From Leucobacter sp. L43 (GTDB lineage Bacteria > Actinomycetota > Actinomycetes > Actinomycetales > Microbacteriaceae): a stretch of DNA of 64,000 nt. Positions 1 through 64,000 of the stretch are shown piece by piece. The notes beneath the pieces are model-generated. The model was not told the DNA's origin. It saw only the letters and a program-made list of their open reading frames with translations, and searched no databases. The first letter of the stretch is position 1. The number at the start of each line of letters is the position of its first letter. Location: assembly GCF_016597785.1 (NCBI RefSeq), contig NZ_JAENJG010000001.1, forward strand, positions 1,612,001 to 1,676,000, in the 5' to 3' direction. The translations under genes and the position numbers were made by a program.

Positions 1-1053
1 GGCGTGCCGTGGCTGGTGTACCCGCTCGTCGCCGTGGGGCTCCTCATCCTCGTCGTAATGCCGCGGCTCACCCGAGTCGTGCCCGCGCCGCTCGTCTCGA
101 TCGTGCTCGTGACTGCCGCCGCACTCGTGTTCGCGATGCAGGTTCCGAACGTCGGCGACCAGGGAGAGCTGCCCCGCAGTCTGCCCGAGCTATTCGTGCC
201 GAACGTTCCGCTGACGTGGGAGACGCTCGCCATCATCGCACCGTACGCGTTGGCGATGGCCCTCGTGGGACTCATGGAATCACTGATGACGGCGAAGCTC
301 GTCGACGACGTGACCGACACGCACTCCAACAAGACGCGCGAATCGTGGGGTCAGGGGATCGCCAACCTCGCGTCCGGCCTCTTCGGCGGCATGGGCGGAT
401 GCGCGATGATCGGGCAGACGATGATCAATGTGAAAGCCTCGGGGGCGCGCACCCGCATCTCGACCTTCTTGGCCGGCGTCTTCCTGCTGATTCTCATCGT
501 GCTGCTCGGCGATCTCGTCGCGATCATTCCGATGGCCGCGCTCGTCGCCGTCATGATCATGGTGTCAGTCGGCACGTTCGACTGGCACTCCATCGCTCCT
601 TCGACGCTGCGTCGCATGCCCAAGAGTGAGACCGCGGTCATGGTCATCACGGTGGCGGTCGTCGTCGCGACGCACAACCTCGCGATCGGCGTGATCGTCG
701 GGGTGCTCGTCGCTGCGATCATGTTCGTGCGCCGCGTGGCGCACCTCGTCAACGTGCAGCGCGAACTCACCTCTGAGAATGGAGTGGCCATCGCTCGTTA
801 CACCGTCGAGGGTCAGCTCCTCTTCGCGTCGAGCAATGACCTCACCACGCTCTTCGAGTACTCCGATGATCCCGAGCGCGTGGTGATCGATCTCTCTCGC
901 TCACACGTTTGGGATGCCTCGACTGTCGCAGCACTCGACGCCATCGAGACGAAATACCGGCAGCACGGCAAGTCGGTGGAGTTCATCGGCATGAACGCCG
1001 AGTCGTCGGCCTTCCACACGCGGCTGAGCGGCGGGCTCGGGCAGAGCCACTGA
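1..1053 (+). CDS. SulP-family anion permease, C-terminal part
   Basis: Secondary anion transporter of the SulP/SLC26 type in the inner membrane. The gene is cut by the left edge of the window: the frame is open at base 1, so the N-terminal half of the membrane domain is missing. About 245 visible residues are strongly hydrophobic with several membrane segments, including the conserved GQGIANLASGLFGGMGGCA stretch. The last 90 residues form a cytosolic STAS domain, marked by VVIDLSRSHVWDASTVAALD. The substrate (sulfate, bicarbonate or another anion) cannot be read from this fragment. It converges on pcaC with a 31-bp gap and is not part of that operon. Confidence 0.88.
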   Translation, partial: GVPWLVYPLVAVGLLILVVMPRLTRVVPAPLVSIVLVTAAALVFAMQVPNVGDQGELPRSLPELFVPNVPLTWETLAIIAPYALAMALVGLMESLMTAKLVDDVTDTHSNKTRESWGQGIANLASGLFGGMGGCAMIGQTMINVKASGARTRISTFLAGVFLLILIVLLGDLVAIIPMAALVAVMIMVSVGTFDWHSIAPSTLRRMPKSETAVMVITVAVVVATHNLAIGVIVGVLVAAIMFVRRVAHLVNVQRELTSENGVAIARYTVEGQLLFASSNDLTTLFEYSDDPERVVIDLSRSHVWDASTVAALDAIETKYRQHGKSVEFIGMNAESSAFHTRLSGGLGQSH

Positions 1054-1084
1054 GTGGATGAGGCTGGTGGGGCGGGGTAGGTAG

Positions 1085-1522
1085 CTACAGGTCCCCGAGC
1101 TCCTCGAGCACCCGCTGCGCGACGCCGAACGCGGAGTTCGCCGCCGGCACCCCGCAGTAGAGCCCGGCCTGCAGAATCACTTCCTTGATCTCGTCGACGG
1201 TGAGCCCGTTGGCGCGCGCCGCGCGCACGTGCATCGCGAGTTCAGCGTCGTGACCGAGCGCGATCAGGGCGGTGAGCACCGCCACGGAGCGCGACCGCCG
1301 GTCGAGCCCTGGCCGCGACCAGATGTCGCCCCACGCGGTGCGCGTGATGAAGTCCTGGAAGTCGGCGGTGAACGGGGTCATCTGCGCATTCGCGCGATCG
1401 ACGTGCGCGTCCGAGAGCACGGCGCGGCGCACGGCCATGCCCTGCTCGAAGCGCCCCGCGTCCGACAGCCCGCCTGCTCCTGCGCCCGCTGATCCGGTCG
1501 CGTCACTCGACTCGGCGTTCAT
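1085..1522 (-). CDS. pcaC: 4-carboxymuconolactone decarboxylase
   Basis: Decarboxylates gamma-carboxymuconolactone to 3-oxoadipate enol-lactone in the protocatechuate branch of the beta-ketoadipate pathway. The 145-residue length fits a stand-alone PcaC. The family core LIALGHDAELAMHVRAARAN lies at about residues 86-105 and CGVPAANSAF near 123-132. The first 20 residues are a low-complexity Gly/Ala/Ser tail. The ATG overlaps the stop codon of pcaD by 4 bp, so it is the last gene of pcaHGBDC and is probably translationally coupled. In many actinobacteria pcaD and pcaC are fused as pcaL; here they are separate. Confidence 0.93.
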   Translation of the reverse strand: MNAESSDATGSAGAGAGGLSDAGRFEQGMAVRRAVLSDAHVDRANAQMTPFTADFQDFITRTAWGDIWSRPGLDRRSRSVAVLTALIALGHDAELAMHVRAARANGLTVDEIKEVILQAGLYCGVPAANSAFGVAQRVLEELGDL

Positions 1523-2319
1523 GCCCGGCCCCCTCCGCTCGCGTCCGCGCCGAAGAACGCGAGGAGCGCCTCCGCGACGGCGGAACCGTTCTCTGCCGGA
1601 GGCTGATGCGCCACGTCCTCGATCATCAGTCTCCGCGCATTCGGGATGCCCGCGACGAGCTCGTCCTGCCGTTCCTCGGGAGCGACCTGGTCCTGGCGGC
1701 CCCCGAGCGCGAGCACCGGGATGCGAATCTCACCGAGCCGGTCTCGCAGGTCGTACGTCGCGAGCGCCTCCGCGCAGCGCGCGTACCCCTCGTCGGAGGT
1801 GTCTTGCAGCGCGTGCAGAATGCGCCCGGTCAGCTCGGGCTCGCGGCTGATCGATTCGGGCGCGAACCACGCCTGCGCGGATGCCGCGATGAGCGCCGAG
1901 GTCGATTGCGTGCGCACCGTGGCCGCACGCGTCTTCCAGTGCTCCGACGAGCCGAGCGATGCGGCCGAGGCGAGACTGGCCGCACGCGTGACGACATCGG
2001 GGTGCCGCAGTGCGAGCGTGAGGGCGAGCGCCCCGCCGATCGAGACCCCAGCGAAGTACGCGGTGCCGATCGTACCCGCCAACTCGCGCACGCGATCTGC
2101 CACGACATCGGCGAGCTCGTCGAGCGTGAACGCGTCCGTGGGCACCGGCGCGACTCCATGGCCGGGCAGGGTGAGCAGCGACACGCGGTATTCCTTCGCG
2201 AGCAGCGGCACGACGGGCTCCCAGATGAGCGGGCCGGTGCCCAGGGAGTGGGCGAGCACGATCAGTGGCGCACCGTCGGCGCCGATCGGTTCGGTGAGTG
2301 CGATTTCTGGGGCGGTCAT
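1519..2319 (-). CDS. pcaD: 3-oxoadipate enol-lactonase
   Basis: Alpha/beta hydrolase that opens 3-oxoadipate enol-lactone to 3-oxoadipate. The nucleophile elbow GVSIGG gives Ser93, the acidic residue is probably Asp210 in GGRQDQVAPEE, and His238 lies in DVAHQPPAE. VLAHSLGTGPLIWEPVVPLL near residue 21 is the oxyanion-hole region typical of PcaD. The 266-residue length fits the family. The ATG overlaps the pcaB stop (ATGA), and the stop overlaps the pcaC start. The next enzymes of the pathway, the CoA transferase PcaIJ and thiolase PcaF, are not in this window. Confidence 0.93.
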   Translation of the reverse strand: MTAPEIALTEPIGADGAPLIVLAHSLGTGPLIWEPVVPLLAKEYRVSLLTLPGHGVAPVPTDAFTLDELADVVADRVRELAGTIGTAYFAGVSIGGALALTLALRHPDVVTRAASLASAASLGSSEHWKTRAATVRTQSTSALIAASAQAWFAPESISREPELTGRILHALQDTSDEGYARCAEALATYDLRDRLGEIRIPVLALGGRQDQVAPEERQDELVAGIPNARRLMIEDVAHQPPAENGSAVAEALLAFFGADASGGGRA

Positions 2320-3794
2320 CCTGGCTCCTCGGTCGGGGCGGGCGCGTCGGCTGCGGGGCGGGCGCCGCCCTCCTGGGCAGCGCCGGGTGCGAGCGCGTGA
2401 TCGACGAGCCCGTGGGCCAGGCCGGTGTACTGCGCAGGATCAGCCAGCTGTGCGATCGTCGGCCCTCCTCGGGCGGCGAGAGCATCGACGAGGCCGGGCT
2501 CGGCGTGCAGCGCGTCGGCGAGCCCCGCCCCGTCCCGCACCCGCGACACGATGTCGCGCACCCGCTCGGCGCCGATGATCGCGCCGAGCACGATCGAGAG
2601 CCGCTCGGCGACGATCAGGCCGTTCGTCATCCCCAGATTGCGTGCGATCGCGTCGGTGTCGACGGCGAGACCCCCGGCGAGCTCGGCGGCATGGGCACTC
2701 GCGCCGAGCGTGACGCGGAGCAGCTCGCGCAGCGTCTGCCACTCGGCGTGCCACGCCCCATCGGGTCGCTCGTCGACGGCGAGCGCCGCAGCGGCGTGCA
2801 GCGTCGCGCCGAGATGAGGTGCGCGGATCGCCGCGGAGCGGATCAGCACGGAATGCGCCGGATTCCGCTTCTGCGGCATCGCTGATGATCCACCTCCGCG
2901 CGACTCCGCGACCTCGCCGATCTCTGTGCGGCTGAGGGTGGCCACATCGGCCGCCAGCACGCCGAGTGCATCGACGCACTGCACGAGTGCGTCGCCCAGC
3001 TCGGTGATCGGCCAGCGCACCGTGTGCCACGGCCCGTCCGGGACCGCGAGCCCGAGCTCTGCGGCGAACGCCGCGGGGAGCTTCCCCGCAGCGCGCACGG
3101 CGCGCTCGTCCGAACCGAGCTCTGCGCGAGCGACGGCGACGTATCCCGCCATCGTCCCGCCCGCCCCGGCGATCTGCACCGGGAGCTCCGACAGCGCGCC
3201 TGACAGACGGTCGGAGGCGCGCCGCACCCCGCGCAGCCACGCGGCGACGCGCAGGCCGAAAGTGGTCGGCACCGCGTGCTGAGTCAGGGTACGGGCGACG
3301 GCGACGCGATCCTGCTCGGTGCTCGCGAGCCGCGCGAGCGCGGTCTCCGTCTGCCGCAACCGCTGCAGCGTCTCCCGGCCTGCCCGGTGCGCGATCAGCA
3401 TCAGCGCGGAGTCGAGCACGTCTTGACTGGTCGCACCGCGGTGCACCCAGTGCCGCAGCTCGGGGGCGGTGCGGTCGCGGAGTTTCGGCACCAATGGGAT
3501 CACGGGGTTGCCGCCGCCCGCGGCCTCCGCCGCGAGCTGCGGCAGCCAGGCGTCGAAGCCCGCGCAGACGTCGCCCGTTCCGCTCCAGCCGAGGGCGGAT
3601 GACAGTTCGGCAGCCTGTGCGCGCGGTGCGACACCGATCTCCGCCCACGCCCGCACCAGTGCGACCTCGGTCGCGACGAGTGCGCCGAGCACCTCCGCAT
3701 CGGCCAGCACGGCGTCGCTTCCCGCGCTCACCGGCGAGAGGAGCCCCGCGTCGAACTCGCGGCGGGGTGCATGTGCGTCCGGATCAGTAGGCAA
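2316..3794 (-). CDS. pcaB: 3-carboxy-cis,cis-muconate cycloisomerase
   Basis: Lyase-superfamily enzyme that cyclises 3-carboxy-cis,cis-muconate to 4-carboxymuconolactone. The superfamily signature GGSSAMPQKRNPAHS lies near residue 300. FDAGLLSPVSAGSDAVLADA near the N-terminus matches PcaB starts. The frame stays open far upstream, but that extension overlaps pcaG and reads as noise. I place the start at TTG 3794, preceded by AAGGAG about 10 nt upstream inside the end of pcaG; this gives 492 residues, slightly longer than usual because of an Ala/Pro/Glu-rich tail. The start is the least certain part. It overlaps pcaG by 11 bp. Confidence 0.9.
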   Translation of the reverse strand: MPTDPDAHAPRREFDAGLLSPVSAGSDAVLADAEVLGALVATEVALVRAWAEIGVAPRAQAAELSSALGWSGTGDVCAGFDAWLPQLAAEAAGGGNPVIPLVPKLRDRTAPELRHWVHRGATSQDVLDSALMLIAHRAGRETLQRLRQTETALARLASTEQDRVAVARTLTQHAVPTTFGLRVAAWLRGVRRASDRLSGALSELPVQIAGAGGTMAGYVAVARAELGSDERAVRAAGKLPAAFAAELGLAVPDGPWHTVRWPITELGDALVQCVDALGVLAADVATLSRTEIGEVAESRGGGSSAMPQKRNPAHSVLIRSAAIRAPHLGATLHAAAALAVDERPDGAWHAEWQTLRELLRVTLGASAHAAELAGGLAVDTDAIARNLGMTNGLIVAERLSIVLGAIIGAERVRDIVSRVRDGAGLADALHAEPGLVDALAARGGPTIAQLADPAQYTGLAHGLVDHALAPGAAQEGGARPAADAPAPTEEPG

Positions 3795-4374
3795 GGAACA
3801 CGGTCTCCTTCGCACCCTGCAGGTGAATGTCATGAGCGAGATGGCCCTCTGGCGTGCGTGCTGCCACGAGCGTACTCCGCTGTTCGGCCGAAAGCACGGA
3901 GAGCAGCGGGTCGGCGTCGAGGCGCGCTGCATCGTCGGGGAGGTAGATCCGCGTGTGCAGCTTGTCGGGCAGACCGCGAGCGAAGACGATCGCCGCGAAG
4001 AACGGCGCCTCGCCCGACGACGACCCGGGGTCGCGGGTCCAGAACTCGAAGCGCCCCTCGTCGTCGGTGAAGGCTCGCCCGAAACCGGTGAACGCATGAT
4101 CGTTGCGGCGCAGCGTGCCTCGAGCTCGCGGCACACTGCCATCCGTATCGGCGGCGAAGATCTCGATCATCGCATCGGGGATCGGGGTGCCGGCCCCGTC
4201 GAAGACGGTTCCTGCCAGCACGATGGCGCCCGGCGAGTGCGGGAAGGCGATCTCGTGCTGCTTCGGGAACGTGGTGCCGTACGCGAAGAACGGGCCGACC
4301 GTCTGGCCCGGGGTCGGGGCGAGCGTCTTCGCGGGCGCGGGCGAGTGCTGCTGGGGCGCGGGCTGCCGGGGCAT
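3784..4374 (-). CDS. pcaG: protocatechuate 3,4-dioxygenase, alpha subunit
   Basis: Non-catalytic alpha subunit of the intradiol dioxygenase that cleaves protocatechuate to 3-carboxy-cis,cis-muconate. The 196-residue length and the motif TPGQTVGPFFAYG near residue 21 are typical of PcaG. The beta-sandwich segment VLAGTVFDGAGTPIPDAMIE corresponds to the same position in PcaH. The Tyr/His iron ligands of the beta subunit are absent, as expected. The ATG overlaps the stop codon of pcaH by 3 bp, so the two subunits are coupled in a fixed ratio. Confidence 0.95.
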   Translation of the reverse strand: MPRQPAPQQHSPAPAKTLAPTPGQTVGPFFAYGTTFPKQHEIAFPHSPGAIVLAGTVFDGAGTPIPDAMIEIFAADTDGSVPRARGTLRRNDHAFTGFGRAFTDDEGRFEFWTRDPGSSSGEAPFFAAIVFARGLPDKLHTRIYLPDDAARLDADPLLSVLSAEQRSTLVAARTPEGHLAHDIHLQGAKETVFLAY

Positions 4375-5192
4375 CAGTGCTCCCCTTCCTCGGGTTCGAA
4401 CCAGGTGGCCTGCGGGCCGTCCAAGACGATGTCGAATCGGTAGCCCATCGAGAACTCCGGCACCGTCAGGTCGTGGTCGTAGACGCCGATGAGCCGATCA
4501 CGGTCCTTCTGCTCGCGGATCGAGTTGTAGATCGGGTCGAGCGCGAACAGCGGGTCGCCCGGAAAGTACATCTGGGTGACGAGGCGCTGCGTGAAGGATC
4601 GGCCGAACACCGAGAAGTGGATGTGCGCCGGCCGCCAGGCGTTCACGTGGTTCTTCCACGGATACGGCCCCGGTTTGATCGTCGTGAACGTGTACTCGCC
4701 GGCTTCGTTCGTGATCGCGCGACCCGCACCCGTGAAGTTCGGATCGAGCGGTGCCGGATGCTGGTCGCGCTGGTGGATGTACCGGCCCGCCGCGTTCGCC
4801 TGCCAGATCTCGATCAGCTGATTCGGCACGGGGCGGCCCCACGCGTCGAGCAACCGTCCGGTGACGGTGATGCGCTCGCCGAGGGGCTCACCCGTGTGGT
4901 GCAGCGTCAGGTCCGATTCGATCGCCGCGACATCGCGCTGCCCATAGGCGGGAGACCACAGTTCGATCGTCTCCGGATCGACGAGCTGCGGGTCCTTGGT
5001 CGGATGCCGCAGCAGGCTTGAACGGTACGGCGGGAAGTCGTACATGGTGCGCGGCAGGTGTTCGCCATCGGCAGCGCGGCGGAAGAAGTCGGCGTGGAGT
5101 GACGCGATCTCCTCCGAGATCTGCTGCTGAGAAGCCTGATCGGGTGCTGCGAGCAGGGCTTCCGGTGCCGGGGCGATGGGGTGCTCGGGCAT
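4374..5192 (-). CDS. pcaH: protocatechuate 3,4-dioxygenase, beta subunit
   Basis: Catalytic Fe(III) subunit of protocatechuate 3,4-dioxygenase and first gene of the operon pcaHGBDC. The intradiol signature runs from ITVTGRLLDAWGRPVPNQLI to IWQANAAGRYIHQRDQHPAP. The iron ligands are probably the Tyr in AGRYIHQ, the Tyr in GPYPWKNH and the two His in RPAHIHFS. At 272 residues it is longer than many PcaH proteins because of an N-terminal extension of about 40 residues rich in Ala, Glu and Gln. GAAGGAGAG stands before the ATG. An operator-like 17-mer lies 71 bp upstream. Confidence 0.96.
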   Translation of the reverse strand: MPEHPIAPAPEALLAAPDQASQQQISEEIASLHADFFRRAADGEHLPRTMYDFPPYRSSLLRHPTKDPQLVDPETIELWSPAYGQRDVAAIESDLTLHHTGEPLGERITVTGRLLDAWGRPVPNQLIEIWQANAAGRYIHQRDQHPAPLDPNFTGAGRAITNEAGEYTFTTIKPGPYPWKNHVNAWRPAHIHFSVFGRSFTQRLVTQMYFPGDPLFALDPIYNSIREQKDRDRLIGVYDHDLTVPEFSMGYRFDIVLDGPQATWFEPEEGEH

Positions 5193-5262
5193 GAGGTGCT
5201 CTCCTTCGAGGTCGTGACCTGCGCATCAGCGTGGCAGCCGAAGACGACGATCGCTCCCGGAG

Positions 5263-5279
5263 TTCTCACTGAGCGGGAA
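5263..5279 (-). promoter_or_regulatory. Putative IclR/PcaR operator before pcaH
   Basis: The + strand reads TTCTCACTGAGCGGGAA, an imperfect inverted repeat. The reverse complement of the site before pobA is TTCTCACTCACTGGGAA, identical at 14 of 17 positions with all differences in the central four bases. It lies between the stop codon of the IclR gene and pcaH, where a pca promoter is needed. That the neighbouring IclR protein binds it is inference. Confidence 0.55.
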
Positions 5280-6044
5280 TCAGATGCTCCGTATCTCGGA
5301 GTGGATCTCCTTCGCCGCCTGCTGCATGAGCCGTGACAGGAGCCGCTCGTCGGCCCGCTCGAGGTGCACCACGACGCCGAGCGCGATCGGGGGCAATCCG
5401 TCGACGCTCGGCAGTGCGACGGCGATCGACACATTGCCGAGAGTCATCTCCTCGCGGGTGCTCCAGTAGCCGCGCGCGCGGCCGGCGGCGAGGTCGGTGC
5501 GGAGCGCGTGCTCGTCGACGATCGAGTGCGTCGTCTCCCGGAGCAGCGGACTCGCGCCGAAGTAGCGCTGCAACCAGGCGTCGTCGCACCCCGAGAGCAG
5601 CGCCTTGCCGACGCCCGTCGTGTGCAGCGGACCCCGCCCGCCCGCACGGCTCACCGTGGGGATCGAACGGCGGCCGGTGACGCGCCCCACGTAGAGCACG
5701 CTCGCGCGCTCCGCCGGCCCATCGAGCACGCCGAGGTGCACGTTCTCGCCCGTCACCTCGTAGAGCCGCATGAGGTGCGGGATCGCGCGTTCGCGCAGGC
5801 GCAGCGCGAGCGGGGAGAGCTCGCCGAGCTCCCACAGCCGCGCACCGACCGCCAGCCGCCGATTCGGCAGGCGCGTGAGCAGACCGCGGTCGACGAGCAT
5901 GGCGACGAGGCGATGGAGCGTCGACGAGGCGAGGCCGGTGCGCTCGACGAGCTGGCCGGCGGAGAGCTCGGGTTCGTCCTCGCTGAAGCACGACAACACC
6001 GCGAGCGCGCGGTCGAGCACGCCAGGCGTCGCCTGCTCCGCCAT
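5280..6044 (-). CDS. IclR-family regulator of the pca/pob genes
   Basis: Transcription factor with an N-terminal winged helix (about residues 10-65: VLDRALAVLSCFSEDEPEL, then the recognition helix around GLASSTLHRLVAMLVD) and a C-terminal IclR effector domain (GPLHTTGVGKALLSG, then EMTLGNVSIAVALPS). The 254-residue length is standard. IclR proteins of the PcaR/PobR/PcaU type sense protocatechuate, 4-hydroxybenzoate or 3-oxoadipate. It sits between pcaHGBDC (downstream, same strand) and pobA (divergent), so it is the obvious local regulator. A strong GAGGAGG precedes the ATG and a TACGCT -10 box lies at 6073-6078. Activator or repressor role is not decidable from sequence. Confidence 0.9.
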   Translation of the reverse strand: MAEQATPGVLDRALAVLSCFSEDEPELSAGQLVERTGLASSTLHRLVAMLVDRGLLTRLPNRRLAVGARLWELGELSPLALRLRERAIPHLMRLYEVTGENVHLGVLDGPAERASVLYVGRVTGRRSIPTVSRAGGRGPLHTTGVGKALLSGCDDAWLQRYFGASPLLRETTHSIVDEHALRTDLAAGRARGYWSTREEMTLGNVSIAVALPSVDGLPPIALGVVVHLERADERLLSRLMQQAAKEIHSEIRSI

Positions 6045-6111
6045 CTCGCCTCCTCGAGTTCACCTCCTGCCGAGCGTAGCGGGCGGGCGGGGTGGGGTAG
6101 GTCCGGCCGGT

Positions 6112-6128
6112 TTCCCAGTGAGTGAGAA
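6112..6128 (+). promoter_or_regulatory. Putative IclR/PcaR operator before pobA
   Basis: TTCCCAGTGAGTGAGAA lies in the divergent gap between the IclR gene and pobA. Its outer arms match the site at 5263 on the opposite strand, and the arms TTCCCA and TGAGAA form an imperfect palindrome. It lies about 34 bp upstream of the -10 box of the regulator gene, so it could serve both autoregulation and pobA control. Confidence 0.5.
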
Positions 6129-6253
6129 AAGTGCGGCCGGGCGGGGCCGATCCCAGCACACTGGTCGCGGATCGCCATGGCTGCACTCGGCACGCGCCGT
6201 TCGCACGCCGCGCGCGATACCGGCGCCCCCTTCGACCCCGCCAAAGGAGACCC

Positions 6254-7432
6254 ATGACCGTCGAGCGCACCCGAGTCGCCATCGTCGGAGCGGGGCCCGC
6301 CGGCCTCCTGCTGTCGCACCTGCTGGCAGCGGCAGGCGTCGAATCCATCGTGGTCGATGCGCGCAGTCGTCAGGAGATCGAGACGACCATCCGCGCAGGC
6401 ATTCTCGAGCAGGGGACGGTCGAGGTGCTCGACGGCATCGAAGGCAGCCGTGCCCGCACCGTCGGGCACCGCCACGACGGCATCGAGCTCCGCTTCGCCG
6501 GCGAGGGCCACCGCATCGATTTCCCGTCACTCGTCGGACGGTCTGTGTGGCTCTATCCGCAGCACGAGGTACTGAAAGACCTCATCGCTGCGCGCCTCGC
6601 CGCCGGGCAAGATCTGCGGTTCAGCGCGAGCGTCACCGCCGTGCACGACGTCGATTCCGAGCCGCGCGTCGTCGCCACGGACGCTGACGGAGCCCCGTTC
6701 GAGATCCGTTGCGACTTCGTCGTCGGCGCTGATGGATCGCGGAGCGTCGTGCGCCCCGCGGTCGCCGGTGACCGCGGGAACGGCGCATTCCGCGAGTATC
6801 CCTTCGCATGGTTCGGTGTGCTGTGCGAGGCGGCGCCGAGCTCGGACGAGTTGATCTACAGCAATGCGCCCGACGGCTTCGCGCTGATCAGTCAGCGGTC
6901 GGAGACGGTGCAGCGCATGTACTTCCAGTGCGACCCGAGCACCGACCCGGACGCGTTCAGCGAGGCCGAGATCTGGGACGCGTTGCAGCGTCGGGTTCCC
7001 GGCACGCGCCTCACCGAGGGTCCAATCTTCCAACGCGACGTGCTGCGCTTCCGCAGCTTCGTCGCCGGCGGGCTGCGGCGCGGTCGCGCTGCGCTCGTGG
7101 GCGACGCCGCGCACACAGTGCCCCCGACTGGGGCCAAGGGCATGAATCTCGCGATCGCGGACGTGCTGCTGCTCGGCGATGCACTGCGGCGTCTCCTCGT
7201 CGAGCACGATGAGCGGGGCATCGACGCGTACGCCGAAACGGCGCTCCGCCGCATCTGGAAGGCCCAGCATTTCTCCTGGTGGATGACGAGCATGCTGCAC
7301 GCGGTGCATGGCGCCGACGCGTTCGACCGCCAGCGGCAGCTCGGAGAACTCAGAGGCGTCATCGAGTCCGAGGCCGGCCAGCGCTTCCTGGCCGAGGCGT
7401 ACACCGGGTGGCCGCTCCCCTCCACGTTCTGA
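6254..7432 (+). CDS. pobA: 4-hydroxybenzoate 3-monooxygenase
   Basis: FAD-dependent aromatic hydroxylase that converts 4-hydroxybenzoate to protocatechuate, feeding the pca operon on the other strand. The start ATG 6254 follows AAAGGAGA and gives 392 residues, the length of known PobA. The FAD Rossmann motif VAIVGAGPAGLLLSHLL is at residues 8-24. FVVGADGSRSVVR near 155 is the DG motif, and GRAALVGDAAHTVPPTGAKG near 275 contains the GD motif. TIRAGILEQGTVEVL near residue 42 is characteristic of PobA rather than other flavoprotein hydroxylases. The frame is open upstream without a plausible start. Confidence 0.95.
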   Translation: MTVERTRVAIVGAGPAGLLLSHLLAAAGVESIVVDARSRQEIETTIRAGILEQGTVEVLDGIEGSRARTVGHRHDGIELRFAGEGHRIDFPSLVGRSVWLYPQHEVLKDLIAARLAAGQDLRFSASVTAVHDVDSEPRVVATDADGAPFEIRCDFVVGADGSRSVVRPAVAGDRGNGAFREYPFAWFGVLCEAAPSSDELIYSNAPDGFALISQRSETVQRMYFQCDPSTDPDAFSEAEIWDALQRRVPGTRLTEGPIFQRDVLRFRSFVAGGLRRGRAALVGDAAHTVPPTGAKGMNLAIADVLLLGDALRRLLVEHDERGIDAYAETALRRIWKAQHFSWWMTSMLHAVHGADAFDRQRQLGELRGVIESEAGQRFLAEAYTGWPLPSTF

Positions 7433-7520
7433 CCGACGAATGTGACGGGCACCGTGTCGAAAAACGCGTACCGGGCAGTCGCTGCGCGCGACATATGAAG
7501 GTTGAGTTATGTCATACGAC

Positions 7521-7526
7521 TACAGT
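7521..7526 (+). promoter_or_regulatory. Candidate -10 box of oleA (near-leaderless)
   Basis: TACAGT (TANNNT type) ends 8 nt before the oleA ATG at 7535. No Shine-Dalgarno sequence precedes that ATG, so transcription probably starts at or just before the start codon. No good -35 box is visible at the usual distance. Confidence 0.4.
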
Positions 7527-7534
7527 TGACCCCA

Positions 7535-8602
7535 ATGAAACCCGAACCTCCGTCGCCGGCCACCGGGTCCGATGCAGACGCCGCGAACAGCAACTCACGA
7601 CATTCGAACGTCGCACTTCTCGGGCTCGCCGAAGCTGTCGCACCGGTCGAGGTGACCTCCCAATCGTTCGACGAACGACTCAGCGACACGCTCAAGAGCC
7701 TGAACCTTCCGCGAGGCCTGCTCCAGCGGGTCGCAGGCGTCTCCGCGAAACGCAATTGGGAACGCCCAACGGATTACATCGAAGGAGCGGCCTCCGCCGG
7801 ACGGCAGGCGCTGGCCGAGTCAGGAATCCCAGCAGAGAAGATCGGGCTTCTGATCAACGCCTCGGTTTCTCGCGAGGCGCTCGAGCCATCCGTCGCGGTC
7901 GCCGTCCACGACAGCATCGGCCTCGGCCCGGCAGCGATGAACTTCGACATCACCAATGCATGCCTGGGATTCGTCAACGGGATCACCGTCGCTGCGAGCA
8001 TGATCGATGCCGGCCAGATCGACTACGCACTCATCGTCGCGGGCGAGGACATGTCGCGGGTGCAAGAGGCCACCGTCGCCCGCTTGAATCGCGACGGCAT
8101 CACTCGCGAAGAGTACCTGAACGAATTCGCGACGCTGACTCTCGGCTCCGGAGCCGCCGCTGCCGTGCTCGGACGAGCGGATCTGCACCCCGAAGGGCAC
8201 CGTATCCATGGTGGAGTCTCCCGCGCAGCGACGTGGAATCACGCGCTCTGCGTTGGCGACTACGAGGGCATGTTCACCGATACGCAAGGGCTGCTCAGCA
8301 ACGGCATGAGACTCATCTCCGACGCCTGGCACGAGGCTCACGAGAACGACTGGGACTGGAAGGACATGGATCATTACATTCCGCACCAGGTCTCGAACGT
8401 CCACGTCGATGCCCTGACGAACGCCATCGACATCGACGAGTCCAGGATCGCCAAGACCTATCCGGAGCTGGGCAATGTGGGCCCGGCCTCCTTGCCGATC
8501 ACCCTCGCCCGCACAGCTCCGAAGATGAAGCCAGGCGACCGCGTTCTCTGCTTGGGAGTCGGATCAGGTCTGAACACTGCAATGGTGGAGATCACCTGGT
8601 GA
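7535..8602 (+). CDS. oleA: OleA, thiolase-like acyl-CoA condensing enzyme
   Basis: Head-to-head Claisen condensation of two fatty acyl-CoAs to a 2-alkyl-3-ketoacid, the first step of long-chain olefin synthesis. The fold is KAS III-like. With the ATG at 7535 (355 residues) the nucleophile in ITNACLGFVNG is Cys143 and the partner-chain base in REALEPS is Glu117. These are the numbers of the same residues in Xanthomonas OleA, which supports this start over the in-frame TTG at 7502. His284 (YIPHQVSN) and Asn314 (GNVGPAS) complete the site. The Glu separates OleA from FabH. The stop overlaps the GTG of oleBC by 4 bp. Confidence 0.9.
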   Translation: MKPEPPSPATGSDADAANSNSRHSNVALLGLAEAVAPVEVTSQSFDERLSDTLKSLNLPRGLLQRVAGVSAKRNWERPTDYIEGAASAGRQALAESGIPAEKIGLLINASVSREALEPSVAVAVHDSIGLGPAAMNFDITNACLGFVNGITVAASMIDAGQIDYALIVAGEDMSRVQEATVARLNRDGITREEYLNEFATLTLGSGAAAAVLGRADLHPEGHRIHGGVSRAATWNHALCVGDYEGMFTDTQGLLSNGMRLISDAWHEAHENDWDWKDMDHYIPHQVSNVHVDALTNAIDIDESRIAKTYPELGNVGPASLPITLARTAPKMKPGDRVLCLGVGSGLNTAMVEITW

Positions 8603-11328
8603 GGTTCACGGCGCGTCCGGCGGTTCTCCCAGGCCTCCTCTCCGAGTGGGACCAGCAGTGGTCGCGTCTCGTGACGGTGGATACAGGAGACGGCGAACGC
8701 ACGTTCCATGTACTCGACACCCTTCCAGCGCTGCAGGCGCGAGGTCTCGAGCCGAGTGGCACCATTCTGGCGCTGCACGGAAACCCCACGTGGTCGTACT
8801 TGTGGCGCGGCGTCGCCGCCGCAGCACTGAGCGACGCCACGGGAAGGATCTGGCGCGTCATCGCCCCGGATCAGCTCGACATGGGCTACTCCGAGCGCCT
8901 CACGCATGATGCGCTGCCCACGACGCACGGGTCCGGATACCGCCGTCTTGCCGAACGCGTGCGTGATTTCGACGCGGTCGTGCGGTCGCTCCTCGCCGAT
9001 ACTGCCGGGGCCGAGGGATCGCCCTCGCATCCGATCGTCACCCTCGGCCATGACTGGGGCGGAATCGTGTCGCTCACCTGGGCGGCACGAAACCTCGACA
9101 TCGTGGACGGGGTGATCAGCCTCAACACGGGCGTGCACCTCCCCGCGGAGATGTCGCTTCCGACCCCGCTCCGGTTGGCGCTGAGCGGGCCGATCCTGCC
9201 CATCTCCACCGTGTTCACGGACGGGTTTCTGCGCACCACCCTGCATCTCGGTCAGGGGCCCATCCCATCCGAGATTCGTGACGCGTACCGCGCTCCGTAT
9301 CGCGCCGCCGGTCTGCGAGGCGGTATCGGCGCATTCGTCGCCGATGTTCCCGTCGATCCCTCCCATCCGTCGTACGCCGAGCTGCAGCAGTCGGCTGCCG
9401 ACATCAGCGGCATCGACACTCCGGCGCTGCTCGTCTGGGGACCGAAGGACCCGGTGTTCGGTGAGCAGTTCCTGCGCGACCTCCGTCAGCGACTGCCGCA
9501 GGCGGACGTGCATCGCATGGAGCAGGCCTCGCACCTCGTCAGTGAGGACTCCGACGTCGCATCCCTGATCCTCGCCTGGCTTCGGCAGCGCTTCCCCGGC
9601 GAGACCCCGTCCCCCGAAGGGGCATCGCGCCAGAGCGCGGAGGGCGCCGTCACCGCCGCGCGCGATCCTCGCGCTCCGATGATCTTCGAAGCTCTCGACG
9701 CCCGTCGTAATGATTCCTCAGTGGCGAGCGTCGACATGACGCGCACCCCGCCGCACGAGGTGTCCTGGCGGCAGCTCACGAGCGTGAGCGATGGAATCGC
9801 GCAGGGGCTGCAGCAGCTGGGCCTGAAACCGGGAGACCGGGTCTCGTTGCTGGTGACTCCGGGCAACGATCTCACCGCGGTGCTCTACGGCGTGCTCAAG
9901 GCGGGTGGAGTGGCGGTCGTCGCCGATTCCGGGCTGGGCGCGGCCGGCATGACCCGTGCCGTCAAAGCGTCCGATCCGCAGTGGATCATCGGCCAGAAGC
10001 CCGGCCTGCTCCTGGCCCGGGCCGCCGGATGGCCCGGCCGGCGCATCTCCGTTCGACGGCTGAACGCACTCGAACGCGCCGCACTGGGCGTCGAGACGAG
10101 TGTGACCGAGCTGTCGCGCGCGTCGGGCCACGAGCCGATCCGCTCCCCCGGCCCCGATGATGACGCCGTGATCCTGTTCACTTCTGGGTCGACGGGGCCG
10201 GCGAAGGGCGTGCGGTACACGCACGCCCGGTTGGGCGCGCTGGCCCGCACGCTCCGCGAGCAGTTCACCGTGCACGGCGAAACGAGCTGGGCGGCCGGAT
10301 TCGCCCCCTTCGCTCTGCTCGGGCCGGGTCTCGGCATCCGCAGCGTGACTCCCGACATGTCGGTCACGAAGCCGCGCACCCTGACGGCCTCCGCGCTCGC
10401 CGATGCGATTCTCGCCGGCGCATGCACGATGGTCTTCGCATCTCCTGCCGCGTACCGCAACGTGGAGGCGACCGCCGCTGACCTGACCTCCGAGCAACGC
10501 GCGGCCCTCGCGGGCGTCGAGCTCGTGCTGTCGGCCGGAGCTCCCGTGCCGTTGCGACTGCTCGACAACCTCGCGGAGCTCTTTCCGAACGCGCAGATCC
10601 GCTCGCCCTACGGCATGACCGAGGGCCTGATGCTCACCGATATCGATCGCGAGGGCGTCGCGGCCGCCGTCGCTCAATCCCGGGATCACGGCGTCTGCGT
10701 CGGGAGACCGGTTCCGCGCGTGCGAATCGCTGTCGCGCCGCTCGACGAGACCGGGCGGCCCGCCGATGCTCTCCTCACGGACACCGCAGCCGTCGACGTT
10801 CTCGGTGAATTCGTCGTCTCGGCGCCGCACCTCAAAGCGGGCTACGACGGGTTGTGGCACACCGACGCGGCGTCGAAGCGCGACACGCTCGACGGCCTGG
10901 TCTGGCACCGCACGAGCGATATCGGCCACATCGACCCCGAGGGTCGGATCTGGATCGAGGGGCGTCTGCAGCACGTGCTCACCACCTCGTCCGGACCGCT
11001 CGGCCCCGGTGGATTGGAAGCCGTCGTCGACCAGGTGCCCCAGGTGTACCGCTCGGCCGTCGTCGGGGCCGGCCCGCGAGGAGCGCAGGCCGTCGTCGTC
11101 GTCGTCGAACCAGCGCCTGGGATCCGCATGCGGTCGGGTCTTGCTCCTCTGGAGCTCACGGACGCGGTACGGACGGCGCTCGCAGAGCACTTCCCGCACG
11201 ACGTCGCCGCGGTGCTGGTGTCGACCTCGTTCCCGACCGACATCCGTCACAACTCGAAGATCGATCGCACGCGACTGTCGGTGTGGGCTGACGCCGTGCT
11301 GCGCGGTGAGCGCATCGGCGCGCCGTGA
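8599..11328 (+). CDS. oleBC: OleBC fusion: beta-lactone decarboxylase and beta-lactone synthetase
   Basis: A two-enzyme fusion of 909 residues starting at GTG 8599 in a GTGA overlap with oleA. Residues 1-340 are OleB, of the haloalkane dehalogenase family: LHGNPTWSYLWRG at 59-71, nucleophile Asp152 in LGHDWGG, and His312 in EQASHLVSED. It should decarboxylate the cis-beta-lactone to the olefin. After an Ala/Pro/Ser linker, residues about 355-909 are OleC, an ANL-superfamily enzyme with P-loop TSGSTGPAKG at 529-538 and SPYGMTEGLMLTD further on. OleC makes the beta-lactone from the hydroxyacid with ATP. The frame is open 1.3 kb upstream, but that part overlaps pobA and oleA and is not coding. 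Confidence 0.92.
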   Translation: MRFTARPAVLPGLLSEWDQQWSRLVTVDTGDGERTFHVLDTLPALQARGLEPSGTILALHGNPTWSYLWRGVAAAALSDATGRIWRVIAPDQLDMGYSERLTHDALPTTHGSGYRRLAERVRDFDAVVRSLLADTAGAEGSPSHPIVTLGHDWGGIVSLTWAARNLDIVDGVISLNTGVHLPAEMSLPTPLRLALSGPILPISTVFTDGFLRTTLHLGQGPIPSEIRDAYRAPYRAAGLRGGIGAFVADVPVDPSHPSYAELQQSAADISGIDTPALLVWGPKDPVFGEQFLRDLRQRLPQADVHRMEQASHLVSEDSDVASLILAWLRQRFPGETPSPEGASRQSAEGAVTAARDPRAPMIFEALDARRNDSSVASVDMTRTPPHEVSWRQLTSVSDGIAQGLQQLGLKPGDRVSLLVTPGNDLTAVLYGVLKAGGVAVVADSGLGAAGMTRAVKASDPQWIIGQKPGLLLARAAGWPGRRISVRRLNALERAALGVETSVTELSRASGHEPIRSPGPDDDAVILFTSGSTGPAKGVRYTHARLGALARTLREQFTVHGETSWAAGFAPFALLGPGLGIRSVTPDMSVTKPRTLTASALADAILAGACTMVFASPAAYRNVEATAADLTSEQRAALAGVELVLSAGAPVPLRLLDNLAELFPNAQIRSPYGMTEGLMLTDIDREGVAAAVAQSRDHGVCVGRPVPRVRIAVAPLDETGRPADALLTDTAAVDVLGEFVVSAPHLKAGYDGLWHTDAASKRDTLDGLVWHRTSDIGHIDPEGRIWIEGRLQHVLTTSSGPLGPGGLEAVVDQVPQVYRSAVVGAGPRGAQAVVVVVEPAPGIRMRSGLAPLELTDAVRTALAEHFPHDVAAVLVSTSFPTDIRHNSKIDRTRLSVWADAVLRGERIGAP

Positions 11329-11359
11329 CACCTATCGACTCGGCGCGAAAGGAACTCCC

Positions 11360-12328
11360 GTGAAGGTACTCGTCACCGGCGCCTCGGGCGTGCTCGGCTC
11401 CTCGGTCGTGCGGGCGTTGATCGATGGCGGAGACGAAGTGACCACGCTGCAGCGCCGGCCCTCAGGCGTCGAGAGCGCGCGCGATGTGCTGGGGAGCGTG
11501 ACCGAGGACGACGCGGTTGCGAGAGCAATGGCGGGGCAGGCCGCCGTGATCCACCTCGCCGCCAAGGTATCGATGGCCGGTGACGCGAGGGACTTCGAGA
11601 GAGTCAACATCGACGGCACGCGGAGCGTACTCGATGCTGCGCGGAGCGCTGGGGTGACCCGGTTCGTCCACATCTCCTCACCCTCCGTCGCGCATTCGGG
11701 GACGTCTCTCGTCGGAGCGCCGGCCGAGGCGGCCGACCCGGCTTCCGCCCGTGGAGAGTACGCGCGCACGAAAGGCGAGGGCGAACTCCTCGCCCTCGCG
11801 GCGAGTTCAGATGAGTTCCCCGTGCTCGTGCTGCGCCCGCACCTCGTCTGGGGCCCGGGCGACACCCAGCTGACCGAGCGGATCATCGTGCGGTCCAGAC
11901 AGGGGCGCATGCCGATCCTCGGCTCTGGCGCGGCCCTCGTCGACACCCTCTACCTCTCCAACGCCGTCGACGCGATGATCGCGGCACTCGACGCGGTCAC
12001 CCGCGTGCACGGGGAAGCGCTCGTCGTCACGAACGGAGAGCCGCGGCCGATCGCAGAATTCATCGAACGCCTCGCGCTGGCCGGGGGTGCGCGGAAACTT
12101 CGGCTTCGACTGCCGGTCGGGCTCGCCCTCGCGGCCGGCACCACCGTGGATACGGTCTGGAACCTGCGGGAGCACGACGACGAGCCGCCCCTCACCCGCT
12201 TCCTCGCCGAGCAGATGTCGACCGCGCACTGGTTCGATCAGCGCCGCACACGCGAAGTGCTCAAGTGGGAACCCGCGGTGAGTTTCGCCGCAGGCATGGA
12301 GGCGGTAGCTCGGCACTACGGACGGTGA
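11360..12328 (+). CDS. oleD: OleD, NADPH-dependent 2-alkyl-3-ketoacid reductase
   Basis: Extended short-chain dehydrogenase that reduces the OleA product to the 2-alkyl-3-hydroxyacid, the OleC substrate. The nucleotide-binding motif TGASGVLGSSVV lies at residues 6-17 and the catalytic YARTK at 134-138, with the serine in HISSPS near 110. It starts at GTG 11360, 9 nt after an AAAGGAA sequence, giving 322 residues. It follows oleBC by 31 bp on the same strand. All four Ole activities are therefore present in one operon of about 4.8 kb. Confidence 0.88.
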   Translation: MKVLVTGASGVLGSSVVRALIDGGDEVTTLQRRPSGVESARDVLGSVTEDDAVARAMAGQAAVIHLAAKVSMAGDARDFERVNIDGTRSVLDAARSAGVTRFVHISSPSVAHSGTSLVGAPAEAADPASARGEYARTKGEGELLALAASSDEFPVLVLRPHLVWGPGDTQLTERIIVRSRQGRMPILGSGAALVDTLYLSNAVDAMIAALDAVTRVHGEALVVTNGEPRPIAEFIERLALAGGARKLRLRLPVGLALAAGTTVDTVWNLREHDDEPPLTRFLAEQMSTAHWFDQRRTREVLKWEPAVSFAAGMEAVARHYGR

Positions 12329-12360
12329 GCTGCTGGTCTGCGGACCCGACGTCGTGAGCG

Positions 12361-12409
12361 GCGAGCGTGCTCGCATGCAATGAGGCGCGCTTGGCGGCAG
12401 GCGCTGCCG
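12361..12409. terminator. Two small hairpins between oleD and the thiamine-binding gene
   Basis: Convergent gap of 87 bp. GCGAGC-GT-GCTCGC (12361-12374) and CGGCAG-GCG-CTGCCG (12395-12409) are perfect 6-bp stems. Neither has a T-tract. They may act as a bidirectional stop between the converging genes. Confidence 0.3.
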
Positions 12410-12415
12410 AACCCG

Positions 12416-12721
12416 TTACTCGCCCGCATCCCCGATCGCAGCCTCCAGCCGCTCCAGCTTCCCGTCGAGCTCGCCCTCGAACCCGGGACGGATGTCGGCT
12501 TTCATCACGAGCGACACCCGCGACCCAAAGGGCAGCACCGCCTCGGTCGCGCGCTTCACGACGTCGAAGACCTCGTCCCACTCGCCCTCGATCTCGGTGA
12601 ACATGGACGAGGTGCGGTGCGGCAGGCCCGATGCGCGCACCACCTTCACCGCCTCGGCGACGGCATCGGAGACGGAGGCGTTGCCGGTGCCCGACGGGGC
12701 GACGGAGAATGCGAGGATCAT
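12416..12721 (-). CDS. MTH1187-family thiamine-binding protein
   Basis: Small ferredoxin-like protein of 101 residues, DUF77/thiamine_BP family. Family features are the start MILAFSVAPSGTGNASVSDAV, MFTEIEGEWDEVFDVVKRAT in the middle, and RVSLVMKADIRPGFEGELDG near the end. Members bind thiamine or related compounds; the exact role is unsettled. It lies 44 bp downstream of the MFS exporter on the same strand. The frame continues upstream through the exporter gene, but there it reads as a shadow frame. GAAAGGAACGCGAAC stands before the ATG. Confidence 0.85.
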   Translation of the reverse strand: MILAFSVAPSGTGNASVSDAVAEAVKVVRASGLPHRTSSMFTEIEGEWDEVFDVVKRATEAVLPFGSRVSLVMKADIRPGFEGELDGKLERLEAAIGDAGE

Positions 12722-12765
12722 GGTGTTCGCGTTCCTTTCTCGGGTGCAATGAGGTGAGGTGAGCG

Positions 12766-14298
12766 CTACGCCTCCGCCGGCACCTTGATGGGGTTGGTGT
12801 TGGTCTTCTGCGGGCGGCGGGCGAACCAGAGCGACACGATCGCCCCGATGAGGATCGCGGCCACCGGCAGCAGCATGGATTGCGCCATCGCAGCGGCGAA
12901 CCCTTCGCGCGCCGCCTCGGGCAGCTGGCCGCCGCCCATCCCGGCCTCGCCACCGGCAGCACCAGCAGCGCCGGCACCACCACCGCTCGCGCCGCCCAGC
13001 TCCGCGGCGATGCGCGATTGCATCAGCGCGGCGATCGCGGCCGACCCGAGCACGGCGCCCACCTGGCGCGACGTGTTGTAGACGCCGGAGCCGGCGCCCG
13101 CGAGCTGCGGAGCGAGGCTGAACGTGGTGATCGATGCGAGCGGCCCCCACATGCAGGCGTTCGCGACGCCGAGCACGGCGCTCGGCACGAGCAGCAGCCA
13201 GAGCGGCGTCTCGGGGCGCAGCAGGAAGAAGTACAGCAGCATGCCGGCGGCGACGAGCGCGAGCCCGAAGGTCGCGATGCGGCGCGGATCGGTGCGATCG
13301 ATGAGCAGACCGACGGGACGTGCGAGCCCAGCCGAGAGCAGCGCCATCGGCACGAGCATGAGCGCCGACTGGGTCGGCGTGAGGCCGCGCACGAGCTGGT
13401 AGTAGAACATCAGCGGCAGCCCCATGCTGGTGACGGCGAGTCCGACCGTGACGATCGTGCCGGTGCCGACGGAGAAGTTGCGGTCCTTGAAGATCTCGAG
13501 CGGCAGCAGCGGCTCGCCGCGCTGCACGCGCTGCCAGATGACGAAGAGCACCAGTACGAGCGCGCCGACGATGATCAGGCTCCACACCGAGATCGGCCCC
13601 CAGATCACACCCCACTCGTAGCTCTCGCCCTCCTGGATGCCGAAGACGAGCATGAACATGCCGGCGGCGCTCAGGAGCACGCCGATCCAGTCGAAGTGGT
13701 GGGCGTGCGTCTCGAGTTTCGGCACGAATCGCATCGCGAGCACGAAGCCGATGATGCCGACGGGCACATTGATGAAGAAGATCCACTCCCATCCGAACCC
13801 GTCGAGCAGCACGCCGCCGAGAATCGGACCGACGAGCGTGGCGACGCCCGCGGTGATCCCCCAGACGGCCATCGCCGAACCGCGATTGCGGGGCGAGAAG
13901 ATGCGGGTGATCACCGCCATCGTCTGCGGGGTCATGAGTGCGGCGCCGAGGCCCTGGAAGACGCGCGCGATGATGAGCGCCTCGATCGTCCCGGCCATGC
14001 CGCACGCGAGCGACGACAGCGTGAAGACGGTGAGCCCGAAGAGGTAGATGCGACGCGGCCCGAAGCGGTCTCCGAGCCGGCCGGTGATGAGCAGCGGCAC
14101 CGCGTACGCGAGCAGGTACGCGCTGGTCGCCCAGAGCGTCGCCACCATCGTGGTGCCGAGCCCCTCCATGATCGAGGGGTTCGCGACGGAGACGATCGTG
14201 GTGTCGACGAGGATCATGAAGAAGCCGAGCACCAGCGACCACAGGGCGGGCCAGGGCCGGATCTCGGGCTTCGGGGAAGCGGGGGTTTCGGTGCTCAC
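12766..14298 (-). CDS. DHA2-family (14-TM) MFS drug exporter
   Basis: Proton-driven multidrug efflux protein of the EmrB/QacA type. It has 510 residues and about 14 hydrophobic segments. Motif A is GRLGDRFGPRR near residue 75 and the antiporter motif C is GVATLVGPILGG near 150. A Gly/Ala-rich loop of about 30 residues ([22 protein letters not shown]) interrupts the region before the last membrane segment. It starts at GTG 14298 with a TAGTCT -10 box exactly 6 nt upstream, so the mRNA is probably leaderless. The substrate is unknown. The end is IKVPAEA. Confidence 0.9.
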   Translation of the reverse strand: MSTETPASPKPEIRPWPALWSLVLGFFMILVDTTIVSVANPSIMEGLGTTMVATLWATSAYLLAYAVPLLITGRLGDRFGPRRIYLFGLTVFTLSSLACGMAGTIEALIIARVFQGLGAALMTPQTMAVITRIFSPRNRGSAMAVWGITAGVATLVGPILGGVLLDGFGWEWIFFINVPVGIIGFVLAMRFVPKLETHAHHFDWIGVLLSAAGMFMLVFGIQEGESYEWGVIWGPISVWSLIIVGALVLVLFVIWQRVQRGEPLLPLEIFKDRNFSVGTGTIVTVGLAVTSMGLPLMFYYQLVRGLTPTQSALMLVPMALLSAGLARPVGLLIDRTDPRRIATFGLALVAAGMLLYFFLLRPETPLWLLLVPSAVLGVANACMWGPLASITTFSLAPQLAGAGSGVYNTSRQVGAVLGSAAIAALMQSRIAAELGGASGGGAGAAGAAGGEAGMGGGQLPEAAREGFAAAMAQSMLLPVAAILIGAIVSLWFARRPQKTNTNPIKVPAEA

Positions 14299-14304
14299 CC
14301 GAGA

Positions 14305-14310
14305 AGACTA
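14305..14310 (-). promoter_or_regulatory. -10 box of the MFS gene, leaderless arrangement
   Basis: On the minus strand TAGTCT is followed by 6 nt and then the GTG start codon of the exporter. The spacing puts the transcription start on the start codon. Confidence 0.5.
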
Positions 14311-14329
14311 CTCCTGGCCGCGGACAGTG

Positions 14330-14731
14330 CTAGGGAGTCGTGCCGGCCATCTCCGACGGGCCGAAGCTCTCGGGCAGCATCTGCTCGATCGTGCGGATTC
14401 CCGCGGGTGTCTGCAGCAGCATCCCAGGTGCGGCGGCCTCGGCGAGGAGCTGCCGGCAGCGCCCGCACGGCGTGATCGGCTGACCGTTGCCGACGCAGGC
14501 GAACGCGAGGAGGCGCCCGCCCCCTCCGAGGTGCAGCTGACCGATCATGGTGCACTCGGCGCACAGGGTCACGCCGTAACTCGCGTTCTCGACGTTGCAG
14601 CCCGTGATCAGACGGCCGTCTTCGACGAGCGCCGCGCACCCCACGGCGTAGCCCGAGTAGGGGGCGTACGCGTGCTCGGCTGCGGCGAGCGCGGCGTCCG
14701 TGAGCTCGGTCCAGTCGATGTCGTGTGCCAT
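14330..14731 (-). CDS. cdd: Cytidine deaminase
   Basis: Zinc enzyme that deaminates cytidine and deoxycytidine in pyrimidine salvage. At 133 residues it is the small tetrameric form. GCNVENASYG near residue 44 binds substrate. CAE near residue 57 gives the first zinc cysteine and the catalytic glutamate, and TPCGRCRQ near 84-91 gives the other two zinc cysteines. It stands alone between the MFS gene and the ABC exporter operon, all on the same strand, with a TACGCT -10 box exactly 6 nt before the ATG and no ribosome binding site. Confidence 0.95.
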   Translation of the reverse strand: MAHDIDWTELTDAALAAAEHAYAPYSGYAVGCAALVEDGRLITGCNVENASYGVTLCAECTMIGQLHLGGGGRLLAFACVGNGQPITPCGRCRQLLAEAAAPGMLLQTPAGIRTIEQMLPESFGPSEMAGTTP

Positions 14732-14737
14732 GTATCC

Positions 14738-14743
14738 AGCGTA
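14738..14743 (-). promoter_or_regulatory. -10 box of cdd, leaderless arrangement
   Basis: TACGCT on the minus strand, then GGATAC, then the ATG of cdd. No Shine-Dalgarno is present. Confidence 0.55.
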
Positions 14744-14795
14744 TCCGGGCCGCGGGCCCAGCCGAGAGGCACAGACGCCGCGCCTGCGAGAACCC

Positions 14796-14827
14796 GGAAC
14801 GCCCGGGGTGGGAGCCCCGGGCGTTCC
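14796..14827 (-). terminator. Hairpin terminator after the ABC exporter operon
   Basis: A perfect 13-bp stem, GGAACGCCCGGGG with CCCCGGGCGTTCC, around the loop TGGGAG. It lies 22 bp beyond the stop codon of the permease gene and upstream of the cdd promoter, so it insulates cdd from the ABC operon. There is no T-tract, as is common in high-GC actinobacteria. Confidence 0.8.
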
Positions 14828-14849
14828 GATCCTGCACTGATGTCGGCGA

Positions 14850-15989
14850 CTAGTCCTTCAGCGCATCGCGCAGCTTGACGCGCACGCCGGTGCGCAGAAT
14901 CGAGTTGCTGTAGATGCGCGACCCGATCCAGATGACGACCGCGATGGTGACGACCAGGATGCCGAGCGACACGATCGGCTCCCACCACTCGGCGATGCCG
15001 AGGTAGAGGCGCATCGGCATCGCGTTCGGGGCGGAGAACGGGATGTAACTCATGATCGCGAGCGCCTGGGGGTTGTCGTTGAAGAGGATGATGAGGAAGA
15101 ACGGGATCATCACGAGCATCATGACCGGGCTCGTCACCGATCCGATGTCCTCCTGCCGCGAGACAAGCGCTGCCGCGGCCGCGTACATCGCAGCGAGCAG
15201 CACGAAGCCGAACGCGAACAGGATGCCGAACCAGATGAGCGAGGCGCCGAGCTCGCCGAGCAGCAGATCCTGCCCCGTCGCGAGCATGCCGACCGAGGCG
15301 AGGGCGAGGATCGCGACCACCGTGCCGAGCGCGAGGATGCTGTTGCCCAGGATCTTGCCCGCGAGCATCGTGCGCGCGGAGACGGTGGCGAGCAGGATCT
15401 CGATGATGCGCGTCTGCTTCTCTTCGACCACGCTCTGCGCGATCGTCGTGCCGAAGGTGAGCGCGGTGGTGTAGAAGATCATGCCGAAGGCGAGGGCGAT
15501 GATGTACGCGAGGAACGGGTTCGTGCCGAGGGGTTCGAGCAGTTCGACCGACGGCACCACCGAGAGCGCCTGCACGAGATCGGTCGGAGCGCTGTCGAGC
15601 GCGACCACGGTGAGATCGAGCGGGGTGTCTCCGCCGGGAACGATCGCAGCCTCGACGTCGCCGTCGCGCACGAGTTGCTCGGCTTCGGCCCGGTCACCGA
15701 CCTCGGTCACCTCGAAACCGGCGGAGGTGAGCGCGTCGCCCTGCTCCCCGCTCGCACCGGCCACCGTCGCCACCTGCGTGGGGCTTCCGATTCCGCCGTT
15801 CTGGGAGAGCAGCCCGCTGATGACGACGCCCCCGAGCACGACGAGCAGGAGGATGCCGGTCGAGATGAGGAAGGCCTTGCTGCGCAGGCGCGTCGTGATC
15901 TCGCGTTCGGCGACGAGCCAGGCTCCCTGAGCCCCGCTGATCGGGCGCGACGAGGATCGCCGAGACTGGGAAGTGAGTGGGGCGGTCAT
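14850..15989 (-). CDS. ABC-2 exporter permease, NatB type
   Basis: Membrane subunit of 379 residues. One membrane segment follows the N-terminal 40 residues (FLISTGILLLVVLGGVVISG). A large external domain of about 120 residues comes next, then five or six membrane segments (AYIIALAFGMIFYTTALTFG onward). SVVEEKQTRIIEILLATVSA near residue 190 is the conserved NatB/YhaP coupling helix motif. The stop is followed by the terminator at 14796. Its ATG overlaps the end of the ATPase gene by 4 bp. The substrate (sodium, drug or peptide) is unknown. Confidence 0.88.
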   Translation of the reverse strand: MTAPLTSQSRRSSSRPISGAQGAWLVAEREITTRLRSKAFLISTGILLLVVLGGVVISGLLSQNGGIGSPTQVATVAGASGEQGDALTSAGFEVTEVGDRAEAEQLVRDGDVEAAIVPGGDTPLDLTVVALDSAPTDLVQALSVVPSVELLEPLGTNPFLAYIIALAFGMIFYTTALTFGTTIAQSVVEEKQTRIIEILLATVSARTMLAGKILGNSILALGTVVAILALASVGMLATGQDLLLGELGASLIWFGILFAFGFVLLAAMYAAAAALVSRQEDIGSVTSPVMMLVMIPFFLIILFNDNPQALAIMSYIPFSAPNAMPMRLYLGIAEWWEPIVSLGILVVTIAVVIWIGSRIYSNSILRTGVRVKLRDALKD

Positions 15990-16891
15990 CGCACGACCTC
16001 CTTGAAGATCTGAGCCAGTGATGGGGTGATGGGGGCGAAGCGCCGCACCGTCGTGCCGGGTGCGGAGTGCTGCACGGCGCGAGCGAGCACCGCCTGGGCG
16101 GCGGACTCGTCCGGAGCATCGAAGCGGGCGAACCCGCCGTCGAGATGCGTGACCTCGACCCCTGGCAGCTCGCGCACCCAGCCGGCGTCGGCCGCCGGCC
16201 CAGCGAGCTCGAGCTCGAAGCTGCTCCCGGAGTGCTGCGCCCGAAGACCCTCGCGCGAGCCGGAGGCGAGGATCCTGCCCCCGCCGATCACCACGACGTC
16301 GTCGCAGAGCCGCTCCACGATGTCGAGCTGGTGCGAGGAGAAGAGCACCGGGGCGCCCTGCGCGGCATAGTCGCGCAGCACCGCGAGCACGACCTCGACG
16401 GCCATGGGGTCGAGGCCGGAGAACGGCTCGTCGAGCACGAGGGCGGACGGCTCATGCACCAGTGCCGCGGCGATCTGCGCGCGCTGCTGATTGCCGAGCG
16501 AGAGACTCTCGAGGGTGTCGGTGCCACGCTCCCCCAGGCCCAGCCGCTCGATGAGGTCGGCCGCGGACTTCTTCGCCGCTCCCGCGCTCATGCCGTGGAG
16601 TCGCCCGAGGTAGACGAGCTGCTCGAGCACCTGCATCTTCGGGTAGAGGCCGCGCTCCTCCGGCATGTAACCGAAGCGCGCGCGGTCGGCCGGGGTGAGG
16701 GGAGCTCCGTCGAGGCTGACCGAGCCTGCGTCGGCGGAGAGCACCCCGAGGATGATGCGCATGGTCGTGGTCTTGCCCGCGCCGTTGCCTCCGACGAAAC
16801 CGGTCATGCGACCGCCCTCGACCGTGAAGCTCACGTCGTCGAGCACGCGCCGCTCGCCGAAGCTGCGGGTGACGCCTGCGATGTCGATCAT
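15986..16891 (-). CDS. ABC exporter ATPase, NatA type
   Basis: ATP-binding subunit of 301 residues. Walker A GGNGAGKTT lies near residue 34, signature LSLGNQQRAQIAAAL near 127, and Walker B ALVLDEPFSGLDP near 149. The last 80 residues are the accessory C-terminal domain typical of ABC-2 ATPases. The start at ATG 16891 is chosen because AAGGGATCGAG precedes it; the frame stays open further upstream without a good start. It is the first gene of the two-gene exporter operon and divergent from the histidine kinase, which suggests but does not prove control by that two-component system. Confidence 0.9.
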   Translation of the reverse strand: MIDIAGVTRSFGERRVLDDVSFTVEGGRMTGFVGGNGAGKTTTMRIILGVLSADAGSVSLDGAPLTPADRARFGYMPEERGLYPKMQVLEQLVYLGRLHGMSAGAAKKSAADLIERLGLGERGTDTLESLSLGNQQRAQIAAALVHEPSALVLDEPFSGLDPMAVEVVLAVLRDYAAQGAPVLFSSHQLDIVERLCDDVVVIGGGRILASGSREGLRAQHSGSSFELELAGPAADAGWVRELPGVEVTHLDGGFARFDAPDESAAQAVLARAVQHSAPGTTVRRFAPITPSLAQIFKEVVR

Positions 16892-17027
16892 CTCGATCCC
16901 TTCTGTCGTGTGATTCCAGCATGGCGGAGCACCGGCGCGACGCGCTTCCCCCTCACGGCTGATTGCTGCGGCGAGGGGCGGATCGCCCTCCCCCGCGCGA
17001 CGGAAGCGCCGCGTCGGCGGCACACCC

Positions 17028-17033
17028 TACGCT
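17028..17033 (+). promoter_or_regulatory. -10 box of the histidine kinase gene, leaderless
   Basis: TACGCT ends 6 nt before the ATG at 17040, the same hexamer and spacing as cdd. The 148-bp divergent gap with natA also contains the short GC-rich stretches flanking this box; no clear operator was seen. Confidence 0.5.
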
Positions 17034-17039
17034 GGTGCC

Positions 17040-18356
17040 ATGGAGGATCACGCGGAGTGGAGTCGGCCGAGCCCAGGCCGGAGCGGCCTGCGCGCCGACA
17101 TCGCGCTCGCGCTGGTGCTCGCGCTCGCGTCGGTGACCACCGCGCTGCTCTACCAGCGCACCGGGATGTACCCGGGAGCAGCGGAGCCCTGGGTCTGGGC
17201 CGTCGGGCTGGGCTTGACGACGCTGCCGCTGGCACTGCGCCGCCTCTACCCGGTGCCGGTCGCGATCGTCGTGTCGATCGGATTCTTCGTCTGCGGCCAG
17301 TTCGGCGTGCCAGAGGTGCTGATCATCAACATCGCGCTGTTCTGCGCGCTCTACACCGTCGGCGCCTGGGAGCGCCGACGCGCGCTCGCGCTCTGGGTGC
17401 GCCTCGGCATCGGGGTCGCCATGATGGTGTGGATCACCGTCGTCCTCATCGTCTCGTCTTCGAGCGATGACGCCTTCGAGGGCATTTCGCGATCAGGCAT
17501 CTTCTCGGCGTACGCCACGTTCGCGGTCATTCAGATCATCACGAACCTGCTGTACTTCAGCGGCGCCTACTTCTTCGGCGAACGCTCCTGGCGCTCGGCG
17601 CGTCAGCAGGCGCTGCTCGAAGCGCAGGGGCGCGAGCTCGATCTCGAACGGCAGACGAGCGCGGCGCAGGCCATTGCGCTCGACCGGCTGGCGATCGCGC
17701 GCGAGCTGCACGACGTCGTGGCGCACCACGTGTCGGTCATGGGCATTCAGGCGGCCGCCGCGCGGCGCAGCATCGAGCGCGATCCCGCCCGTGCGGTTGC
17801 AGCCCTCGGCGTCGTCGAGGAGAGCGCGGGCACCGCCGTCGACGAGCTGCGGCGGCTCGTCGGCACTCTGCGCGACCCGGCGAAGGAAGGGTCGGCGCCG
17901 ACCACGATCGGCGTCGCGCACCTCTCCGAGCTCGTGGCAGAGGCGCAGAGCTCTGGCACGCCGACGACACTCATCGTCGCCGGTGAGCCGCGGCCCATCC
18001 CCATGCTCGTCGACGTCGCGCTCTACCGCGTCGTGCAAGAGGCGCTGACGAATGTGCGCAAGCACGCCGGCCGCGGTGCGACCGCCGAGGTGCGCCTGCG
18101 ATTCGGCGCGGATGCCGTCGAGGTGGAGGTCGCGGACGACGGGGTGCGGCAGGAGCTGACGCAGCGCTCCCGCGGGTCCGGCCTCGGCCTGCAGGGCATG
18201 CGCGAGCGCATCGGCGCCGTCGGCGGTACCGTGCACGCCGGGCGGCGGGAGCGCGGAGGGTTCATCGTCCGCGCGTGCGTGCCGGATGAACTCGCCTCCG
18301 CCCATCCCCGCGCTGCCGCTGCCGCTGCCGCTGCCGCTGCCGCTGCCGCGAGCTGA
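17040..18356 (+). CDS. Two-component sensor histidine kinase (HisKA_3 type)
   Basis: Membrane sensor of 438 residues. The first 190 residues carry five to six hydrophobic segments (ADIALALVLALASVTTALLY onward) without a clear extracytoplasmic domain. The dimerisation helix has the phospho-accepting His in IARELHDVVAHHVSVM near residue 223. The ATPase domain contains ALYRVVQEALTNVRKHA near residue 330 and GSGLGLQGMRERI near 380. The end is a run of alanines encoded by six GCTGCC units at 18312-18347. It pairs with the response regulator 27 bp downstream. The neighbouring divergent ABC exporter is a plausible target. Confidence 0.93.
   Translation: MEDHAEWSRPSPGRSGLRADIALALVLALASVTTALLYQRTGMYPGAAEPWVWAVGLGLTTLPLALRRLYPVPVAIVVSIGFFVCGQFGVPEVLIINIALFCALYTVGAWERRRALALWVRLGIGVAMMVWITVVLIVSSSSDDAFEGISRSGIFSAYATFAVIQIITNLLYFSGAYFFGERSWRSARQQALLEAQGRELDLERQTSAAQAIALDRLAIARELHDVVAHHVSVMGIQAAAARRSIERDPARAVAALGVVEESAGTAVDELRRLVGTLRDPAKEGSAPTTIGVAHLSELVAEAQSSGTPTTLIVAGEPRPIPMLVDVALYRVVQEALTNVRKHAGRGATAEVRLRFGADAVEVEVADDGVRQELTQRSRGSGLGLQGMRERIGAVGGTVHAGRRERGGFIVRACVPDELASAHPRAAAAAAAAAAAAAS
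18312..18347 (+). repeat. GCTGCC hexamer microsatellite in the kinase gene
   Basis: Six perfect tandem GCTGCC units just before the stop codon, coding for a poly-alanine tail. Unit gain or loss would keep the frame and only change tail length. Confidence 0.9.
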
Positions 18357-18383
18357 CATGCACCACTTCCCCGAAAGGCTCAC

Positions 18384-19148
18384 ATGATCCGCGTGCTGCT
18401 CGTCGACGACCAGGCGCTCGTGCGCTCGGGCTTCCGCATCATCCTGGAGTCGGAGCCCGACATCGAGGTGGTCGGTGAGGCCGAGAACGGCGCCGTCGCC
18501 GTCGCGCTCGCCGCCGAACTCCATCCCGACGTCATCTGCATGGACGTCGAAATGCCCGTGCTCAACGGGATCGATGCATCGCGGCGCATCCTGATGTCGG
18601 CTTCGTCGGCTTCGTCGGCTTCGTCGGCTTCGTCGGCTTCGTCGGCTTCGTCGGTCGCATCGGCTTCGGGCCGCGCGGCTCCGGCGATCCTGGTGCTCAC
18701 GACGTTCGGGCACGAGCAGTACCTCTTCGACGCACTCGCCGCCGGAGTCAGCGGTTTCCTCCTGAAGACCGCACGCGCCGAGCAGCTCATCGACGCCGTG
18801 CACTCGCTCGCGGCGGGCAACGCGCTGCTCGGCCCCGACGTCACACGCGCCGTGATCGAGCGGGTCTCGGCGAGTACCGCCGTCGACGCGAAGGCCGCTG
18901 GGGCGGGCGGCGATCCCGAATCGAGCCAGGCACCCGATGCGGCGGCCACGGCGATGACGGAGGCGGGCCTCACCGACCGCGAGCGGGAAGTGCTCGCCCT
19001 CGTAGCGCAGGGCAAGTCGAACGGCGAGATCGCCGCGGCGCTCTTCCTCGGCGAGGCGACCATCAAGACGCACGTGTCGAACCTGCTGCAGAAACTCGGC
19101 GTGCGCGACCGCATTCAAGCGGTCGTGTGGGTGCACACGCGGCCGTAG
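18384..19148 (+). CDS. NarL/LuxR-type response regulator with repeat insertion
   Basis: Partner of the kinase upstream. The receiver domain has the phospho-acceptor Asp54 in MDVEMPVLNGID and the switch residues in VLTTFG and FLLKTARAEQL. Between alpha-3 (SRRILM) and beta-4 (AILVLTTFG) there is an extra Ser/Ala segment of about 25 residues encoded by 9-bp repeats; normal receivers have only a few residues there. After a 40-residue linker the LuxR helix-turn-helix begins at LTDREREVLALVAQGKSNGE and ends at residue 254. The ATG follows GAAAGGCTCAC. It ends before the palindromic repeat at 19194. Confidence 0.92.
   Translation: MIRVLLVDDQALVRSGFRIILESEPDIEVVGEAENGAVAVALAAELHPDVICMDVEMPVLNGIDASRRILMSASSASSASSASSASSASSVASASGRAAPAILVLTTFGHEQYLFDALAAGVSGFLLKTARAEQLIDAVHSLAAGNALLGPDVTRAVIERVSASTAVDAKAAGAGGDPESSQAPDAAATAMTEAGLTDREREVLALVAQGKSNGEIAAALFLGEATIKTHVSNLLQKLGVRDRIQAVVWVHTRP
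18597..18650 (+). repeat. TCGGCTTCG nonamer microsatellite in the receiver domain
   Basis: Six perfect 9-bp units in tandem, followed by one degenerate unit, coding for Ser-Ala-Ser repeats. The array sits inside the receiver domain of the response regulator, so slippage would change a loop length in steps of three residues without a frameshift. Confidence 0.95.
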
Positions 19149-19193
19149 CCCGCCGCTCCCCGCCCGGCGCCGGCGCAGCTGGCGCAGCACCTT

Positions 19194-19256
19194 GCGAGCG
19201 GGGTCACTTTCAGTGCGTGTCGTCCGGCGACACGCACGAAGAGTGACCCCGGTCGC
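19194..19256. repeat. Intergenic palindromic repeat, copy 1
   Basis: Two 29-nt arms (19194-19222 and 19228-19256) around the loop TCCGG. The outer part reads GCGAGCGGGGTCACT and the inner part TGCGTGTCG, with four mismatches between the arms. It lies in the convergent gap between the response regulator and the LacI gene, where it could stop transcription from both sides. This is the most degenerate of five copies in the window. Confidence 0.85.
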
Positions 19257-19287
19257 AGGGCGGCGCGCAGGGCGGCGCGCCGCAGCG

Positions 19288-20301
19288 TCAGGCGCCGCCC
19301 ACCGTCGAGGCGCGCACCACCAGCTCGGGGGTGAACTCGATCTGCTCGCGCGTCGCATCGGCACCGGCCTGCGCCTCTGACAGCAGCAACCCCACCGCGG
19401 TGGCGCCGATCTCGACCGCGGGCTGACGCACCGACGTGATCGGCACCACCGCGGCGCTCGCGAAGTCGATGTCGTCGTATCCGATGAGGGCGATGTCCTC
19501 TGGCACCCGCAGCGATCCGGTCATCACGAAGGCCTGCAGCACTCCCATGGCGAGCAGATCATTCGCGGCGAAGACGGCGTCCGGCCTGCGGTCGGCTGGC
19601 AGCGCGATGATCTCCTCGGCGATCCTGCGCCCCTCGAGCACGCTCAATGCGCGCGTCTCGCGCACCTCGAGCGTCGCTCCCGACGTCTCGGCGACCACCG
19701 ACGTCGCGCCGTTGACGCGATCGGAGACCTGCTTGATGCCCAGCGGTCCGCCCACGAACGCGATGCGACGGCGCCCGAGCTCCAAGAGATGGCGGGCGGC
19801 GATGCGCCCGCCTTCCACGTCATCGACCGAGACGGAGGAGAAGGAGCGGTCGCTCGAACCGCGGTCGACGAGCACGACGGGGATCCCAGCTTGGCGCAGC
19901 CTCCAGAGCTGCGTGAGGTCGGTATCGACGGGAGAGATGAGCACGCCTGCGACACGATGCTCCTCGAACATTTCGAGGATGCTGTGCTCGCGCTGCGGAG
20001 AGTCATCGCTGCCCCCCATCAGCACGGTGTACCCGTCATCGATCGCGCGGCGCTGCGCTCCGTGCGCCAGGTCCATGAAGAAGGGGTTGCGGGTGTCGAG
20101 CACGACGAGTCCGAAGCTGGTGCTGCGCCCGGCGCGCAGCTGTCGCGCGGCATCGTTGCGCACGAAGCCCAACTGCTCGATCGCTTGGGTGACGCGCGCC
20201 ACCGTGCCTGCGGCGACGATCTCCGGCCGGTTGAGCACGTTGGAGACGGTCCCGACCGACACCCCTGCCTCGCGCGCGACGTCGCGGATACTCGCTGCCA
20301 T
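19288..20301 (-). CDS. LacI-family repressor of the rhamnose operon
   Basis: Repressor of 337 residues. The DNA-binding domain starts at MAASIRDVAREAGVSVGTVS, with hinge region RAGRSTSFGLVV near residue 60 and a periplasmic-binding-protein-like effector domain to the C-terminus (GYDDIDFASAAVVPITSVRQ near 280). I start it at ATG 20301; an in-frame upstream extension of 46 codons has no LacI homology and covers the operator region. It is divergent from the rhamnose transporter genes and two LacI-type operators lie between them. The effector is probably rhamnose or a derivative, by context only. Confidence 0.9.
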   Translation of the reverse strand: MAASIRDVAREAGVSVGTVSNVLNRPEIVAAGTVARVTQAIEQLGFVRNDAARQLRAGRSTSFGLVVLDTRNPFFMDLAHGAQRRAIDDGYTVLMGGSDDSPQREHSILEMFEEHRVAGVLISPVDTDLTQLWRLRQAGIPVVLVDRGSSDRSFSSVSVDDVEGGRIAARHLLELGRRRIAFVGGPLGIKQVSDRVNGATSVVAETSGATLEVRETRALSVLEGRRIAEEIIALPADRRPDAVFAANDLLAMGVLQAFVMTGSLRVPEDIALIGYDDIDFASAAVVPITSVRQPAVEIGATAVGLLLSEAQAGADATREQIEFTPELVVRASTVGGA

Positions 20302-20370
20302 GGCGTGATCTCCCACTTCGTTGTCGTAAAGCCCTGTGCTGGGCAGCAGTCTACCGATCGCATCACTCTT

Positions 20371-20384
20371 TTGAAACGCTTCAA
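20371..20384. promoter_or_regulatory. LacI-type operator in the rhamnose divergent promoter, site 1
   Basis: TTGAAACGCTTCAA, a near-perfect palindrome with central CG, the standard LacI/CcpA-like form. It overlaps a possible -35 (TTTCAA on the minus strand) placed 17 bp before a TAGACT -10 box of the repressor gene, so it could mediate autoregulation. Confidence 0.65.
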
Positions 20385-20414
20385 TAACGACTGTGAAACC
20401 GTCTCGACATCGAC

Positions 20415-20444
20415 TTGACTCATTGGAGACTCGCGCCATAAACT
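20415..20444 (+). promoter_or_regulatory. Promoter of the rhamnose transport operon
   Basis: TTGACT (20415-20420), 18-bp spacer, TAAACT (20439-20444). The transcription start would fall around 20451, directly at the second operator, leaving a leader of about 70 nt before the ATPase gene. Confidence 0.55.
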
Positions 20445-20450
20445 CACCTC

Positions 20451-20471
20451 AATCGCGATTGAAACGATTCA
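20451..20471. promoter_or_regulatory. LacI-type operator in the rhamnose divergent promoter, site 2
   Basis: The perfect palindrome AATCGCGATT (20451-20460) runs into TGAAACGATTCA (20460-20471), which differs by one base from the core of site 1. It lies at the predicted start of transcription of the transport operon, a position for a roadblock repressor. Confidence 0.6.
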
Positions 20472-20523
20472 CAAGTTCAAGCGCGCACCACCCCTGATAT
20501 GCCCTTCCAATGGCAGGAAGTCC

Positions 20524-22062
20524 GTGAGTTCAATGAAGAAACCACCCGCCGGCGAGCCGCTGCTCGAACTGCGCGGCGTCGCCAAGGCCTTCGGCCAGGT
20601 GATTGCACTGCGCGACAGCACCCTCGCACTCTACCCGGGATCCATCCACGCCCTCGTCGGCGAGAACGGCGCGGGCAAGTCGACGCTGGTCAAGATCATC
20701 GCGGGTCTCTACCGCCGCGACAGCGGCGACTTCCGCTACGACGGCGAGACGGTCGACTTCTCCACCACCGCCGAGTCGAAGGCCGCGGGCATCGCGGTCA
20801 TCTACCAGGAGCCGACGCTCTTCCCCGATCTCTCGGTCACCGAGAACATCTTCATGGGCCGGCAACCCCGCGGTCGGTTCGGCCGCATCGATCGCGGTGC
20901 GATGCGCGCCGAGGTCGAATCGCTCTTCACGCGCCTCGGCGTCGCGATGGATCCGGATCGCACCGCCGACGGCCTCTCCATCGCCGACCAGCAGATGATC
21001 GAGATCGCGAAGGCGATCTCGCTCGACGCACGCGTGCTCGTCATGGACGAGCCCACCGCAGCGCTCTCCGGTTTGGAGGTCGAGCGCCTCTTCCAGGTCG
21101 CACGCGCGCTCCGCGATGAGAACCGCGCGCTCGTCTTCATCTCGCATCGCTTCGACGAGGTCTTCGCGCTCTGCGACACGATCACCGTCATGCGCGACGG
21201 CAGTTACGTCTCGACGCGCGCCATCAGCGAGACGGATCCCGACAGCGTCGTCGCCGAAATGGTCGGTCGCGAGATCACGGACCTCTTCCCGAAGATCGAG
21301 ACCGAAGCCGGCGAGCCGCTGCTCGTCGTCGAGGGGCTCACGAGCCCCGGCATCTTCAATGACATCAGCTTCACCGTGCGCGCCGGGGAGATCGTCGGGC
21401 TCGCCGGACTGGTCGGCGCCGGCCGCAGCGAGGTCGCCCGCGCCGTGTTCGGCGTCGACTCCTACCGCACCGGCACCGTCACCGTCGCTGGCACGAAGGT
21501 GGCGAAGAACAAGCCGACGGCCGCCATGCGCGCCGGACTCGCGCTCGTGCCGGAGGATCGCCGCAAGCAGGGTCTCGTGCTCGATTCGAGCGTGGGCCGC
21601 AACACCACGTCCGTGATCCTCGACTCCCTCGCGAAACTCGGCATCGTCACGACCGGCGCGGAGAACCGCGCCGCGCGCCCGTGGGCGGAGAAGCTCGAGG
21701 TCAAGGCGAACGCGCTGACCACCATCGCCGGCACCCTGTCGGGCGGCAACCAGCAGAAGGTCGTGCTCGGCAAGTGGCTCGCGACCGATCCGCGCGTGCT
21801 CATCATCGATGAACCGACGCGCGGCATCGACGTCGGCACCAAATCGGAGGTGCACCGCCTGCTCTCCACGCTCGCGAGCCAGGGAATGGGCGTGCTCATG
21901 ATCTCGAGCGAGCTCCCCGAGGTGCTCGGCATGGCCGACCGCGTCGTCGTCATGCACGAGGGCCGCATCACCGCCACCATCGATCGCGAAGACGCGACGC
22001 AGGAGAACGTCATGCGCGCCGCGACCCACAGCTCGAGCACGGAATCGGAGCACGCCGCATGA
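20524..22062 (+). CDS. rhaT: L-rhamnose ABC importer ATPase
   Basis: Fused double ABC ATPase of the RbsA/XylG sugar class, 512 residues. Domain 1 has Walker A GENGAGKST near residue 45 and Walker B VLVMDEPTAAL near 170. Domain 2 (from about 265) has a degenerate Walker A GLVGAGRSEVARAVFG but a good signature LSGGNQQKVVLGKWL near 410. Start GTG 20524 has AGGA 5 nt upstream; ATG 20533 is an alternative. The symbol follows the rhizobial rhaSTPQ naming, not the E. coli symporter. Rhamnose specificity is inferred from the linked mutarotase and isomerase. Confidence 0.88.
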   Translation: MSSMKKPPAGEPLLELRGVAKAFGQVIALRDSTLALYPGSIHALVGENGAGKSTLVKIIAGLYRRDSGDFRYDGETVDFSTTAESKAAGIAVIYQEPTLFPDLSVTENIFMGRQPRGRFGRIDRGAMRAEVESLFTRLGVAMDPDRTADGLSIADQQMIEIAKAISLDARVLVMDEPTAALSGLEVERLFQVARALRDENRALVFISHRFDEVFALCDTITVMRDGSYVSTRAISETDPDSVVAEMVGREITDLFPKIETEAGEPLLVVEGLTSPGIFNDISFTVRAGEIVGLAGLVGAGRSEVARAVFGVDSYRTGTVTVAGTKVAKNKPTAAMRAGLALVPEDRRKQGLVLDSSVGRNTTSVILDSLAKLGIVTTGAENRAARPWAEKLEVKANALTTIAGTLSGGNQQKVVLGKWLATDPRVLIIDEPTRGIDVGTKSEVHRLLSTLASQGMGVLMISSELPEVLGMADRVVVMHEGRITATIDREDATQENVMRAATHSSSTESEHAA

Positions 22063-23090
22063 GCGCCACGACATTGAAGGCCCCGAGCGTCGGGTTCGGT
22101 GCGATCGTCGGCCGCCTGACACGGGCGCGCGAGGCGAGCATTCTGCTCGCCGTGCTGCTCGTCGTCGCAGCCGCAACGATCAAGAACCCCAACTTCCTGT
22201 TCTCGACCGACGGGTACCGCGACCTCTGGCTGACACCGTCGCTGCTCCTGCTCGTCGCAGTGGGTCAGGCCGTCGTGCTGATCACCCGCAACGTCGACCT
22301 GTCGGTCGGCTCGATCCTCGGCCTCAGCGCGTACCTCACCGGCCGCCTGTTCATCGACATGCCGGGGCTGCCCGCCATCGTCGTCGTCGTGATCGCGATC
22401 GTCTTCGGCGGCCTGCTCGGTTTGATCAACGGCGCGCTCGTCGCGTTCGCGAAAGTGCCGGCCCTCGTGATCACGCTCGGCACGATGTACGCCTTCCGCG
22501 GCATCAACGTGCTCTGGACGGGATCGGATCGCATCAACGCCTCCGACATGCCCCGCAGCTTCCTCGCCCTCGGCACGGCGCAGGTGCTGACGATCCCAGT
22601 GCTCACCATCATCGCCGTCGTCGTGCTGATCGCCGTCGCCTGGTGGATGAAGAACACCCGCGGCGGGCGCGAATGCTACGCGATCGGCTCCGATCCCGAC
22701 GCGGCCCAGCTCTACGGGCTGCCCGTCACGCGCCGCGTGCTCACCGCCTTCGTGCTGTCGGGCGCACTCTCCGGCTTCGCCGGCGTGCTCTACGCCGCCC
22801 GCTACGGCACCATCAACTCGCAGGCGGGCGCGGGCTGGGAGTTCGACGCGATCGGTGCGGCCGTCATCGGCGGCGTCGCCATCTTCGGCGGAGTCGGATC
22901 GGTGTGGGGCGCCGCCATCGGCGCGGCGCTGCTCATGACCATCAACCGTGCGCTTCCGGTGCTCGGCGTGCCCGACTTCTGGCAGCGCGCCGTCGTCGGC
23001 GTCCTGATCATCGGAGCGATCGTGCTCGACCGGGTCCTTTCGCTCCGACAACATCGGAAGCTCATCGAAGAACGGGAGACGCAGCGATGA
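22059..23090 (+). CDS. rhaP: L-rhamnose ABC importer permease 1
   Basis: Inner-membrane permease of the ribose/xylose/rhamnose class (BPD_transp_2), 343 residues and about ten membrane segments. VLITRNVDLSVGSILGLSAY near residue 68 and GTINSQAGAGWEFDAIGAAV near 250 are the conserved segments of this class. The ATG overlaps the ATPase stop by 4 bp, and its own stop overlaps the next permease. Pairing with a second, different permease indicates a heterodimeric channel, as in rhizobial RhaPQ. Confidence 0.88.
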   Translation: MSATTLKAPSVGFGAIVGRLTRAREASILLAVLLVVAAATIKNPNFLFSTDGYRDLWLTPSLLLLVAVGQAVVLITRNVDLSVGSILGLSAYLTGRLFIDMPGLPAIVVVVIAIVFGGLLGLINGALVAFAKVPALVITLGTMYAFRGINVLWTGSDRINASDMPRSFLALGTAQVLTIPVLTIIAVVVLIAVAWWMKNTRGGRECYAIGSDPDAAQLYGLPVTRRVLTAFVLSGALSGFAGVLYAARYGTINSQAGAGWEFDAIGAAVIGGVAIFGGVGSVWGAAIGAALLMTINRALPVLGVPDFWQRAVVGVLIIGAIVLDRVLSLRQHRKLIEERETQR

Positions 23091-24157
23091 CCGCTCAGAC
23101 CACCGTCACCACCTCCACGACCAGCCTGCGGCACATCGCAGACTACGATCGTCCGCTCTGGCAGCGCCTCCTCCTCACCCGCGAGAGCGCGATCATCGCC
23201 CTCGTCATCGTCGTCGTGCTCTTCGCGAGCATCGTGGTGCCGAACTTCGGCAGCAAGATCACGATGACCTACCTGCTCCTCGACATCTTCCCGATCCTGA
23301 TCATCGCGCTGCCGATGACGGCGATCATCGTGACGGGCGAGATCGACCTGTCGGTCGCGAGCATCGTCGGGCTCTCGAGCGTGCTCACCGGCGTGCTCAC
23401 CCAGGCGGGGGTGCCGTTCGGGCTCACCATCGTGCTGGCGCTGGCGGCCGGCCTGCTCGCAGGCACCATCAACGGGTTCCTCATCACAGCGGTGGGGCTT
23501 CCCTCGCTCGCCGTGACCATCGGCACGCTGGCGCTCTTCCGCGGCATCGCCGTAGGCATGCTCGGCACCACCGCGGTGACCGAGTTCCCCGCCTTCTGGA
23601 CGGACCTCGCGAAGGAGAAGATCGGCTCGACCGGCATTCCGGTCGTCATGATCCTCTTCGTGGTACTCGCCATCGCGTTCGCGATCCTGCTGCACTTCAC
23701 GAAGCTGGGCCGAGGCGTCTTCGCGATCGGCCTGTCGCCGGAAGCAGCGCGATTCTCCGGCGTCGACGTCGCCCGCACGAAGATGCTGCTGTACATGCTC
23801 AGCGGCGCGGTCTCAGCTCTCGCCGGCATCTACTTCACCCTCCGCTACGGCAGCGCCCGCGGCGACAACGCGACGGGCATGGAGCTGCAGGTGATCGCCG
23901 CAGTGCTGCTCGGCGGCGTGTCGATCTTCGGCGGCCGCGGCGCCCTGCACGGCGTGATCGCCGGCGTCGTGCTGATCGGCGTGCTCGGCAGCGCGCTGCG
24001 CCTCGCGAACGTCACCTCCGACGTGATCAACATCATCACCGGAGCCCTGCTCATCGGCGCCGTCATCTCGACCAGCGTGATCGCTGCGGTGAAGAACCGG
24101 CGGAGAACGGGAAAGAAGCTGCAGATCGCCGGAGCTCGGGCCGCGACGACGTCCTGA
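23087..24157 (+). CDS. rhaQ: L-rhamnose ABC importer permease 2
   Basis: Second permease, 356 residues. The start ATG 23087 lies in an ATGA overlap with the upstream permease; the frame is open 440 bp further up but overlaps that gene. IVTGEIDLSVASIVGLSSVL near residue 80 and MELQVIAAVLLGGVSIFGGR near 264 match the class. The first 25 residues (Thr/Ser-rich, then YDRPLWQRLLLTRES) are a cytosolic extension. Ends in a basic tail. Confidence 0.88.
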   Translation: MTAQTTVTTSTTSLRHIADYDRPLWQRLLLTRESAIIALVIVVVLFASIVVPNFGSKITMTYLLLDIFPILIIALPMTAIIVTGEIDLSVASIVGLSSVLTGVLTQAGVPFGLTIVLALAAGLLAGTINGFLITAVGLPSLAVTIGTLALFRGIAVGMLGTTAVTEFPAFWTDLAKEKIGSTGIPVVMILFVVLAIAFAILLHFTKLGRGVFAIGLSPEAARFSGVDVARTKMLLYMLSGAVSALAGIYFTLRYGSARGDNATGMELQVIAAVLLGGVSIFGGRGALHGVIAGVVLIGVLGSALRLANVTSDVINIITGALLIGAVISTSVIAAVKNRRRTGKKLQIAGARAATTS

Positions 24158-24244
24158 CGCACATCGGCACGCTTTCCCAGCACACTTCCACGACCACCCA
24201 CACCAGTCCCCGCACCGCGGGGTGATGAAAGGAAACAACGAACG

Positions 24245-25288
24245 ATGTGGTTCCAGAACAATAAGAAGAAGGCAGGCGCCGTTCTCGCGCTCGCCGCCAG
24301 CGCAGCCCTGCTGCTCTCGAGCTGCTCAGGCGGCGACGCCGGCAACGGCGGATCCGAAGGCGGATCCGAGGGATCGGGCGCGAGCATCACCTTCCTGCCG
24401 AAGAATCTCGGCAACCCGTACTTCGACACCTCCAGCAAGGGCGGCAAGGCCGCGGTCGAGGCGCTCGGCGGCACCTTCAACGAGGTCGGCCCCACCGAGG
24501 CCACGCCCGACGCGCAGGTCAGCTTCATCAACACCGCGACCCAGCAGGGCGTCGGCGCGCTCGCCATCTCGGCGAACGATCCGAAGGCGATCTGCGACGC
24601 GGTCAACGAGGCACGCGACAACGACGTGAAGGTCGTCACCTTCGACTCGGACACCAGCGCCGACTGCCGCGACCTGTTCGTGAACCAGGCCGACGCCGCC
24701 GGCATCGCCCAGGTGCAGGTCGACATGATCACCGAGCAGATCGGCGACAAGGGTGAGATCGCCGTGCTCTCGGCCGCCGCGAACGCGACGAACCAGAACG
24801 CCTGGATCGACCTCATGAAGGAAGAGCTCGAAGCGAACCACCCCGACGTCGAGCTCGTCGAGGTCGTGTACGGCGACGACGACGATCAGACCTCGTTCGA
24901 CAAGACCGCTGCCCTCCTCCAGACCTACCCCGAGCTCAAGGGCATCGTCTCGCCGACCACGGTCGGCATCGCAGCCGCAGCTCGCTACCTCTCGACCTCG
25001 GACGCGAAGGGCGAGGTCGCACTGACCGGGCTCGGCACCCCGAACCAGATGCGCGAGTACGTGGAAGACGGCACCGTCACCGAGTTCGCGCTCTGGAACC
25101 CCGAGGACCTCGGCTACCTGACCGCGTACGCGGCGAACGCGCTCGCCACCGGTGAGATCGAGGGCAAGGAAGGCGACACCTTCGAGGCCGGCGACCTCGG
25201 CGAGTACTCGGTCGGCGCCGACGGCGTCGTGCTCCTCGGCGATCCGTTCCGCTTCAACGCGGACAACATCAGCGACTTCGACTTCTAA
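24245..25288 (+). CDS. rhaS: L-rhamnose ABC importer binding protein (lipoprotein)
   Basis: Extracellular solute-binding lipoprotein of 347 residues. The signal peptide AGAVLALAASAALLLSSC ends in lipobox LSSC (Cys at about residue 28), followed by a Gly/Ser-rich linker. The periplasmic-binding fold of the Peripla_BP_4 type follows (NLGNPYFDTSSKGGKAAVEA, GALAISANDPKAICDAVNEA, VTFDSDTSADCR). Two conserved-position cysteines near residues 120 and 140 might form a disulfide. GAAAGGAAAC precedes the ATG. A hairpin follows the gene inside the operon, which would favour more of this subunit than of the downstream enzymes. Confidence 0.9.
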   Translation: MWFQNNKKKAGAVLALAASAALLLSSCSGGDAGNGGSEGGSEGSGASITFLPKNLGNPYFDTSSKGGKAAVEALGGTFNEVGPTEATPDAQVSFINTATQQGVGALAISANDPKAICDAVNEARDNDVKVVTFDSDTSADCRDLFVNQADAAGIAQVQVDMITEQIGDKGEIAVLSAAANATNQNAWIDLMKEELEANHPDVELVEVVYGDDDDQTSFDKTAALLQTYPELKGIVSPTTVGIAAAARYLSTSDAKGEVALTGLGTPNQMREYVEDGTVTEFALWNPEDLGYLTAYAANALATGEIEGKEGDTFEAGDLGEYSVGADGVVLLGDPFRFNADNISDFDF

Positions 25289-25302
25289 GCCGCCCCGGGC
25301 GC

Positions 25303-25340
25303 GGGGATCCTGATCCGAGATCGTCAGGATCAGGATCCCC
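25303..25340 (+). terminator. Intra-operon hairpin after the binding-protein gene
   Basis: Perfect 14-bp arms GGGGATCCTGATCC and GGATCAGGATCCCC around a 10-nt loop. It stands 15 bp after the binding-protein stop and 80 bp before rhaM, on the same strand. Partial termination or mRNA 3' end protection would set subunit ratios. Confidence 0.75.
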
Positions 25341-25420
25341 TCCGCACGCTTTCCGCTTCACTCCCCGACACCCCCACTCCCCCACGCCCCCATTCGCCCG
25401 CGAGCCTCTCGGAGAATCAC

Positions 25421-25774
25421 ATGCGAGTCTGCTTCCAGATGCAGGTCAAGCCCGACCGCCTCTCCGAGTACGCCGAGCACCACGCCGCGGTCTGGCCCGA
25501 CATGCTCGCGGCGATCGCAGACGCCGGGCGCCGCAACTATTCGCTCTTCCTCCGCCCCGACGGACTGCTCATCGGGTACTACGAGACCGATGACGACGAC
25601 GCCGCCCAGCGCGCGCTCGAAGCCGACCCGCGCACCGCCGCGTGGGAGGAGAAGATGGCCGACTACTTCGTCGCCCTGGCCGGCCGCCCCGACCAGGCGG
25701 CCCCCCGACTTTCCGAGGTGTTCCACCTCGAAGACCAACTCGCGCGCCACCACGCGGGCACGAATCGCGCATAG
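25421..25774 (+). CDS. rhaM: L-rhamnose mutarotase
   Basis: Interconverts alpha- and beta-L-rhamnopyranose so that the isomerase receives the right anomer. It has 117 residues, slightly longer than the E. coli protein of about 104. The catalytic His lies in SEYAEHHAAVWPDML near residue 21, and the strand GLLIGYYETDDD carries the active-site tyrosine. GRPDQAAPRLSEVFHLE near the end is typical of the family. It follows the transporter and precedes rhaI by 28 bp, which anchors the sugar identity of the whole operon. Confidence 0.93.
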   Translation: MRVCFQMQVKPDRLSEYAEHHAAVWPDMLAAIADAGRRNYSLFLRPDGLLIGYYETDDDDAAQRALEADPRTAAWEEKMADYFVALAGRPDQAAPRLSEVFHLEDQLARHHAGTNRA

Positions 25775-25802
25775 CGCAGCATCAGACAGAAAGCCGCAGA
25801 AC

Positions 25803-26972
25803 ATGAGCACCCAGCTGACTCCCGAAATCCTCAGCACCCTCGAGAAGCAGTCCATCGAGGTCCCGTCGTGGGCCTACGGCAACTCGGGCACGCGCTTCAA
25901 GGTGTTCGGCACGCCGGGCACGCCGCGCGATCCGTTCGAGAAGATCGCCGATGCGGCCGAGGTCAACCGGCTCACCGGCCTCGCGCCGGCTGTCGCGCTG
26001 CACATCCCGTGGGATCTCGTCGACGACTTCTCGAAGCTCCGCGCACACGCCGAAGATCTCGGCGTGCAACTCGGCACCGTGAACTCCAACACCTTCCAGG
26101 ATGACGACTACAAGTTCGGCGCCCTCACGCACGAGGACGCCGCGATCCGTCGCAAAGCCATCGACCACCACCTGCAGTGCGTCGACGTCATGGACGAGAC
26201 CGGATCGCGTGACCTCAAGATCTGGCTCGCCGAGGGATCGAACTACCCGGGTCAGGCCGACATGCGCGGCCGTCAGGATCGCCTGCAGGAGTCCCTCCAG
26301 GAGATCTACGCCCGCCTCTCCGATGACCAGCGCCTCGTGCTCGAGTACAAGTTCTTCGAGCCGGCGTTCTACCACACCGATGTTCCCGACTGGGGCACGT
26401 CGTACGCCCAGGTCGCGGCGCTCGGAGAGAAGGCCATGGTCTGCCTCGACACCGGGCACCACGCCCCTGGCACCAACATCGAGTTCATCGTGATGCAGCT
26501 GCTGCGGCTCGGCAAGCTCGGCTCGTTCGACTTCAACAGCCGCTTCTACGCCGATGACGACCTGATCGTGGGCGCCGCCGATCCGTTCCAGCTCTTCCGC
26601 ATTCTCGTCGAGGTCGTGCGCGGCGACGGGCTGAACAACCCCGACGTCAGTTTCATGCTCGACCAGTGCCACAACGTCGAGGAGAAGATCCCCGGCCAGA
26701 TCCGCTCAGTGCTCAACGTGCAGGAGATGACGGCCCGAGCCCTGCTGCTCGACCGTGACGCACTCGGTGCGGCGCAGCGCTCCGGCGATGTGCTCGGAGC
26801 CAACGCGATCATGATGGACGCCTTCTACACGGATGTGCGGCCGGCGCTCGCCGAGTGGCGCGAGTCGCGGGGCCTGCCCGCCGACCCGATGGCCGCGTAC
26901 GCCGCCTCGGGCTACCAGGCGAAGATCAACGCCGACCGCGTCGGCGGCGCTCAGGCGAGCTGGGGCGCGTAA
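25803..26972 (+). CDS. rhaI: L-rhamnose isomerase (RhaI type)
   Basis: TIM-barrel, metal-dependent isomerase converting L-rhamnose to L-rhamnulose, 389 residues. It belongs to the RhaI class of rhizobia, Pseudomonas and actinobacteria, not the E. coli RhaA class. Metal-site strands include DLKIWLAEGSNYPGQADMRG near residue 140, LVLEYKFFEPAFYHTDV near 178, VCLDTGHHAPGTN near 214 and LGSFDFNSRFYADDDL near 240. SWAYGNSGTRFKVF at residues 22-35 is the conserved N-terminal stretch. The start is ATG 25803; the open frame further up overlaps rhaM. Confidence 0.93.
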   Translation: MSTQLTPEILSTLEKQSIEVPSWAYGNSGTRFKVFGTPGTPRDPFEKIADAAEVNRLTGLAPAVALHIPWDLVDDFSKLRAHAEDLGVQLGTVNSNTFQDDDYKFGALTHEDAAIRRKAIDHHLQCVDVMDETGSRDLKIWLAEGSNYPGQADMRGRQDRLQESLQEIYARLSDDQRLVLEYKFFEPAFYHTDVPDWGTSYAQVAALGEKAMVCLDTGHHAPGTNIEFIVMQLLRLGKLGSFDFNSRFYADDDLIVGAADPFQLFRILVEVVRGDGLNNPDVSFMLDQCHNVEEKIPGQIRSVLNVQEMTARALLLDRDALGAAQRSGDVLGANAIMMDAFYTDVRPALAEWRESRGLPADPMAAYAASGYQAKINADRVGGAQASWGA

Positions 26973-27026
26973 CCGCCTCCCCGCTCCGTCCCCACCCCAC
27001 CCCTCCACCCCCACCCCTCCCCATCT

Positions 27027-27097
27027 GCGAGCGGGGTCACTTTGGGAGCGTGTTGCTGTGTTTTCGACCGCGACACACTCCCAAAGTGACCCGCTGC
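27027..27097. repeat. Intergenic palindromic repeat, copy 2 (long-loop form)
   Basis: Left arm GGGTCACTTTGGGAG pairs perfectly with CTCCCAAAGTGACCC; GCGAGC lies outside on the left and GCTGC on the right. The loop side TTCGACCGCGACAC is shared with copy 3. It stands 55 bp after the rhaI stop and before the next LacI gene, on the same strand, so it may end the rhamnose transcript. Confidence 0.9.
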
Positions 27098-27186
27098 GGG
27101 TGTTGGGGTGGGTGGGTGGCTGAGGCAGGTACCGAGGGTTTTGGCGGCGGTGGCGAGCTCTGGGCGAACAGCTGCGCGTCTCGCGA

Positions 27187-27204
27187 TAGGATCGTTCAAT
27201 GAAC
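27187..27204 (+). promoter_or_regulatory. -10 box and LacI-type operator of the second LacI gene
   Basis: TAGGAT (27187-27192) is a good -10 box. GTTCAATGAAC (27194-27204) follows at once, at the predicted start of transcription. It is the same odd-spaced palindrome as GGTTCATTGAACC at 35191, so the repressor probably controls its own gene as well as the operon starting at 35152. Confidence 0.6.
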
Positions 27205-27234
27205 CATCCTCTTCTCTGCACCGGGCGGTAGCCC

Positions 27235-28236
27235 ATGGCGACTATTCGAGACGTCGCCCGCCTCGCAGGAGTGTCCTCGGGAACCGTGAGCAACGTGCTC
27301 AACCGCCCCTCGTACGTGCGCGCCGACACTCGTGAACGGGTGCAGCGCGCCATCTCCGAGCTCGACTTCATCCCCGATCAGCGGTCGCGTCAGTTCCGCC
27401 CCGGCCGCACGCGAACCATCGGCATCACCGTCGCCGAACTCGGAAACCCGTTCTTCGTGGATGTCGCACTCGGCGCCGAAGCGGTGTGCCGGGAGCGCGA
27501 CCTCGGAGTGGTGCTCTGCAACAGCTCGTACGATCCGCAGTTGGAGTCCCAGAATCTCGACCTGCTCGTGCAGCAGCGCGTGCAGGGCATCATCATCTCT
27601 CCAGTGGACGAGCGCAGCTCCCGCCTCGACATGCTGAAGGATCGCGGCGTGCCGATGGTCTTCGTGGACCGCGTGGGCGACGACCGCGACGTCTGGTCGG
27701 TGGTGATCGATGACCGCGAAGGCGGACGGCTGGGCGCTCGGCACCTGGTCTCGCGTGGGCACCGGCGCATCGCGTTCCTCGGGCATCCGCACCGCTCCCC
27801 CAAGGTGAGGTCGCGGTACGAGGGCGCTCGCGAGGTCGTGCATCAATCAGACGGAGACATCACCCTCGAAGTCGTGACCACGGCATCGTGGACCGTGGAC
27901 GAGGGCCGGCGCCTCGGCGCGGCCCTCGCAGCGCGCCCGCACGACAAACGACCGAGCGCGGTGCTCTGCGCGAACGACATGCTCGCGCTCGGCCTCATCC
28001 AGGAGCTCGTGCGCTGCGGCTTGCGCGTTCCCGACGACATCGCCGTGGTCGGTTACGACGACATCGAGTGGGCATCGATCGGAGCGGTACCGCTCACGAC
28101 CGTCGCACAGCCCAGAGAGCGGTTGGGCCGCACGGCGGTCGAGATGATGATCCAACTCATCGACCGGCCGGGCCCGCTTCCGCAGGCCAACCACATCGTG
28201 CTCGCTCCCGAACTGGTCGTGCGCTCCTCCACCTGA
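27235..28236 (+). CDS. LacI-family repressor, predicted regulator of the 35-28 kb operon
   Basis: Repressor of 333 residues. Helix-turn-helix MATIRDVARLAGVSSGTVSN at the N-terminus, hinge FRPGRTRTIGITV near residue 55, and an effector domain with RVPDDIAVVGYDDIEWASIG near 265. It converges on the binding-protein gene of the operon it probably controls. Odd-centred operators of the form TTCAnTGAA before its own gene and before 35152 differ from the even-centred rhamnose operators. The effector is unknown. ATG 27235 directly precedes the helix-turn-helix. Confidence 0.88.
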   Translation: MATIRDVARLAGVSSGTVSNVLNRPSYVRADTRERVQRAISELDFIPDQRSRQFRPGRTRTIGITVAELGNPFFVDVALGAEAVCRERDLGVVLCNSSYDPQLESQNLDLLVQQRVQGIIISPVDERSSRLDMLKDRGVPMVFVDRVGDDRDVWSVVIDDREGGRLGARHLVSRGHRRIAFLGHPHRSPKVRSRYEGAREVVHQSDGDITLEVVTTASWTVDEGRRLGAALAARPHDKRPSAVLCANDMLALGLIQELVRCGLRVPDDIAVVGYDDIEWASIGAVPLTTVAQPRERLGRTAVEMMIQLIDRPGPLPQANHIVLAPELVVRSST

Positions 28237-28260
28237 TCGGGAGCGGTCTCGCAGCACAGG

Positions 28261-28292
28261 AACGGGCCCCGCTGCACAACGCGGGGCCCGTT
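28261..28292. terminator. Bidirectional hairpin terminator
   Basis: Perfect 12-bp stem AACGGGCCCCGC / GCGGGGCCCGTT around an 8-nt loop, between the converging LacI and binding-protein genes. Short AA and TT flanks give a slight U-tract in both directions. Confidence 0.85.
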
Positions 28293-28314
28293 CCGTGCCT
28301 CTCGGCGGGTGGAC

Positions 28315-29301
28315 CTAGAACGCGGGTTCGACGTCTTCGACGTTCTCCGCAGTGACGACCGTCAGCGGAATGGGGATGCGATTCTCAACGGTCTCGCCCG
28401 CCGCGGCCTGGACGATCGTCTCGAGCGCGAGCTTGCCGTCCTCGACCGGCGACTGCACGATGGTCGCGTAGAACTGACCGTCGCGAATCGACTCGAACGC
28501 GTCCTGCTGGCCGTTGATACCGACGATCGGCGGAATCTCCGCAGGATCCTTGCCCGCTTCAGCCCACGCGTCGATGAAGCCGCGCGCCATCGTGTCGTCG
28601 TTCGCGTAGACGCCGTCGATATCGTCCCCGAAGCGGGTGATCAGATCTCGGCTCGCGACGAGCGCCTTCTGCTGATCGAAGTCGGCGTTGACGGTCTGCA
28701 GCACCTCGATGTCCGAGCCGATCTTCTCGAGCTGCTCCGTGAATCCGTCGGTGCGTCCGATACTCGTGCCGTTGCCGGCCTGGCCGGCGATGATGACGAC
28801 CCCGCCCTCGCCGCCGAGCGCCTCATCCATGGCGTCCGCCGAGAGCACTCCCTCCTCGTAGACGTCGGGGCCGGTGAAACTCTCCACCAGCTCGAGCGCC
28901 TCGTCGTCCATCGGCGAGTTGATCAGCACGACCGGAATGCCCGCCGTCTGCGCCTGGATGAGCCCCGGGATGTACGCCTGCGGATCGAGCGGCCACAGCA
29001 CGATCCCATCGGGGCTGCGTCCGATGCACGTCGTCAGCTGCTCAGTGCCGGTCTGGACATCGAAATCCTGGCTCAGCATGGTGACTTTCGCCCCCGCCTC
29101 GTCCGCTGCAGCTTGAAACGCCTCGTTCGCGGGAGTGGCGTACGCGTGCGACTCGGCGGCGGTGATGTAGCAGATCTCCGCCCCTGCACCGGCTTCGGCG
29201 TCGGGTGACTCGGCGGCGGAATCGGCTCCTGAAGTCGAGCAGGAGGCGAGGAGGAGTGCCGCGGCGAACGCGGTCCCTCCGAGGAATACCTTCTTGATCA
29301 T
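28315..29301 (-). CDS. Sugar ABC importer binding protein (lipoprotein)
   Basis: Extracellular binding protein of 328 residues, last gene of a six-gene leftward operon. The lipobox LASC puts the lipidated Cys near residue 21 after FLGGTAFAAALLLASC. The mature protein has the Peripla_BP_4 fold (EQLTTCIGRSPDGIVLWPLD, VVLINSPMDDEALELVESF, DGVYANDDTMARGFIDAWAE). No rhamnose enzyme is near; by operon it serves the cupin isomerase substrate. GAAAGGACACCCGC precedes the ATG. Confidence 0.88.
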   Translation of the reverse strand: MIKKVFLGGTAFAAALLLASCSTSGADSAAESPDAEAGAGAEICYITAAESHAYATPANEAFQAAADEAGAKVTMLSQDFDVQTGTEQLTTCIGRSPDGIVLWPLDPQAYIPGLIQAQTAGIPVVLINSPMDDEALELVESFTGPDVYEEGVLSADAMDEALGGEGGVVIIAGQAGNGTSIGRTDGFTEQLEKIGSDIEVLQTVNADFDQQKALVASRDLITRFGDDIDGVYANDDTMARGFIDAWAEAGKDPAEIPPIVGINGQQDAFESIRDGQFYATIVQSPVEDGKLALETIVQAAAGETVENRIPIPLTVVTAENVEDVEPAF

Positions 29302-30353
29302 GCGGGTGTCCTTTCGGTTTCGTGTTGACGGGCGGCATCCCTCTTCGGTGAGAGGCGCCGCAGCAGTGCGGTAGGTGATACATCAGTGCCACGCTTCGCG
29401 TGGGTCAGACGGTCGAGCAGGATGAGGAGGAGCAGGATGGCACCGGTCACGATGTCCTGCACATACGCGGGGATGCTCTGGTACTCCATGGCGGTCGTCA
29501 GAGCGGCGAGGGTGAGCAACCCGCCGAGTGTGCCGAGGGCCGAACCGACGCCTCCCTCGAGCCGGGTTCCTCCGATGACCACCGCGGCGATGGCGGTGAG
29601 CACGATCGTGTCGCCGAAGACCGGGGACCCCGTATTGGAGGCGATGCCGAACGTCACCCCTGCGAGACCGGCCATCAGACCGCTGAAGGCGAATGCTCCG
29701 AAGAGGTACCAGCGCGACCGGATGCCGCTCGCCGCCGCACTCGTCGCGTTGCTGCCGACCGCGAACAGGTTTCGCCCTGAGACCATCCGCGTCAGCCAGA
29801 CATGCAGCAGGAGAATGAGCACGACGAAGATGAAGACGCGCGTGGAGAGCGTGCCGAGGACCGGCTGCGTCAGAGGAATCCCGAAGAACGGATCGATGCC
29901 GCTGACGGGCCGCGAATCGGTGATGAGGTGGCACACCGCGCGGAATAGCAGCATCGAGGCGAGTGTCGCGACGAGGGAGTTGATCCGGAGCAGCACCACC
30001 AGCACCCCGTTGCAGCAGCCGGCGAGCAGTCCGATGCCGAGGCCGGCGATGGCCGCGGGAACCTGACCCATGGATTCTTGGAGACCGACTGCCGCGATAC
30101 CGGACAGCGCAAGGATCGCGCCCCCGGAGAGGTCCAGTTGGCCGGCGATCAGCACGACCGTCAGTCCGATCGCGATGAGTCCCATGGTCGCCACGCGATC
30201 GATGCCGAGGCTGAGCGTTCGAGCTTCGAAGAACCCGGGGACGAATGTGGCGGCGATGACGAGTGTCGCGATCAGGATCACGATGACGCGGTAGCGCACC
30301 AATCCGAGCAACGCGAGACTCCATCCGCCACGCAACGGTGATACCGCGCTCAT
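29298..30353 (-). CDS. Sugar ABC importer permease
   Basis: BPD_transp_2 permease of 351 residues with about ten membrane segments. VVLIAGQLDLSGGAILALSG near residue 62 is a variant of the usual DLSVG motif with a Gly at the valine position. FGDTIVLTAIAAVVIGGTRL near 245 is the conserved late segment. ATG and stop overlap both neighbours by 4 bp. Confidence 0.87.
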   Translation of the reverse strand: MSAVSPLRGGWSLALLGLVRYRVIVILIATLVIAATFVPGFFEARTLSLGIDRVATMGLIAIGLTVVLIAGQLDLSGGAILALSGIAAVGLQESMGQVPAAIAGLGIGLLAGCCNGVLVVLLRINSLVATLASMLLFRAVCHLITDSRPVSGIDPFFGIPLTQPVLGTLSTRVFIFVVLILLLHVWLTRMVSGRNLFAVGSNATSAAASGIRSRWYLFGAFAFSGLMAGLAGVTFGIASNTGSPVFGDTIVLTAIAAVVIGGTRLEGGVGSALGTLGGLLTLAALTTAMEYQSIPAYVQDIVTGAILLLLILLDRLTHAKRGTDVSPTALLRRLSPKRDAARQHETERTPA

Positions 30354-31357
30354 GAGCGGCCTCCCTTCCGACGGAGGTAGATGTCGAGCGAGACGGCGCC
30401 GACGATGAGCAAGCCCTTCGCGATCCCCTGGACCGCCGTGGGTACGCCCTGCAGCACCAGGATGTTGTTGAGCAGGGCGACGAACAGGAGTCCGCCGATC
30501 GCTCGAGGAATGCTGCCCGACCCGCCGAGCAGACTGATACCGCCGACGACAACGGCCGTGATCGCGTCGAACTCGTAGCCGACCCCGATCGCGGGCCTCG
30601 CCGTCTGCAGGGTGATCCCGAGCAGCGCGCCCGCAAGCCCGCTCAGCCCGGCGGTCATGACGAACGCGGACGCCCGGGTTCGTGCAAGCGGCACCGCACT
30701 CGCCCGCGTGGCGTCAGGATTGCTTCCCGCCGCATAGACCCAGCGACCGAGCGTCGTTCGCGAGAGCACCAGATGGCCGATGACTGCGACGATCACGAAG
30801 ATGATGACGATCACCGGGATCCCGAACACCCGACTGTTCACGAAAGCCTGGGCGTCGGCGTCGGAGCCGTACACGATGACCCCGCCGACGCTCCACTGCG
30901 CGATGCCGAGCACGATGGTGCTGACGCCGAGTGTCGTGATCACGGGGTTGATGCGCGCATACCCGATCAGGATGCCGCTCACGACCCCGGCGCCGCACGC
31001 CGCCAGAATCCCGACGAGCGCTGCCGCGAAGGTGCCGATGGCCGGTTGGAGGCCGAGGGTGAGAATCGCGCCGACGGCCACGGTGGCCGGGACCGAGAGA
31101 TCGGCCAAGCCGCGCGTGATGAAGACGAACGTCATACCCACCACGATCACGCCGAGTATCGAGATGTTGATCAGCACGTTGACCAGATTGCCCACCGAGA
31201 AGAACCGGTCGGAGAGCAGCGTGCCGATCACGAGGAGCAGCACGATGCCGACGGGCATTCCGATCACCGGACCGAGGCGCGCCCCTAGATTGGCGCGGGT
31301 GACCCGGCTCGTGCCCGGCACCCCCGTGATCGTCGTATCGAGTTTCGTATCGGTCAT
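30350..31357 (-). CDS. Sugar ABC importer permease
   Basis: Second permease of the same importer, 335 residues. FVFITRGLADLSVPATVAVG near residue 82 takes the place of the DLSVG motif. GVGYEFDAITAVVVGGISLL near 250 is the class signature. It is coupled by ATGA overlaps to the ATPase upstream and the other permease downstream. Confidence 0.87.
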   Translation of the reverse strand: MTDTKLDTTITGVPGTSRVTRANLGARLGPVIGMPVGIVLLLVIGTLLSDRFFSVGNLVNVLINISILGVIVVGMTFVFITRGLADLSVPATVAVGAILTLGLQPAIGTFAAALVGILAACGAGVVSGILIGYARINPVITTLGVSTIVLGIAQWSVGGVIVYGSDADAQAFVNSRVFGIPVIVIIFVIVAVIGHLVLSRTTLGRWVYAAGSNPDATRASAVPLARTRASAFVMTAGLSGLAGALLGITLQTARPAIGVGYEFDAITAVVVGGISLLGGSGSIPRAIGGLLFVALLNNILVLQGVPTAVQGIAKGLLIVGAVSLDIYLRRKGGRS

Positions 31358-32847
31358 GCGTGCGCCGCCTCTCCCGTTGCCGCGAGCATCACGGTGGCCT
31401 CGTCGGCTTCGGTTCGATCCAGTTCAGCCGTCACGCGCCCCTCACTGAGCACGTATATCCGGTCGCTCACCGCGAGCACCTCTGGCAGCTCAGACGAGAT
31501 GAGCAGAATCGCGGTGCCAGCGGCGGCGAGCTCGCCGATGATCGCGTGGATGTCTGCCTTCGCGCCGACGTCCACCCCGCGCGTCGGCTCATCGAGGATG
31601 AGCACTCGGGGTCGAGCGGCGAGCCATTTCGCGATCACCACCTTCTGCTGGTTGCCGCCGCTCAGGGTGTCGACGGCGCGTTCGATGACCGGCGGTGAGA
31701 CCCCGAGCGTCTCGACCTGCTCGCGCACCAGGTCCCGTTCGCGCGAGCGGGAGATCCATCCCGCGGTCGAGAGGCTCCGCAGCACGGGGAGCGAAACATT
31801 GTCTTTGATGGATGCGGAGGGCACGATGCCGTCGCGCTTCCGATCCTCTGGCACGTACGCGATGCCCGCAGCGACTCCCTGCGCCGGTGTGCGCGCGACC
31901 AGCTCGGCTCCATCGACGCGCACGGCGCCCGCCTGCGCACGATCCAGACCGAACACGGCCCGTGCGACTTCCGTGCGCCCCGCCCCGACGAGGCCCGCCA
32001 GACCCACGATCTCTCCTGCGCGAACGTTCAGCGTCACGTCGGAGAATGCTCCGGCTCGCGTGAGCCCGTCGACCTCGAGCACGACGTCCCCGATCGGGAC
32101 GACGCGTTTCGGGAAGATATCGGTGAGATCCCGACCCACCATCAGGCGGATCATCTCCCCCGCCGTCAACCCGTCCGAAGCCCGGGTGTCGATCTGCTGA
32201 CCGTCGCGCAGCACCGTGACCTGGTCGGCGAGATCCAACACCTCGCGAAGCCGGTGACTGATGTAGATGATCGCGATTCCATCGGCGCGCATGCGGCGCA
32301 CGATGTGGAAGAGCGCCTGTGCTTCGTGCTCGCTCAGTGACGATGTGGGTTCGTCGAGCACGATGATGCTCGGGTGCTGCGCGTACGCCTTCGCGATCTC
32401 GACGATCTGCTGCTGGCTCACGGTGAGCGACCCGAGAAGCGCCGAGGGATCGATCCGAGCGTTGAAGGCGTCGAGCACGGCAGACGCGGCATCGGAGAGG
32501 GCCCGACGACGCACGAAGCCGAACCGGGCAGGGGTCGCGCCGAGCATGATGTTCTCCGCGACCGTCAGATCCGGCACGAGATTCAGCTCCTGGTAGACCA
32601 TCCCGATACCGCGCTTTCGCGCGTCGATGGGTCCGGCGATCCGGGTTTCTGAGCCTCCGAGGACGATGGAGCCAGCATCCGGCTGATACACACCGGCGAG
32701 GATCTTCATCAGCGTCGATTTCCCTGCGCCGTTCTCGCCGACGATCGCGTGCACCTCACCGGCTCTGGCGACCAGATCGACATCCGCGAGTGCCCGGATG
32801 CCGGGGAACGATTTCGAGATGCCGCGCATCTCCAGTGCGACGGTCAT
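31354..32847 (-). CDS. Sugar ABC importer ATPase
   Basis: Fused double ABC ATPase of 497 residues. Domain 1 Walker A GENGAGKSTLMK near residue 38, Walker B IIVLDEPTSSL near 165. Domain 2 has degenerate Walker A GLVGAGRTEVARAVFG and the signature LSGGNQQKVVIAKWLA near 400, followed by LILDEPTRGVDVG. The ATG 32847 is chosen because the ATGA overlap with the DUF4432 gene and the motif start MTVALEMRGISKSFPGIRAL agree; an open extension upstream overlaps that gene. Confidence 0.9.
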   Translation of the reverse strand: MTVALEMRGISKSFPGIRALADVDLVARAGEVHAIVGENGAGKSTLMKILAGVYQPDAGSIVLGGSETRIAGPIDARKRGIGMVYQELNLVPDLTVAENIMLGATPARFGFVRRRALSDAASAVLDAFNARIDPSALLGSLTVSQQQIVEIAKAYAQHPSIIVLDEPTSSLSEHEAQALFHIVRRMRADGIAIIYISHRLREVLDLADQVTVLRDGQQIDTRASDGLTAGEMIRLMVGRDLTDIFPKRVVPIGDVVLEVDGLTRAGAFSDVTLNVRAGEIVGLAGLVGAGRTEVARAVFGLDRAQAGAVRVDGAELVARTPAQGVAAGIAYVPEDRKRDGIVPSASIKDNVSLPVLRSLSTAGWISRSRERDLVREQVETLGVSPPVIERAVDTLSGGNQQKVVIAKWLAARPRVLILDEPTRGVDVGAKADIHAIIGELAAAGTAILLISSELPEVLAVSDRIYVLSEGRVTAELDRTEADEATVMLAATGEAAHA

Positions 32848-33896
32848 GCGGATCCTCCTGACTCGGGTGAGCTGCCGACCCGGCTCGCTCCGCAGTGAAA
32901 TTCGAGACGATAGTCCGCGCTCTCCCCGGCGGCGAGCATCGGCAGGACGCCGGCCTCGCTCGCGGCGGCACGGCCGCGGCTCCAGTCGACGTTCGTCGGT
33001 TCGAGCCCGAGTACGTAATGCCCTTCTCCCAGCATCTTCCACTGGTGCAGCGCCGGCAGCGAGGCGGTGTCGAACCGCACGGCGACGCGGACATCGCGCG
33101 TCGGGTTGTCGAGCGACACCTCCGCGATCCCCTGCCCGGTGAAATCGTGCTTGAACACCTGTTCGGCGTACCCCGGAACCGGCCCGGTGATCTCGAACCA
33201 TTGCGAGAGTCCGTGTTCCGCGTCAGCGTCACGAGGGGACACCGAGACCGACGGCACCTCGAGCACCGAGCCGTCGTCGAGCAGAGGCCACCCGAGATTC
33301 GCGTGGTAGAGCACCATGTGCCCGGCCGCCGCCGACCCTTCGTTGGTCACGCGATCCTCCACCACGATCGACGCCCCGCCGAGCGGTACGGTGATGCGGC
33401 GGGTGAGCAGCAGGTTGTCTCCGAAGACACTGGCCTGACGCACCTCCGCTTCCACCACGAGTTCGGCGTCGGTCACCTGCGCCCGAGTGACGACCGACGG
33501 CGTCGAACCGATTCGGCCGTGCATCGGGTACTCGACTCCCGCCACCGTGCTCGCTGGGCCGTACGAGTCGAGCCCGCAGGTCGCGAGCAGACCGCCTCCG
33601 AACGTGCGGAGCCACTCGGTCCCCGAATCCACGGTGAGGCCGGGATCGGCGAATCCGGTGGGAGAGTGCCAGGCGATCGGGACGCCCCGGTACGCCACCG
33701 CGCCGATGTCGAGTGCGCGATCGGGGTGCAGCTCGACCGTCAGCCCGCCACCCGAGGTGAGCACGATGCGACGAGCGCCCCGAGCCGCGCCCTGCGTCTC
33801 GTCGAATCGATCGATGCGGGCGAGCTGATGGAGCGAGCCGGTGCGACGCCTCACCTCCGCGAGTGTCCGGCCGTACAGCTTCGGTTGAGCGGACAT
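32844..33896 (-). CDS. DUF4432 aldose epimerase-like protein
   Basis: Protein of 350 residues in the galactose mutarotase-like superfamily, DUF4432 branch. Visible features are TVELHPDRALDIGAVAYRGV near residue 53, EWLRTFGGGLLATCGLDSYG near 93, MVLYHANLGWPLLD near 193 and LGLEPTNVDWSRG near 300. These proteins probably catalyse anomer or epimer conversion of sugars, but few have been studied. It sits 2 bp after the cupin isomerase and overlaps the ATPase by 4 bp, which implies action on the imported sugar or its product. Confidence 0.85.
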   Translation of the reverse strand: MSAQPKLYGRTLAEVRRRTGSLHQLARIDRFDETQGAARGARRIVLTSGGGLTVELHPDRALDIGAVAYRGVPIAWHSPTGFADPGLTVDSGTEWLRTFGGGLLATCGLDSYGPASTVAGVEYPMHGRIGSTPSVVTRAQVTDAELVVEAEVRQASVFGDNLLLTRRITVPLGGASIVVEDRVTNEGSAAAGHMVLYHANLGWPLLDDGSVLEVPSVSVSPRDADAEHGLSQWFEITGPVPGYAEQVFKHDFTGQGIAEVSLDNPTRDVRVAVRFDTASLPALHQWKMLGEGHYVLGLEPTNVDWSRGRAAASEAGVLPMLAAGESADYRLEFHCGASRVGSSPESGGSA

Positions 33897-33898
33897 CG

Positions 33899-35152
33899 TT
33901 AGAGTCCCAGCTCGACGCGTTCGCTCGCGAGCTGCTGATTGCCGGGCCCGAAGTGCTTCAGAATGACCAGATCGTCGGTCGTCGACGTGTTGACCACCTG
34001 CACCCCGCCCGATGCGGCGCCCGCCGTGATGAAGAACTCATCGCTCGAGAACTGCCCATATCGGATGCTCGAGATCGCCGCGATGTGCTGCCCGCCGATG
34101 CTGCCGTGCCCGGCGACCGCGATGAGTCCGTGCGCGTCCCGGTCGCCCACGGTGACGGACCCGCCCGGAGCGACGGTGAGTTCCTTGGCGCTGAACGCAG
34201 TCGCGCGGTAGGTGATCCAGCGCTCCGTGTACTCAGGCGACCCGGCGCGGCTTTCGACCGTCTCGACCGGCGGAGTGAAGCGGTGACTCCAGAAGTCGGC
34301 GTCGATGTTCAGGTCCCAGTCCGCGAGATCGACGATGAAGTCCAGGTCGCCGACATTGCTCGCGGGCACGTCCTTCCACATCAGTTCGTCCGGAACCTCG
34401 CGATTGTTCGACCACGACTCGGTCATCGCGAACACATCGCACGCCGCCTGAGGCTCGTAGGTGCACATGCTGGCCGGTGCGTGCAGGACACCTGCGGGCA
34501 CGTCCCATCCGGTGCCAGGGGTGATGCGATACGCCTTGGACAGGTCGGTGATGCGGTTGTCGCCGCCGCGGAGGAAGGCCTCGAGTTTGTCGCGGAGCTG
34601 CTCTTTCGTGACCTCCGGGTGAAGCCCGAAGAACGTGTACGGGAACTGTCCGCCATGGTTGTTCATCTGCGGCGGGAAGTAATAGGCCTCTGGCTTGCCG
34701 GGCTTGCCGACGAGGGCGGCGTGTTCATCGCGGTGATGGATGTGGAACGGCAGCGGGAACTCGTTGTCGAAGAACTTCGAGTACATCGGCCAGAGGCCGT
34801 GCGACGCCCACAGCGCACCGATGGCATCGCCCTTCGCGTGCGCGATGAGTTCATCGAGCGGGATCACCCCGCCGTCGGGATCGCGCACGAGGCTCAGACC
34901 TTCGAACGGGTCGGTGCGCGGCCCGTTCTCGGCTCGGATCGCACTCGCCAACCAACGCTCATCGATGCCGCCGCGCTCCTTGCCCAGCGGGAAGTAGTCG
35001 TCTGGGTGCAGCCGGATACGCCGACCCGGGGTGCAGAACGCGCGCGGCACCCAAGCGGGAGCGAGACGCAGCACGCCGTTCGCATCGTTCATCGCGCGTT
35101 CGATCGCGGCTTCAGAACTCGTGACTCCCGCGTATGGACCGGCCTGTGCCAT
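33899..35152 (-). CDS. Cupin sugar isomerase, mannose-6-phosphate isomerase-like
   Basis: First gene of the operon, 417 residues. The metal site resembles type I phosphomannose isomerases: PLPFHIHHRDEHAALVG near residue 133, GKPEAYYFPP near 150 and GWDVPAGVLHAPAS near 220. A second cupin half follows (APGGSVTVGDRDAHGLIAVA). The long N-terminal region (RLHPDDYFPLGKERGGIDER) and PMNNHGG-type insert differ from classic ManA, so the substrate may be a free sugar rather than mannose 6-phosphate. AAAGGAGTG precedes the ATG. Control is by tandem operators upstream. Confidence 0.75.
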   Translation of the reverse strand: MAQAGPYAGVTSSEAAIERAMNDANGVLRLAPAWVPRAFCTPGRRIRLHPDDYFPLGKERGGIDERWLASAIRAENGPRTDPFEGLSLVRDPDGGVIPLDELIAHAKGDAIGALWASHGLWPMYSKFFDNEFPLPFHIHHRDEHAALVGKPGKPEAYYFPPQMNNHGGQFPYTFFGLHPEVTKEQLRDKLEAFLRGGDNRITDLSKAYRITPGTGWDVPAGVLHAPASMCTYEPQAACDVFAMTESWSNNREVPDELMWKDVPASNVGDLDFIVDLADWDLNIDADFWSHRFTPPVETVESRAGSPEYTERWITYRATAFSAKELTVAPGGSVTVGDRDAHGLIAVAGHGSIGGQHIAAISSIRYGQFSSDEFFITAGAASGGVQVVNTSTTDDLVILKHFGPGNQQLASERVELGL

Positions 35153-35190
35153 TACTCACTCCTTTGTGGTGATGCTGCGTGCGCTTCTCT

Positions 35191-35222
35191 GGTTCATTGA
35201 ACCAAGAAGGTTTCATTGAAAC
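35191..35222. promoter_or_regulatory. Tandem LacI-type operators before the cupin isomerase operon
   Basis: Two perfect odd-centred palindromes: GGTTCATTGAACC (35191-35203) and GTTTCATTGAAAC (35210-35222). Centres are 19 bp apart, close to two helical turns. The second overlaps the -10 box. The first matches the site at 27194 before the LacI gene. Confidence 0.7.
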
Positions 35223-35247
35223 TACCAAATTGTTTCGCGCGGCACAA
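35219..35247 (-). promoter_or_regulatory. Promoter of the cupin isomerase operon
   Basis: Minus strand: TTGTGC (35247-35242), 17-bp spacer, TAGTTT (35224-35219). The operators at 35191-35222 cover the -10 box and the initially transcribed region, so the bound repressor would block RNA polymerase. Confidence 0.6.
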
Positions 35248-35454
35248 TAGGCGGTGGGGCCGATACGGAATCGTTACCCCGGAACTCCCTGCAGCGCTGC
35301 GCGATCGCTCGACACGGGCGCTCGCGCTCCCGACGCATTCCCGGGCCGTGGATGCCGAAATGGATCAATGAAGCGGTCGACCGGCGCGCAGTGCGCACCG
35401 CTGGCCCGCTCCCACCGACCGCGCGGCGCCGCCGAGCGAGCGGCGCCGCCGCCG
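35248..35454. other. Non-coding stretch without recognisable content
   Basis: Part of the 500-bp gap between the FGGY kinase gene and the cupin isomerase gene. Open frames here are short, GC-driven and lack family features or ribosome sites. I see no RNA motif. It leads into the 17-bp tandem array. Confidence 0.5.
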
Positions 35455-35522
35455 CCGCCAAGCGAACCGGGCCGCCAAGCGAACCGGGCCGCCAAGCCAG
35501 CCGGGCCGCCAAGCGAGCCGGG
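35455..35522. repeat. Four tandem 17-bp repeats
   Basis: Units CCGCCAAGCGAACCGGG (35455-35471 and 35472-35488), CCGCCAAGCCAGCCGGG (35489-35505) and CCGCCAAGCGAGCCGGG (35506-35522). The last unit contains GCGAGCCGGG, which is also the left edge of palindromic repeat copy 3, so the array grew from that edge or the two share bases. Confidence 0.95.
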
Positions 35523-35583
35523 TCACTTTGGGAGGGTGTCATGGTGGTATTCGACCGCGACACCCTCCCAAAGTGACCCCGCT
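35513..35583. repeat. Intergenic palindromic repeat, copy 3 (long-loop form)
   Basis: A perfect 21-bp stem (35520-35540 with 35559-35579), starting GGGTCACTTTGGGAG and ending GGGTGTC, around an 18-nt loop. Loop and inner arm share TTCGACCGCGACAC with copy 2. It lies 70 bp beyond the stop of the FGGY kinase gene (leftward). Confidence 0.92.
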
Positions 35584-35652
35584 GGAAGTTGGCCGGGGTC
35601 GGTGGTGGCAGGGTCGCCGCGACGGGGCAGAGGACGCGTCGATTCGCGCGGC

Positions 35653-37080
35653 TCAGCGGCGGCGGTCGTTCAGGGCGCTGAGCGTCGCGAAGTGAGCAGT
35701 CCGTTCCGCGTAGGCCGCTGTCAACAGGGGGTCCGGCGTGAAGCTCGCCTCGAGTTCACGACCGTGCGAGCGGATCGCGTCGAGCGAGTCGATCGCGCCC
35801 GTCGCGATTCCTGCAAGCATGGCCGCCCCCTGCGCCGCACCGTGCCCGCTCGCGGGATGATCGACGCGCACCCCCAGCACATCGGCCTTGATCTGCGACC
35901 AGGCGCGCGATGCCGACCCGCCGCCAGTCGATACGACGCGATCGATCGGGAACCCCGCCTCGCGAACCGTCGCGATGTCGCGAGCCAGGGCGAGGGCGTT
36001 ACCCTCCATCGCGGCGAGCATCAGATCAGAGGCGGTCGTCGCGAGCGATATGCCGTCGATCACTCCGCGGGAGTGCGGATTCCACCCCGGCGTGCGCTCG
36101 CCGGCGAGGCTCGTCACCATGGTGAGCTCGCCGGGTCTCGGCAGCTGCAGGAGCACGGCGTCTTCGCGCAGGTCCGTTGCGCCTTCGAGGCCGTTCACCC
36201 AGTCGATGGTGGCACCCGCGGTCACCTGCGCCGTGATGAGCAGATCGACGTCCGCCACGCAGTGCCGCGTGTGGATGAAACCGGGAACGCGGGTGCCGCG
36301 CGGTACCGCGAGAATCGTGACGCTCGAGAACCCCGTCATATCGACGAGCGGATCGCCGACTTCGACTACGCCGGCTTCGAGCGCTGAACCGATCGAGTCG
36401 ATGCCTCCGGCGACGACGCTCGCCCCCGCGGTGATGCCGGTCGCCTGGGCTGCCTCGAGTGTGACGGTGCCGACGATCGCTCGTGCGGCCACGATGGGCG
36501 GCAGATATGCGAGCGAGTCTTCGGCATTGAGCAGCGCCGCGTCGAAGGCACCGGTTTCGTCGTCGAACCCCTGCATGAGTGCGGCCGTCGTGTCGTCGAG
36601 CACGGCGACGCCGCTGAGACGGCGCACGATGAAGCCGTTCGCAGACAGCACATGCTCCGCGGCTGCGAGCGCCTCGGGCCGGTGCGCGGCGAGCCACGGC
36701 AGCTTCGCGGTGCCGAAGAAGGGATCCGCGCCGTTGCGCGAATGGGGAACGATCTCCGCGATCCGCTCAGCTTCGGCCGTCGCCCGCCGGTCGAGCCACG
36801 TGAGCGCCGCACACGTCGGCGATCCGTTCCGATCCACGGGCACCAGTGTCGGAGCCTGCGCGGTGACGGCGACCGCCAGTACCGTTCTTCCGGCGACGAC
36901 CTTCCGCGTCAACGCGCAGACCGCCTCCCACCACGCCGTCGCATCCTGCTCGGCGGCCGCGCCAGCGGTCGCCGTCGGGTATCGCTGCGACGCATCGGCG
37001 ACGAGCGTGCCAGCCCGATCCGTCGCGACCACTTTCACCGAACTCGTACCGACGTCGATGCCGAGCAGCAGTTGGGTCAT
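35653..37080 (-). CDS. FGGY-family carbohydrate kinase, substrate unknown
   Basis: ATP-dependent sugar or polyol kinase of 475 residues. The N-terminal phosphate-binding loop is LLLGIDVGTSSVKVVATD at residues 4-21. ALTWLDRRATAEAERIAE near 100 and GIDSIGSALEAGVVEVGDPL near 230 belong to the FGGY N and C domains, and RVVSTGGGSASRAWSQIKAD near 380 is the C-terminal signature. It resembles xylulokinase-like members but lacks enough specific residues to name a substrate. It is the last gene of a six-gene leftward operon led by a DeoR regulator. Confidence 0.85.
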   Translation of the reverse strand: MTQLLLGIDVGTSSVKVVATDRAGTLVADASQRYPTATAGAAAEQDATAWWEAVCALTRKVVAGRTVLAVAVTAQAPTLVPVDRNGSPTCAALTWLDRRATAEAERIAEIVPHSRNGADPFFGTAKLPWLAAHRPEALAAAEHVLSANGFIVRRLSGVAVLDDTTAALMQGFDDETGAFDAALLNAEDSLAYLPPIVAARAIVGTVTLEAAQATGITAGASVVAGGIDSIGSALEAGVVEVGDPLVDMTGFSSVTILAVPRGTRVPGFIHTRHCVADVDLLITAQVTAGATIDWVNGLEGATDLREDAVLLQLPRPGELTMVTSLAGERTPGWNPHSRGVIDGISLATTASDLMLAAMEGNALALARDIATVREAGFPIDRVVSTGGGSASRAWSQIKADVLGVRVDHPASGHGAAQGAAMLAGIATGAIDSLDAIRSHGRELEASFTPDPLLTAAYAERTAHFATLSALNDRRR

Positions 37081-37148
37081 GGGGTGAGTTCCTCTTCGTC
37101 GAAGGGTCCGGTGACGGTCGCGCCCTGCCCAGCACGGGCCAGAGCAGG

Positions 37149-38255
37149 CTACCGCCCCAGCGCGGTCGGGCTCGGCGCGGTTCGGGTGATCGTGGGGGAC
37201 GGCGCCTCGACGAGCGGGTGCAGCAGCGGTTCGCCCGAAAGATACCGGCGTATCTCCTCCGCCACGCCGTCCGCCGCGCGATCCGCGGTCTCACGGCTCG
37301 CTCCGGCGATGTGCGGGGTGAAGACGATGTCGTGCCCGGCGGCCGCCAGGCCGAAGATGCGGTGCGTGAAGTCGACCGGTTCTTCGGGGAAGACATCGAA
37401 CGCGGCGCCCGCCAGGTGCCCGCGCTCCACGGCATCGGCAACGGCGTCGTAATCGACGAGGCCGCCCCTCGCGGCGTTCACGAGACGCGAACCCGGGCGC
37501 ATGAGTGCGAGCCGTTCGGCATTGACCATATGGGTCGTCTCGGGAGAGAGTCGCGCGTGCACGGATACGAGATCCGATCGCGCGAAGACGTCCTCGATGC
37601 TGGGCGCCGACCGCACGCCGGGGCCCAGTGATCCTGATTGCACGTACGGATCGTAGACGAGCACGTCGGCTCCCATTGCTGCGAAGACACCTGCGACGTG
37701 CCCGCCCACGGCGCCTGCGCCGAGGAGCCCGATGGTCGATCCCTTGACCTCGCCGCCGACCTCCTCATGCCGATAGAACTCTCCCCGCCACTCGTGAGAC
37801 AGCAACGTGTTGTGCGAGAGCGGGATGCGGCGGAGGAGCGCGAGCGCGAGCCCGATCGTCATCTCTGCGGTGGAGATGCCGTTGCGGCCCGGGACGTTCG
37901 CGACGGCGACTCCGCGGGCCCGCGCGGCGTCGAGGTTCACGTTCGTCGGGCCGCCGCGCGAGACCGCGATCAGACGCAGGTCTGGGCAGGCCGCGAGTAC
38001 GCGTTCCGTGAGCGGCGCGAGCTGCGTGGCGATGGCGGTGACCCCGTCGAGCGCTTCGATGAGTTCCTCCTCCGTCCCGGAGGCCTCGTCGACCTCTCCC
38101 ACTCGCCCGAACGGCGCGTCGGGCCACGGGAACTCGATCTCCCTCACCTCGATCTCGGATCCCGGGCCCCCAGCCCCGCTCAGGGCGAGTTCGATCGCGC
38201 TGCGAAGACGGGTCGACCGGATGAACAAGTCTCCGGCCGCAAGAATGCGTGTCAT
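37149..38255 (-). CDS. D-2-hydroxyacid dehydrogenase family protein
   Basis: NAD-dependent dehydrogenase of the SerA/GyaR superfamily, 368 residues. The dinucleotide motif GLLGAGAVGGHVAG lies near residue 177. Catalytic Arg is in NAARGGLVDYDAV, Glu in FDVFPEEPVD and His in FTPHIAGAS near 325. The N-terminal substrate domain is atypical (TRILAAGDLFIRSTRLRSAI). Start ATG 38255; the open frame upstream overlaps the terminator and binding-protein gene. In an uptake operon with an FGGY kinase it may oxidise a sugar acid or act on the kinase product. Confidence 0.85.
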   Translation of the reverse strand: MTRILAAGDLFIRSTRLRSAIELALSGAGGPGSEIEVREIEFPWPDAPFGRVGEVDEASGTEEELIEALDGVTAIATQLAPLTERVLAACPDLRLIAVSRGGPTNVNLDAARARGVAVANVPGRNGISTAEMTIGLALALLRRIPLSHNTLLSHEWRGEFYRHEEVGGEVKGSTIGLLGAGAVGGHVAGVFAAMGADVLVYDPYVQSGSLGPGVRSAPSIEDVFARSDLVSVHARLSPETTHMVNAERLALMRPGSRLVNAARGGLVDYDAVADAVERGHLAGAAFDVFPEEPVDFTHRIFGLAAAGHDIVFTPHIAGASRETADRAADGVAEEIRRYLSGEPLLHPLVEAPSPTITRTAPSPTALGR

Positions 38256-38309
38256 GTGTCTGTCTCCTCGACGTTCGCCTGCCGTCGCGCGACGGTGCTG
38301 GCAGTGACA

Positions 38310-38342
38310 GGGCGGCGCGACCCGATCCGGTTCGCGCCGCCC
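38310..38342 (-). terminator. Hairpin after the binding-protein gene
   Basis: Perfect 11-bp arms GGGCGGCGCGA and TCGCGCCGCCC around an 11-nt loop, 11 bp past the stop of the binding-protein gene and 54 bp before the dehydrogenase. As in the rhamnose operon, the hairpin separates the transport genes from the enzymes. Confidence 0.78.
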
Positions 38343-38353
38343 CCGATATCTGA

Positions 38354-39328
38354 TTAGCCGCCGAACATCTCGTCGAAGTAGTCCTGCGCGTTGCTCTCGT
38401 CGATCACGGTGATCGGCATGAACTGGTCCTTCTCGACCTCTTCGCCGTTCAGCAGGTCGGAGGTGATGTCGATCAGCGTCCGCCCGTGCGCTTTGCCGCC
38501 GCCGAGGCTGATGGAGCTCTTCTGCGGGTCGCCCTTGATGATGTTCTCGATCTCGATCTGGGTGGCGTCGATCCCGAACAGTCCGAAGGAGTCGAAGTCG
38601 GTGATCCCGCTCGCCTTGACTCCCTCGTTGCCGCCCTGCGCGCCGCCGCCGCCGATCGTGGCGATCATCTTCAGATCGGGGTTGGCCTGCAGGAAGTTCT
38701 CGGCGTTCGTCACGCCCTCCTCGGCGGTCAGCGCGGAGTTCGTCGCGACGAGTTCGGCGTTCGGCGCGATCTCCTCCACGGCGTCTTTGATGCCGTTCGC
38801 GCGATCGATGATCTCGGGGAACGTCGGCAGGTCCATCAGCGCCCACTCGACGACGTCCTCATCGCCGTAGTTCTCGTTGATCCACTCCGCTGCGGCTTCG
38901 CCGTTCGCGTACCCGGTCTCGTATGCGTCGACCAGGTACTGGGCGTCGTAGTTGTCGAGCACCTGGGTGTACCCGACGATCTTGATACCCGCGTCCTGCG
39001 CCTTCTGCGTCGCCGCCTTGAGCGATTCCGAATCGACGGCGCAGATGATGATCGCGTCCACATCCTGCTGGATGAAGTTCTCGATCTGCGTCACCTGCGT
39101 GGCTGCATCGCTCTTGGCGTCGACGTAGTTGACCTCGACGCCTTCCTCGGCGCCGTAGGACTGCGCCTCCTGCACGAGCTCAGCCCAGACGGGATTGGAG
39201 AGATCGGAGAATGTGACGCCGACCGAGAATTCGGTGTCGGACGGAGCGGCGCTGCTCCCGCCGGAGCTGCACGCTGCGAGACCGAGCAGCAGTGCTCCTG
39301 TCGCCGCAATCGCAGTGATCTTCTTCAT
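38354..39328 (-). CDS. Sugar ABC importer binding protein (lipoprotein)
   Basis: Binding protein of 324 residues. Signal peptide MKKITAIAATGALLLGLAAC with lipobox LAAC, lipidated Cys20. Peripla_BP_4 fold with FSDLSNPVWAELVQEAQSYG near residue 40, DVDAIIICAVDSESLKAATQ near 90 and FGLFGIDATQIEIENIIKGD near 250. The ATG 39328 is chosen because a signal peptide starts there and GAAAGGAACCCC precedes it; the open frame continues another 34 codons without one. Confidence 0.9.
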   Translation of the reverse strand: MKKITAIAATGALLLGLAACSSGGSSAAPSDTEFSVGVTFSDLSNPVWAELVQEAQSYGAEEGVEVNYVDAKSDAATQVTQIENFIQQDVDAIIICAVDSESLKAATQKAQDAGIKIVGYTQVLDNYDAQYLVDAYETGYANGEAAAEWINENYGDEDVVEWALMDLPTFPEIIDRANGIKDAVEEIAPNAELVATNSALTAEEGVTNAENFLQANPDLKMIATIGGGGAQGGNEGVKASGITDFDSFGLFGIDATQIEIENIIKGDPQKSSISLGGGKAHGRTLIDITSDLLNGEEVEKDQFMPITVIDESNAQDYFDEMFGG

Positions 39329-39365
39329 GGGGTTCCTTTCGTTGGTTTCCGCGAGAACGGAGGGT

Positions 39366-40388
39366 TCAGGAGAGGGGGACGGTCGCGGTCTTCGGTTCAG
39401 CCGTCGGCCCTCGTGAGATGGACACGCCACCGATCTGCTTGCGCCGCCCGCCGGAGCGCTTCGAGGTGGCGTCGTAGATCACCGCGACCAGCAGGATGAG
39501 GCCCTTGATCACGAGCTGCACGTACTCGCTGACGTTGAGCAGCACGAGACCGTTGTCGAGCACGCCGACGATGAGCACGCCGATGAACGCACCGAACAGG
39601 CTCCCGCGCCCGCCCATGACGCTCACGCCGCCGAGCACGCACGCGGTCAGCACGCTGAATTCGAACCCGGCTCCGGTGGCCGACTGCGCCGAGTTCAGTC
39701 GAGACAGCAGCAGGATCGCGCCGACGGCGGTGAAGAGGCCGCTCACTGCGTAGACGAGCAGCAGGGTGCGTCGCGTATTCACACCGGACAGGCGCGCCGC
39801 CTCGACGTTGTTGCCGATCGCGTAGAAGTACCGACCGATGTAGGTCTGATTCGCGATGAAGTACCCGATCGCCCAGACGAGGGCGAGCACGATCACGGAG
39901 ATCGGGATGCCGATGACGGCACCCTGCCCGAGCACGGAGAAGCCGCTCGGGAAGCCGGAGATCGGCAGGCCCTTGGAGAGCAGGTAGCTGACGCCGTTGA
40001 GGATCGTCATCATGGAGAGGGTGACGATCAGCGGGGCCACACCCGTCAGGGTGATGATCAGCCCGTTGATCAGCCCGATCACGACGCCGAGCACGAGCAC
40101 GAGTACGATCGCGAGCGGCCAGGGAACGTCGAATTGCGCCATCATGATGCCGCACACGACGACGTACAACGAGATCTGGTAGCCGACGGAGAGGTCGATG
40201 CCGCCGGTCAGCAGCACGAACGCGAATCCGACGGCCACGATCCCGAGCGTCGTGACCTGGCGAAGAATGTTGAACAGGTTGTTCGCGTCCAAGAAGTTCG
40301 GGGAGAGCGCGCTGAAACCGATGATGAGCAGCACCAGCACCAGCACGATCCCGAGCTCGTGCAGTCGCGGTCGGAACTTCGAGATCAT
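39366..40388 (-). CDS. Sugar ABC importer permease
   Basis: BPD_transp_2 permease of 340 residues and about ten membrane segments. FVLLTGGIDLSVGYQISLYV near residue 57 holds the DLSVG motif. FEFSVLTACVLGGVSVMGGR near 235 is the late signature. It is the only permease of this importer, so the channel is presumably a homodimer. The ATG overlaps the ATPase stop by 4 bp. The tail is basic and Ser/Thr-rich. Confidence 0.88.
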   Translation of the reverse strand: MISKFRPRLHELGIVLVLVLLIIGFSALSPNFLDANNLFNILRQVTTLGIVAVGFAFVLLTGGIDLSVGYQISLYVVVCGIMMAQFDVPWPLAIVLVLVLGVVIGLINGLIITLTGVAPLIVTLSMMTILNGVSYLLSKGLPISGFPSGFSVLGQGAVIGIPISVIVLALVWAIGYFIANQTYIGRYFYAIGNNVEAARLSGVNTRRTLLLVYAVSGLFTAVGAILLLSRLNSAQSATGAGFEFSVLTACVLGGVSVMGGRGSLFGAFIGVLIVGVLDNGLVLLNVSEYVQLVIKGLILLVAVIYDATSKRSGGRRKQIGGVSISRGPTAEPKTATVPLS

Positions 40389-41911
40389 GCGAGGTCTCCT
40401 TCCGAAGCCAGCGTGAGGATGGCTTCCTGAGTGATGTCTTCCGATTCGAGCAGCCCGCGTTGCAGGCCCTCCTGCAGCACGACGACCCGGTCGGACATGC
40501 CGATGAGCTCTTCCATATCGGAGGAGATCATCAGGATCGTCTTCCCCTCCTCCGCGAGCCGGTTCATGATCAGGTAGATCTCATGCCGCGCCCCGATGTC
40601 GATGCCCCGGGTGGGTTCATCGAAGATGAGCACTTCCGGGCTCGTGGCCAGCCACTTCGCGAGCACGACCTTCTGCTGATTGCCGCCGCTCAGATTGCCG
40701 ACGATCTCGGCGCCGCTCGGCGCCTTGATGCGCAGCTCGCGCATGTAGCGGTCGGAGAGTTCGCGCTCGGCCGCGGTCGAGATGACGCCGGCGCGCGACA
40801 TCTCCGGGAGCCGTGGCAGGGAGATGTTCTGCTCGATCGAGAACTCGAGGATCAGGCCGTGCCGTTTGCGGTCTTCAGGGACCAGGGCGATGCCGTTCCT
40901 GATCGCCGCGATGGGGTTGAGCGAGAGCACCGAGTTGCCGTGCAGGTCGACCGTGCCGGATTCCGGCCGTTTCGCCCCGAAGACGAGCTCCATGAGCTCG
41001 GTGCGACCGGCGCCGATCAACCCCGCGAACCCGAGGATCTCTCCCTTTCGCGCGACGAAGCTGATGTCGCGCACGCCGTTGCCGGTCAAGCCGGTCACCG
41101 TCAGCGATGGTTCGGTCAGCACGTTCGTGCGCGTCGGGTAGTCTTCCCCGAGCTCACGGCCGACCATCATCGAGATGAGTTCGCGCTTCGTGGTGGCGGG
41201 GGTGTCGACCGTGCCGACGTACTGACCGTCGCGCAGCACGGTGACCCGATCGGAGAGCCGGAAGACCTCTTCCATGCGGTGCGAGATGTAGACGATGGTC
41301 ATGCCCTCGCGCTTGAGCACGTCGACGATCGCGAACATGGCGTCGACCTCGGAGGCGGTGAGCGGCGCTGACGGCTCGTCCATGATGAGCAGCTTCGCCT
41401 CCTTCGACAGCGCTTTCGCGATCTCGACGATCTGCTGGTAGCCGGTGGTGAGCGTCTCGACGAGGGCGTTCGGCGCGATCGATACTCCGAGTCGCTCGAA
41501 GAGCGAACGCGATCTCGCCGCCATGGTTTTGCGGTCGAGCACCGGCCCCTTCATGATGAACTCTCCGAGAAAGACGTTCTCGGATGCGCTGAGGTTCGGG
41601 AAGAGCGTGAACTCTTGGTAGATCACCGCGATCCCGAGCTCCCTGGCCAGCTGAGGCGTGAGCCGCTCATGGACCACCCCATCGACGGCGATCGTGCCGC
41701 TGGTCGGGGCGATGGCGCCCGAGAGGGTCTTGATGAGCGTCGACTTGCCTGCACCGTTCTCGCCGATGATCGCGTGCACCTCACCGGGCCGCAGGTCGAG
41801 ACTGACGCCGTCGAGTGCGCGAACCCCGGGGTATTCCTTCACCAGCCGGTCGACCTGCAATGACAGACCTGCCCCGCGGCCGGTGGCCGTCGATACGTCC
41901 TGTAGGGACAT
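40385..41911 (-). CDS. Sugar ABC importer ATPase
   Basis: Fused double ATPase of 508 residues. Domain 1 Walker A GENGAGKSTLIKTLSG near residue 53 and LLIMDEPSAPLTASE near 175. Domain 2 has degenerate GLIGAGRTELMELVFG and signature LSGGNQQKVVLAKWLA near 410. The first 17 residues are an extra Ser/Thr/Gly leader. First transport gene after the DeoR regulator, with a TTGACA -35 and phased direct repeats in the 145-bp gap. Confidence 0.9.
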   Translation of the reverse strand: MSLQDVSTATGRGAGLSLQVDRLVKEYPGVRALDGVSLDLRPGEVHAIIGENGAGKSTLIKTLSGAIAPTSGTIAVDGVVHERLTPQLARELGIAVIYQEFTLFPNLSASENVFLGEFIMKGPVLDRKTMAARSRSLFERLGVSIAPNALVETLTTGYQQIVEIAKALSKEAKLLIMDEPSAPLTASEVDAMFAIVDVLKREGMTIVYISHRMEEVFRLSDRVTVLRDGQYVGTVDTPATTKRELISMMVGRELGEDYPTRTNVLTEPSLTVTGLTGNGVRDISFVARKGEILGFAGLIGAGRTELMELVFGAKRPESGTVDLHGNSVLSLNPIAAIRNGIALVPEDRKRHGLILEFSIEQNISLPRLPEMSRAGVISTAAERELSDRYMRELRIKAPSGAEIVGNLSGGNQQKVVLAKWLATSPEVLIFDEPTRGIDIGARHEIYLIMNRLAEEGKTILMISSDMEELIGMSDRVVVLQEGLQRGLLESEDITQEAILTLASEGDLA

Positions 41912-41960
41912 TGCTGCACGCTCCTCACGTCATCGTGGCGTCACCTTCAAGACATGAGTG

Positions 41961-42000
41961 TGTTACAAGATGTGAGGTTTTGTCAACTTTTGTGAAGTAA
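41961..42000 (-). promoter_or_regulatory. 10-bp phased direct repeats over the -35 region
   Basis: Four consecutive 10-bp blocks on the + strand begin with TGT: TGTTACAAGA, TGTGAGGTTT, TGTCAACTTT and TGTGAAGTAA. The last three share TGTnAnnTTT or close to it. On the minus strand the third block reads as the start of a consensus -35, TTGACA (41986-41981). One-turn phasing of direct repeats is a typical DeoR-family site. The -10 box is not clear (TAACAC at 15 bp). Confidence 0.6.
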
Positions 42001-42056
42001 CGATGACGCAACGGCGCGCCCAGGCCCCGCGGACCCGGAACACCGCCTCGGCGCCG

Positions 42057-42806
42057 TCAGCGCAAGTCGGAGACGAGGCGGCGGAACGCCGCGAGATCAC
42101 GAGCATTGGGGGCGAGCTCGGTCGCGAGGGTGTCGATCTCATCGATATCAACGGCGTGCGCGACGGAGACACTGCCGAGCTTCTCGCTGTGCACGCCGAT
42201 CAGCACGCGCTCCGAAGCACGCGCGATCGCCCGCTTCACCTCGGCCTCCTCGAGCGTGCTCTCATGGCAGCCCCGCTCGTCCAGGGAAGCGGCAGACGCG
42301 AAGAACGCCGAGAAGTGGACGCGGGAGACGAAGCCCGTGGTGACGGGCCCCACCAGCGAGTCGCTTCGCCGATCAGCCGCTCCTCCGGTGAGCACGGCGG
42401 TCAAGCCGGGCCGCTCCTGAAGCGCGTGGAAGGTGAGCATTCCGTTCGTGACGACGGTGAGGTCTCCCGACCCGGAGATGCGCTGAGCGAGCTGATGCAT
42501 CGTGGTCGACGAGTCGAGCGCGATCATTCCGCTGGTCGGCACGAGCGGAAGCAGCTTCTCGGCGATGGTCGCCTTCTCGGCGGCCTGAGACTGCTCGCGG
42601 CCGTGAAAGCTCACGGGACCGGTGTACATGGCGCCGCCGCGCACCCGGCGAATGGTGCCGCCCAGCTCCAGGCCGTCGAGGTCCCGTCGAACGGTCATCT
42701 CGCTGACGCCCAGCTCCGATGCGGCCTCGGCCAGCGAGACGCGCTGGAGCGCACTGAGCCGCTGCAGCAGCCAGGCGCGTCGTTCTTCGGCGGCGAGGGA
42801 GACCAT
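42057..42806 (-). CDS. DeoR-family regulator
   Basis: Repressor of 249 residues. Winged helix at LLQRLSALQRVSLAEAASEL, with GVSEMTVRRDLDGLE as the DeoR signature near residues 33-47. The sugar-phosphate-binding DeoRC domain follows (GMIALDSSTTMHQLAQRI near 100, LTVVTNGMLTFHAL near 120). The start ATG 42806 is chosen where homology starts; the frame continues upstream across the divergent DeoR gene. It heads the leftward sugar operon, with 145 bp and the phased repeats in between. Effector: probably the phosphorylated product of the operon kinase. Confidence 0.88.
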   Translation of the reverse strand: MVSLAAEERRAWLLQRLSALQRVSLAEAASELGVSEMTVRRDLDGLELGGTIRRVRGGAMYTGPVSFHGREQSQAAEKATIAEKLLPLVPTSGMIALDSSTTMHQLAQRISGSGDLTVVTNGMLTFHALQERPGLTAVLTGGAADRRSDSLVGPVTTGFVSRVHFSAFFASAASLDERGCHESTLEEAEVKRAIARASERVLIGVHSEKLGSVSVAHAVDIDEIDTLATELAPNARDLAAFRRLVSDLR

Positions 42807-42815
42807 GGTGGTCCT

Positions 42816-42821
42816 AGCGTA
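42816..42821 (-). promoter_or_regulatory. -10 box of the leftward DeoR gene
   Basis: TACGCT on the minus strand, 9 nt before the ATG. The leader would be at most a few nucleotides. It lies within the 43-bp divergent gap between the two DeoR genes, so the two promoters overlap and must interfere. Confidence 0.45.
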
Positions 42822-42836
42822 GTAGCGCCGGGTCAC

Positions 42837-42842
42837 TAAGCT
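42837..42842 (+). promoter_or_regulatory. -10 box of the rightward DeoR gene, leaderless
   Basis: TAAGCT ends 7 nt before the ATG at 42850. No ribosome binding site is present. Confidence 0.45.
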
Positions 42843-42849
42843 CAGAGAC

Positions 42850-43611
42850 ATGGCCGTGAACGGAAGCATCGAGGGAGAGCGGCGGCGCAGAGAACTCGTC
42901 GAACTCGCGCGCACCGCGGGTGAGATCTCCATCGAGCAGGCCGCGACGCAGTTCGACGTCTCGACGATGACCATTCGGCGCGACCTGGAGATGCTCGAGG
43001 TCGAGGGATCGGTGCGACGGGTGCGCGGGGGCGCCGTGCCCGCCACCGGCCCGCGCAGCTACGACGAACGGCTTGCGACCCGTGGGAGCGCGAAGCGCGC
43101 GATCGCGCGCAAGGCACTCGATCTCGTGCCCCGTCGAGGTGCGATCGCCCTCGACGCATCGACGACCGTCAACGCCCTCGCTGAGATGCTCGGCGATCAC
43201 GGCGCGCTCACCGCGTGCACCAACTCCGTCCAGACCTTCGAATTGCTCGCGCGTCTCGGCGGCGTGGAGGCCCAGTTGACGGGCGGTGCGCACGAGGCGA
43301 TCACCGGCAGCCTGGTCGGCCCGATTGCGAACGCCGGAGCGCGCCTCCTGCACACGCGCGTGTTCTTCACCTCCTCCGACGGGATCAGCCCGGAGGGAGG
43401 CACCTCAGAAGCGTCGCTCGCGGAAGCCGAGGTGAAGCGCCACCTCGCGCAGTCCGCCGACGCGACCGTGCTCTGCGCCGACTCGTCGAAGCTCGGAAAG
43501 CGCTCGACCGGCATGGCGCTCGAACTCTCCGACGTTTCGACGCTCATCACCGAACTCGACCCCGCAGATCCCAGGCTCGATCCGTATCGGGACCTCGTCG
43601 AGATCCGATGA
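42850..43611 (+). CDS. DeoR-family regulator of the lower rhamnose genes
   Basis: Repressor of 253 residues with helix-turn-helix IEQAATQFDVSTMTIRRDLE near residues 24-43 and DeoRC domain (AIALDASTTVNALAEML, then LTACTNSVQTFELL). It is 76 bp upstream of the rhamnose aldolase gene on the same strand, where an inverted repeat lies at the promoter, and is like RhaR of rhizobia in position. It is a distant paralogue of the divergent DeoR gene; both share the MTIRRDL/MTVRRDL motif. Confidence 0.88.
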   Translation: MAVNGSIEGERRRRELVELARTAGEISIEQAATQFDVSTMTIRRDLEMLEVEGSVRRVRGGAVPATGPRSYDERLATRGSAKRAIARKALDLVPRRGAIALDASTTVNALAEMLGDHGALTACTNSVQTFELLARLGGVEAQLTGGAHEAITGSLVGPIANAGARLLHTRVFFTSSDGISPEGGTSEASLAEAEVKRHLAQSADATVLCADSSKLGKRSTGMALELSDVSTLITELDPADPRLDPYRDLVEIR

Positions 43612-43622
43612 TGCACGATCGC

Positions 43623-43659
43623 TTGTCGGCCATGTTATTTCGTGTTAAATTCACACGAA
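43623..43659 (+). promoter_or_regulatory. Promoter and inverted-repeat operator of the aldolase gene
   Basis: TTGTCG (43623-43628), 17-bp spacer, TAAATT (43646-43651). The arms TTCGTGT (43639-43645) and ACACGAA (43653-43659) flank the -10 box exactly. A bound repressor would hide it. The upstream DeoR protein is the likely ligand. Confidence 0.55.
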
Positions 43660-43687
43660 GCAACAAACGGCAGCTCCGGAGGCACCC

Positions 43688-45724
43688 ATGACCGACCCCA
43701 CCGCCCAGGCACTCATCGCCCGCTCGAACCGACTCGGCGCAGATAAGAAGAACACGAACTTCGCGGGCGGCAACACGTCGGCGAAGGGGTTCACCACCGA
43801 TCCCGTGACCGGCGAAGACGTCGAACTCATGTGGGTCAAGGGCTCCGGCGGCGACCTCGGCACGCTCACCGCCGCCGGGCTCTCGGCGCTGCGCATCGAC
43901 CGCCTCCGCGCACTCGTGAACGTCTACCCCGGCCTCGAGCGCGAAGACGAAATGGTCGCAGCCCTCGACTACTGCCTCCACGGCAAGGGCGGCGCGGCGC
44001 CGTCGATCGACACCGCAATGCACGGCCTCGTCGACGCGGCCCACGTCGACCACCTGCACCCCGACTCCGGCATCGCGATCGCGACCGCAGCCGACGGCGA
44101 AGCGCTCACCGCGAAGATCTTCGGCGACAAGGTCGTGTGGGTGCCCTGGCGCCGCCCCGGCTTCCAGCTCGGCCTCGACATCGCCGCCATCAAGGCGGAG
44201 CATCCCGAGGCGATCGGCTGCATCCTCGGCGGCCACGGCATCACGGCCTGGGGCGACACGAGCGAGGAGAGCGAGCGGAATTCGCTCTGGATCATCGACA
44301 CCGCTGCCGCCTACATCGCCGAGCACGGCGCACCCGAACCCTTCGGCGGCGTCGTCGCCGGATTCGAGCCTCTTCCCGAGACCGAGCGCCGCGCCCGCGC
44401 AGCCCAGCTCGCGCCGGTGGTGCGGGGAATCGCGAGCACCGACAAGCCGATGGTCGGGCACTTCACTGACTCCGACGCCGTGCTCGACTTCCTGTCCCGC
44501 GAGAAGCTCGCCCCGCTCGCGGCGCTCGGCACGAGCTGCCCCGACCACTTCCTGCGCACGAAGGTGAAGCCGCTCGTACTCGATCTGCCGGCCACCGCCA
44601 CGGCCGAGGATCAGATCAATCGCCTGCACGAACTGCACGCGGCATACCGTGAGGACTACCGCGCCTACTACGAGGCGCACGCCGACGAGACGAGCCCCGC
44701 CATGCGCGGCGCCGATCCGCTCATCGTGCTCATCCCGGGCGTCGGCATGTTCAGCTACGGCGCGAACAAGCAGACCGCCCGCGTCGCCGGCGAGTTCTAC
44801 GTCAACGCCATCAACGTCATGCGCGGTGCCGAGTCGCTCTCCACCTACGCCCCCATCAGCGACGCAGAGAAGTTCCGCATCGAGTACTGGGCCCTCGAGG
44901 AGGCCAAACTCCAGCGCATGCCGAAACCGAAGTCGCACCAGGGCCGCATCGCCTTCGTCACCGGCGCCGCCTCCGGCATCGGGAAGGCGATCGCAACGCG
45001 CCTCGCCGCCGAGGGCGCGTGCGTCGTCGTGGCCGATCTCGACCTCGAGAAGGCGCAGGCCGCAGCAGCCGAGCTCGGGAATGCAGACGTCGCCATCGGC
45101 GTGGCAGCGAACGTCGCCGACGCGGCAGCCGTACAGGGCGCGATCGACGCCGCGGTGCTCGCATTCGGCGGCGTCGACCTCGTCGTCAACAACGCCGGGC
45201 TCTCGCTCTCGAAGTCCCTGCTCGACACCACCGAAGCCGACTGGAACCTGCAGCACGACGTCATGGCGAAGGGCTCCTTCCTCGTCGCCCAGGCCGCCGC
45301 ACGCGCCATGATCGCGCAGAAGCTCGGAGGCGACGTCATCTACATCTCCTCCAAGAACAGCGTCTTCGCCGGCCCGAACAACATCGCGTACTCCGCCACC
45401 AAGGCCGACCAGGCCCACCAGGTGCGGCTCCTCGCCGTCGAACTCGGCGAGCACGGCATCCGCGTCAACGGCATCAACCCCGACGGCGTCGTGCGCGGAT
45501 CCGGGATCTTCGCAGCGGGGTGGGGCGCCAACCGCGCCGCGACCTACGGCGTCAAGGAAGAGGATCTCGGCCAGTTCTACGCGAACCGCACCATCTTGAA
45601 GCGCGAGGTCGTGCCCGAGAACGTCGCCGACGCGGTCTACGTGCTCACCGGCCCCGAGCTGACCCGCACCACCGGTCTCCACATCCCCGTCGATTCCGGC
45701 GTCGCCGCGGCGTTCCTGCGATGA
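43688..45724 (+). CDS. rhaD: Bifunctional rhamnulose-1-phosphate aldolase / L-lactaldehyde dehydrogenase
   Basis: Fusion of 678 residues (RhaE-W type). Residues about 1-410 are a class II aldolase: FAGGNTSAKG near 21, MWVKGSGGDLGTL near 50, zinc His pair in AAHVDHLHPDSGIA near 118, and LGGHGITAWG near 180. It splits L-rhamnulose 1-phosphate to dihydroxyacetone phosphate and L-lactaldehyde. Residues about 418-678 are a short-chain dehydrogenase: FVTGAASGIGKAIATRL, NNAGLSLS and catalytic YSATKADQAH. The second half is thought to oxidise lactaldehyde to L-lactate. CGGAGG precedes the ATG by 5 nt. Confidence 0.92.
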   Translation: MTDPTAQALIARSNRLGADKKNTNFAGGNTSAKGFTTDPVTGEDVELMWVKGSGGDLGTLTAAGLSALRIDRLRALVNVYPGLEREDEMVAALDYCLHGKGGAAPSIDTAMHGLVDAAHVDHLHPDSGIAIATAADGEALTAKIFGDKVVWVPWRRPGFQLGLDIAAIKAEHPEAIGCILGGHGITAWGDTSEESERNSLWIIDTAAAYIAEHGAPEPFGGVVAGFEPLPETERRARAAQLAPVVRGIASTDKPMVGHFTDSDAVLDFLSREKLAPLAALGTSCPDHFLRTKVKPLVLDLPATATAEDQINRLHELHAAYREDYRAYYEAHADETSPAMRGADPLIVLIPGVGMFSYGANKQTARVAGEFYVNAINVMRGAESLSTYAPISDAEKFRIEYWALEEAKLQRMPKPKSHQGRIAFVTGAASGIGKAIATRLAAEGACVVVADLDLEKAQAAAAELGNADVAIGVAANVADAAAVQGAIDAAVLAFGGVDLVVNNAGLSLSKSLLDTTEADWNLQHDVMAKGSFLVAQAAARAMIAQKLGGDVIYISSKNSVFAGPNNIAYSATKADQAHQVRLLAVELGEHGIRVNGINPDGVVRGSGIFAAGWGANRAATYGVKEEDLGQFYANRTILKREVVPENVADAVYVLTGPELTRTTGLHIPVDSGVAAAFLR

Positions 45725-47214
45725 GCGACGCGGCTGCAGGATCGGCGGTCGGCGGCGCCGACGTCGGCGCTCCGGCCGCCGGTCGCGCCGTCGCAGCAGT
45801 CGACCTCGGGGCGACGAGCGGGCGCGTCATCGTCGGCCGCATCGCGCACGGCCCAGACGGTGCCGAACTGCGCACCCAGCACGTGGCGCGCTTCGCGAAC
45901 GACCCCGTGCGCACGAGCGACGGCCTGCACTGGAACTTCCTCGAGCTCTACCACCAGGCGCTGCAGGGGCTCGCCGCCGCCGAGCGCAGCGCCCCCGGGA
46001 AGATCGCGTCGATCGGCATCGACTCGTGGGCGGTCGACTACGGCCTGCTGCGTCACGGCCGCCTGCTCGGCATCCCCTACCACTACCGCGATGCGCGCTG
46101 CGAAGCCGGCGTCGCAGCCGTGCTCGCGCGCGTACCGGCCGAGCGCCTCTACGCCCGCAACGGCCTGCAGCATCTCACCTTCAACACGATCTTCCAGCTC
46201 GCCGCAGAGGACGGCCTGCTCGACGTGGCCGACCGCGCACTGCTCGTGCCGGACCTGTTGAACTACTGGCTCACCGGAGTGGAGGCCGCGGAGCGCAGCA
46301 ACGCGTCGACCACCGGGCTGCTCGATCCGCGAACACGCGAATGGGATCTCGAACTCGCGGAAGAGGCGGGCATTCCCGCGCGCATCCTGCCGCAGCTCAT
46401 CGAGGCGGGCACCCGCCTCGGGCCCGTCACCGGAGACGCAGCGAAGGTCATCGGCCGGGCGATCGACGTCGTCGCGGTCGCCTCGCACGACACAGCCTCC
46501 GCCGTCGCAGCGGTACCGGCCACGCGATCCGACTTCGCCTACATCTCGTGCGGGACCTGGGGCCTCGTCGGCCTCGAACTCGATGCCCCCGTGCTCACCG
46601 ACGCCGCCCGCCTCGCGAACTTCACCAACGAGGGCGGCATCGAGGGCACCACGCGCTTCCTGCACAACGTCATGGGCACATGGCTGTTCTCGGAGTCGCT
46701 GCGGCACTGGGAGCCCGGTGCGACGAACGCGCAGCGATCCAGCCTGCTCGGCGAACTGCTCGCCGACGCAGCATCGGTCACCGGCCCCATCCCCGTCTTC
46801 GACGCGAACGACCCACAGTTCATGCCGCCCGGCGACCTGCCCGACCGCATCGTGCGCTGGTTCGAAGCACGCGGCGAACGCGCACCCGAGGGGCGGGCCG
46901 AGATCGTCCGCTCGATCACGGAGAGCCTCGCCGTGGCATTCGCCGACGCCGTGGAGACGGCGAGCCGACTGGCGGATCGCGAGGTCTCGACCATCCACGT
47001 CGTCGGCGGCGGCTCGCAGAACACCCTGCTCTGCCAGCGCCTCGCCGACCGATCCGGCCTCGAAGTGCTCGCCGGCCCCGTCGAAGCGACCGCGATGGGC
47101 AACCTGCTCATCCAGGCGCAGACGCTCGGCCTCATCGGCCCGGGTCTCACCGAGCTGCGCGCCGTCGTGGCCCGATCCACCGCCCCCATCCGTTACACCC
47201 CCGCTTCGCGTTAG
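45721..47214 (+). CDS. rhaB: Rhamnulokinase
   Basis: FGGY kinase that phosphorylates L-rhamnulose at C1, 497 residues. VAAVDLGATSGRVIVGRI near residue 24 is the RhaB form of the phosphate loop (LGATSGR). RFANDPVRTSDGLHWNFLEL near 56, IGIDSWAVDYGLL near 98 and VASHDTASAVAAVP near 257 are RhaB-specific. YISCGTWGLVGLELDAPVL and VVGGGSQNTLLCQRLADRSG follow. The ATG overlaps the aldolase stop by 4 bp. A low-complexity Ala/Gly stretch of 20 residues leads the protein. Confidence 0.94.
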   Translation: MSDAAAGSAVGGADVGAPAAGRAVAAVDLGATSGRVIVGRIAHGPDGAELRTQHVARFANDPVRTSDGLHWNFLELYHQALQGLAAAERSAPGKIASIGIDSWAVDYGLLRHGRLLGIPYHYRDARCEAGVAAVLARVPAERLYARNGLQHLTFNTIFQLAAEDGLLDVADRALLVPDLLNYWLTGVEAAERSNASTTGLLDPRTREWDLELAEEAGIPARILPQLIEAGTRLGPVTGDAAKVIGRAIDVVAVASHDTASAVAAVPATRSDFAYISCGTWGLVGLELDAPVLTDAARLANFTNEGGIEGTTRFLHNVMGTWLFSESLRHWEPGATNAQRSSLLGELLADAASVTGPIPVFDANDPQFMPPGDLPDRIVRWFEARGERAPEGRAEIVRSITESLAVAFADAVETASRLADREVSTIHVVGGGSQNTLLCQRLADRSGLEVLAGPVEATAMGNLLIQAQTLGLIGPGLTELRAVVARSTAPIRYTPASR

Positions 47215-47223
47215 GTTTCAGTC

Positions 47224-48489
47224 ATGGTTACCCGTCAACTCCCCAACCCCTCCGAACTTCTCGACCTCATGCAGTTCAAGCGCCCCGAGTTCGACGGCAA
47301 GAAGCGCCGCCTCGACTCCGCGCTCACCATCAACGACCTGCGCACCATCGCGAAGCGCCGCACTCCCAAAGCGGCGTTCGACTACACCGACGGCGCCGCA
47401 GAGGGCGAGCTCTCCCTCGCCCGCGCGCGTCAGGCGTTCGAGGACGTCGAGTTCCACCCCGGCATCCTGAAGCCCGCCGCGAACGTCGATACCTCGGTGC
47501 AGGTCCTCGGCGGATCCTCAGCCCTGCCCTTCGGCATCGCCCCGACCGGGTTCACCCGCCTCATGCAGACCGAAGGCGAGACCGCAGGAGCCGGCGCCGC
47601 AGGAGCCGCGGGCATCCCGTTCACGCTCTCCACCCTCGGCACCACGTCGATCGAAGACGTGAAAGCGGCCAACCCCCACGGCCGCAACTGGTTCCAGCTG
47701 TATGTGATGAAGGATCGCGAGATCTCCTACGGCCTCGTGCGCCGCGCCGCGGAAGCCGGATTCGACACCCTGCAGTTCACCGTCGACACGCCCGTCGCCG
47801 GAGCCCGGCTGCGCGACAAGCGAAACGGATTCTCCATCCCGCCGCAGCTCACCCTCGGCACCATCGTGAACGCGATCCCCCGGCCGTGGTGGTGGGTCGA
47901 CTTCCTCACCACCCCCAAGCTCGAATTCGCGTCACTCTCCACGACCGGCGGCACCGTCGGCGAGCTGCTCGACGCCGCGATGGATCCCACCATCAGCTAC
48001 GAAGACCTCAAGGTGATCCGCGAGATGTGGCCCGGCAAGCTCGTCGTGAAGGGCGTGCAGACCGTCGAGGACGCGGCGAAGCTCATCGACCTCGGCGTCG
48101 ACGGCATCATCCTGTCGAACCACGGCGGCCGCCAGCTCGACCGGGCGCCGATCCCGTTCCACCTCCTGCCGCAGGTCGTGCGCGAGGTCGGTCGCGACGC
48201 GACGGTGATGGTCGACACCGGCATCATGAACGGCGCCGACATCGTCGCATCGATCGCACTCGGGGCGAAGTTCACCCTCATCGGACGCGCCTACCTCTAC
48301 GGACTCATGGCCGGCGGGCGAGCCGGGGTCGATCGCACGATCGCGATCCTGCGCGACGAGATCGAGCGCACCATGAAGCTGCTCGGCGTCGCCTCGATCG
48401 CGGAGCTCGAGCCCGCCCACGTCACTCAGCTGCAGCGCCTCGCACCGCTCGAGCACGGCGCCGCGGCCCGCGCCCGCGCTGGCGCGTAG
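47224..48489 (+). CDS. lldD: FMN-dependent L-lactate dehydrogenase
   Basis: Alpha-hydroxyacid oxidase family enzyme of 421 residues that oxidises L-lactate to pyruvate and passes electrons to the respiratory chain. FMN and substrate motifs: [17 protein letters not shown] near 102, [14 protein letters not shown] near 130, [11 protein letters not shown] near 155, catalytic His in [13 protein letters not shown] near 300, and [20 protein letters not shown] near 328. It follows rhaB by 9 bp and completes the rhamnose route by using the L-lactate made by the dehydrogenase half of RhaD. A Gly/Ala/Arg tail ends it. Confidence 0.93.
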
Positions 48490-48522
48490 CGCTGCGGCCG
48501 CTGCGCTTGCTGCGCCTTTCTC

Positions 48523-48584
48523 CGAGCGGGGTCACTGTTCGTGCGTGTCGCCCCCATGACACGCACGAACAGTGACTCCGCTCG
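48523..48584. repeat. Intergenic palindromic repeat, copy 4 (short-loop form)
   Basis: Arms of 27 nt (48523-48549 and 48558-48584) pair fully except for one G-T wobble, around the loop GCCCCCAT. The stem reads CGAGCGGGGTCACTGTTCG then TGCGTGTC. It lies 33 bp after the lldD stop and may end the lower rhamnose transcript. Confidence 0.95.
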
Positions 48585-48721
48585 CGGATGTGTGGGTCGG
48601 CGGTGAATAGCACCGAATCGGTCGTCGCTCACACCGAAACAACGAGCCGCATTGACGCGCCACCTTTCCACAACTTCGGTCAGACGGATGCAATCGGCTC
48701 GCAGAAGACAAGTCTGGAGAG

Positions 48722-49657
48722 GTGTCGCATCGCAAGAGCATCCCCGTCGCCCCAGGCGTGTACCGCGCATCCGAGATCATCGCCGCCGGTACGTCATCGA
48801 ACCGGCTTCGAGCGCACGATGTGCGCCGCATCGGGTACGGCCTCGTGGTGCACCCCGATTTCGAGTTCGACCAGTTCAGCTACCGCGACCGCTGCATAGC
48901 GGTCGGACAGACGCTCAGGCCAGAGCACTTTCTGTCCCGGAGGTCTGCGGCCGCGGTCTACGGCATTCCGTGCCCTCAGCCATCGAAAGGACGAGTCGAC
49001 GTCGGATCTTTTTCGCCGCACCGCGCCCCTCGCCACCGGCTCATTCACGGCCATCGTGTGAAATCAGGCGGTCTGCGATGGGCTGAACACGGCGGGCTGA
49101 CCCTTCCCTCCCCCGCCGATGTGTGGTGCCAGATAGCCGTCGTCGTGTCCCTCCCTGAGCTCGTCGCGGCCGGAGACTACCTTCTGTCCGGCGAGCGACT
49201 TCCCGACAGCGGCGGTGCGCGGACGCCGCCGCTCTGCACCCCGAGTGAACTCGCGGTCGCTCGTTCCCGTCATCGCAACACCCTCGGAGCGCCGGCACGT
49301 CACCGTGCAATAGATCTGCTGCGCACTCCCGTCGATTCCCCTCCGGAGAGTTTCATCAGGTTGGCCCTCGTTGACGCGGGCTTCGATGAGCCCGTCGTAA
49401 ACTGTCCGGTCGCCACACTGCATCGGGTGCTCCACGCCGACCTCGGGTATCCCGACCTCCGCATCGCCATCGAATACGAAGGCGGCTACCACTTTTCGAG
49501 CGATCTTCAGCTGCGTCGAGACGCGATACGGCGCAAACATATGGTGAATGCCGGCTGGACGGTGCTCGTGGCGATGGACGACGATGTCGCTGACCCATCG
49601 GCGCTCATCGCGGCGCTGACAGAAGCAGTCGAGCGAGCCCGCGCGCAGCCGAGCTGA
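48722..49657 (+). CDS. Unknown protein, endonuclease-like (DUF559/VSR fold) C-terminus
   Basis: Protein of 311 residues from GTG 48722 with GGAGAG 3 nt upstream. The N-terminal 90 residues resemble the transcription-regulator/AbiEi-like N-terminus of actinobacterial DUF559 proteins (GVYRASEIIAAGTSSNRLRA). The C-terminal part DLGYPDLRIAIEYEGGYHFS followed by QLRRDAIRRKHMVNAGWTVL has the D-x-E-Y-G-x-H pattern of VSR/restriction-type nuclease folds. Base composition is visibly less GC-rich than in its neighbours, and it lies between palindromic repeats 4 and 5, suggesting acquisition. No toxin or antitoxin partner is adjacent. Function is unknown. Confidence 0.75.
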   Translation: MSHRKSIPVAPGVYRASEIIAAGTSSNRLRAHDVRRIGYGLVVHPDFEFDQFSYRDRCIAVGQTLRPEHFLSRRSAAAVYGIPCPQPSKGRVDVGSFSPHRAPRHRLIHGHRVKSGGLRWAEHGGLTLPSPADVWCQIAVVVSLPELVAAGDYLLSGERLPDSGGARTPPLCTPSELAVARSRHRNTLGAPARHRAIDLLRTPVDSPPESFIRLALVDAGFDEPVVNCPVATLHRVLHADLGYPDLRIAIEYEGGYHFSSDLQLRRDAIRRKHMVNAGWTVLVAMDDDVADPSALIAALTEAVERARAQPS

Positions 49658-49674
49658 ACGGGCCGTCTCACGCA

Positions 49675-49734
49675 GAGCGGGGTCACTCTTCGTGCGTGTC
49701 GCTGGTCCAACACGCACGAAGAGTGACCCCGCTC
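49675..49734. repeat. Intergenic palindromic repeat, copy 5 (short-loop form)
   Basis: A perfect 25-bp stem (49675-49699 with 49710-49734), GAGCGGGGTCACTCTTCG then TGCGTGT, around a 10-nt loop. It separates the converging unknown gene and the MMPL gene. Compared with copy 4, CTG/CAG pairs in the stem are replaced by CTC/GAG. Confidence 0.95.
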
Positions 49735-49789
49735 GCAGATTGAGGCTGCCGCGCTGCCGCTGCCGCGGCAGCGCCGCAGCGCCGCGCCG

Positions 49790-52318
49790 CTAGTGGTGCA
49801 CGGGGTGGCGGCGCTCCAGCGCCGACCCCTCGACGTCGACGTTCGGGATGATGCGGTCGAGCCACTTCGGCAGCCACCAGGCGCCGCGCCCGACGAGATG
49901 CATCAGCGCGGGCACGAGCAGCATGCGCACGACGATCGCGTCGAGCAGCACGCCGAGCGCCAGGCCGAAGCCCATCGACTTGATCATCACTGAATCCGAT
50001 GCGATGAACCCGCCGAACACGGCCACCATGATGATGGCCGCCGCGATGACGACGGTCCGCCCGGCCCGGAATCCCTGCGCGACGGCGAGCTTCGCGGGCG
50101 CCCCGTGGGCGTAGGCCTCGCGCATGCCGGTCGCGAGGAAGAGCTGGTAGTCCATCGCGAGCCCGAACAGGATGCCGACGAGAATCACGGGCAGGAAGCT
50201 GAGGATCGGGCCGGGGTTGTGCACCCCGAGCCACTCGCCGAGCCAGCCCCACTGGAACACCGCGGTGACGGCGCCGTACGTCGCGAAGAGCGACAGCACG
50301 AAGCCGCCGGTCGCGATGAGTGGCACGACGAGGGAGCGGAACACCATCACCATGATGAGGAAGGAGAGGCCGACGACGACGACGAGGTACAGCGGCAGCA
50401 CCTCCTGCAGCCCTTCCGAGATGTCGATGTTGATGGCAGCCTGGCCGGCCACCCCGAGTGCGATCTCGCCGTCGACGGGCGGGAGTTCGCGGAGGTCGCG
50501 CACGAGGGTCTCGGTTGACAGACTGTTCGGCCCCTCGGCCGGCACGACCTGGAAGGCGGTGAGACGGTGGTCGTCCGAGACGGCAACCGGAGCGATCGCA
50601 TCGATGTCGTCCATGGAGGCGAGCTCGCGTGCGACGGCGAGCTGCGCGTCGAGCACTCCGTCGTCGTCGAGCCCCTCGGGCAGATCTGCGGTGATGAGCA
50701 GCGGCCCGTTCGCGCCCTCGCCGAAGGCCTCGTCGGTCAGCGTGTACGCCTCGTACGCGGTCGAGCCTTCGGCCTCCGACCCGCCGTCGGGCAGACCGAG
50801 ACGCATCGACATCGACGGGATCGCGATGACGAGCAGCACGACCGTGGCGACGACCGCCGTGACGACGGCGCGCAGGTTCGTCATGGGCTTCACGCCGCGA
50901 TTCACATCGGGGGCGGTGCCCGGTTCGCCGGCCGCTGCGATCGAAGCCCGCGCACGGGCCTTCTTGCTCAGCAGGCGCGTGCCGGCGAGACCGAGCAGCG
51001 CCGGGGTGAGGGAGATCGCGATGAGCACTGCGACGGCGACGCTGACGGCGCCTGCCGTGCCCATGAGGCCGAGGAATGGGATGCCCGTGATGTTCAGCGC
51101 GAGCAGGGCGACGATCACGGTGGTGCCTGCGAACACGACCGCGTTGCCCGCGGTGCCGTTGGCGAGCCCGATCGATTCGACGACGCCGGCGCCCTGCAGC
51201 ATCTGCTTGCGGTGCCGGTACAGGATGAAGAGGGAGTAGTCGATGCCGACGGCGAGGCCGAGCATCACTCCGAGGATCGGGGTGACCGAGGCCATCTGCG
51301 TCACGCCGGAGAACGCGAGCGTCGCCATGGCTCCGATGCCGACGCCGACGAGTGCGGTGACGATGGGGAAGGCGGCGGCGAGGATCGAGCCGAGCACGAC
51401 GATGAGCACGATGGCCGCGATGACGACGCCGACCGCCTCGCCGACGCCGAGGATCTCGGGCACGCCCTGCGAGATGTCGGTGGAGATCGCGACCTGCACC
51501 CCGTCGACGGGCGTGCCTTCGAAGTGCTCGACCACGGCGTCCTTCGTCTCCTGCGAGAGGTCGAGCCGGGGCTCCGTGAAGGAGACGTTCACGAGCGCGG
51601 TCGCCTCATCGGCCGATACGACGCCGATCTTCTCGGCGTAGGAGGCGAGCTCCGCGCCCTGTTCGAGCTTCGCCTGGTTCTCGTCGAGTTCGGCGATGCC
51701 GGCGTCGAGCTGCTCCTGCTGCGCGTCGAGCTCGGCGTTCCCGGCGTCGAGCTGCTGCTGCTGCGCTTCGAGCTGTGCGAGCTGGGGCGCTCGCGCTTCT
51801 TCTGGCATCTCGATCGCTGCCAGCTGGGCGCCGGCCGCGTCGAGTTGCGCCTGCCCCTCGGCGATCTGCGCGCGGGCGGCGTCGAGCTGCTGCTGACCGG
51901 CTTCGGCTTGCGCTCGCCCGTCTGCGATCTGCTGGCGTCCGTCGACGATCTGCTGCTGCTGGTCTTCGAGTTGCTGCTGGGCTTCGAACGGGTCGATGAC
52001 GTCTGCCACGTCGGGCAGGTCTTTCGCTGCCTCGGCCAGCTCCGAGATGTCGGATCGCTGAGCGTCGGTGAGCGGCGCCCCGTCCTCGGAGTGGAACACG
52101 ACCGTTCCCGAGGCGCCGCTGAAGTCGGGGAGTGATGCTTCGAGCTCCTCGAGCACCTCGCCGGAGGCGGTTCCGGGAACGTCGAAGCTGGAGCTCAGGC
52201 CCTTGAACCCGATGAGGAACCCGCCGACGGCGATGCCGAGGATGACGATCCACGCGAGAATCACCGTCCACGCGCGTTTCGCGGCGAAGGTTCCCAGTCG
52301 GTGCAGCAACTCGGCCAT
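49790..52318 (-). CDS. MMPL-family exporter with periplasmic coiled coil
   Basis: RND-superfamily transporter of 842 residues, with two halves each having one plus five to six membrane segments (first TM ARTVILAWIVILGIAVGGF region, later VGVGIGAMATLAFSG and VVVGLSFLIMVMVFR). Between TM1 and TM2, residues about 105-230, there is a Gln/Ala/Asp/Leu coiled coil with repeated QQLDAG and AELDA units. MMPL proteins export lipids, siderophores or drugs; the substrate is not readable. It is divergent from the TetR gene with a 107-bp gap, so that regulator is the likely controller. Confidence 0.9.
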   Translation of the reverse strand: MAELLHRLGTFAAKRAWTVILAWIVILGIAVGGFLIGFKGLSSSFDVPGTASGEVLEELEASLPDFSGASGTVVFHSEDGAPLTDAQRSDISELAEAAKDLPDVADVIDPFEAQQQLEDQQQQIVDGRQQIADGRAQAEAGQQQLDAARAQIAEGQAQLDAAGAQLAAIEMPEEARAPQLAQLEAQQQQLDAGNAELDAQQEQLDAGIAELDENQAKLEQGAELASYAEKIGVVSADEATALVNVSFTEPRLDLSQETKDAVVEHFEGTPVDGVQVAISTDISQGVPEILGVGEAVGVVIAAIVLIVVLGSILAAAFPIVTALVGVGIGAMATLAFSGVTQMASVTPILGVMLGLAVGIDYSLFILYRHRKQMLQGAGVVESIGLANGTAGNAVVFAGTTVIVALLALNITGIPFLGLMGTAGAVSVAVAVLIAISLTPALLGLAGTRLLSKKARARASIAAAGEPGTAPDVNRGVKPMTNLRAVVTAVVATVVLLVIAIPSMSMRLGLPDGGSEAEGSTAYEAYTLTDEAFGEGANGPLLITADLPEGLDDDGVLDAQLAVARELASMDDIDAIAPVAVSDDHRLTAFQVVPAEGPNSLSTETLVRDLRELPPVDGEIALGVAGQAAINIDISEGLQEVLPLYLVVVVGLSFLIMVMVFRSLVVPLIATGGFVLSLFATYGAVTAVFQWGWLGEWLGVHNPGPILSFLPVILVGILFGLAMDYQLFLATGMREAYAHGAPAKLAVAQGFRAGRTVVIAAAIIMVAVFGGFIASDSVMIKSMGFGLALGVLLDAIVVRMLLVPALMHLVGRGAWWLPKWLDRIIPNVDVEGSALERRHPVHH

Positions 52319-52382
52319 GCAATCTCCCCAGTTCGCGGCGGCCGCATCAGGCGGGCCGCCATCGTCGTCGACCAGCAGGGGC

Positions 52383-52400
52383 TAAGATAACACGGACCGT
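52383..52400 (+). promoter_or_regulatory. Putative TetR operator and -10 in the MMPL/TetR divergent gap
   Basis: TAAGAT (52383-52388) resembles a -10 box for the TetR gene. ACGGACCGT (52392-52400) is a perfect 9-bp odd-centred palindrome, followed by CTCGTCT. The form fits TetR operators of actinobacteria. Weak evidence. Confidence 0.35.
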
Positions 52401-52425
52401 CTCGTCTTTACTGAATGGAGGTCAC

Positions 52426-53016
52426 GTGGCAGCGTCATCCCGCAGCGGCCCGGTGCGCAGCGAGGCCGCGCGCCAGGCGATTCTGCAGGCAGCCGTCGAG
52501 ATGCTCGCGGAACGCGGCTACGACCACCTCGCCATCGAGGGCATCGCTTCCCGCGCGGGCGTCGGCAAGCAGACGATCTACCGGTGGTGGAAGTCGAAGA
52601 GCGCGATCATCGCCGAGGCCCTGCTCGAGGGCATGATCCTCGCAGAACGGCTCGAGGTTCCCGACACAGGCGATGTGCGCCGGGATCTGACGGCGTGGCT
52701 GCGCGCCGTCGGCGATGTACTGCTCAGCCCGCAGGGTGAGAGCCTGGCGCGCTCGCTGATCGCCGCGGCGACCGACAACGCCGATGTCGGTCAGCGTCTG
52801 CGGGACGTGATCGCCGGATCGGGGTCGGGCGCCGTCTCGACGCGGCTCACGGCGGCGCTCGGAAGCGAACCGCACCTGCCGCCTGGCGCTCCGGTCGACG
52901 ACATCTCCGAGGCGCTCGTCGGGGCTCTCCTGCTCCGCGCGCTGAGCCGCACCCCGCTCGACGATGACGCGATCGCGGCTCTCGTCACCGTCGCCGTGGG
53001 CCCGCCGAGCCCCTGA
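52426..53016 (+). CDS. TetR-family regulator of the MMPL exporter
   Basis: Repressor of 196 residues starting at GTG 52426, with TGGAGG 6 nt upstream. The helix-turn-helix spans AILQAAVEMLAERGYDHLAI to EGIASRAGVGKQTIYRWWKS, residues about 18-58. The C-terminal ligand domain (LTAWLRAVGDVLLSPQGESL) is of the AcrR/TetR_C type. Convergent with the GNAT gene, only 4 bp apart. Confidence 0.9.
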   Translation: MAASSRSGPVRSEAARQAILQAAVEMLAERGYDHLAIEGIASRAGVGKQTIYRWWKSKSAIIAEALLEGMILAERLEVPDTGDVRRDLTAWLRAVGDVLLSPQGESLARSLIAAATDNADVGQRLRDVIAGSGSGAVSTRLTAALGSEPHLPPGAPVDDISEALVGALLLRALSRTPLDDDAIAALVTVAVGPPSP

Positions 53017-53020
53017 ACCG

Positions 53021-53629
53021 CTACGCCGCCAGGCGCTTCGCGAGACGATGCTCGAGCCCGAGCCGCACGCCGGCCCACTCTGGCTCGGTGATCGAGAACA
53101 CGACCGTGTCGCGCTGATACCCGGCGGCCGGCCGGAGGTGGGCGCGCAGGATGCCGTCCTGCTTCGCGCCGAGCCGGGCGATCGCTGCGCGCGATTGGTG
53201 ATTGTTGTGGTCGGTGCGGAACTCGACGGCGCTGCACCCCCACACCTCGAATGCGTGCTGCAGCATCAGCAGCTTCGATTCGGGATTGGTGCCGGTTCCC
53301 TGCGCACTTGCGGCGTTCCAGGTCGACCCGATCTCGACGCGCGGCGTGAGCGCATCGATGTTCATGAAGGTCGTCATACCGATGATCGCGCCCGTGTCCG
53401 TGCGACGTGCGGTGAACGGGAGCATCGAACCCGCGTCCTGCAGCCTCAGGCGGCGCCGGATCTCGGTCTCCATCTCGTCGGGTGCCGGGATCGTGGTGTA
53501 CCAGAGCTTCCACAGCTCACCGTCGGAGCTCGCCGCGGCGAGTCCCTCCAGGTGGTCGAGCGAGAGAGGGTCGAGCGTGACGAGAGAGCCGCTGAGCGTG
53601 CCCGGGTGATCGAGTGCCATACGCGTCAT
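53021..53629 (-). CDS. GNAT acetyltransferase, RimJ/RimL-like
   Basis: N-acetyltransferase of about 202 residues. GSLVTLDPLSLDHLEGLAAA near residue 12 and WYTTIPAPDEMETEIRRRL near 42 are typical of the RimJ/RimL branch. RVEIGSTWNAASAQGTGTNP near 100 is the acetyl-CoA-binding region, and FRTDHNNHQSRAAIARLGAK near 145 is the conserved DxxNxxS motif. Start codons at 53629 and 53620 are both possible; neither has a clear ribosome site. The substrate (protein N-terminus or small molecule) is unknown. Confidence 0.82.
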   Translation of the reverse strand: MTRMALDHPGTLSGSLVTLDPLSLDHLEGLAAASSDGELWKLWYTTIPAPDEMETEIRRRLRLQDAGSMLPFTARRTDTGAIIGMTTFMNIDALTPRVEIGSTWNAASAQGTGTNPESKLLMLQHAFEVWGCSAVEFRTDHNNHQSRAAIARLGAKQDGILRAHLRPAAGYQRDTVVFSITEPEWAGVRLGLEHRLAKRLAA

Positions 53630-53656
53630 TCTGCACCGGCTGGTGCCTCGCGGCAA

Positions 53657-55711
53657 TCAGCGGTGCGTCGCTGCGAGCCGGCCGTCGTGCGACACGGCGC
53701 ACTGCTCCGCGACATCGGCGACTTCGGCGACTTCGGCGAGGATCGCGCGCGCCACCCGGTCGTGGATGCGGAACGGCAGCGAGTCGAGCCCGGGCCGGGT
53801 GAACGCTCCCCCGGTCGGTCCGGCGACGAACGGACCCAGCCCGAACTGTCTGGTTCGGCCGGGGATGCGTCCGCCTGGTCCGGTCTCGATCTGCCCCGTG
53901 GTCGATGCGCCGTCGGCGTCGGCGTCGGCGTCGGCCACGGTGAGCTCGGAGACGCGCCCAGACGCCACCAGCTGCCGCAGCAGGGGGTTGTCGCTGCGCG
54001 ACGCTCGAGCCTCGGGCAGCCAGGCGTCGATCAGGGTGCTCGCGCTGATGCTCGCACTCGCGACCGCGGTCTCGCTCACCACGGCGGTGCCGGTCGCCGT
54101 GAACGCCCCGCCGTCTTCATCGGCGCTCACCTGCAGCTCGCCCCCGAGAAAGCGCACGACCCCGGCGTCGGCGAGGGCGAGGAGCTCTGCGAGCCGGTGG
54201 CCCGGAGGCCCGGAGGCGAGATAGCTGAATGTGGCATGCCAGCGGCGCGGGAGCACCTGTGTGCGACTTCGAGCGTTCCACCGCTCGGGGGGAATCTCGG
54301 CGAGCGAGATGTAGACGTGCAGGCCGGTCATGAAGAGGGCCTGGGTGGCGCTGTGCCGCTGAGCGGTGCGGTGTCGCAGATCGGTGCTGACGTGCTCGAC
54401 GACGCGGTGGTGCACGTCGCCGCTCGGCGTGCGCTCATCGGGACGACCGGGCGGCTGCGGCTCGCGGCCCGCTGGCGCGAAGGCGAGCGGACGCTCGAAG
54501 GCTTCGAGATCGAAGCGATCATCGCAGTCGGGCACATGCGTCGCGATGAGTTCGGCGAGTTCTGCTGAGGCGTAGCCGCCGTCGCGGACGAGTGCCGCGC
54601 GCAGGAGCGGCCAGAACGCCGCCCAGTCGCCGACGACGCGCTCGGCGTGACCGGTGAACAGCTCTCGGTAGTACCCGGTGATGAACTCGTTGGCGACGAG
54701 CGGCCAGACGTCGCGCTCGAAGTCGAGCGGCTCGTCACGGTGCTCGACGGCAGCGCGAAACTCGGCCCCGACGTACTCGAGCACGGTGGCATTGCCGACC
54801 ATGCGGCTCGTGATCTTGGACCGATAGGGCACACCGCGGCGCGAGCCGAGATGCAGCACCGGCTCGCGGCCGCTCGGGGCGTACTGCAATGCGCCGCGAG
54901 CGTTCTCGAAGAATCGGCCGCCGCGTCCGCTCGTGAGCATGACGATCAGGTCGATGGCGGCGAGCCCCATGCCCCGAACGATCACACCGGTGCCCGCTCG
55001 GAGGTGGTCGAGGGAGAGGTCGGCGGTGAACGCGGGCGCCACGTACTCGAGCCCGTTCCGCCGGGCGAAACCGGCGAGGCGCTTCGACTCCGAGGAGGGC
55101 TCGGTGCCGTTGTGCCCGAGTGCGTAGACCAGGATGTCGGCGTCGAGTGCTGCGCCGGATGCGAGGTGCACGGATGACCGGTCCGACTCGGAGTCCTGGT
55201 GATCCTCGACCGCGACAGCGATGTCTCGATGCCATTCGACCGTGAAGCGGTCGGACGCGCGACGCAGCGTCTCCTCGTACACCCATCCGAGGTAGGCGCT
55301 GTTCAGCCGTCGAGTGGGGAAGTCGCGCGTCTCGATCTCACGGATCTCCCGTTCGACGGCCTCGTCGGCCCATTCGGGCATCGGGATCTCGCCTGCGCGC
55401 ACGCTCCGCACCCATTCGGCGAGCGAGAGCCCGGGGGCGACCGGCCCGTCGAGGGTGCAGGAGGGGTCGGTGAAGCAGGCGACGTCTTCGAGCATGGAGT
55501 TGAGTTTGAGCAGCGGCGACTGATCGCGCCGCCAGATGCGGCCGCCGCCCGGGTGGTGCGGATCGACGAGGTGCAGCTCGATCGGCAGCCCGGGGCGATC
55601 CCGCTCGTGGTTCGCGATGAGGCGCTCGAGCAGCATGATCGCCGCGGGGCCGGCCCCCACGCATACGACGACGACCGGATCCGCTCCGCCGGCCTCCCAC
55701 CCGTCGCTCAC
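53657..55711 (-). CDS. FAD/NAD(P)-binding protein (PF13454 type)
   Basis: Flavoprotein-like protein of 684 residues from GTG 55709-55711, which overlaps the stop of the binding-protein gene (GTGA). The dinucleotide motif VVVCVGAGPAAIMLLERL is at residues 17-34. LHLVDPHHPGGGRIWRRDQS near 54 and SMLEDVACFTDPSCT follow, and a second Rossmann-type motif GVIVRGMGLAAIDLIVMLTS lies near 230. Members of this family act as amine or amino-acid hydroxylase-like oxidoreductases. The C-terminal third contains Asp-Ala and Glu-Val-Ala short repeats (VADADADADG). As last gene of the sulfur-type operon it may oxidise an imported compound. Confidence 0.8.
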   Translation of the reverse strand: MSDGWEAGGADPVVVVCVGAGPAAIMLLERLIANHERDRPGLPIELHLVDPHHPGGGRIWRRDQSPLLKLNSMLEDVACFTDPSCTLDGPVAPGLSLAEWVRSVRAGEIPMPEWADEAVEREIREIETRDFPTRRLNSAYLGWVYEETLRRASDRFTVEWHRDIAVAVEDHQDSESDRSSVHLASGAALDADILVYALGHNGTEPSSESKRLAGFARRNGLEYVAPAFTADLSLDHLRAGTGVIVRGMGLAAIDLIVMLTSGRGGRFFENARGALQYAPSGREPVLHLGSRRGVPYRSKITSRMVGNATVLEYVGAEFRAAVEHRDEPLDFERDVWPLVANEFITGYYRELFTGHAERVVGDWAAFWPLLRAALVRDGGYASAELAELIATHVPDCDDRFDLEAFERPLAFAPAGREPQPPGRPDERTPSGDVHHRVVEHVSTDLRHRTAQRHSATQALFMTGLHVYISLAEIPPERWNARSRTQVLPRRWHATFSYLASGPPGHRLAELLALADAGVVRFLGGELQVSADEDGGAFTATGTAVVSETAVASASISASTLIDAWLPEARASRSDNPLLRQLVASGRVSELTVADADADADGASTTGQIETGPGGRIPGRTRQFGLGPFVAGPTGGAFTRPGLDSLPFRIHDRVARAILAEVAEVADVAEQCAVSHDGRLAATHR

Positions 55712-56748
55712 GGCTTCGGCAGCCCGGGCGGATTGATGAGCGACTCGGCGATCGCCTCGTCCTCCTGCCCCCAGCGCTCGAGCACCGCGTCGTACTGCCC
55801 GTTCTCGATGAGGGACGCGAAGACGAGCTGCACCGGTTCGACGAGCCCGCTGCCCTTCGCGGTCACGGCGCCGATCTGCCCGTCGACGGGATAGGCACTG
55901 TTGAACGCGCCGACGATGCGCGTGTCTCCGAGCGTCTGCTCCCGGAAGGCGGCCAGCGCGTAGGGCTCGATGCTCGCGTCGGCGCGGCCCGAGGTGAGCG
56001 CGAGCAGCCCCGCTGCCGAGTCGTCGTAGTAGACGGCTTCGCCGGGGTCGATGCCCGCCTCCTCGTTCTGGGCGAACCAGTCGAGCAGGTACTGCTCCTG
56101 GTTCGTCCCGCTGCCCACGATCACCTTGATCCCGGAGACGTCGGCCGGCTCCGCGATCTCGGTCACCTCGGAGTCCTCCGCCACGGTGAACGCCATGACG
56201 GCGTCGCGATAGGTGGCGAAGTCGAAGAGCTCCTTCCGCTCCTCGGTCACGCCGATGTTGATGAGGGCGAGGTCGTACTTGCCCGATTCGACGCCGAGCG
56301 GCCAATCGGCCCACGCGACGTTCTCGGGCGCGTATGCGAGATCGAGCCCCTCGGCGAGCAGGGATCCGAAATCGGGATCGCTGCCGATGATGGTCTGCGC
56401 GTCGTCCTCTGCGAAGAAGGAGGTGGGCGGGGATCCTGCGCCGAGAATCGCGACGGTGAGCTTCCCCGCCTGCGCCGGCTCGAAGCCGCTGGCGGCGAGG
56501 GCCTCGACGGCCTGCGGAACAGGGTCCGTGTGCGGGCGGGTGTCGAGGTTCGAGGTGGTGAGGTCGAAGGCGGCTTCGGAAGCAGGTGCGGTCGATTCGG
56601 TGCTCGCGCCCCGGCGCTGCTCATCGTCGGTCACGAGCGCCGAGCATGCGGTGAGGGCGCAGGCGGTCGCTGCGAGCGCGGCGAGCAGGGCCGCACCGCG
56701 CCGGAGGGAACGGTGGTGCTGCGGTGAACGGTGGCGACTGGCGGTCAT
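55708..56748 (-). CDS. Amino-acid-type ABC binding protein 1 (lipoprotein)
   Basis: Polar-amino-acid-type solute-binding protein (SBP_bac_3), 346 residues. The signal peptide with twin basic start (HHRSLRRGAALLAALAATAC) ends in lipobox LTAC (Cys near residue 36). GLDLAYAPENVAWADWPLGV near 165 and GSGTNQEQYLLDWFAQNEEA near 225 recur in the paralogue upstream. The start is ATG 56748; the open frame 26 codons further up has no signal peptide. It is coupled to the FAD/NAD(P) protein. The ligand is not known; cystine- or sulfonate-like amino acids are suggested by context. Confidence 0.88.
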   Translation of the reverse strand: MTASRHRSPQHHRSLRRGAALLAALAATACALTACSALVTDDEQRRGASTESTAPASEAAFDLTTSNLDTRPHTDPVPQAVEALAASGFEPAQAGKLTVAILGAGSPPTSFFAEDDAQTIIGSDPDFGSLLAEGLDLAYAPENVAWADWPLGVESGKYDLALINIGVTEERKELFDFATYRDAVMAFTVAEDSEVTEIAEPADVSGIKVIVGSGTNQEQYLLDWFAQNEEAGIDPGEAVYYDDSAAGLLALTSGRADASIEPYALAAFREQTLGDTRIVGAFNSAYPVDGQIGAVTAKGSGLVEPVQLVFASLIENGQYDAVLERWGQEDEAIAESLINPPGLPKP

Positions 56749-56822
56749 GTGATCTCCATCGGATGCGGCGCGGCGGGATCGCGGCACCGAGTGCTGGGTG
56801 CGGAAACGGGAGCGGCGCTCGG

Positions 56823-57863
56823 TCACGGACGCGGCAGGCCGGGAGGGTTGACGAGAGACTCGGCGACGGCCTCGTCCGAGAGGTCCCAGCGTTCGAGGGC
56901 TTTCGCGTACGTGCCGTCCTCGATGATCGCGTTCAGCACGATCGAGACGGGTTCGATGAGCCCGTTGTCGCGAGCCGTGGTCACGCCGATCTGGGCGTTC
57001 TCGGGAAACCCTCCGTTGAGCGTGCCGACGACCTTCGATTCACCGCTCACCGCGGCGACGTAGGACGCGGTCGGATTCGGCCCGAAAATGGCGTCGACCC
57101 GACCGGATACGAGCGCCAGCTGGCCTGCGGCGTTGTCGTCGTAGTACACGGCTTCGCCCGGTTCGAGTCCGTTCCGCTCGTTCTCCGCGAACCAGTCGAG
57201 CAGAATCTTCTCCTGGTTCGTCCCGCTGCCGACGACGACGGTGAGTCCGGCGACATCCTTCGCCTCGGCGATCTCCTCGATCTCGCTGTCGGCGGCGACG
57301 GAGAACGCGAGCACGTCGTTGCGGTGCGTCGCGAAGTCGAACAGGTCTTTCCGCTCTTCGGTGACGGTCACGTTCGAGACGACGACGTCGTATTTGCCCG
57401 ACTCGACGCCGAGCGGCCAGTCCGCCCACGCGACGTTCTCGGGCGCGTACTCGAGGCCGAGCCCGTCGGCGACGAGGTTCGCGATGTCGGGCTCGATGCC
57501 GAGGAGGGTCGCGTTGTCGTCCTCGGCCAGGAATCCGAGTGGTGCCTCGTACGCGGAATGAGCGACGGTCAGCTTGCCCTCCTGGATCGGATCGAACCCG
57601 CTCGCCTCCAGTGCGGCAACCGCCTCTGGCACGGGATCGATGCGCAGCCGCTCGTCGACGCTCGCGCTGGTCAGGTCGAATGGGGAGTCGCCGGCGGGCG
57701 CTGCATCTGCCGCGCTGCCGGGAGCGGCGTTCGCCTGCTCCTCCTCCGTCACGACCGCGCCGCAGGAGGTGAGGCCGGCGAGCGCGAGCACGGCGAGCGA
57801 GACGAGCCCGACGCGGGAGCGGAGGCGCGGCGCGGGAGCGGAGGGTGTGGGGATCGTGGGCAT
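56823..57863 (-). CDS. Amino-acid-type ABC binding protein 2 (lipoprotein)
   Basis: Paralogue of the next gene, also 346 residues. Signal peptide RSRVGLVSLAVLALAGLTSC with lipobox LTSC. Shared blocks include PENVAWADWPLGVESGKYD near residue 138, VVVGSGTNQEKILLDWFAEN near 200 and the end GLPRP against GLPKP. The region that contacts the ligand differs (LGFLAEDDNATLLGIEPDI against the paralogue's FFAEDDAQTIIGSDPDF), so ligands may differ. It lies 102 bp after the ATPase gene and 74 bp before the paralogue. Confidence 0.9.
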   Translation of the reverse strand: MPTIPTPSAPAPRLRSRVGLVSLAVLALAGLTSCGAVVTEEEQANAAPGSAADAAPAGDSPFDLTSASVDERLRIDPVPEAVAALEASGFDPIQEGKLTVAHSAYEAPLGFLAEDDNATLLGIEPDIANLVADGLGLEYAPENVAWADWPLGVESGKYDVVVSNVTVTEERKDLFDFATHRNDVLAFSVAADSEIEEIAEAKDVAGLTVVVGSGTNQEKILLDWFAENERNGLEPGEAVYYDDNAAGQLALVSGRVDAIFGPNPTASYVAAVSGESKVVGTLNGGFPENAQIGVTTARDNGLIEPVSIVLNAIIEDGTYAKALERWDLSDEAVAESLVNPPGLPRP

Positions 57864-57965
57864 GGGTGACGTCCTTCGTGATGGTGATGCGGTGGATGCA
57901 GAGCGGATGGGCGGATGGAGCGGCGACGGCGTCGCGGCGGCCGACTCGTTGTGAGCGGGCTCGAG

Positions 57966-58769
<804 letters not shown>

Positions 58770-58778
58770 GCGATGCTC

Positions 58779-59831
58779 CTACTGGGCGTGCGCGGTGATC
58801 GCCGCGACGGAGTGGGTGGACACGGGGCCGGTCGTCGCGATGGTCCGACCGTTTCGAGCGGCGCGCTCGCGAGGGCCGTGGGATCGGCCGCCCGAGAGCG
58901 CCGTGATCTTGCGGCGCAGGCGCTGCAGCGGGGTCGGGGGCAGTTCTCGGGCGGTGCCTCGGGAGAACCGGCGCTCGATGTAGTACTGCACAATGCTGAG
59001 CACCGTGGTGAAGATCGTGTACCAGACCGCGGCGACGAGCAGCAGCGGCACCACCTGCTGGTTGCGGTTGTAGATGACCTGGACCGTGTAGAAGAGTTCT
59101 GGCAGGGCGACGACGAAGACGACCGATGTTCCCTTGAGCAGGCCGATCACCTCGTTGAAGGCGTTCGGGAGGATCGCTCGCGCCGCCTGGGGCAGCACGA
59201 TGCGGAAGAAACGACGAGCACGCGGGATGCCGAGCGCGCGTGCCGCTTCGAGCTGGCCCTGATCGACGGAGAGGAGCCCGCCGCGGATGATCTCCGCCGA
59301 GTAGGCCGCCTGGTGCAGCGAGAGACCGAGGATCGCCGCGACTGATCCCGACAGCAGCCGCACGGTGTCGAACTCGACGACGAAGAAGTCGTATGTGAAC
59401 GGCCAGCCGATGCCGAGCGTCGGGAACAGGTACCCGAGGTTGTACCAGATGACCAGTTGCACGACCAGCGGAACCGAGCGGAAGAACCAGATGAACCCCC
59501 AGGCGAACGAGCTCAGCAGCGCAGATCCCGAGAGCCTGCCGAGGGCGAGGATCCCGCCGAGCGCGAAGCCGACGACGGCGGAGACGGCGGTGAGCCAGAG
59601 GGTGAGCCAGAGGCCGCGCAGCACGGCGTCGTTGAAGAAGTACTCGGCGAAGACGCTCCACCGCCATTGGGGGTTGGAGAAGAACGTCCAGATGAGCTGC
59701 GCGAGCAGGAACACGGCGACAGCGCTGAACGCCCAGCGCCACCAGTGGCGCAGCGGTACGACGTCGAGCTGGTGCGGCTGCGCAGCGCGGTCCGCCGCCT
59801 CGGTCGTCGGGGTCTCGAGTGTTGCGGTCAT
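58779..59831 (-). CDS. Amino-acid-type ABC importer permease
   Basis: HisM-class permease of 350 residues. About five membrane segments; the conserved coupling sequence EAARALGIPRARRFFRIVLP near residue 205 and QAAYSAEIIRGGLLSVDQGQ near 180. It has long hydrophilic extensions: an N-terminal one (THEAADRAAQPH-like, to residue 30) and a C-terminal basic tail after residue 310. Start ATG 59831 is in an ATGA overlap with the GNAT gene; the frame is open upstream over that gene. Confidence 0.92.
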   Translation of the reverse strand: MTATLETPTTEAADRAAQPHQLDVVPLRHWWRWAFSAVAVFLLAQLIWTFFSNPQWRWSVFAEYFFNDAVLRGLWLTLWLTAVSAVVGFALGGILALGRLSGSALLSSFAWGFIWFFRSVPLVVQLVIWYNLGYLFPTLGIGWPFTYDFFVVEFDTVRLLSGSVAAILGLSLHQAAYSAEIIRGGLLSVDQGQLEAARALGIPRARRFFRIVLPQAARAILPNAFNEVIGLLKGTSVVFVVALPELFYTVQVIYNRNQQVVPLLLVAAVWYTIFTTVLSIVQYYIERRFSRGTARELPPTPLQRLRRKITALSGGRSHGPRERAARNGRTIATTGPVSTHSVAAITAHAQ

Positions 59832-60460
59832 GATGGGTCCTTCTGCGCGGTGCGAGTGAGTGGTGCCGGTGCGATCCCGGTGATGCCCTGCGCCACGGGC
59901 GCCGCTCGGCCGACGATCGGCGGAAGCGTCTTCTCGAATGCGTGGATGCCGATCGTCGCTGCGTCGAGCGCCTGGTCGAAGAGCGGTGTGTACCCGGCCC
60001 TGAGGTAGAGCGCGACCGCCTCGGGCTGGCGCGGCCCCGTCGTGAGCGTGACCCGCTGATAGCCGAGGCGACCCGCCTCCTGCTCGAGCGCGCTCAGCAC
60101 GCGCCGCGCGAGCCCGCGCCCGCGGAGGTCCGTACGGGTCCACACGCGCTTGAACTCCGCCGTGCGCTCGTCGTATCGCATGCACGCACCGCCGGAGACG
60201 GGCTCGCCATCCAGCAGCAGCACGATGAACGCACCGTTCGGGGCCGCGAAGGCGTCGAGCGGGTACCGATTCATCTCGACCGCCGCAGGCTCGCCGAACA
60301 CCTCGACGCCGTACCGCGCGTCGTACTCGCGCTCCAGGTCGGCGAGCAGCGGCTGGGCGAGCGGATCCGACGGGTGCACGATGCGCACTTCGAATGCCTC
60401 GCGATCCGCCGTCGCGCCCCCAGCCGCCGAGGTCGCGAGCGACGGAGGAGCCGCGGTCAC
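59828..60460 (-). CDS. GNAT N-acetyltransferase of the sulfur-type operon
   Basis: Acetyltransferase of 210 residues. The acetyl-CoA loop RGRGLARRVLSALEQEAGRL lies near residue 110, then TLTTGPRQPEAVALYLRAGY near 140. It overlaps both neighbours by 4 bp, the permease and the first monooxygenase. In Bacillus yxe/ytm operons a GNAT (YxeL/YtmI) acetylates S-modified cysteines before a flavin monooxygenase cleaves them; the same gene company here suggests an analogous role, which is inference. Confidence 0.85.
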   Translation of the reverse strand: MTAAPPSLATSAAGGATADREAFEVRIVHPSDPLAQPLLADLEREYDARYGVEVFGEPAAVEMNRYPLDAFAAPNGAFIVLLLDGEPVSGGACMRYDERTAEFKRVWTRTDLRGRGLARRVLSALEQEAGRLGYQRVTLTTGPRQPEAVALYLRAGYTPLFDQALDAATIGIHAFEKTLPPIVGRAAPVAQGITGIAPAPLTRTAQKDPS

Positions 60461-61848
60461 GCCGCGACCTCGTCCCGGCGCACCGGTGCCGCCGCCGCGG
60501 GAGGCTGCGGCAACCCGAGCGTGCGCCGCAGGGTGACGGGCGCACCGGTCTCGGCGTCGGTCTCGTACCGGTCGCGGAACACGCCGCGCTCCTGCAGCAC
60601 GGGCACGACTCGGTCGACGAACGGGTCGAGGCCGCCCGGAGTCAGGTGCGGCACGAGCACGAACCCGTCGGATGCGCGCCCCTGCACGTAGCGGTCGATC
60701 TCCGCCGCGATCGTCTCGGGCGAACCGACGAAGGTGTGAGACGCTGTCTCGGCGGCGACCAGCTGTCGGAGCGTCAGCCCCTCGGTCGCCGCCCGATCCC
60801 GCAGGGCCGCGGCGCGCGCGACGCGATCCTCGACTCTCGTGGAGACCTGACCGAGGCGCTGATCGCCCTCCGCGGGTTCGACCGACGGAAGCGGTCCGTC
60901 CGGGTCGAGCCCGGGGAGCTCTCGACCCCAGATCGCCTCGATCCAGGCGACCGCGGTCTGCGGAGACGTCTGCGCGAAGCCGATCTCCCGAGAGATCTCC
61001 CGAGCGTCGGCATCGCTGTCGCCGATCGCGAACGTCGCCGCGGGCAGAATCAGCAGCGAGTCCTCCGTGCGCCCCGACGCCGGCAGTCGACCCTTCACAT
61101 CGCGGTAGAACGCCTGACCCTCGTCGAACCCGGTGTGCCGGGAGAAGATGATCTCGGCGTTGGCCGCCGCGAAGTCACGGCCGGCCGGGGAGTCTCCGGC
61201 CTGCACGATCACGGGGAAGCCCTGCGGGCTCCGCGGCACGGTGCTCGTCGCGGAGACGTCGAACTGCTGGCCGCGGTGGGCGACCTCGTGCACGCGGTGC
61301 GGGTCGACGAAGCGCCCCGCCGCTCGGTCGGCGAGCACGGCGCCCGGCTCCCACGACTCCCACAGGCGCTTGGCGAGTGCGACGAACTCCTCAGCTCGGG
61401 TGTAGCGCTCGTCGTACGGGAGATACCCGCCGCGGCGGAAGTTCGCCCCGTGGAAGGCGTCGGACGAGGTGACGACGTTCCATCCGACCCTGCCGCCGGA
61501 GAGATGGTCGATGGTGGCGAGCTGCCGCGCGAGCTCATAGGGCTCGTTGAACGTGCTGGAGAGGGTGCCGACGACCCCGATGCTCCGCGTCACCGATGCC
61601 ATCGCGGCCAGGATCGCGAGGGTCGCGGGTCTGCCGGCGACATCGAGATCGTGGATCTCGCCGCCGTGCTCGCGCAGGCGGAGCCCTTCGGCCAGGAAGA
61701 CGTAGTCGAACAGCCCGCGCTCCGCCGTCTGCGCGAAATGCTGGAACGAGGCGAAGTCGATCTGGCTGCCGGAGGCGGGGTCGCTCCACACCGTCGTGCT
61801 GTTGACGCCGGGAAAATGGGCGACGAGTCGTGCCTGTCGTGCGCTCAT
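60457..61848 (-). CDS. LLM-class flavin monooxygenase, NtaA/SnaA/DszA type
   Basis: FMNH2-dependent monooxygenase of the luciferase-like superfamily, 463 residues. SDPASGSQIDFASFQHFAQT near residue 22 and LFDYVFLAEGLRLREHGG near 45 begin the TIM barrel. IDHLSGGRVGWNVVTSSDAF near 118 is the NtaA/DszA signature, RFVDPHRVHEVAHRGQQFDV near 185 the insertion, and PVIVQAGDSPAGRDFAAANA near 222 the FMN-phosphate site. It needs reduced flavin from a partner such as the FMN reductase at 63415. ATG 61848 lies in an ATGA overlap with the next LLM gene. Confidence 0.9.
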   Translation of the reverse strand: MSARQARLVAHFPGVNSTTVWSDPASGSQIDFASFQHFAQTAERGLFDYVFLAEGLRLREHGGEIHDLDVAGRPATLAILAAMASVTRSIGVVGTLSSTFNEPYELARQLATIDHLSGGRVGWNVVTSSDAFHGANFRRGGYLPYDERYTRAEEFVALAKRLWESWEPGAVLADRAAGRFVDPHRVHEVAHRGQQFDVSATSTVPRSPQGFPVIVQAGDSPAGRDFAAANAEIIFSRHTGFDEGQAFYRDVKGRLPASGRTEDSLLILPAATFAIGDSDADAREISREIGFAQTSPQTAVAWIEAIWGRELPGLDPDGPLPSVEPAEGDQRLGQVSTRVEDRVARAAALRDRAATEGLTLRQLVAAETASHTFVGSPETIAAEIDRYVQGRASDGFVLVPHLTPGGLDPFVDRVVPVLQERGVFRDRYETDAETGAPVTLRRTLGLPQPPAAAAPVRRDEVAA

Positions 61849-63131
61849 GCTGCGACCTCCTGTGCGGTGCGCTCTCGTTCGTATCGGTTCGGGGCGGGGG
61901 CGAGCCCGAATCGCTCGCGGAGGGAGACCGTCTCCTGCGTCTCCGGGCTCGCGAGTCCCCGCGCCCGCAGGAGCGGCAGCAGTTCTGCGGCGATGAGCTG
62001 CAGGTCGAGCGGCAGTGCTGCGGGTCGGAGGCGCACTCCGTCGATGCCTGCGGCGCGCCATCGGGCGATGGTCTCGGCGATGTGCGTCGGGGGGCCGCTC
62101 TCGATGCGCGCGTCGCTCCTGAACGGGGCTCCGGCGAGATCGTCGAGACGTGCGATGCGATGCGCGCCCGGTTCAGCAGGGGTGTCGAGCGCCACGACGA
62201 GGTCTGCGACGACGCGCAGCGGCGGCAACCCGAGCGTCGCACGATCGACCGCCGCTTCGGCCGCGCGCACCTCGGCGACGATCTCGGCGACGTCCGTGCC
62301 GGACGATGCGCCCGCCGGGCGTGCGTCGTGCTCGGGTGTGACGAATACGACATCGGCCGCCCGCGCTGCGAGCTCGTACACCGGCGTGGCGTGCGCCAGC
62401 AGCGTGACCACGATCTGACCCTGCGGCGAGCGCGGCACGATCGAAGGGCCGACGACCGAGAACTCCTCGCCGACGAAGTTGATGCGGTGCACGCGGTCGC
62501 GGTCCAGGTACCGGCCCGTCGATGCGTCGCGGATGACCGCGTCGGCCTCCCAGCTGTCCCAGAGCCGCCGCGCGACCTCCGCGGCATCGGCCGCACCGGA
62601 CACGAGCTCTGCCAGCCCGGCGTCCCGCTCTCCGGCGAGGATCGCTGCGGTGTCGACGCGGGGCGCTGGCCTGCGTCCGAAGGCTGCAGCCGATTCCGGG
62701 TCGGCTGAGATGCGCAGTTGCCACCCGGCGCGGCCCGCCGAGATGTGGTCGAGCGTTTGCAGCGCAGTCGCAACGTGGAACGGTTCGGTGTGCGTCGTGG
62801 TCACCGTCGGGATGAGCCCGATCCGGTGCGTGCGCGGTGCGATCCAGCTCGCCGTGAGCAGCGCGTCGAGACGCCCCTGGACGACGGTGGGATCGACGTG
62901 CGCCGGGGATCCGGTCGCCGGCTGCACCCGCAGCTCGTCTGCGAACGTGACGTAGTCGGCTCCGGCGGCTTCGGCGATGCCGACCAGCTGCTCCCAGTAG
63001 GCGGCGGAGAAGAGCTCGTCGGGTCGCGCGCTGCCGTCGCGCCAGGCGGCGGGGTGCCAACCGGCGCCGTCGAGCGCGATGCCGACGGTGAAGGGTGCCC
63101 CAGTTTGATTGGGTTCGGTTATGGAAGACAT
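61845..63131 (-). CDS. LLM-class flavin-dependent oxidoreductase
   Basis: Second luciferase-like enzyme, 428 residues, and first gene of the eight-gene leftward operon. FTVGIALDGAGWHPAAWRDG starts the barrel at residue 14. LQTLDHISAGRAGWQLRISA near 140 and RRLWDSWEADAVIRDASTGR near 190 match the NtaA/YxeK group, but sequence identity to the neighbour is low. IVVTLLAHATPVYELAARAA near 235 is the phosphate site. The ATG at 63131 follows a TAAGTT box by 6 nt, so translation is probably leaderless. Confidence 0.88.
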   Translation of the reverse strand: MSSITEPNQTGAPFTVGIALDGAGWHPAAWRDGSARPDELFSAAYWEQLVGIAEAAGADYVTFADELRVQPATGSPAHVDPTVVQGRLDALLTASWIAPRTHRIGLIPTVTTTHTEPFHVATALQTLDHISAGRAGWQLRISADPESAAAFGRRPAPRVDTAAILAGERDAGLAELVSGAADAAEVARRLWDSWEADAVIRDASTGRYLDRDRVHRINFVGEEFSVVGPSIVPRSPQGQIVVTLLAHATPVYELAARAADVVFVTPEHDARPAGASSGTDVAEIVAEVRAAEAAVDRATLGLPPLRVVADLVVALDTPAEPGAHRIARLDDLAGAPFRSDARIESGPPTHIAETIARWRAAGIDGVRLRPAALPLDLQLIAAELLPLLRARGLASPETQETVSLRERFGLAPAPNRYERERTAQEVAA

Positions 63132-63137
63132 GCGGTG

Positions 63138-63143
63138 AACTTA
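63138..63143 (-). promoter_or_regulatory. -10 box of the sulfur-type operon, leaderless
   Basis: TAAGTT on the minus strand, then CACCGC, then the ATG of the LLM gene. Spacing equals that at cdd and the kinase gene. Confidence 0.5.
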
Positions 63144-63146
63144 TGG

Positions 63147-63158
63147 CGCGAAATCGCG
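63147..63158. promoter_or_regulatory. Small palindrome near the sulfur-type promoter
   Basis: CGCGA-AA-TCGCG lies between the -10 box and the expected -35 region of the operon. It could be an operator. No regulator gene is in the window next to it. Confidence 0.3.
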
Positions 63159-63254
63159 ATCGGGGAAGGAACATGACGAACGATGACCATTACGCACTGT
63201 TGCGCTGCACTCGCCGAGCGACGTGAAGACCGACCTACACTGAGCAGCAGCTCC

Positions 63255-63269
63255 CGGGATGAGATCCCG
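63255..63269 (+). other. Hairpin in the FMN reductase leader region
   Basis: CGGGAT-GAG-ATCCCG forms a perfect 6-bp stem in the 283-bp divergent gap, about 14 bp after a TACACT box (63236-63241) that may be a -10 for the rightward genes. I checked the gap for SAM or FMN riboswitch cores and saw none. Function unknown. Confidence 0.3.
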
Positions 63270-63414
63270 AGGCGACTCCGCGACATCTCACCGTGGATCA
63301 CGACCGCCCGCCCATAGCAGCGGTGGTGCCGCGCGGCCCCCGCCCGCCCCCGCCGCGCAGCCGCGCCCTCGGCACAGGCCGTTCGCGTGCCGCTGCCCTC
63401 CCGAAGGGAACGAT

Positions 63415-63936
63415 GTGTCCACCCTCTCCGTCATCGTCGGCAACCCGAAGCCGCACTCGCGCACCCGGCAACTCGCCGAAGCCCTCGCATCACGCATCGC
63501 CGCCCGCACCGGCGCCGACACCCTGCCCACCGTCGATCTGATCGATCACGCGACCGACCTCTTCGCCTGGCCCGCAGCGCGCGTCGACGCCATCAGCGCC
63601 CAGCTGCGCGCCTCCGACTACGCGATCATCGCCACACCGACCTACAAGGCCAGCTACACGGGGCTCCTGAAGGCATTCCTCGACCGCTACCCGGCGAACG
63701 CGCTCCGGGGCGTCACGGCCGTCCCGGTCTTCACCACCGCCTCCGATGAGCACGCGCTCGCCGTCGAATTCACGCTCCGCCCCCTGCTGGTGGAGCTCGG
63801 AGCGAGTGTGCCGACGCGCGGGCTCGCGTTCCCGACGCCGCACTTCGATCGCCGCGACGTGATTCTCGACGCCTGGCTGGAGTCGGACGGCCGGTGGCTG
63901 CCTTCCGCACCGGCACGATCGGAGGTCGACGCATGA
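63415..63936 (+). CDS. NADPH-dependent FMN reductase, SsuE/MsuE-like
   Basis: Flavodoxin-like reductase of 173 residues that can supply FMNH2 to the LLM monooxygenases on the other strand. VIVGNPKPHSRTRQLAEALA at residue 6 binds FMN phosphate. IATPTYKASYTGLLKAFLDR near 73 is the SsuE signature, and GVTAVPVFTTASDEHALAVE near 100 follows. I start it at GTG 63415 with GAAGGGA 5 nt upstream; the open frame upstream is Pro/Arg-rich and unlike the family. The stop overlaps the next ATG. Confidence 0.9.
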   Translation: MSTLSVIVGNPKPHSRTRQLAEALASRIAARTGADTLPTVDLIDHATDLFAWPAARVDAISAQLRASDYAIIATPTYKASYTGLLKAFLDRYPANALRGVTAVPVFTTASDEHALAVEFTLRPLLVELGASVPTRGLAFPTPHFDRRDVILDAWLESDGRWLPSAPARSEVDA

Positions 63937-64000
63937 GCTCTGCGACCACTTCCGCGCTCATCCCCGCCGCGCCCGCCTCCGCCTCACCTCCCCCCGCCGC
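63933..64000 (+). CDS. Start of an unidentified gene, cut by the window edge
   Basis: ATG 63933 overlaps the FMN reductase stop (ATGA) and follows GGAGGTC. Only 22 codons are visible, Ala/Ser/Pro-rich, with no family feature. The coupling implies a function together with the reductase. Confidence 0.6.
   Translation, partial: MSSATTSALIPAAPASASPPPA

Follow-up and report, generated by a model that had tools for sequence, protein, structure and literature searches.

In Xanthomonas campestris, OleB and OleC are separate proteins. The four activities of its oleABCD genes are also predicted for the operon described here, in which OleB and OleC are joined. Fusion of oleB and oleC has been seen earlier in certain Actinobacteria, typically Micrococcales (PMC7064751), and oleA, oleBC and oleD are treated as an operon in PMC7158056. 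Olefins are reported from Clavibacter and Curtobacterium (traces), Microbacterium and others, and from every genus that had sequenced ole genes and was analysed for its lipids; in Micrococcales they are mostly branched and C27-C29 in length, with shorter ones in Kocuria and Kytococcus (PMC7158056). According to the survey in the same paper, ole genes are nearly always all-or-none per genus and lateral transfer is rare. The oleBC cluster of Granulosicoccus is fused too, and its authors suggested that it may have spread by horizontal transfer; unlike in the case described here, that transfer would be across phyla, and no empty site is described in the available text (PMC7064751). The beta-lactone clusters, which contain oleACD without oleB, differ from the present locus, where the OleB half is present with its residues.

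The window, a 64,000-nucleotide stretch of the Leucobacter sp. L43 genome, carries an operon that is like those of Micrococcus luteus and other Micrococcales in gene order, fusion and predicted alkene product (PMC7158056, PMC7064751). The operon is as a preliminary description of this DNA had it, but it is ordinary in kind, and the new part is its origin: compared with the M. luteus-type operons, the window copy is closest to Brevibacterium yet lies in the genome of another family.

Structure of the oleA-oleBC-oleD operon

The three genes form one intact operon on the plus strand with all expected catalytic residues in place. oleA (7535-8602, +) encodes a 355-aa acyl-CoA head-to-head condensing thiolase. 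The GTG start of oleBC (8599-11328, +; 909 aa) lies over the oleA stop in a 4-base overlap, and oleD (11360-12328, +), which also starts with GTG, begins 31 bases after the oleBC stop; homologues of OleB, OleC and OleD all adjoin oleA. OleBC is a single frame in which OleB precedes OleC over residues 1-909, as in the Micrococcales fusion type. Its OleB half (approximately residues 1-333; 8599-9597, +) is an alpha/beta hydrolase resembling haloalkane dehalogenases and is joined by a linker (approximately residues 334-360; 9598-9678, +) to the OleC half (approximately residues 361-909; 9679-11328, +), a predicted AMP-binding beta-lactone synthetase. OleD is a predicted NAD(P)H-dependent reductase with the motifs GASGVLG and YARTK (134-138; Tyr134-x3-Lys138). 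Coordinates, intact frames, domains and residues bear out the single complete operon of the preliminary description, and the residues and numbers given there (OleA Cys143/Glu117, OleB Asp152/His312, the OleC P-loop and the OleD YxxxK) were correct.

OleA scored above the cut-off of NCBIfam PRK09258 (430 vs 285 bits) and matched solved OleA-type structures at E ~1e-83, with Cys143 and Glu117 aligned to them. We take the source and numbering of these structures to be those of Xanthomonas, and we assume the accepted roles for Cys143, Glu117, His284 and Asn314. Comparison by eye also found the OleA pattern EPxx[AS]x(14,18)DxxNACL of PMC7158056. Across 111 related loci, the tested residues were identical in 106/106 rows for OleA, 107/107 for OleBC (including Asp152, Trp153, Asp284 and His312) and 108/108 for OleD, counts that exclude 5, 4 and 3 rows, respectively, with short, missing or broken matches and in which Gulosibacter chungangensis enters twice (L006, L040).

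Pfam places an Abhydrolase_1 domain at residues 55-317 of OleBC and the AMP-binding half at residues 370-749. The named matches of the OleB half were mostly haloalkane dehalogenases, those from NCBIfam lying under their curated cut-offs, and it carries the Asp/His residues of that type (Asp152, Asp284, His312), which are presumably catalytic. The OleC half has an SGSTGPAKG loop at 529-537, YGMTEG from 671, Asp774 and Lys887, and a fold search with it returned adenylate-forming enzymes only, among the 50 matches listed. OleD belongs to the NAD-dependent epimerase/reductase family, and its best NCBIfam match was the OleD model, under that model's cut-off. Since OleC scored 265/241 bits against cut-offs of 900/850 for NF045786/NF045785 (Xanthomonas/Shewanella OleC) and OleD 274/212 against 580/580 for NF042422/NF042423, neither is assigned to those Xanthomonas/Shewanella equivalogs.

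Structure prediction of the linker and interface, which had been proposed earlier, gave two well-predicted OleBC domains with a poorly predicted linker between them (block-mean pLDDT 35-63). The AlphaFold model, built from a 39-row alignment, had a mean pLDDT of 88.2 and a pTM of 0.88. Its pLDDT falls under 50 at 337-354, between both domains, and in three shorter stretches at 137-141, 530-534 and 882-886, the last two of which adjoin active-site motifs of the OleC half.

The fusion highlighted in the preliminary description is real, and the statement that it is known from some actinobacteria agrees with PMC7064751. As a peculiarity of this locus it does not stand: OleB and OleC share one frame in 77 of the 80 named relatives (exceptions L093, L096 and L105) and in 30 of the 31 anonymous loci of the genus and family, the exception being a broken copy in G397, although these sets consist of best matches to this OleBC and lean to fused forms.

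Upstream of oleA, the sequence TACAGT (7521-7526, +), 8 bases ahead of the ATG, is a possible -10 hexamer, and no clear ribosome site was seen by eye in 7521-7537. Similar hexamers (TAGGCT/TAGACT) were seen by eye close ahead of the oleA ATG in Microbacterium gubbeenense, Agrococcus casei and Gulosibacter. The oleA message may be leaderless.

Distribution and phylogeny

OleBC was found in 3/54 genomes of the window's genus (E<=1e-30), in 171/398 genomes drawn from its family (E<=1e-60) and in 166/396 genomes of an order-level sample. The host genus is mixed, with carriers and non-carriers and with two different operon types. In its other two carriers, G039 and G048, OleBC is of the family's own type and 50-52% identical to that of the window; both operons sit at a distance from pobA, and the flanks of the two match. 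Identity to 29 other loci, the best-scoring from the genus and family searches, was 48-51%. The closest copies are those of M. gubbeenense DSM 15944 and A. casei LMG 22410 (OleBC 78% and 74%, OleA 78-83%, OleD 81-82%), then G. chungangensis (OleBC 69%), a species that we place, also on the basis of rpoB, in the window's family Microbacteriaceae, and Brevibacterium (55-68%). In the order search, every other match of at least 58% identity came from family f7, among the matches listed; f7 includes Brevibacterium sp. CS2, as shown by the identical rpoB coordinates of G723 and G817. In the Gulosibacter group (g20), another genome, G397, has this operon in a decayed state at ~7923-12098 (L122), where the OleA matches stop at residue 116 and restart at 311 and OleBC is split over two frames.

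In a tree of 52 OleBC rows, hand-picked for spread from the 112 loci L003-L114, a group made up of the window, M. gubbeenense, A. casei and Gulosibacter has a support of 100 and is nested among Brevibacterium (99 and 94 at the next two nodes). Of those 52 rows, 36 were hand-picked for the OleA, OleD and joined trees and for the AU tests, with L006 as the only Gulosibacter. The same four carriers are grouped by OleA and OleD (100 and 97), again among Brevibacterium, where the nesting is weak for OleA, and in the joined OleA/OleBC/OleD tree, too, these four are found together on the side of Brevibacterium. When the 14 Brevibacterium rows, a group defined before the AU tests yet after the OleBC tree was known, were constrained to a clade of their own, this arrangement was rejected by the joined data (p 0.0005) and by OleBC (p 0.024); the result for OleD was marginal (p 0.054), and OleA alone did not reject it (p 0.387). 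Uniting the 14 OleBC rows of the family in one clade was rejected as well (p 1.4e-5).

In the rpoB control tree, which has 23 of 26 genomes (G009 and an Agrococcus MAG had no rpoB match, and G723, which duplicates Brevibacterium sp. CS2, was left out), the four carriers fall within a group of 13 rows from the window's family (100/100), apart from six Brevibacterium, and joining the four carriers to Brevibacterium in one clade was rejected (p 4e-44). The window pairs with G008, at 99% identity, and the two are joined next by other members of the genus.

The probable insertion site

The probably acquired block (7433-12415, ~4.98 kb) contains the ole operon and nothing else that was recognised as a gene. 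It is flanked on the left by a pobA-like 4-hydroxybenzoate 3-monooxygenase gene (6170-7432, +) and on the right by a Thiamine_BP family gene (12416-12721, -), and it is missing at the same site in G009, a close relative in the same genus, where the matches to these two genes are 36 bases apart, compared with 5.0 kb in the window. Both insertion flanks lie on one contig of the G009 draft, and a search of that genome (93% completeness) gave no OleBC match. The DNA identity between G009 and the window is 83% for pobA, 89% for the thiamine-binding gene and 86% for the next 6 kb, and the transporter beside the thiamine-binding gene is 95% identical at the protein level. In G008, in which no ole operon was found, the same interval (G008:C1, ~445500-481300; L116-L118) contains ~36 kb of other genes, and the site therefore looks variable. 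These genes include permeases, an aldehyde dehydrogenase, a hydantoinase and a PucR regulator: 10 frames comprised seven transport, catabolism or regulation families, one AAA lid domain and two frames without a match, one further frame was a GFO/IDH/MocA oxidoreductase, and no transposase or integrase was present among the 11 frames examined of the 22 longest.

The frames flanking the operon in the window matched only G008, G009 and G023 of the same genus, plus one Gulosibacter match at 30%. The genes flanking the ole operons of M. gubbeenense DSM 15944 and A. casei LMG 22410 do not match the window flanks, and the closest ole operons elsewhere have neighbours that differ from the window's, among the matches listed. 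A flanking gene common to M. gubbeenense and A. casei is alanine-dehydrogenase-like and no transposase.

No mobile gene lies within 7433-12415, no exact direct repeat of at least 7 bases is shared by its edges (7418-7540 vs 12326-12440), and the insert shows none of the signs of a genomic island or mobile element that were sought (integrase, transposase, terminal direct repeats). No plasmid vehicle was found among the 54 matching PLSDB records, none of which reached 60% identity to OleBC. Annotated plasmid matches also pointed to a rhamnulose-1-phosphate aldolase/dehydrogenase-like gene at 43685-45734 of the window. Base composition was uninformative as a sign of transfer: the G+C of the whole operon (0.681) equals that of its surroundings (0.686 for the rest of the window), with oleA alone lower at 0.632, and the operon is above its flanks in G+C not only in M. 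gubbeenense, A. casei and Gulosibacter (L035, L036, L040) but also in two Brevibacterium (L037, L038).

Origin, predicted product and setting

The patchy presence in the genus, the Brevibacterium-side trees, the position of rpoB within the host family and the empty site of G009 together argue that this intact Micrococcales-type oleA-oleBC-oleD operon was very probably gained in one piece of 5 kb from a donor resembling Brevibacterium. Most simply, the Brevibacterium-type operon would have entered an ancestor of the window species once that lineage had separated from G009, and related operons would have arrived in three further genera of the family, either through separate transfers from Brevibacterium or through a single transfer with later spread inside the family. 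Among open-licence papers, we found no title or abstract opening describing this transfer. Presence and absence by themselves cannot separate gain from loss, and the operon might instead be ancestral in the genus and have been precisely lost in most species, including G009, with its likeness to Brevibacterium due to slow evolution or tree error. The failure of OleA alone to reject a separate Brevibacterium clade is in keeping with such a history. However, the operons of two further species in the genus belong to the family's own type and sit at a different locus, and the AU tests reject both the single family clade of OleBC and, with the joined data, the Brevibacterium-only clade, so that we regard ancestral presence followed by loss as improbable. 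Acquisition also bears on the aromatic neighbours of the operon. These were correctly noted in the preliminary description and comprise two protocatechuate-dioxygenase-type proteins, an IclR regulator and the 4-hydroxybenzoate 3-monooxygenase-like gene; as a sign of common function they do not hold up. A functional coupling of ole to the adjoining aromatic catabolism, for example through common regulation or acyl-CoA supply, would fit the fact that pobA and ole are same-strand neighbours, but G009 keeps pobA beside the thiamine-binding gene with no ole between them, G008 has its own genes in that interval, and other operons of this clade have different neighbours, among the matches listed. Given the empty site and the differing neighbours we reject the link, coupling being barely credible, and because the G009 site is empty of ole, the aromatic adjacency seems to be a chance result of where the block inserted.

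From what is described for these families, OleA would condense two fatty acyl-CoAs head to head to a 2-alkyl-3-keto acid, which OleD would reduce to the 3-hydroxy acid. The OleC half would then activate the carboxylate with ATP and close the beta-lactone, from which the OleB half, via Asp152 and His312, would remove CO2 to leave a cis internal alkene. The fusion could, as the preliminary description suggests, prevent leakage of the lactone. Alkene production is thus the outcome expected from the gene content of the operon. By analogy with most Micrococcales tested in print, the product is likely an iso/anteiso-branched internal alkene of ~C27-C29; chain length follows OleA, which is here of the Brevibacterium type, so the product length could differ. 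Ole-like clusters without oleB make beta-lactones (PMC7064751), and OleBC might similarly act mainly as a synthetase, with the operon ending at the beta-lactone instead of the alkene. The completeness of the OleB half, whose Asp152, Trp153, Asp284 and His312 are invariant in the rows compared, and the olefins found in every ole-gene genus whose lipids were analysed in PMC7158056 speak against a lactone end product, to which we give only a very slight chance.

Two of the other carriers, A. casei and M. gubbeenense, are known from smear-ripened cheese (PMC6613336), which is rich in Brevibacterium and in which actinobacterial genera are reported to exchange genes (PMC5526665); the words 'olefin' and 'oleA' do not occur in the main text of the latter paper. 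Cheese as the setting of the transfer is a lead only. Gulosibacter is not, to our knowledge, a cheese genus. More tentatively, a compact operon of Brevibacterium origin may be moving repeatedly among Actinobacteria living on shared surfaces, such as smear-ripened cheese and other salty habitats, cleanly and without a mobile element, a proposal that we consider possible though somewhat doubtful. If it is true, membrane-alkene production would be an exchangeable trait and no fixed mark of a genus. The mixed state of the host genus, with 3 carriers among 54 genomes and two operon types, contrasts with the all-or-none pattern described in PMC7158056. For the question of what alkenes do for a cell, the window species and its empty-site relative G009 form a natural before/after pair.
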